22,881 nucleotides of DNA from a virus: positions 1 to 22,881 of the IMG/VR virus record IMGVR_UViG_3300032213_002482; one strand, 5' to 3'. Position numbers and translations under genes: made by a program. A model generated the notes under the pieces. That model ran no database searches and was not told the DNA's origin. It saw only the letters and a list, made by a program, of their open reading frames with translations. Within the stretch, counting starts at the first letter, position 1. Every line of letters begins with the position of its first letter. Shown here one piece after another: positions 1 through 22,881 of this stretch.

Positions 1-425
1 ACATTAATACTTAATTCTGTTGCATCAATTCCACGTGGAATAGTACGGCCTTTTTTATCACCAATTGTTGCATATTTATCTACATTTGGAACAAAATCTT
101 TTGCACGTACATAATCATCTCCTTTAGTAGAAGCCGCCATGGCATAACGTCCCGTTGCATCTTGTGGTAATGCAAATAGATATTCATACGCAGCCATGAT
201 TGGAGAATTAAATTCTGTAGGTTGTATTTCAACATTTGGATTATCATTTAAGATATCAAACATTTCTATAGTTTTATCTCTAGTAATGCCATCTCGTTCT
301 TTAGGTCCGATTAAAAGTATTACTCGTTCTACATTCGGATCTTGTGCATATCGATTTGCTAAATCTAAATGTGCTCCTGTCAATGGTTTAAATCCTCCGG
401 GAAATAAGACTGTTATTTTATTCAT
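1..425 (-). CDS. Nucleotidyltransferase (cytidylyltransferase-like fold), 3' end cut by window edge
   Basis: Reading from the ATG at 425 to the window edge gives 141 residues with no stop. The N-terminus is a hydrophobic strand (ITVLFPGGF) followed by KPLTGAHLDLA. This matches the strand-loop-helix of the HxGH/TxxH nucleotidyltransferase superfamily, with T16 and H19 as the nucleotide-binding pair. Family members transfer a nucleotidyl group to small phosphorylated substrates (NMN, glycerol-phosphate, phosphopantetheine). The substrate cannot be told here because the C-terminal part, including any ISSTxxR-like motif, is outside the window. The gene lies 24 bases after the tail-fibre-like gene, with the repeated AT-rich junction element and an A-rich leader (AAAAGAAAA) before its start. 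Related enzymes are annotated in other marine T4-like phages. The family call is good; the specific reaction is unknown. Confidence 0.75.
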   Translation of the reverse strand, partial: MNKITVLFPGGFKPLTGAHLDLANRYAQDPNVERVILLIGPKERDGITRDKTIEMFDILNDNPNVEIQPTEFNSPIMAAYEYLFALPQDATGRYAMAASTKGDDYVRAKDFVPNVDKYATIGDKKGRTIPRGIDATELSIN

Positions 426-436
426 TATACATTTTC

Positions 437-450
437 TTTTATATAAATAT
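437..450. promoter_or_regulatory. Repeated AT-rich junction element, copy a
   Basis: The plus strand reads ttttatataaatat and includes TATAAATA at 442-449. Along the genes it reads ATATTTATATAAAA and ends 11 bases before the ATG at 425. It overlaps the stop codon of the preceding gene by one base. One of six near-identical junction elements in the window. Confidence 0.5.
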
Positions 451-3134
451 TATAATATCGGAACTGTCGGCGCCGTTGTAGATGATCCGGCTGTTCTACT
501 TGATCTGTATACTATATCTTTAATTTTAATAGTTGGATTTACTGTTAATGTTGCTGAATAATATACAACAAAATAAATTAAACAATACATCCCTTGTCTA
601 TTTGAAATAGCTGTGCCGGTAAAATTTAAATTTCGTACTCCAGAAGAGATTCTATTAGCAGAAGTAGTACCAAAGTTTGTTGTAGCGATACTAGCAAAAT
701 TAGAAAATGTATTATAATTAGATGTTAACTGACTACTTTGAAATAAACTTCCAGTTGCAATATAATGTTTAACTGTTAAATCAGGAATACTGCTACCACC
801 GGCACTATTATCAATTTCAATATCAAATGAACATTGTATATTAGTCTCGCCAGGCAATAAAAATGTATGAAATAAACTACCAGTTATACCATTTATTTCA
901 CCATTATCTATAGTTTGTCCTGCAGCAGAATATTCAGAGGTATCGTAATATAATAATCTACCAATATTTAATCCATCTGCATATTCACTATTCGAATCAA
1001 ATAATATAGTTCCGTTGTTAACTGCTTGGAATGCCGATGCCGTAACATTACCATTTGCATCTAAATAAAATCCACTTGATGAAATTTCTAAATTACCATT
1101 ACTTCCGGAAATATATTGAGATGTAGGATCTCCAAAGAAAAATGTTTCGGTATGTACATCTAATTCAGATGGTATAGTTGAATATCTAAAATAATTGTCA
1201 GAATTAGCATATAATTCTATACCAACACCATTATATGGTATTCCTCCTTTTGTTCCGGCAGATCCAGATAATGCTGAGCCTGACCATATTAAAAATCCAG
1301 GAAATCCTGCAGCAAATCCTTCATATCCTAATGAACGAATAAATCCGGTATTCTTATATCCAGATATTGCAACACCCGATTCTAATGAATCTGCAACATA
1401 TAATGATCCGGTAAGCATTGAATAATCACCGTCAATATAACGGTTACCGCCTTCCCAATTTTTATTGTAAAGATAATTAATTTGTTTACTTTTAACGCCG
1501 GCTACATTGTAATATTCAACTTTAAATGAAAGCTGATTATCCGATTTATGTGCAGTTGGTACTAAACTTCGTATTCTAGTATAATCGGGAGTATATCCTG
1601 CATCATTATCAGTCGTTGTTCGTATATCCGAAACTTGCCAATTGCCCGATTCGACAACTACAAGTAATACAGCATTACCTGTATTATCAGCTTCAAAGTT
1701 AAATACGTAATCATCAAATCTTTGGTTATCGGAAGTAACTTCTATTTCACCAACACGTTTACCTAATTTTTTATAAAGTTCTCGATTAAAATAATCAGTA
1801 ACATCAAAATTAAATGCGCTTCCTGATAAATAAAAAGATAGTTTAGGATTTGCAGTTCCAGATCTAGTACCTAATGCATCGAATGTTACTTTATATGACC
1901 CACCTTCAATAAAATATCCTTGATATGTAGATTTAATTTGAGCAACTGATACGGTATTTACTTGTGTTATATCAATGGCATTTGTTATTTGCATTGCATT
2001 GTCTAATGAAGCCGTAGTCCGTGTTAATGTAGGAGCCGTAGTTTCAGTTAAACCTTGATATGTATGTCCTTCCCAATACGTATTAATAATACTTTGTGAT
2101 GTAAATGAACCAATACTTTGATCCGGATATAATGAAGATGTGCTTGTTACAAATACTTCCGTTTCATCTAATTCAATATCATTAATCAATTCCCATGTAC
2201 CAACTTGGCCATTATTACTCATGAATGTTTTAATTCTAGAAACATCGCCAGTTGCTGGTTGTAATCCTTTTATTTCTATAAAAGCAAATGATTCTGAATT
2301 TTCAGTTGGAACATATGTAGGAGTTGCTTCATATGTTAATGAGTATGTTGAATTTTGGAATGCAGAATATGTATGAGTAGAAATACTTTGGCTACTATAA
2401 ACTATATACTCTGTATCTAACAATGCTAATGTTGGAGATAAGATCTTTTTAATTGTAGATTGGTATTGAACATTAGCCGGGAGATATGTAGCCGTAGGGA
2501 TAGGATTTTGCGGAGATGCTATAGTAATTGTACCTGTAGACATATCAGAAGTAAATTTACCTCCGGTCAATTCTATTGCCGGCTGACCATTTGATAAAAA
2601 ATATCGTACGGTACCAGTAGTATATGTAGGAAATTGTATACTACCTGAATATACTCTATCTAATTGTGTTGCAACTTGTTCAACCAATGTTACATCAGGT
2701 AATGTTTCAAAAATTATTTCAGAATCATTTGATACTGTCGGATTAACCGGTACAGTACGCATCCATTTGATATTAGCTTTTCCTCGCCATTCTTGTGGTG
2801 CATTAGCTGCTTCACCAATTAAAGTAACTGTACAATCGCCAGGTGATGTTTCTTCATATATATAAATTGCAATTACTCGAGACTTATCTTCATCAATATA
2901 ATCTACAACTTCATGATAAATTGGATCACCATTATAATCTAATATTTCAATGTTTAAATATGATCCAAGTTTTAAATTAACGGGATGCCCTCGGAGTTTA
3001 AATAGATTTTTTCCGGAAGTTAAACGTAATGGAAATTCAGATATTTGAAAATAATTTGGCGATGTCAGAGAAGTATCTGTTTGCCAAACATCAATATATT
3101 GTAAACCTTTATAGACAGCTTCTTTACGTTTCAT
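450..3134 (-). CDS. Large tail-fibre / receptor-binding-like virion protein
   Basis: The product has 894 residues and is rich in Ser, Thr, Gly and Asn. It is predicted to be nearly all beta-structure, with no signal peptide or membrane segment. The N-terminal 130 residues form a compact domain ending near the segment IKWMRTVPVNP, possibly the virion-attachment part. The rest looks like repetitive fibre-type beta sequence, with many SGS/TGS tripeptides and a fibre-like stretch (ISGSNGNLEISSSGFYLDANG, then NVTASAF) around residues 675-705. Such composition and length fit long tail fibres or side-tail proteins that contact the host surface. I see no enzymatic motif and no chaperone or autoprotease domain at the C-terminus. 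The gene lies 27 bases after the SbcDC-like gene, with its own junction element, and is followed by the nucleotidyltransferase. The structural role is likely; the exact position in the tail is inferred. Confidence 0.65.
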   Translation of the reverse strand: MKRKEAVYKGLQYIDVWQTDTSLTSPNYFQISEFPLRLTSGKNLFKLRGHPVNLKLGSYLNIEILDYNGDPIYHEVVDYIDEDKSRVIAIYIYEETSPGDCTVTLIGEAANAPQEWRGKANIKWMRTVPVNPTVSNDSEIIFETLPDVTLVEQVATQLDRVYSGSIQFPTYTTGTVRYFLSNGQPAIELTGGKFTSDMSTGTITIASPQNPIPTATYLPANVQYQSTIKKILSPTLALLDTEYIVYSSQSISTHTYSAFQNSTYSLTYEATPTYVPTENSESFAFIEIKGLQPATGDVSRIKTFMSNNGQVGTWELINDIELDETEVFVTSTSSLYPDQSIGSFTSQSIINTYWEGHTYQGLTETTAPTLTRTTASLDNAMQITNAIDITQVNTVSVAQIKSTYQGYFIEGGSYKVTFDALGTRSGTANPKLSFYLSGSAFNFDVTDYFNRELYKKLGKRVGEIEVTSDNQRFDDYVFNFEADNTGNAVLLVVVESGNWQVSDIRTTTDNDAGYTPDYTRIRSLVPTAHKSDNQLSFKVEYYNVAGVKSKQINYLYNKNWEGGNRYIDGDYSMLTGSLYVADSLESGVAISGYKNTGFIRSLGYEGFAAGFPGFLIWSGSALSGSAGTKGGIPYNGVGIELYANSDNYFRYSTIPSELDVHTETFFFGDPTSQYISGSNGNLEISSSGFYLDANGNVTASAFQAVNNGTILFDSNSEYADGLNIGRLLYYDTSEYSAAGQTIDNGEINGITGSLFHTFLLPGETNIQCSFDIEIDNSAGGSSIPDLTVKHYIATGSLFQSSQLTSNYNTFSNFASIATTNFGTTSANRISSGVRNLNFTGTAISNRQGMYCLIYFVVYYSATLTVNPTIKIKDIVYRSSRTAGSSTTAPTVPIL

Positions 3135-3148
3135 TCGCTGATATTCTT

Positions 3149-3162
3149 TTTTATATAAATAT
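3149..3162. promoter_or_regulatory. Repeated AT-rich junction element, copy b
   Basis: The plus strand reads ttttatataaatat and includes TATAAATA at 3154-3161. Along the genes, ATATTTATATAAAA begins in the TGA stop of the SbcDC-like gene and ends 14 bases before the ATG of the tail-fibre-like gene. An AAAAAAGAA ribosome-binding-like stretch follows directly. Confidence 0.5.
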
Positions 3163-6100
3163 CAACTGTGCTGAATCTGGCTAAATCCGTTTATCTTGTT
3201 TACTTCTATTAAATTATCAACCATATCTCGCATAGAATCTACATGAGATATAATTACTGAGAAATCAAATTTTGTTCTAAAATAATCAAATAAATTAACT
3301 ACTGCAGAAATATGTTCTGCATCCAAACTTCCCCAACCTTCATCAATTGCAATAAAATTAGGACGTGGTAACGCTGAAACATTGATCAATGCTATTCGAA
3401 TTGCCAACGATGAAATAAATCGCTCCATACCACTTGTTAATTCTAATGGCCAAAAGTTATCTTCATCGTATATGATATAACCATTAATATTTTTTCCATC
3501 ACTTTGAAGAACCATATTAAAATCTACTACCTGATTCAATACGTTATTTATTTCAGTTTCAATTTTTGGCATTGCCTTTGAAATTAATTCATATGGAATT
3601 CCATCACGTTTTACGGTTTGCAAATAATATTCAAATGCTTTATATTCTGTTTCCAATTGTTGATATGAATCCAATTGTGTCATGGCAGCTGCTTTATTTG
3701 TTTTTGCTACTTCAATTGCACCAAACAATGATTTAATTGTTTCTTGCGTAGATTTTATTTTAGTTGAACATGATTCGATACTTTCTTTACATGTTGCAAT
3801 ATGTAAATCTACAGTCTGATTATGAATTATTGCCGTTGCATTTTTTCGAAATGATTCTTGACGTTCTAAACATGTTTCTAGTTCCGATTCTCTTGTTTGT
3901 AAATCACTTTCTAATAATTCTAATTTTAATTCTTTTACATTTAAAGAATTTTGGCTTTCTGTTATTGAATCTTGTATTTTAGTTAATTCTTTATACTGAG
4001 TTTCATAAATCTGTAAAGCGTCTATAGAATTTTTGTTAGTCTCATATCGATTAATCAATTCATTTAATATGTTTCGATCTTGATCAATTGTAGTTTGTGC
4101 CTCAATTGCATCTTGTACGAAAACGTTAGATGTACAGTATTTGCAGTTTGGATCATATTCATGAGATTCAAGATGTTTAATTTTTTCTTCTTTTGCATCG
4201 ATAATTCCTTTTTGATTTTTAATTTCATCACGCAATTCTGTAAATTCTAATCGTAATTGGTTCAATGTATCTACGTGATGTTGTAATTGAGTTTCATTAT
4301 AATTTGTTCGTATATTTTTCTTTGCTTGTGCGATATTTGTTTTTATAAGTTGTATTCCTGCGTATGCAGTATCAATATCCGATAATATAGATTCTATAGT
4401 TTTTGTTAATTCAGTTTCTTGTTGTTCTAATGCATTAATATCCGGACCATCATATGTAGTAGGTAATTTTGTTTCAATTAAAGCAACAATTTTTTCTTGC
4501 AAGGTATTCCTTGTTTCCTGCAATTCATTTTCATGTTGTTCTAATTCTAATATAGTATCTTGATTGTTTAATATAATAGAATCATTATGAACAATAATTT
4601 CAGCAAAATCCGTTTTCTTATATTCTTTTAGTTTTCCGGCAGTTTCTTTGATTTCATCAGATGCTAATTGATATAACTGTTCAAACACCGTAATATCTAA
4701 AAACTGTGAAAGTAAATCTTTACGTTCTCGTTGAGACTTTTCAATGAAATTATTATTATCAGCTTGAAGTGAGAATGCAGTTAAAATAAAATCATCATAT
4801 GTACCTAAATATCTACGTATTGATTTATTTGTATCACTGCGTTCTTCACCATTTAAATTTTCTGTATCAGTATAAAAATCTACTAATACTTTAACGTGAC
4901 CATTTTTTTGTTTGATACCAGTACGTTCAATTGTATATGTAGTACCATTCATTTCAAATGTAAACTTACCTCGGAATGTAACTTTTTTATTATTTAAAAC
5001 TTCATGAGCTTTTCCGGTTTTACTACATTTATCAAAAATAGTATATGTTATTGCATCTAATAAAGAAGACTTACCTGATGTATTTGCAGCAAATAAACCA
5101 CATACATCTTGCATATTTTCAAAATTTATAACATTGCCTTCCACATATGAAAACATGTTATCAAATTCAAATTGAATAGGATGCCATGTCATGTGTCTGA
5201 CAGATTCTACTGCAGGTAATTTTGAATTTATTGTTCGATTGATATGTCGAATTGCATCAGTTTCTTCTGCAGTAGCTTGAGGAAAATTTAATGCAATATA
5301 ATCTGTAATGAGAGTGTTTTGATATTCTACATCCCGTACATTTCCAATTGCAAATGATGATGAAGCTTCGTTATTAATATTAGTAACACTTCGTTGTATG
5401 GTTATATCTTGAACATTAAATTTTTTGCGTATTGATGCAATTAATTTTTTCATATCCGCAGCGGACGTGTCATTAAATTTGATACGCACGCGAGGTTTAT
5501 TTGGAATACGATGTGGATATTTAATTACTTTTGTACCTTCAACTTCAATTGTAATATAACCATAATCATTTTGAATTTCAACAAAATCAGCTGATTTATT
5601 TTCAATATCCCATACTAAGATACCATGATCCAATGCTTCACCATGATTTTGTTGAATAAGTGATCCTGGATAAGCAACGGTTTTTAATTCATTTAAAAAT
5701 TGTGCCGGTTTATGTATATCACCTAATAATGTAATATCATGTCCATCAAATAAATCAACACCTACATTTTCATTTGATATTTGATATCCAATATCTGTTT
5801 TTGCACTATTAACCGCTCCATGATGCAATGCAATTTTATATGTAGCATCAAATTGATCGGCACGTATATATTCGGATGGCGCTATATCAACAGCCATATG
5901 ATTCCATGTAATACCACCTAATTCAAATAATCCGTTTTCTTTTATAAAAATTATATTAGGATTTTGTATAACATCTAATACGGGACTTACAGCATCAATT
6001 CGATGCATATTATTTAAGTTCATGTCATGGTTACCTAAAATAACAATTGTAGGTATTTCAAATCCATTAAAAAAATCAACAAGCATTTGAACTAGCTCCG

Positions 6101-6305
6101 GAGACATATCTAATTTGCTATGTACAATATCACCTGTAACAACTGCAATACTAGCTCCAGTACTGGTTCGAGCAATATAATTAAACATGTTTTCAAACAC
6201 TTCACGATATTCTCGATGTCGTTTTAATGTACGAATATGTATATCTGAAATATGATATATTTTGTCAATTTTATCAATGCCGACATCAATCTTTTTTATG
6301 TCCAT
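3162..6305 (-). CDS. Fused SbcD-SbcC (gp47-gp46-like) recombination nuclease/ATPase
   Basis: One 1047-residue chain carries both subunits of an Mre11-Rad50-type complex. Residues 1-260 are a calcineurin-like phosphoesterase: D21xH23, GD59, GNH93D, HHG (161-163) and GDIH198. Residues 375-520 begin the ATPase with a P-loop at 406-414 (AANTSGKSS). Residues about 520-930 are predicted coiled coil, interrupted at C721-KY-C724 by a zinc-hook CxxC. The C-terminal lobe has an ABC signature (LTSGMERF, from 956), Walker B (IAIDE, D988-E989), GSLD as D-loop and H1021 as H-loop. In T4, gp47 and gp46 are separate proteins that resect DNA ends for recombination-dependent replication; the same job is expected here. 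The gene starts inside the primase gene (10-base overlap), with GGGAATGTT before its ATG, so the two are probably translationally coupled. Confidence 0.92.
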   Translation of the reverse strand: MDIKKIDVGIDKIDKIYHISDIHIRTLKRHREYREVFENMFNYIARTSTGASIAVVTGDIVHSKLDMSPELVQMLVDFFNGFEIPTIVILGNHDMNLNNMHRIDAVSPVLDVIQNPNIIFIKENGLFELGGITWNHMAVDIAPSEYIRADQFDATYKIALHHGAVNSAKTDIGYQISNENVGVDLFDGHDITLLGDIHKPAQFLNELKTVAYPGSLIQQNHGEALDHGILVWDIENKSADFVEIQNDYGYITIEVEGTKVIKYPHRIPNKPRVRIKFNDTSAADMKKLIASIRKKFNVQDITIQRSVTNINNEASSSFAIGNVRDVEYQNTLITDYIALNFPQATAEETDAIRHINRTINSKLPAVESVRHMTWHPIQFEFDNMFSYVEGNVINFENMQDVCGLFAANTSGKSSLLDAITYTIFDKCSKTGKAHEVLNNKKVTFRGKFTFEMNGTTYTIERTGIKQKNGHVKVLVDFYTDTENLNGEERSDTNKSIRRYLGTYDDFILTAFSLQADNNNFIEKSQRERKDLLSQFLDITVFEQLYQLASDEIKETAGKLKEYKKTDFAEIIVHNDSIILNNQDTILELEQHENELQETRNTLQEKIVALIETKLPTTYDGPDINALEQQETELTKTIESILSDIDTAYAGIQLIKTNIAQAKKNIRTNYNETQLQHHVDTLNQLRLEFTELRDEIKNQKGIIDAKEEKIKHLESHEYDPNCKYCTSNVFVQDAIEAQTTIDQDRNILNELINRYETNKNSIDALQIYETQYKELTKIQDSITESQNSLNVKELKLELLESDLQTRESELETCLERQESFRKNATAIIHNQTVDLHIATCKESIESCSTKIKSTQETIKSLFGAIEVAKTNKAAAMTQLDSYQQLETEYKAFEYYLQTVKRDGIPYELISKAMPKIETEINNVLNQVVDFNMVLQSDGKNINGYIIYDEDNFWPLELTSGMERFISSLAIRIALINVSALPRPNFIAIDEGWGSLDAEHISAVVNLFDYFRTKFDFSVIISHVDSMRDMVDNLIEVNKINGFSQIQHS

Positions 6306-7243
6306 AACATTCCCATCTTTAAATGCATTAAACCTTCGAATGATAATACGTCGGTATCTGCTAATATAGTTGTAATTTGATTGAATCCTAATTCAGAAGG
6401 ATCTTTATCTTGCAATTCAACAAAATATACATTTAATCCTTCTGCCATAAATCTTTCTGCAATTTGAATTGCATTCTTTAATGCATCGGCATCTAAACAA
6501 AGATAAATGTTTCGTACTCGTTCTTCAATAATTTTCTTTTGTAATGCTGGTTGTATTACTTTACCAAATAATGGTATTGCATTTCTTTTTACTGCAATTG
6601 CATCGAAAGCCCCTTCACATAATATTATTGGTTCAGCCCAATTTATAAACATTTCAAATCCGATAATATCTTTTGAAACTTTAGGATTTTTATGCTTTTG
6701 TGAATCTGCTTTATAAAATGCTCTACTAACAAAGTAATTTAATTGGCCAGTTGCATCATAACTAGGTATAATTATTTTACCGGCATATTCGCCCGATTCG
6801 CAATATCCTATACGATATTTAATAATATCAAATATATTAATTCCTCTATTTTTAAGATAAAAGATTGCATTTTTATAATCAGGTGTAGTTTTCTTAAACC
6901 ATAATGGTTTATATTCATCCGGCAATTGTAGTGTTACCTGTTTTTTTATATCAGTTAAATTAACCGTACGGTATTTTGATGTTTCAATTATTTTATTTAG
7001 CTGTTCAAACTTTTCTTTTGATAAATTTAATTGTTTGAATAATGAAGATATAGTTCGGCCTTTTTTATCAGATATCCAACAATGCCAAACGTTTTCACCA
7101 TTGCTATTAGTATTAATATTAATTTCTAATTTAGGTTTATAATGTGAAATGAATGGAGAGAAGAATGCAATATTATCACCGGAAGTAGATTTTCCTTTAC
7201 CTAGTACTGATTCTAATAATTGCAATAACTTAATATTCTTCAT
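6296..7243 (-). CDS. DNA primase (DnaG/gp61-like, TOPRIM) with degraded zinc site
   Basis: From the ATG at 7243 the product has 315 residues. The frame stays open upstream to a TTG at 7279, but that would add a hydrophobic stretch without a ribosome site, so I prefer the ATG. Residues 140-280 are the catalytic core: a segment like the DnaG N-terminal subdomain (YLKNRGI, then YAGKIIIPSYD), then TOPRIM motifs E210-G-A-F-D and D251-A-D253, which bind metals for RNA primer synthesis. The N-terminal 70 residues align in pattern with the DnaG zinc ribbon, but only C55 (WHCW) remains; the other expected ligands appear as S29, I32 and S58. At about 315 residues it is close to T4 gp61 (342) and lacks a helicase domain. 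The following SbcDC-like gene overlaps its end. Primase activity is expected to need a helicase partner outside this window. Confidence 0.85.
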   Translation of the reverse strand: MKNIKLLQLLESVLGKGKSTSGDNIAFFSPFISHYKPKLEININTNSNGENVWHCWISDKKGRTISSLFKQLNLSKEKFEQLNKIIETSKYRTVNLTDIKKQVTLQLPDEYKPLWFKKTTPDYKNAIFYLKNRGINIFDIIKYRIGYCESGEYAGKIIIPSYDATGQLNYFVSRAFYKADSQKHKNPKVSKDIIGFEMFINWAEPIILCEGAFDAIAVKRNAIPLFGKVIQPALQKKIIEERVRNIYLCLDADALKNAIQIAERFMAEGLNVYFVELQDKDPSELGFNQITTILADTDVLSFEGLMHLKMGMLWT

Positions 7244-7309
7244 TAATAATAATATAATTAAACTATAGTAGTATTCCAATTAATTATTAATAATAATATA
7301 ATAATATTA

Positions 7310-7341
7310 GTTAGACACATACATTACATTACTGGTCTAAC
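7310..7341. repeat. Perfect 7-bp inverted repeat (GTTAGAC/GTCTAAC)
   Basis: The arms lie at 7310-7316 and 7335-7341 around an 18-base spacer with a short tandem (catacattacattac). The repeat directly abuts a second inverted repeat at 7342-7370, giving a double stem-loop or a paired protein-binding site. Confidence 0.55.
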
Positions 7342-7370
7342 GATCGATTCAATTTCATACTGAATCAATC
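7342..7370. repeat. 10-bp inverted repeat with one wobble pair
   Basis: The arms are gatcgattca (7342-7351) and tgaatcaatc (7361-7370) around a 9-base spacer. The single mismatch becomes a G-U pair only in RNA made from the gene strand, so all ten positions can pair in the primase leader but not in the opposite transcript. This favours a role in RNA from the minus strand. Confidence 0.55.
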
Positions 7371-7431
7371 ATTTAATTAATTAAACATTAATTTTATTGA
7401 ATGTATTAAAAATATTTCACATTTCAAATCA

Positions 7432-7914
7432 TTATGAAAAAAATTTCTTAACATTTACTACTTCTTCGCCGGTTTTTAAACATTCTAACATCCATTCTGC
7501 AGGAATATCTTTTTTAGCAACATGTTTAATACCTAATTTTACAGCATACGCTTCATATGTAGTTTTACTGCCTTTTGATATTTTTTGCGTAGGAGATTGA
7601 AATACCATGCGAATATCTATTCCAGGATTCGATGCTAAAACATGTTTCATTTTTAAACGATCGGCACTAGTCCAACGTCCTTTTGTTTCAATAAACATGA
7701 ATTCGCCATTTTTCTTCGTAAATACAAAATCTGGAGTATATTTTGCTTTACGTTCTGGTACTATATAATTTAGTGTTTCAGTTTCATATTTCAAAGGATA
7801 TTCTGTAGATTTAATCTGTTCTGCAACAGTATGTTCTAATCCAGATTTATATCCATATTTAAGAGCAGCTGCTCGTTTTGAATTACCTGATGAATGATAA
7901 TGATTTTTTGCCAT
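7432..7914 (-). CDS. T7-type endonuclease I, Holliday-junction resolvase
   Basis: The product has 160 residues; T7 gp3 has 149. The catalytic set of the family is in place: E27 in KSGLEHT, D62 in YTPDF, and E76-x-K78 in FIETKGRW. The spacing between E27 and D62 is 35 residues, the same as E20-D55 in T7 endonuclease I. The enzyme is a PD-(D/E)XK nuclease that cleaves four-way junctions and branched DNA as a dimer, clearing recombination intermediates before packaging. The N-terminus is basic (SSGNSKRAAALKYGYK), as expected for DNA contact. It lies between the 605-residue virion-type protein and the structured leader of the primase gene. T4 itself uses the unrelated endonuclease VII. The start is supported by an A-rich leader (AAAAAAGTT) before the ATG. 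Confidence 0.88.
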   Translation of the reverse strand: MAKNHYHSSGNSKRAAALKYGYKSGLEHTVAEQIKSTEYPLKYETETLNYIVPERKAKYTPDFVFTKKNGEFMFIETKGRWTSADRLKMKHVLASNPGIDIRMVFQSPTQKISKGSKTTYEAYAVKLGIKHVAKKDIPAEWMLECLKTGEEVVNVKKFFS

Positions 7915-7933
7915 AACTTTTTTAAATGTAATA

Positions 7934-9751
7934 TTACATGTAATCCCAACGCAATTTTAATTTTTGTTGATGCCATTCAGTATCACCCGTATTAATGTAA
8001 TAATATGTAACATTAACATGTCCGGAATGTCCTGTTCTAATTAATTCATTTGCAATATGTTTAACAGTCCATCTAATATTTTTAACATTTGTTTGTATAT
8101 ATGTGGATTTAGATTTTGATAATCTAGTTAACGTAGTACCCCATGCATCATTAAACGCTTTTATAAACCAATCTGCAGCTCCATTTTCATCATCATTAAC
8201 CCAACCTTTAAATCCCATTTTACCAAAATAATTTTCTGGAGAATTTTGAATTACTTTAAAAAGATCATCCCAAATTTTATCCATTTCATCTGATTCTTTA
8301 ATAGTTTGTTGATTTATTCCGTTCAATTTTGGTTTGTCTGCATAAGATTTCCATGCTGTGAACTGTTTACTCCAATCGCTTAATGATGCTGGTGTTTTTA
8401 TCGTTATATAACCGGAAGTATCACTAGGTATTCTAAACGCAGCCATTTTAGCAGCCTCATGGGTAAGATGTCCATAAACACCATCTTGTTTCGGAAAAGC
8501 AATACCATTCGTTTCTCCTTGTGCTGCATTTATTCCATTAATGAATATCTGCATTGCTTTTACTTCTTGACCTTTATCTCCTTGTTTAATTGGAGTTTTA
8601 TAATCCAATTTATCCCAAGCAGTACCAATTGGATGAAAAGTTCCAGTAGCAGTCGATGTTTTTGTAGTTTTAGTTTTGTTAGTAGTAGATGATGATTTTG
8701 ATGATGTTGATGTAACAGCTTTGTCGATATCTGCAGATATTTCAAATTGTTCATATATAAATTTATCTGCATAGTATGAATTTCTAGATTCAGTAATACC
8801 AGCACCTTTACCAGCATCTAATATAGCTTGAAGTACTTCAGTAGTAATATTATCATTTGTCGTAGAAAGGCCTTTCCATGTTTTAATTGCATCAATAAAA
8901 TTCTTAGTACGAGTTCCATAAGTACCATATTGCGGTTTAGCATCTCTAAATGCAACCCAAGAAGCTACATCATTTTTTTCAGCTAATTTTGGAGAAGCCA
9001 TTCCAATTCTATACATTAAATCTTGAATATATAAAACATCATCTGATGATGTATTTAATTTAATTGGAGCATCTTTAAGTTTAGTTAATAATGCTTGTGC
9101 TTTATTTTCTGTAGTAGATGCAGTAGCTGCTACATCTGAAGTTGCAGTTTGATCAGCCGATAATGTATATTGTGATTGTGCTTCTGGTTCTGATTTAGCG
9201 TCCAATGCTTGTTGCAATTTAGCATTTTCTGCTTCTAATTTTTTAAGTCTTTCCGTATTTAAATACGGAGCAATATCTGTTTTTAATTTATCTAATTCTG
9301 GTTGCAACATTACAGATGCATTTCCTATACTATATTTAGTTACTAATAAATCATTAACAGCTGTAATTTTTGTGTCATCTGTTATATCTGTTCCTAATAC
9401 CATTTCAAAGATATACGTTCTAGGAACAATCATAACGTTAAATTTAGTTTTACGTTGTGAATCTTTAAAATCATCACTAAATACATAAACAAAGCCTTCA
9501 AATTCTTCTTCTACTGCTAATGTTTGTGCCCAAATACTGTTTTCTCCAAAACGATCATCTAATTTTAATAAATTTATTATACTATCCATAGATGGTGTTT
9601 CGCCTAAAACATCTGTAGATTTAAGAATAAATGCAGCACCTCTCGGTTTCGTACTACGTACTATATCTAACATAGATTTAGGTGCAGGTGTTTGTATAGT
9701 AAATGATTTTAAATTACCTTGTTCTACCAATAAGTTTTTTAATTTTAACAT
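7934..9751 (-). CDS. Protein with two peptidoglycan-binding-like modules and possible head-targeting N-terminus
   Basis: The product has 605 residues. It starts MLKLKNLLVEQ, which resembles the short propeptide of T4 head-internal proteins and offers an L-x-E site after residue 10. Residues about 165-190 are a short coiled coil. Residues about 235-310 and about 380-440 each look like a peptidoglycan-binding module: an IKQGDKGQEVKAMQ-type helix, then a DGVYGHLTHEAAK turn in the second copy and QYGTYGTRTKNF in the first. A Ser/Thr/Lys-rich linker (residues about 345-375) separates them. The C-terminal 120 residues are unrecognised and rich in Trp, Lys and Tyr. No lysozyme, amidase or peptidase motif is visible. 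It could be a cell-wall-contacting virion or injection protein. An AAAGGA site precedes the start; the gene follows the kinase-like gene and a junction element. Domain calls are by pattern only. Confidence 0.5.
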   Translation of the reverse strand: MLKLKNLLVEQGNLKSFTIQTPAPKSMLDIVRSTKPRGAAFILKSTDVLGETPSMDSIINLLKLDDRFGENSIWAQTLAVEEEFEGFVYVFSDDFKDSQRKTKFNVMIVPRTYIFEMVLGTDITDDTKITAVNDLLVTKYSIGNASVMLQPELDKLKTDIAPYLNTERLKKLEAENAKLQQALDAKSEPEAQSQYTLSADQTATSDVAATASTTENKAQALLTKLKDAPIKLNTSSDDVLYIQDLMYRIGMASPKLAEKNDVASWVAFRDAKPQYGTYGTRTKNFIDAIKTWKGLSTTNDNITTEVLQAILDAGKGAGITESRNSYYADKFIYEQFEISADIDKAVTSTSSKSSSTTNKTKTTKTSTATGTFHPIGTAWDKLDYKTPIKQGDKGQEVKAMQIFINGINAAQGETNGIAFPKQDGVYGHLTHEAAKMAAFRIPSDTSGYITIKTPASLSDWSKQFTAWKSYADKPKLNGINQQTIKESDEMDKIWDDLFKVIQNSPENYFGKMGFKGWVNDDENGAADWFIKAFNDAWGTTLTRLSKSKSTYIQTNVKNIRWTVKHIANELIRTGHSGHVNVTYYYINTGDTEWHQQKLKLRWDYM

Positions 9752-9762
9752 TCTAAAAATCC

Positions 9763-9780
9763 TTTATATAATATAAATAT
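9763..9780. promoter_or_regulatory. Repeated AT-rich junction element, copy c (4-base insertion)
   Basis: The plus strand reads tttatataatataaatat, with TATAAATA at 9772-9779. Along the genes, ATATTTATATTATATAAA begins within the TGA stop of the kinase-like gene and runs into the AAAGGA ribosome-binding site. It ends 11 bases before the ATG at 9751. Confidence 0.5.
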
Positions 9781-10316
9781 CACCAATCAACTAATACTAA
9801 GTTTCCATTCCAAATCATTAAATTATCCGATCGAAAATCTAAATCTAAGTCAAATTCTGGAATATTAAGTTTATCTACATCTACTTGCAATGCATTAAGA
9901 AAATTATTCAATTGTTTGTTTGTAATTTCAGTTTCTTGTACGAAATCAAATATAGAAACTTCGCCTCCATTTTTTCTAGCAAAGTCAGAAAAATTATTCA
10001 TGAATAAATCAATTTCACGACGAATTGTTTGCGGCAATGTATCAGCATTTGCCATTATATACATATCAGTTCCATTTACATAATAAATTGGAATAAATGT
10101 AGTAAATTCAGAGTAACGATTAACTATGCGATCTGCAACTTGATATTCATCTCGTTCTTTAGTAATTTTAAAAACTTTGTCTTCGCCGTCAATTTCATAT
10201 ACACGGCCGTTATCACCTTGCCCTAAAAATTTAAACTGTTTATTCTTTATTTTACCAAGTAAACGTTGTAATTCAACATCATTCATTTCACGAAGTAATG
10301 TTTTAAGTCGTATCAT
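9780..10316 (-). CDS. Minimal protein-kinase-like protein
   Basis: The product has 178 residues. Residues 30-52 form a kinase N-lobe start: G32-x-G34-x-x-G37-x-V39 as the glycine-rich loop and K50 (VFKIT) as the candidate ATP-anchoring lysine. Near the C-terminus, D160-FRSD-N165 fits the catalytic loop (Asp, five on, Asn), with DLD replacing HRD, and D177 in LVLVDW fits the DFG aspartate. The chain ends one residue later, so it lacks the activation segment and the rest of the C-lobe; at 178 residues it is much shorter than usual kinases. It begins MIRLKTLLREM, close to the start of the next gene's product. A good AAAGGAATAAC site precedes the ATG, one base after the stop of the LamG-type gene, so co-translation with a virion gene is likely. 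Activity and substrate are unknown; it may be a small-molecule or pseudo-kinase. Confidence 0.62.
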   Translation of the reverse strand: MIRLKTLLREMNDVELQRLLGKIKNKQFKFLGQGDNGRVYEIDGEDKVFKITKERDEYQVADRIVNRYSEFTTFIPIYYVNGTDMYIMANADTLPQTIRREIDLFMNNFSDFARKNGGEVSIFDFVQETEITNKQLNNFLNALQVDVDKLNIPEFDLDLDFRSDNLMIWNGNLVLVDW

Positions 10317-10317
10317 G

Positions 10318-11889
10318 TTATTCCTTTAACGAAATATTTTTATCTAAATCGATGCGTATTAAAAAATTCATATCAACATCATTTCGTTTTTTTATAGGTT
10401 GTGCTAATTTACCAATAGCTAATAATTGTCCAGCATCATTATATAATCCAACTGTAGTTATATATGGGGCAAAATCACTACCACTAACAAATGGATGATA
10501 TGTAACATCATTATCTTGTGTCAATGTAATATTAGTTGACATATTAAAATCACCAGCGTCTAATTTAGCAACAACGCCTAATTCATTAATCGTTACGGTG
10601 CTTTTATATGATATACTAATAAAATCATTAATAAGATTATTATATCGATAATCTGGAGTAGATATAACTGCAATACCTTGCTTTGTAAAAATATTACCTA
10701 CATGATTTGTTTGTAATAATTTGCCATCTAACAGATTTCTAGTTGATAAACTTGTTATTTCCGTAGAAGACAATGCTCGATTAAAAATACGTATTTCATC
10801 TAATAATCCATAAAAATTAGCTGATTGCGTATTAAATCCGCCTATGTACATAGGATCTGTATTATCAATTCTAGCAGATGCAGTAAATGGAGAAAATGTG
10901 TTAGATAATAAAACACTAGAACCCGATTGTTGCAATGTTCCATTAATATACAATTGCAAATAACTTCCAGATTTTTGACATAAAACATGTTTCCAATCGC
11001 CTGACAATACAGACGATGTAACATATGTTTTAAATGTAGTACTACCGGCTACTGAAAAAACAATTTGATTACTACCACTTAATTCTATTTTAAATGGATA
11101 TTGCGGCGATATACTACTCGATGCTTTTGTTAAAATTAGTTGATTGTTCGATGTAGCTAAACTATTAGATATAAAAAATGAAATTGCATAATTCTCATCT
11201 CGATTATACATACCATTAATATCAGTTGATATAAAACCAGAACCAGAAAAATACGCTGATAAGCCGACAGGCAAACCTAAATCATCTAAATCGGTAATAC
11301 CTGGATTATATGTAACATTTTCACTTATATATTTAATTCTGCTAGTATCAAAATATTCATTAAATCCTTCATAAAATATTTCACCGGTTACTAAAGAACT
11401 AGTATCGATACTTGAATTAAGTATATTACCATAACGGTCTGATGAAATATTAAATGAATTATGTTTTATTGCAAAAGATTCCGGTTGTATTGCTTCACCC
11501 ATTTTTAATTGCGGTATTGAAAACACTGATGCAGATTCATATAAATATTTTTTTGTACGAACTAAATTTGTTGGACCGTACGTATTAGTTGGCTGATCTT
11601 TATATTTGTAATATAAATGATTAATTGAATAATATATAATAGTTTGTAAACTACCATCTATATTCGATGCATCATTATATGTTAATTCAGATCCTAACGG
11701 AGGAAGTATATCAGTATAAATTGCAGTTAATGGTAAACAACTACTAGTTGCACTGCCGGAATCTACAACCCATTGTTTATGGGCTTGAAACGGACTTATC
11801 ATTACATCTGCAGCATCTATTTTTTTAAAAACAGATGGATATAATCCTTCGTACGTATCTTGTATATTATTTAATTTAGAATCAGCCAT
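10318..11889 (-). CDS. LamG-domain virion structural protein
   Basis: The product has 523 residues. Residues about 230-380 look like a LamG/concanavalin-type beta sandwich: YAISFFISNSL, GDWKHVLCQKSGSYLQLYIN, and FYGLLDEIRIFNRALSSTEI near the end, which is the classical last strand. Such domains bind sugars or proteins in many phage tails. The last 45 residues (YITTVGLYNDAGQLLAIGKL, then AQP) repeat the C-terminal module of the upstream 439-residue protein, with detectable DNA similarity. The gene stands directly behind a strong terminator whose U-tract ends 7 bases before this ATG, so its transcription probably depends on read-through or a local start. No clear Shine-Dalgarno site precedes it. 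Likely a tail or baseplate-attached protein; the precise role is unknown. Confidence 0.65.
   Translation of the reverse strand: MADSKLNNIQDTYEGLYPSVFKKIDAADVMISPFQAHKQWVVDSGSATSSCLPLTAIYTDILPPLGSELTYNDASNIDGSLQTIIYYSINHLYYKYKDQPTNTYGPTNLVRTKKYLYESASVFSIPQLKMGEAIQPESFAIKHNSFNISSDRYGNILNSSIDTSSLVTGEIFYEGFNEYFDTSRIKYISENVTYNPGITDLDDLGLPVGLSAYFSGSGFISTDINGMYNRDENYAISFFISNSLATSNNQLILTKASSSISPQYPFKIELSGSNQIVFSVAGSTTFKTYVTSSVLSGDWKHVLCQKSGSYLQLYINGTLQQSGSSVLLSNTFSPFTASARIDNTDPMYIGGFNTQSANFYGLLDEIRIFNRALSSTEITSLSTRNLLDGKLLQTNHVGNIFTKQGIAVISTPDYRYNNLINDFISISYKSTVTINELGVVAKLDAGDFNMSTNITLTQDNDVTYHPFVSGSDFAPYITTVGLYNDAGQLLAIGKLAQPIKKRNDVDMNFLIRIDLDKNISLKE
10410..10466. repeat. DNA repeat shared with 12021-12077, copy 1
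   Basis: This 57-base stretch differs from 12021-12077 at 9 positions by hand alignment and includes 24 identical bases (10435-10458 and 12046-12069). It encodes the VGLYND-x3-LLA-x2-KL core of the shared C-terminal module. Confidence 0.7.
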
Positions 11890-11895
11890 ATTCAG

Positions 11896-11933
11896 TAAAA
11901 ACCCCGTTATACTTTATTATAAATATAACGGGG
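11896..11933 (-). terminator. Rho-independent terminator after the 439-residue structural gene
   Basis: On the gene strand, CCCCGTTATA (11933-11924) pairs perfectly with TATAACGGGG (11911-11902) around a 12-base loop, followed by TTTTT (11901-11897). Its four C-G pairs plus one G-C make it the most GC-rich stem seen in the window. It sits 19 bases after the stop of the upstream gene and immediately before the next start codon. Confidence 0.88.
11914..11927. promoter_or_regulatory. Repeated AT-rich junction element, copy e (inside the terminator)
   Basis: The plus strand carries TATAAATA at 11918-11925; along the genes it reads TATATTTATAATAA, a variant of the element at the other five junctions. 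It lies in the loop and upper stem of the terminator hairpin, 23 bases before the ATG at 11889. Confidence 0.4.
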
Positions 11934-11952
11934 CTAAAATCATCATCAAGTT

Positions 11953-13272
11953 TTAGTAATCTAACTTAACTCGTATCAATGCTTCTCGTTGGAATGATTT
12001 TAGTAATGGCTGACTTAATTTAGCAACAGCTAATAATTCTTGTCGATCATTATATAATCCAACTGTAGTAATATATGTTTTTGGATCTCCAATAAATGTT
12101 GATTGTACAATCTGGCCAACACTTCCTGTTACGTAAGAAGGATTGTTTGAGAAATTATATTCAGCATTTTTAATTCTTACAAAATAATGCGTGCTAGTTA
12201 CTTTTTCTGAATTACGTGCTTGGAATCCATATGGGTCTGCCGTGGAAGGGTTAGTTAACAATGCCGATCCTGAAATTGAATGATACATTGCAAAATGATT
12301 ATTACCTTCAACACTAGAACCCGTCTTAGTTTGATAATTTAAATGTTGGTCTAACATTTTACCATCTAATACCAATGTACCATAATCTGGATATGCTAAT
12401 CCAAAATAAATTGGAGCTGCTGAATTATATACACCATCATTAATAGATCCCGACACTATATTATAAACTTTACCTGCTCCTACAATTGTAGCAGATGCAA
12501 TTGACGAATCATCAATCAATGTTATAATTTTAGACCCTGATACTGCAACACTACCTGTTGCATTTGTAGGTCGTGATCCGGAAATTAATCGAAGTGGTAA
12601 TTCAAAATTACCAGCATCTAATCTTTCTTTTACTCGGTTTCTTTTAAAGTTTACAACATAAATATAGTCAGTACTACCTGATCCTGCAGTTGTAAATCTA
12701 GTATCTGTCGGATTCAATAATAATTGTCGATACTGAGAATAAATAGCTTTACTAGGAGAATCATTAAGTTGACCTTGTGAATTAGATCCACTACCTAATG
12801 CATGACCAAACGCTAAAGAAAATTGTGTAGCTGCGCCATCAACCGCAGGGTTACTTTGCAATACATCAACATAATATCTACGTTGTGATGTTGTTTGAGC
12901 TGACGCTGTAAAGTATGTTGTTAAACTTGCAACGTTATCACTCCATAAACCAGCTGTAACAACTTCGGTCTGATTTGATATAACATCATTAGCCATATCA
13001 AATTTTGTATATACCCGACCATTTCTTGCTAATATTTGCGACTGCTGCATTTCGGCAACCATTTGATTAGCTAACTGTTGAGCTAATTGTTGCACTTGTT
13101 CATTTACCGCAGATACTGTGGAAGAAACTGCTAGAGCAGGATTTGTATCGGGTCTAGTAGTTGCAACTTGAGCTGTATTTACATTAGTAGCACCTGGTAT
13201 TGTAACGCGGCCTGGTAACTGACCTTGTTTTGGTTGTTGTTTTAAACGCGTAATTAATGTTTTGTTGTTCAT
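11953..13272 (-). CDS. Virion structural protein with shared C-terminal module
   Basis: The product has 439 residues. The first 90 are rich in Gln, Ala and Thr with a helical stretch (VNEQVQQLAQQLANQMVAEM), possibly a short coiled coil. The middle is beta-rich and Ser/Gly-rich, with no motif I can name. Residues about 215-235 contain RLDAGNFELPLRLI. The last 40 residues (YITTVGLYNDRQELLAVAKL, then SQP) are repeated at the end of the next gene's product. The gene follows the 216-residue structural gene by 12 bases and is closed by the terminator, so it is the last gene of the baseplate-type transcription unit. Context and composition point to a tail or baseplate component. A T4 counterpart is not recognisable. 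Confidence 0.55.
   Translation of the reverse strand: MNNKTLITRLKQQPKQGQLPGRVTIPGATNVNTAQVATTRPDTNPALAVSSTVSAVNEQVQQLAQQLANQMVAEMQQSQILARNGRVYTKFDMANDVISNQTEVVTAGLWSDNVASLTTYFTASAQTTSQRRYYVDVLQSNPAVDGAATQFSLAFGHALGSGSNSQGQLNDSPSKAIYSQYRQLLLNPTDTRFTTAGSGSTDYIYVVNFKRNRVKERLDAGNFELPLRLISGSRPTNATGSVAVSGSKIITLIDDSSIASATIVGAGKVYNIVSGSINDGVYNSAAPIYFGLAYPDYGTLVLDGKMLDQHLNYQTKTGSSVEGNNHFAMYHSISGSALLTNPSTADPYGFQARNSEKVTSTHYFVRIKNAEYNFSNNPSYVTGSVGQIVQSTFIGDPKTYITTVGLYNDRQELLAVAKLSQPLLKSFQREALIRVKLDY
12021..12077. repeat. DNA repeat shared with 10410-10466, copy 2
   Basis: Partner of the 57-base repeat in the next gene; see the copy at 10410. It encodes the VGLYND core of the C-terminal module. Confidence 0.7.
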
Positions 13273-13284
13273 GGTTTATGCCTA

Positions 13285-13935
13285 TTAAATAGTAGCAGTA
13301 GTTGCTTTATTAACTGTTAAATTAATTGTTACACTACCACCCGTTTCATTTGCAATAATTGATATAGTTGCAGTTTTATCTTCAATTAATTGAGTCTTAG
13401 CAACGATTCTAAATTCAAATCCAGTAACAGCAACACTTTGTGCATCTTCATTATCGCCAATAAATCTAGGTGTTGTTGGTAATACTGAATTTTGTAATGC
13501 TCTTGTTACTTGTATATCAGCAACGGTTGAGTCTGATAATATTGCAGTGTAACCTAATGTAGCATTTCCTCCTTGGAAATTACTTGTATTAGGTGCAATA
13601 ATTGATGCATCTCCAGGGGCTGCTAATACAATGTTTGTATTTCCTACAGTTATAACTGGTATATTCGTTGTTTGTTTAGGTAGTGTAATTAACTTATATT
13701 TTAATGCTTGAGTTTCGTCAGGTATTGCTTCTGTTATTGGCATATTTTCAATAATAGTACCATAATAATTTGTACCCAGCGGATGATCTGGATTCCATAA
13801 TGAATAATCAATTTCATCATCTCCTACCGCAAATTGAGTAATATTAAATGCATTACCGCCTTTTGCTAGCAGTTCTCGACCTTTTAATGTTAATATAGCG
13901 TCAATTGTAACGCTTGTATTATCTAAATATCCCAT
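13285..13935 (-). CDS. Predicted tail/baseplate structural protein
   Basis: The product has 216 residues. The N-terminus (YLDNTSVTIDAILTLKGREL, then LAKGG) predicts one strand and one helix. It is followed by a beta segment with FAVGDDEIDYSLWNPDHP and YYGTIIENMP. This type of N-terminus is familiar from structural proteins of large marine phages, but I cannot assign a T4 homologue. The C-terminal 90 residues are Ig-like in pattern (alternating hydrophobic strands ending IIANETGGSVTINLTV). The gene is preceded by a 49-base gap holding a junction element and a TAAGG site, and is followed after 12 bases by the 439-residue gene. There are no cysteines and no membrane segment. A role in the virion is inferred from its position between two large structural genes. 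Confidence 0.5.
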   Translation of the reverse strand: MGYLDNTSVTIDAILTLKGRELLAKGGNAFNITQFAVGDDEIDYSLWNPDHPLGTNYYGTIIENMPITEAIPDETQALKYKLITLPKQTTNIPVITVGNTNIVLAAPGDASIIAPNTSNFQGGNATLGYTAILSDSTVADIQVTRALQNSVLPTTPRFIGDNEDAQSVAVTGFEFRIVAKTQLIEDKTATISIIANETGGSVTINLTVNKATTATI

Positions 13936-13950
13936 ATTGTTTTAACCTTA

Positions 13951-13964
13951 TTTTATATAAATAT
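13951..13964. promoter_or_regulatory. Repeated AT-rich junction element, copy d
   Basis: The plus strand reads ttttatataaatat, with TATAAATA at 13956-13963. Along the genes, ATATTTATATAAAA ends 15 bases before the ATG of the 216-residue gene and is followed by TAAGG. It lies wholly in the 49-base intergenic gap. Confidence 0.5.
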
Positions 13965-13984
13965 ACATATTGTTAATTTTGATG

Positions 13985-16900
13985 TTAAACTAATACAAAA
14001 CTACCTTGATCGCCGTTTGATTGGTAAATTAATTGATTTGGATTAGTCGTTCTCCATTCAACTACCGGGCCACCGTCAATAGTTTGAGTTGAATTTATAT
14101 TGAATGCTGGTGATGTCATTTTTGCACCCGAATATCTTTGATTTTCAATTCCTTGCGGTATGAAGTCTTGTACTTGTGCAAAACTTCCGGAAAGCTGGTA
14201 TATTAAATCTGCATAACTTCCAGTACCATAACTTCCAGATCCATATACAGTACCACTAGAACTTTCTGTTACAAAAAATACAGTTCCGGATATATAACGA
14301 TATTCAGATATAACACTTGATATAATTGTTGGACTAGTAGCTTCACTCATCCAATATGGAGTAGATGCGGTGATCCATGTACTTCCAGAATGCAATAAAT
14401 ATTGATGTGAATATACAACTCCGTCATACTTATCTGCAGTTGATGCAGTTAAATACATTTGCCATTGATCATCATCATTTGCTGACAATGTTAAAATAGA
14501 ACCATCAATTGCACCTACATATTGAAGATAATCACCTGACCCCGAAGGTTGTGATGATATCTCAGTTAAATAAACCGTTTCAAATTTATTAATAGCCGGC
14601 AAAATTTTATCTTTGCTACGTTCCAATAAATTTGGTTGTATTAAAATACCCGTTAATTTGTCTGCACGTGCGGGTAAAAGTTGTTCTAGTTGTTTAAAGA
14701 ATGATAAATCAAACAATGTAAACATTCTTATATAAGAATTAATATCGTTTTTATCAGCATATTTTTTCCAATATTCTCGAGCTTTCCATATTAATCTAGG
14801 ATATGATTTAGAATCTAATTCTCCCGGATCGCCAATATAGTCATCTAAATTTACATAACCATATTGTGCAATGATATCTTCATCAATCATTGTTTGTGGA
14901 GAAAAATATACACCTAATTTCTTACTATCTAACGGTGCTACATCATATTGACTACGTTCAGCTCTAGTTTTTACATCTAATGTGCCTACCAAATTATTTG
15001 TTTCTAAACGTACTTTATTGTCGTCATATGTACCAGCACCAATTGATGGTGCATCATAATAGTATGTTTCTTCAATTGAATCATATGGCGTATTAGAAGA
15101 CCAACCCGCAAATGATGCTGATATAGAAGAAGATCTTGGTTGCACACCTGGTAATGACCCAGTTAATGTATGATTGATTTTTTGTGTTAATGGCAAACGA
15201 AATATCAATTCACCATATGGATCAATACTATTATATGCAGCCGGAGCTTTTACGTGATTATCAAAATATGATTGACTTAACGAAATATTCCAAACACGTA
15301 ATTCTTGAAGTTGACCATTTAATCTAGATGCTCCAGTACTGGTACTACCTAATACTATTGAGCCTGAAAATGGAAATGAAGTAACTGCAGAAGCAGAAAC
15401 AGCGGTAACAATTTTCCCGTATTTAGATCGTTTTGCAATCACTTGAAGATTAGAACCAGAAGTTGTTAACATTGCAGTTAACCAACCACCATCAAACATT
15501 TCAATATTGCCTGAGCCAGTTCCGTTTATTTTAATTTTACCTAATGTACCTGATGTATAATCTAATGTTACTGCATTTGAACCTATTTTAAACAAATTCA
15601 TTGTACCTGACATTGTCGGGTTTGTAATTACATTATCTGTTCTAAAACGAAGTTCTACGGTATTAATTGATTGTGAATAATTTACAGTTACCGTTCCTGC
15701 TGTATTTTGCATTAAGTCTAATGAATAATCAAAATTCAATTTTTCATATACCGGTGCTCTATTAATTCTAGGACCTCCATATTCTTTAATTGAAATCATT
15801 GATTGCGGAATACCATAACAAGATAACAATGCTTGTACACTTCGTTTAGTACCTTTACTTTTTAATAATAAAGGCAAGTTATTAACGATACGACGCCAAA
15901 CTGCATAAGTCATATCTCGTCCAGGTACACTCGGATCTCCAACTGTATTAGAACCAGTTAATGGAGTACCTGCTTCATCTGTTCCTAAAACATATTGCCA
16001 TAATTCCTGATATTGATTTCCGTCTGTTAGATTCCATCCAAATTGTTTTGCTACAGAATATAACAATTCATTTGGCATACCTAATTTAGGATTTTCTTCT
16101 CGTTTGTATATTTTAGACATATGATTAATATACGTATATAGTATATCATAATGATGTCCTAACATATTAACGAATGTAATTATTTGATCGTTATTTTGAT
16201 CGTATCGTATATATTCTGGAATTGCATTAATTAATCCATTTAAATTTAGTGCATCAAATGCAGAAGCAGTTTGATATAAATTATTATACCAAGTTTTGAA
16301 TTGGCTACCCGTAGTTGGAGCTAAAGTATATGGAATTGAAGAATTTAATTTTGGTACTGGCGTTACATAACTACCGGTAATTGTAGGTACAATTGAAGAT
16401 TCATTTGGAATTTCATATGTAGTTAACATTGATGATGATTGATAGTATAAATACTGTTCAAATGTATCAAATCCACCAATTAAATTGTTTTTGCTATTAG
16501 TATAGTCAGCAACATTTGTAGTTGCAACACTTCCGGATAATTGTGATACCACTATACTTTGCGAAGTATAATATTCAATTAATTCTAATTTATATTTAAA
16601 GTTTTCAAGACGTTCTACGGCTGAACTATAAAATATAAAATTATTAAAGTCTGAAAAATTTATATTCAATTTAACACCACTTAAACTTCCAGAAAAATAT
16701 GAATCTATAATTTGTTGTGATGTTTGTATTGATGATCCTAATATATCATTCCAATTCTTTAATCCGGTTTCAGTAGATGTATTATATGAATAATTTGCCT
16801 GCCAATTTGGATTAGCTAATTTTTTATATACGGTGTCTGTTTGTAACGGATTAATCGTTACTTTATCAATATATGTAGGTTTTAATTCTTCAACAATCCA

Positions 16901-17557
16901 AACTTTAAAATTTGTATCTAATGTGGAATCTAAAGGCTCATATAATTTAACATATATGTATTCGCCTATAACAACACTATTAACAACAAATGCAGTTTGG
17001 TTTCTACTAAAATTTAATAGATATGTTTTATGATAATCACCGGTGGTATGTTGTACATTAGAAATATATCCAGTAAGTTGACGAATAAATATAGGATCTT
17101 CTTCATCAATTGCACGTAATCTTAATTCCGTACGATCTGGAGAAATTTCATCAATTCTTAAATATTGTTGATCATAACTACCAATTAAATTTTTAAAAAA
17201 GTTAACTGCAACTTTAAAACTTCCAGCTGTTAACTTTAAAGATTCAAACTCATTATATAAATTAATTGCAATCGGTTGATTTGGAAATTTAATTCGTTTG
17301 CTAGTTATTTTATCGGTAATGTCTGGAATTTTATTTTGTATTCCGATTCGATGATTTCCAGTTATCCATGCATCATTTGAATAAACATGAAACTCAACTC
17401 TAATATCATCAGCTTGTTTTACAATATCTGGTACTTGACGTACACGTGTATTTTTATCATAACTAAAAAAGTCAGATTTAGATTTATCAATACGAGTAGC
17501 TGATACGGATTTTTCAGCTGATTGTATTTGATCGATATTTTTATATTGTGTTAACAT
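13985..17557 (-). CDS. Very large baseplate/tail protein with LamG-like domain
   Basis: The product has 1190 residues. The first 250 residues look like a compact beta domain with many charged residues (IRVEFHVYSNDAW, then DRTELRLRAIDEEDP). Residues about 450-600 are helical and contain VWRRIVNNLPLLLKSKGTKR followed by SVQALLSCYGIP. The R-x-I-x-N-x4-L-x-x-KGT pattern recalls tail protein I-type baseplate proteins of myoviruses. Residues about 610-770 are a LamG-like sandwich ending LQELRVWNISLSQSYFDNHV. A later helical region (DLSFFKQLEQLLPARADKLT) precedes a Ser/Gly/Tyr-rich tail. In T4 the gene after gp6 codes for the 1032-residue wedge protein gp7, so position and size suggest a gp7-like wedge role, but I see no clear sequence match. 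The start follows a 12-base gap with an A-rich leader. Confidence 0.55.
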   Translation of the reverse strand: MLTQYKNIDQIQSAEKSVSATRIDKSKSDFFSYDKNTRVRQVPDIVKQADDIRVEFHVYSNDAWITGNHRIGIQNKIPDITDKITSKRIKFPNQPIAINLYNEFESLKLTAGSFKVAVNFFKNLIGSYDQQYLRIDEISPDRTELRLRAIDEEDPIFIRQLTGYISNVQHTTGDYHKTYLLNFSRNQTAFVVNSVVIGEYIYVKLYEPLDSTLDTNFKVWIVEELKPTYIDKVTINPLQTDTVYKKLANPNWQANYSYNTSTETGLKNWNDILGSSIQTSQQIIDSYFSGSLSGVKLNINFSDFNNFIFYSSAVERLENFKYKLELIEYYTSQSIVVSQLSGSVATTNVADYTNSKNNLIGGFDTFEQYLYYQSSSMLTTYEIPNESSIVPTITGSYVTPVPKLNSSIPYTLAPTTGSQFKTWYNNLYQTASAFDALNLNGLINAIPEYIRYDQNNDQIITFVNMLGHHYDILYTYINHMSKIYKREENPKLGMPNELLYSVAKQFGWNLTDGNQYQELWQYVLGTDEAGTPLTGSNTVGDPSVPGRDMTYAVWRRIVNNLPLLLKSKGTKRSVQALLSCYGIPQSMISIKEYGGPRINRAPVYEKLNFDYSLDLMQNTAGTVTVNYSQSINTVELRFRTDNVITNPTMSGTMNLFKIGSNAVTLDYTSGTLGKIKINGTGSGNIEMFDGGWLTAMLTTSGSNLQVIAKRSKYGKIVTAVSASAVTSFPFSGSIVLGSTSTGASRLNGQLQELRVWNISLSQSYFDNHVKAPAAYNSIDPYGELIFRLPLTQKINHTLTGSLPGVQPRSSSISASFAGWSSNTPYDSIEETYYYDAPSIGAGTYDDNKVRLETNNLVGTLDVKTRAERSQYDVAPLDSKKLGVYFSPQTMIDEDIIAQYGYVNLDDYIGDPGELDSKSYPRLIWKAREYWKKYADKNDINSYIRMFTLFDLSFFKQLEQLLPARADKLTGILIQPNLLERSKDKILPAINKFETVYLTEISSQPSGSGDYLQYVGAIDGSILTLSANDDDQWQMYLTASTADKYDGVVYSHQYLLHSGSTWITASTPYWMSEATSPTIISSVISEYRYISGTVFFVTESSSGTVYGSGSYGTGSYADLIYQLSGSFAQVQDFIPQGIENQRYSGAKMTSPAFNINSTQTIDGGPVVEWRTTNPNQLIYQSNGDQGSFVLV

Positions 17558-17569
17558 GTTTTTTTATTC

Positions 17570-18418
17570 TCACAATGGTTGATTCCATTCATCTACATTT
17601 TTACTAGCATCTGTAATTACCCAATACGTTTGTTCCGCGCCAATTGTGTGGAAGAAACTATTTCCTTCTATAGATGATAACCCACCTATACCAAATGTAT
17701 CTCCAATTTCAAATTCTGAATTTAGAATAGTAACATCAATATATGTATCCCAGACTTCATACGGTTGCATTACGCTCCATCGTCCATCTTGTCCTGTCCT
17801 AGAATATTGTCCTAAATAGGTTCGATTCAATGGATAATTTGGTCCTTGTTTCATGATTGTAAATGCAACTGTTGATGGCAGAGAAGTTGGTAATGGGGCA
17901 TCATATCGATGATTAATTTTTATTCTAAATCTTAAATCAACTCCTGCATTTTTTACTGCTTTTGTAATATAATAAGTGTTTGCAGTTTTTTGAGGCTGTC
18001 CTTCTTCTAATTCATCCATTAAAATACCAGAAAAGACAGTACCGGCATTAATTGTTCTATCTTCACTAGGTTTATATCTAGCATATACAATATCTGAATC
18101 TAATGTTATATCTGCATTTAAATCCGTAGTAGTAGTTGCATTAACTGTAACTGGGAACTTATAGTATTTAAATCTAGTATCTAATACTTTTAATGCAGAG
18201 TTCATGGTTATTTGTTCTGCAACCGGATCAATATATAACATTGGATTATCTGTAGCAGATTCAGTTAATACGATATTACCACCCGAATCTCTAGGAATAA
18301 TAGCAGTATTATTAGATATATAAGTAAGTCCACGTTTTATATACTTAGCTTGTTGATCGCCAGCAACTGGATCATTTAATCTAGAGTCTTGTGAAGTTCT
18401 TTTAATATTTTCAGCCAT
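17570..18418 (-). CDS. Predicted baseplate/tail protein, unrecognised family
   Basis: The product has 282 residues. The first 40 are polar (MAENIKRTSQDSRLNDPVAG); the rest is predicted mostly beta. It includes FKYYKFPVTVNATTTTDLNA, a DLRFRIKINHRYDAP segment and VWDTYIDVTILNSEFEIGDTFGIGG. There is no signal peptide, coiled coil or enzymatic motif. Its ATG shares one base with the stop of the upstream gene (TAATG), so the two are probably made in a fixed ratio by re-initiation. It is followed after 12 bases by the 1190-residue gene. Location within the wedge cluster suggests a virion component. It could hold the position of T4 gp8, but nothing in the sequence shows this. Confidence 0.5.
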   Translation of the reverse strand: MAENIKRTSQDSRLNDPVAGDQQAKYIKRGLTYISNNTAIIPRDSGGNIVLTESATDNPMLYIDPVAEQITMNSALKVLDTRFKYYKFPVTVNATTTTDLNADITLDSDIVYARYKPSEDRTINAGTVFSGILMDELEEGQPQKTANTYYITKAVKNAGVDLRFRIKINHRYDAPLPTSLPSTVAFTIMKQGPNYPLNRTYLGQYSRTGQDGRWSVMQPYEVWDTYIDVTILNSEFEIGDTFGIGGLSSIEGNSFFHTIGAEQTYWVITDASKNVDEWNQPL

Positions 18419-19533
18419 TATCTAACTACTTTAAAATAAATTTTGTCGTCAATATACTGTTCTGTAAATCCATCTTTTAATTTAAATTCTAAACGATAAT
18501 AACGTTCAGGCATAAATCCATTCATATCAATATAGATGAAGTTACTAGTACTATCACAACTAACTTTATTATAAATATCATTATACGGAATTATAGCTTC
18601 ATCAGTTTCAGCATCATATATCGCATAATATGTAGTTGAAGGCAAAAACTTTACAGTTTCATATGGAAATAAATTTGTAGGAGATTTTCTAGGATATTTG
18701 TCTCGAGCATATACTCGAACCTTAACAATCTCAGTGTCTTTATACTGCGGTTTAACCTGACTGTATACAACAAATGACTCAGTGTCTACCTGACTTAAAG
18801 ATCCTGTTGTAAAAGTGCTATTATCCCAGTACATTAATAACTGAGGAACATATATAGTATGAGTATCTCTACTAAAAAATCTCACATATCCTGTAATATT
18901 ATCATCAGTCTCATCTGTGTCAGCAAATTTAAGTAAAAACCCATAATTAGGAATAGATGCACCTGCAGATCCACTTAACAATATTTTCAATGCATTGGTG
19001 ACATCCATATTAATATCAGTAGTACTATAAGAAAATGATTCGGAAGAAATAAGACCCGCTGTACTTCCCGACGGGGATGTTTGATACATCCAAGAACCAC
19101 CTTGTCCGGTACCGGCAACATATAATGAACTGGCACCGACTTGTATGTTTTGACTCGAACTAATCCAAGCAGACCCAGACTGAGACCCTGTCCATGATGC
19201 GCCATCAATTGTTAATGCATTTTGGAATCCCGTACCATTAACCCAAGATTCGCCAACTAATTTAGCATACACTGAATATTCAGATGCTAAGTTTTTTGCA
19301 TGGGTTGTATACAAACGAAGAATAAATTTACAATCATTAACAGTTTTACCATATAATGCTAATGATGATGAAATTTCAGTCATATCAAACTGTAAAACAC
19401 TTCTAGATAATTTTGTATCACCCGCAGTGTCTAGACGTTTCCCTATTTCTAAAATCTCATCTAATCCAGTATTATATTCTGGTAAGCTTTCATACAATGT
19501 AGTATCTTTATCCGTATAAAATATTCTAAACAT
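18418..19533 (-). CDS. DNRLRE-type virion protein
   Basis: The product has 371 residues. Residues about 5-240 have the layout of a DNRLRE-type beta domain: DTTLYESLPEYNTG, LEIGKR, then RSVLQFDMTEIS followed by CKFILRLYTTHA, then VYAKLVGESWVNGTGFQNAL and a WTG segment, and at the end NYGFLLKFAD and YVRFFSRD. These domains are usually found in surface or cell-wall-associated proteins and may bind glycans. The C-terminal 130 residues are a separate beta domain (EIVKVRVYARDKYPRKSPTN, then YYRLEFKLKD). An AAAGG site lies before the ATG, 10 bases after the gp6-like gene. The next gene overlaps its stop. A structural role on the baseplate is likely; the ligand is unknown. Confidence 0.6.
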   Translation of the reverse strand: MFRIFYTDKDTTLYESLPEYNTGLDEILEIGKRLDTAGDTKLSRSVLQFDMTEISSSLALYGKTVNDCKFILRLYTTHAKNLASEYSVYAKLVGESWVNGTGFQNALTIDGASWTGSQSGSAWISSSQNIQVGASSLYVAGTGQGGSWMYQTSPSGSTAGLISSESFSYSTTDINMDVTNALKILLSGSAGASIPNYGFLLKFADTDETDDNITGYVRFFSRDTHTIYVPQLLMYWDNSTFTTGSLSQVDTESFVVYSQVKPQYKDTEIVKVRVYARDKYPRKSPTNLFPYETVKFLPSTTYYAIYDAETDEAIIPYNDIYNKVSCDSTSNFIYIDMNGFMPERYYRLEFKLKDGFTEQYIDDKIYFKVVR

Positions 19534-19543
19534 TTATTTACCT

Positions 19544-21424
19544 TTAATATGTTACTACACGCCCTTTGATATCAGTATTTGGAAACTTAACTTCAAATAT
19601 ACTAGGATCTAATGACGGATAAATAACACCATTTTTTGTTGCAGAAATTAAATCATAAACATTACCTGAATATCCTTGGGATGATTCATATAAATTACTA
19701 AAATTAACTCGTATAACTGATTGTACACCTTTTACATTAGCAATAATAGTATTAACATCTGATTTTATAATTGGTTGATTGATTTGCCAACGATCAATAT
19801 CAAAATGTTGTTTTACTGTGTTAATACATTTAAGTAATACTTCGTTACTATTATAATTTGATAATACAGATATTTCAAATTGAAGTCCTATATTAATTAT
19901 ATAAGCATCTTTAATATTAACTGCATCAGTTAACATTCTATAATAATTTAAGTATGTTTTTAAATTTTCTTTGATTGCATTATTCAATTCAACTAATTGC
20001 TTAGATTGATTATATCCCAATACATACATATTCATTGCAAACGGATTTGGTAATCTAGATTCTTGATAATCTTGTTGAGATATTTGATCGTCTGGAACAA
20101 TATATGCTTTAGCTACACTACCAAATTTTGATGGCATAGAATAAGCACGTATTATATAATCTTCTCTAGTTACTAAACGATTCTGTGTAGCAAAATTTGC
20201 TAATGCATTATTTTTTATATCTTGCAACGTGTCTGCAGTTTTTGCACCAGCTGCCGGAATTGAATTATTAACTGCAACTGTAGTTTTAACAAAATTCATC
20301 ATAGGCGTACTTGAAGTTGAATTAACATCTTCATCATATTCAATATAATTTATTCCTGTTAATACATTTGCTGATACATTATCAGTTAACCCATTTCCTA
20401 TTGTATAAACTACCGTTAACGTTGTATTAGACGGAGCTTGTCCATATGTTCTAGTATATAAAAAATTTGATGGATCAATATCAACATCAACATCTCTTCT
20501 AAATCCAGCAAGTCCATTTCCTACATTATCTGGATTAGGAATAATTTCTTCATCGTTGTTATCTGATATTCCAGCTCCGAATTGTACTTCTAATTTATTG
20601 TCACTCCGCAAACGAGTAATAAAACGTTTTGCAGTTTTTTTCATTTTTAATAAACTAGGAGATTCAGAACGATACGGAGATAAATCCGGATCATTTTCTG
20701 CTAAATTAGGTACTGCTTCAAAAATAGTATCTTGTGCTAAGTATGGAACTTCATACCAACTATCACCATCTGTTTCCGTTATAGAAATTATTTCAATAAT
20801 ATTTGTTTCTGGTAAAACTACTTTATCATATGCAATCGGAGTTCCAAAATTAAATGTGGCTGTCTTAACATCTCCTGATACTGCTTTTACTTGTTTCTTT
20901 AATAAGTAATATGTTGGTTGTTTTGTAGTAGGATTGCTTTCATATATCGTAACTTCAGTAGTACTAAATGAAGATGAGAATCTAAAATCTACAGAATCCA
21001 ATGTTCTAAAAACAGCTGACCCATCTTTTTGTTTTACTCGCATTCCCGGTTTAATTGAAAGTGCATAATTATAATCTGGCTGTACAGCTGTTCCGGATCC
21101 TATAGAAGGTACAAGTTGAAATACATCTAATGTTACATGTGCTGGAATTGAATTTTTAGCATTATATCCTAATGCACGAGCTAAATCATATATATTACCT
21201 CGCTCTGATGCTTGTTCTAATAAAGATTCTCTTAAATTAATATCAGTGTAATATGATAATACATCTCCAACATATGATGCTAATTCAATGAACAACATAC
21301 CAGGAGATGATTCATTAAAATCAGTATATGAATTAGGAAAATACTGTTTTGTAAAATCAATTAAATTTCGTTTGAATTGTCCGAAATCTTTATTAATATA
21401 AGATACTTCTTTTTTAGTTTCCAT
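19544..21424 (-). CDS. Baseplate wedge protein gp6-like (baseplate J family)
   Basis: The product has 626 residues; T4 gp6 has 660. The N-terminal 110 residues are diagnostic: FTKQYFPNSYTDFNESSPGM followed by LFIELASYVGDVLSYYTDIN, then ASERGNIYDLARALGYN. This is the conserved start of gp6-type wedge proteins, whose dimers form the inner ring of the baseplate. The middle holds the J-like region (KTADTLQDIKNNALANFATQ, then NRLVTREDYIIRA). Residues about 500-626 contain INIGLQFEISVLSNYN and a terminal IKGRVV segment. It stands directly after the gp25-like gene, matching the pairing of these partners in contractile-tail clusters. The ATG is preceded by TAGGAAATAC, a good ribosome site that overlaps the gp25 stop. 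It acts in the assembled tail. Confidence 0.88.
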   Translation of the reverse strand: METKKEVSYINKDFGQFKRNLIDFTKQYFPNSYTDFNESSPGMLFIELASYVGDVLSYYTDINLRESLLEQASERGNIYDLARALGYNAKNSIPAHVTLDVFQLVPSIGSGTAVQPDYNYALSIKPGMRVKQKDGSAVFRTLDSVDFRFSSSFSTTEVTIYESNPTTKQPTYYLLKKQVKAVSGDVKTATFNFGTPIAYDKVVLPETNIIEIISITETDGDSWYEVPYLAQDTIFEAVPNLAENDPDLSPYRSESPSLLKMKKTAKRFITRLRSDNKLEVQFGAGISDNNDEEIIPNPDNVGNGLAGFRRDVDVDIDPSNFLYTRTYGQAPSNTTLTVVYTIGNGLTDNVSANVLTGINYIEYDEDVNSTSSTPMMNFVKTTVAVNNSIPAAGAKTADTLQDIKNNALANFATQNRLVTREDYIIRAYSMPSKFGSVAKAYIVPDDQISQQDYQESRLPNPFAMNMYVLGYNQSKQLVELNNAIKENLKTYLNYYRMLTDAVNIKDAYIINIGLQFEISVLSNYNSNEVLLKCINTVKQHFDIDRWQINQPIIKSDVNTIIANVKGVQSVIRVNFSNLYESSQGYSGNVYDLISATKNGVIYPSLDPSIFEVKFPNTDIKGRVVTY

Positions 21425-21431
21425 GTATTTC

Positions 21432-21872
21432 CTATGTAATTGTCATCTGTCCAGTTTCGTTTGCATTAATAACGATTGAAGAAACCTTTTCAGTAACTGC
21501 AGAAAAATTTATAGTAACTCGTATATCATGATCCAAAGTCGGATCATCTTGAGCAGTTAAAACATCAATTTGTTCTAATGTTACTTCTGGCATCCATCGA
21601 TTAACTGATACCGATATAATATCAATAATATCTGATTTTAATTCTTCAACATTCGGCTGAAAAATTATATTTAATAAATTAGTGCCGTATGCTGGATTAT
21701 CATAACGTTCGCCAATTCTAGTTAATAATAAATTCTTTAAATTATTTAATGCTTGTTGATCAGTTGAATAAACAGGAACAAATACTCCCGGACCGTTAAA
21801 ATTAATTTCAACGCCTAATGCTGTATTGTCAACAGCCGAATTAGTTTGTACCGGTTGTATTTTATATCCCAT
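21432..21872 (-). CDS. Baseplate wedge protein gp25-like
   Basis: The product has 146 residues; T4 gp25 has 132. The family core is clear at residues about 41-75: ALNNLKNLLLTRIGERYDNP, then AYGTNLLNIIFQPN. This is the G-E-R-x3-P-x-Y-G-x3-L-x2-I-F pattern of the GPW/gp25 family. A helical segment follows (VEELKSDIIDIISVSVNRWM) and then strands with IRVTINFSAV. gp25 ties the wedge to the sheath-initiating core in contractile tails. No lysozyme-type catalytic residues can be assigned. The ATG sits 4 bases after the stop of the helical 166-residue gene, and the gp6-like gene follows after 7 bases. The ribosome site is only A-rich (AAAAAGAAA). Confidence 0.88.
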   Translation of the reverse strand: MGYKIQPVQTNSAVDNTALGVEINFNGPGVFVPVYSTDQQALNNLKNLLLTRIGERYDNPAYGTNLLNIIFQPNVEELKSDIIDIISVSVNRWMPEVTLEQIDVLTAQDDPTLDHDIRVTINFSAVTEKVSSIVINANETGQMTIT

Positions 21873-21876
21873 TTCA

Positions 21877-22377
21877 TTATTTCTTTTTATTTATTGCTTT
21901 CATTAAAGCAGAATAATCTCTTGTCAATGCTTGTTGTACTTCGGGTGCAACTTCATATACTTTTCCATCTTCTGGATCTTCCATTATTGCTGGAGCGGCT
22001 GGTTCTAATCCCATAGCAGCTTTCATATTATTTCGCATCATCCCAAAACCTTGAGCATCATTTGATGTCATACGAATTTCATCCATACCTTCTTGCATCA
22101 TCTCTTTAAAACTATTCATAGCCAATGGTGCTTGTTCCATTAATGGATCCGTTTCATTTAATACCGATGCCCATTTATTTTCTGCAAATTGCACTTTAGG
22201 GTTTCTTTTTGGAGCTGTCTGTGGATTTCGATGATCAGGTATCTTAGATGATTTTACTGGCGTCTTCATCTCTGTAATAGTAGATTGTAATCCTTCTCGA
22301 AGAATTTCTGTTAATTCTTCTTTTATAACCTCACGTACGGCTACTTTAAGCGCTTTTATAAGTGTTTTTGAGTCCAT
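21877..22377 (-). CDS. Small helical protein of unknown function, upstream of gp25
   Basis: The product has 166 residues. Residues 1-40 form a strong amphipathic helix (LIKALKVAVREVIKEELTEI). A basic, proline-rich stretch follows (VKSSKIPDHRNPQTAPKRNP) with the segment VQFAENKWASVLNET. Residues 75-120 are rich in methionine (about one in six). The C-terminus VQQALTRDYSALMKAINKKK is again helical and basic. There are no cysteines, signal peptide or membrane segment. Composition resembles scaffold or chaperone-type proteins, but I do not recognise the family. The gene has its own junction element, 8 bases before the ATG, and nearly touches the gp25-like gene, so a role in baseplate assembly is possible. 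Confidence 0.55.
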   Translation of the reverse strand: MDSKTLIKALKVAVREVIKEELTEILREGLQSTITEMKTPVKSSKIPDHRNPQTAPKRNPKVQFAENKWASVLNETDPLMEQAPLAMNSFKEMMQEGMDEIRMTSNDAQGFGMMRNNMKAAMGLEPAAPAIMEDPEDGKVYEVAPEVQQALTRDYSALMKAINKKK

Positions 22378-22385
22378 ATTATTAT

Positions 22386-22399
22386 TTTTATATAAATAT
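22386..22399. promoter_or_regulatory. Repeated AT-rich junction element, copy f
   Basis: The plus strand reads ttttatataaatat, with TATAAATA at 22391-22398. Along the genes it is ATATTTATATAAAA, 8 bases after the stop of the edge gene and 8 bases before the ATG at 22377. Confidence 0.5.
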
Positions 22400-22407
22400 T
22401 GTAATTA

Positions 22408-22881
22408 TTAATTTACGGGCGTACCCCATTCTGTTGCTGATGGCTTCGGACCATATATTTGCATAGTAGTTAAATTTATATAGTAATCGCCTGGTTTTCC
22501 TAAGGTATTATCTGGAATTCCTTGTTGTTTATAAACTTTACTCGGTGCTTCTTGTAATGATGTTAATAAGTCTTGTTGCTGTTTAATTAACGATTGTATA
22601 TTAGAAGATCTGTCAGATATATCTATATCAGAAACGTTAAACTCATTATAAAATTCAGTATCAACTGCATCATTATAATCAACCGATGACGACAGTTTAG
22701 ATAATACGGTATCTGGTAATTCTAAATTATCTACGTTGCCATCACACGCAGATGAAACTTTTGATAATGCACCTAATAATGGCGGCACTAATACAGTTAA
22801 TTTAGATGTTAATGTATTCGGCAACGTTGAAAATTGTTGTAATGATGCTAATGCATTAACAATCGTAGCATCTTGAATTGC
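22408..22881 (-). CDS. C-terminal part of a predicted virion protein (5' end outside window)
   Basis: The frame is open to the right edge, giving at least 157 residues; no ATG is seen in it, so the true start is beyond the window. An internal TTG at 22824 is not convincing as a start. The first 110 residues are helical and Ser/Asp-rich, including SLIKQQQDLLTSLQEAPSKV. The last 40 residues (GKPGDYYINLTTMQIYGPKP, then a WGTPV end) resemble the short beta module found at the C-terminus of collagen-like and fibre-type phage proteins, with the pattern GDYYI-x-YGPK-x-WG. The gene is the first of the baseplate series in the window and is followed by a junction element. A structural role is inferred. 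Confidence 0.45.
   Translation of the reverse strand, partial: AIQDATIVNALASLQQFSTLPNTLTSKLTVLVPPLLGALSKVSSACDGNVDNLELPDTVLSKLSSSVDYNDAVDTEFYNEFNVSDIDISDRSSNIQSLIKQQQDLLTSLQEAPSKVYKQQGIPDNTLGKPGDYYINLTTMQIYGPKPSATEWGTPVN

Follow-up and report, generated by a model that had tools for sequence, protein, structure and literature searches.

A conserved N-terminal tag, likely a T4-type capsid targeting sequence, on two adjacent proteins of a phage from IMG/VR

In an uncultured T4-like phage, two adjacent genes encode proteins that begin with the same kind of ten-residue tag, MIRLKTLLRE on a 178-aa kinase-like protein and MLKLKNLLVE on a 605-aa protein. This shared N-terminus is likely a T4-type capsid targeting sequence (CTS) carried by cargo. 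Sequence comparison demonstrates the tag, the conservation of particular positions in it, the need for a glutamate and the variable gene slot in which it recurs.

Genomic setting

The window (the whole stretch of DNA analysed, 22,881 nucleotides) is the complete IMG/VR virus record IMGVR_UViG_3300032213_002482 of 22.9 kb, and represents a fragment of a phage genome. The minus strand carries nearly all of its long ORFs, among them baseplate/tail-type genes and genes for a primase, a T7-type endonuclease I and a fused SbcD-SbcC (gp47-gp46-like) protein. In the ORF list, the gene of the kinase-like protein occupies positions 9780-10316 and that of the 605-aa protein positions 7934-9751, both on the minus strand. 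Upstream, the kinase gene is bordered by the gene of a laminin-G-domain tail or baseplate-region protein (10318..11889, minus strand; PF13385, E=1.4e-18), a conserved neighbour that precedes it in relatives too. A near-identical relative of the window, IMGVR_UViG_3300034198_009209 (hereafter G006; 33.7 kb), reaches into the head module and carries terminase, portal, gp21-type protease, scaffold and capsid protein genes; the protease was assigned by Pfam, and the others by gene order and resemblance.

The SbcD-SbcC protein is encoded by a single ORF of 1047 aa (3162-6305, minus strand) that joins SbcD-like (gp47) and SbcC-like (gp46) parts; T4 encodes the two separately. A single ORF of similar length is also present in relatives and in the cultured Microcystis phage Mel-JY01.

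Conservation of the tag

The initial sequence-only reading claimed that the two genes share an N-terminal segment, that the DNA of the two segments differs and that the rest of the proteins is unrelated. These claims held, with letters and positions as originally given. The tags lie at 10287..10316 (kinase-like protein) and 9722..9751 (605-aa protein) on the minus strand, with predicted gp21-type cuts between E10 and M11 and between E10 and Q11, respectively. An AAGGA-like ribosome site precedes the ATG of both genes, and these sites together with 32 aligned relatives (below) support the assigned starts, so that the tag lies at the extreme N-terminus. Six of the ten residues are identical, 12 of the 30 bases differ, and the Leu codons at positions 4 and 8 are not the same in the two tags. 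We infer from these base and codon differences that the resemblance likely reflects selection at the protein level and not recently copied DNA. The bodies that follow (9780..10286 and 7934..9721, minus strand) fall into different families when proteins are clustered by BLAST without their first 15 residues.

Relatives of the 178-aa protein are encoded by 148 stretches, 80 of which were retrieved, and 32 members were aligned. I2, L4, K5, L8 and E10 are invariant in this alignment and L7 is nearly so; residue 9 and residues 11-17 are variable. When all proteins were clustered after trimming of the first 15 residues, a stricter form of the tag was present in 12 of 157 family representatives, versus two of 750 internal Met positions (p=3e-8). 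Within G006, only these two proteins match the pattern among 28 ORFs. The likeness between the two tags is thus real and far beyond chance.

Distribution of the tag in IMG/VR

We scanned IMG/VR with a DNA pattern for MIx[LF]Kx[LF][LF]xE and, as a control, with a version carrying Lys in place of Glu 10 (K10). The matches of both scans are samples rather than total counts. Of 122 distinct E10 matches, 94 coincided with the first ATG of an ORF, dozens of unrelated proteins being involved; of 82 K10 matches only 6 did so (p=8e-25), and 74 lay outside any ORF. An E9 scan was dropped as a negative control because LLE also fits LxE (68 of 101 matches at ORF starts). Peptidase_S77, the gp21 family, occurs in 21 of 34 contigs with the tag and in 2 of 29 control contigs (p=4e-6; contigs mostly of 20 kb or more), an association that may in part reflect the fact that both are traits of T4-like phages.

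Among 65 tagged proteins from the scan are zeta-toxin/P-loop kinase-like proteins, poly(A) polymerases or tRNA nucleotidyltransferases, HD proteins, HAD-type phosphatases, lysozymes and HEAT-repeat proteins. Occurrence of the tag on clearly non-virion proteins would have argued against a role in head targeting. Such cases were rare: the clearest is one UvsY-like protein among the 65, probably a native N-terminus that fits the pattern by accident. The primase of the window (6296-7279; MKNIKLLQLLESVLGKG) was another candidate for a tagged protein outside the virion, but it was set aside, as its helix is a conserved part of primases of other phages and does not have the LLxE form.

Several other N-termini deserve mention as separate observations. 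One contig (L123) carries three paralogues in a row (523, 444 and at least 351 aa), all with MI[RS]FK[QR]FLLE tags. In Mel-JY01 (60276-62718), three nearby paralogues have a MIKLxSLxxE tag followed by ISDRVWHLT..SA..IL, a segment that by eye recalls ADP-ribosyltransferase-like starts. Flavobacterium phage immuto shows recurrent N-termini on unrelated proteins (ENFDLKKFLVENKLT, KKQILSEQFRRMQ..AGIITES and KKSQLRxIIKE), which could represent further tag classes. In the window itself, a 166-aa protein (21877-22377, minus strand) starts with MDSKTLIKALKVAVREVIKEELTEILREG, an amphipathic N-terminus ending in ILRE/G (slashes mark cut sites, known or predicted) that is conserved in relatives and resembles MKLDLLKKLIKEAVKEAVREELTVILSED of immuto; it is conceivably a longer tag.

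A variable slot downstream of the kinase gene

The kinase and endonuclease genes flank a slot that holds one or two proteins, which differ among phages. Its conserved downstream border is the Phage endonuclease I gene (T7 gp3-like; 7432..7914, minus strand; PF05367, E=4.5e-33). The 605-aa protein (BLAST family f7) is the slot protein of the window. Slot proteins have N-termini of three kinds: MIxLKxLLxE, (L)EQIIRxxLLE and a short form such as MKKLFEQ or MKINEQ. With slot families picked by position and not by tag, and with the kinase left out of the count, [LIF]xE was present within 20 residues in 71 of 73 distinct slot N-termini, versus 107 of 427 elsewhere in the same contigs (p=3e-34); the background in internal 20-mers is 15%. 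One of the two exceptions resembles a truncated ORF and the other a spurious one. The distance to the Glu ranges from 4 to 20 residues; we infer from this variation in length that the constant element is hydrophobic-x-Glu, as in a protease site. Q is the commonest P1' residue among slot proteins.

The existence of the variable slot is established by sequence, and it favours the sequence-only reading. The slot is likely a cargo bay with interchangeable tags, packaging of its products being inferred. Outside the slot, two relatives (G003, L097 1-17500; G001, L094, record positions 72956-73805) carry a second cluster of tagged or NILAENxxRFGxKNL-type proteins, mostly of unknown function.

Comparison with T4 and other known systems

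The sequence-only reading likened the shared segment to the propeptide of T4 internal head proteins, and this is supported. A register-10 regular expression (hydrophobic residues at 4, 7 and 8; E10) matched three of 245 T4 ORFs, namely IPII, IPIII and gp24, each a substrate of gp21 (PMC5694885). Mutants of T4 IPIII have shown that targeting depends mainly on residues 4 and 7 and processing on residues 8 and 10 (PMC9026906, citing Mullaney and Black 1996); the same four positions are fixed in the kinase family. CTS-like sequences have also been noted on other proteins of T2 and T6 (PMC9026906).

Like the CTS of IPI, IPII and IPIII, the tag comprises ten N-terminal residues with hydrophobic residues at 4, 7 and 8 and Glu at 10, sits before unrelated bodies and occurs in a phage group that has a gp21-type protease. 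It differs in being Leu/Lys-rich (MIxLKxLLxE here, MKTYQEFIAE in T4), in the presence of tags of other lengths (4-20) in the same slot, in P1' residues (M or Q here, A or S at the T4 sites compared) and in its larger, enzyme-like predicted cargo, the packaging of which is inferred. Closest in letters is T4 gp24 (MAKINELLRE/S), whose LLRE at 7-10 is identical to that of the kinase tag and whose N-terminal propeptide is also removed by gp21; however, gp24 is a shell protein, and the pair in the window is predicted to be internal cargo. T4 Alt, a packaged and injected ADP-ribosyltransferase, offers a precedent for a head-borne enzyme with a short gp21-cleaved N-terminus (MELITELFDE), but it belongs to a different enzyme class and is also cut at its C-terminus. 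Head propeptides of SPN3US and phiKZ share a short motif ending in Glu, a gp21-related protease and ejection proteins, but several of them are 100 residues or more in length and have AxE or SxE-type motifs.

An independent link between a tag and virions comes from cyanophage S-SM1. Sullivan et al. 2010 detected the cytidylyltransferase T4-GC190 in purified S-SM1 virions by mass spectrometry (PMC3037559), and we find that its gene (SSM1_190) starts with MKKFSAFLNE/A. Examination of 185 S-SM1 ORFs (about 150 of 174 kb) with the register-10 expression gave only two matches, T4-GC190 and the baseplate hub gp5. Like the two proteins of the window, T4-GC190 has a register-10 tag; it is an enzyme and is found in virions, but it belongs to a cyanophage and its body is unrelated to theirs. 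These data, obtained by others, favour the sequence-only reading. The tag is absent from the P-HM2 protein filed in the same gene cluster, and the N-terminus of T4-GC190 goes unmentioned in the passages of PMC3037559 consulted. A nucleotidylyltransferase-like protein with PGGFKPLTGAH, a motif similar to that of the S-SM1 virion cytidylyltransferase, is encoded in the window (3-425, minus strand) and in G006 (19816-22314, L090) without an N-terminal tag; tagged forms with a PGGFKPLTGAH-like motif occur in some IMG/VR contigs (L257, L321).

The protease and its sites

The sequence-only reading pointed to L-x-E at residues 8-10 of both proteins as a possible cut site of the gp21 type. This is supported by sequence; cleavage itself is inferred. 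The gp21-type protease is not encoded in the window, which is a fragment, but Peptidase_S77 is present in G006 (E about 1e-34) and, with G006 included, in 8 of 15 contigs of the clade. The major capsid protein of G006 has a site of the same kind, QLVKE/A, and across the clade and two cultured phages the capsid sites QLVKE/A, QIVSE/A or QLISE/A align with the T4 gp23 cut FLTE/A. Scaffolds of most relatives begin with DLLKE/A, the T4 gp22 counterpart being QLIAE/A; one relative has LLKQ, with Q replacing E at the N-terminal site. The protease gene and the matching sites in relatives are therefore demonstrated at the sequence level.

The head-module proteins of 282, 234, 133 and 158 aa encoded around gp21 in G006 (28033-31366; L089/L090) nearly all have [LIF]xE in their first 20 residues, for example KKLYRDFFGLNE/Q. 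These small proteins are likely core proteins.

Nature of the cargo

The 178-aa protein has a GxGDNGRVY loop, K50, E57, D160xxxxN165 and D177-W178 at its C-terminus. The Gly-rich loop, K50, D160, N165 and D177 are invariant in the 32 aligned relatives, with K50 in the place of a catalytic Lys and a kinase-like spacing of the DxxxxN motif and second Asp, and the N-to-D spacing equals that of E. coli ThiK (sequences compared by reading). A resemblance to small kinases is possible, but it rests on motifs only, without profile support, and kinase activity is unproven. No protein-kinase match was found in Pfam, a PDB profile search gave only weak and mixed matches, and hhalign against SrkA, ThiK and YniA did no better than controls. 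The Pfam PrlF_antitoxin matches and the best PDB matches, to S100-A9, obtained in the search for a kinase fold were below the cut-off, with unlike bodies, and were judged to be chance. No relative of the protein was detected in the bacterial genomes searched, and tblastn of both proteins against annotated phages returned nothing.

For the 605-aa protein no significant domain match was obtained; other members of family f7 include an M15/extensin-like peptidase (sub-threshold matches). Among the slot and tagged proteins is a PG_binding_1 protein, and one tagged protein combines SGNH/DltD-like, PG_binding and Phage_lysozyme2 domains.

Alternative explanations

The rival that survives best, an unlikely one, is that the proteins are targeted to the head and processed but remain there or aid assembly as core proteins, and are not injected effectors. 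In its favour, core proteins of the head module of the same phages also have an N-terminal [LIF]xE, and gp21 degrades the T4 core proteins gp22, gp67 and gp68 (PMC5694885). Against it, the cargo is modular, variable and enzyme-like (kinase-like, lysozyme, nucleotidyltransferase, zeta-toxin-like), unlike a conserved scaffold, and CTS cargo of T4 reaches the cell (PMC9026906).

Much less probable still is that the tag is a docking helix for the tail tube, hub or baseplate and that the proteins are tail-borne, for example peptidoglycan hydrolases acting at entry. The slot does adjoin baseplate genes, phage tail-lysozyme-like (PF18013) and M15-like domains occur among the tagged proteins, and the S-SM1 hub gp5 fits the regular expression. 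However, only [LIF]xE, the gp21 cut site, is constant across tags of 4-20 residues, with dependence on Glu, and the same grammar is found on T4 internal proteins and gp24 but not on T4 tail proteins. Assembly of the T4 tail proceeds without gp21, which further disfavours tail docking.

A convergent native amphipathic first helix with no targeting role is very unlikely: similar native N-termini do exist (the primase LLQLLESVLGKG helix, UvsY), but the strong Glu dependence at one position across unrelated proteins, the enrichment at a single gene slot and the variable residues between fixed ones speak against it.

Proposed mechanism and its implications

We thus favour capsid targeting as the likely explanation. 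Counting against it are the untagged P-HM2 protein, the matches to a UvsY-like protein and to S-SM1 gp5, the Q in the scaffold of one relative, and the M or Q at P1'. By analogy with T4, residues 1-10, with hydrophobic residues at 4, 7 and 8 and Glu 10, would dock the new protein on the prohead scaffolding core; a gp21-type protease would cut after Glu 10 and leave the mature protein free inside the head, and DNA would then be packaged around it. At infection, the kinase-like and 605-aa proteins would exit the head alongside the DNA and be active before phage genes are expressed. Different phages would load different proteins behind interchangeable tags from the cargo bay after the kinase gene. 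Sequence data back a role of the tag in targeting and cleavage. For these two proteins, cleavage, packaging and injection are extrapolated from T4 and S-SM1; their targeting and the function of the cargo as enzymes are likewise inferences. The original suggestion that both proteins are packaged and injected with the DNA accordingly remains an inference; no virion proteome exists for this clade.

The mechanism is already known from T4. Three things appear to be new: a hypervariable cargo slot whose tags are interchangeable and of several lengths, cargo predicted to be kinase-like or wall-cutting, and how widely enzymes of aquatic phages bear the tag. The open-access literature searched yielded no paper that connects capsid targeting with metagenomic phages, an absence that is weak evidence. 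A bolder reading, towards which the balance tips only slightly, makes the tag a general, sequence-readable address label by which aquatic T4-like phages, whether of Bacteroidetes, cyanobacteria or other hosts, mark proteins for injection. Their swappable bay would hold kinase-like, zeta-toxin-like and nucleotidyltransferase cargo as well as HAD, HD and peptidoglycan-cutting proteins. If so, many unannotated head-packaged effectors could be listed from genomes alone.

Only in very few phages have the head-carried, injected proteins been identified, since this requires virion proteomics of cultured isolates. If the tag does direct proteins to the head, it would tie an unexplained published observation, the enzyme in S-SM1 virions, to a targeting signal and would provide a sequence rule for injected effectors in uncultured T4-like phages, testable by existing T4 packaging assays. 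Kinase-like and wall-cutting proteins may then act in the first moments of infection.
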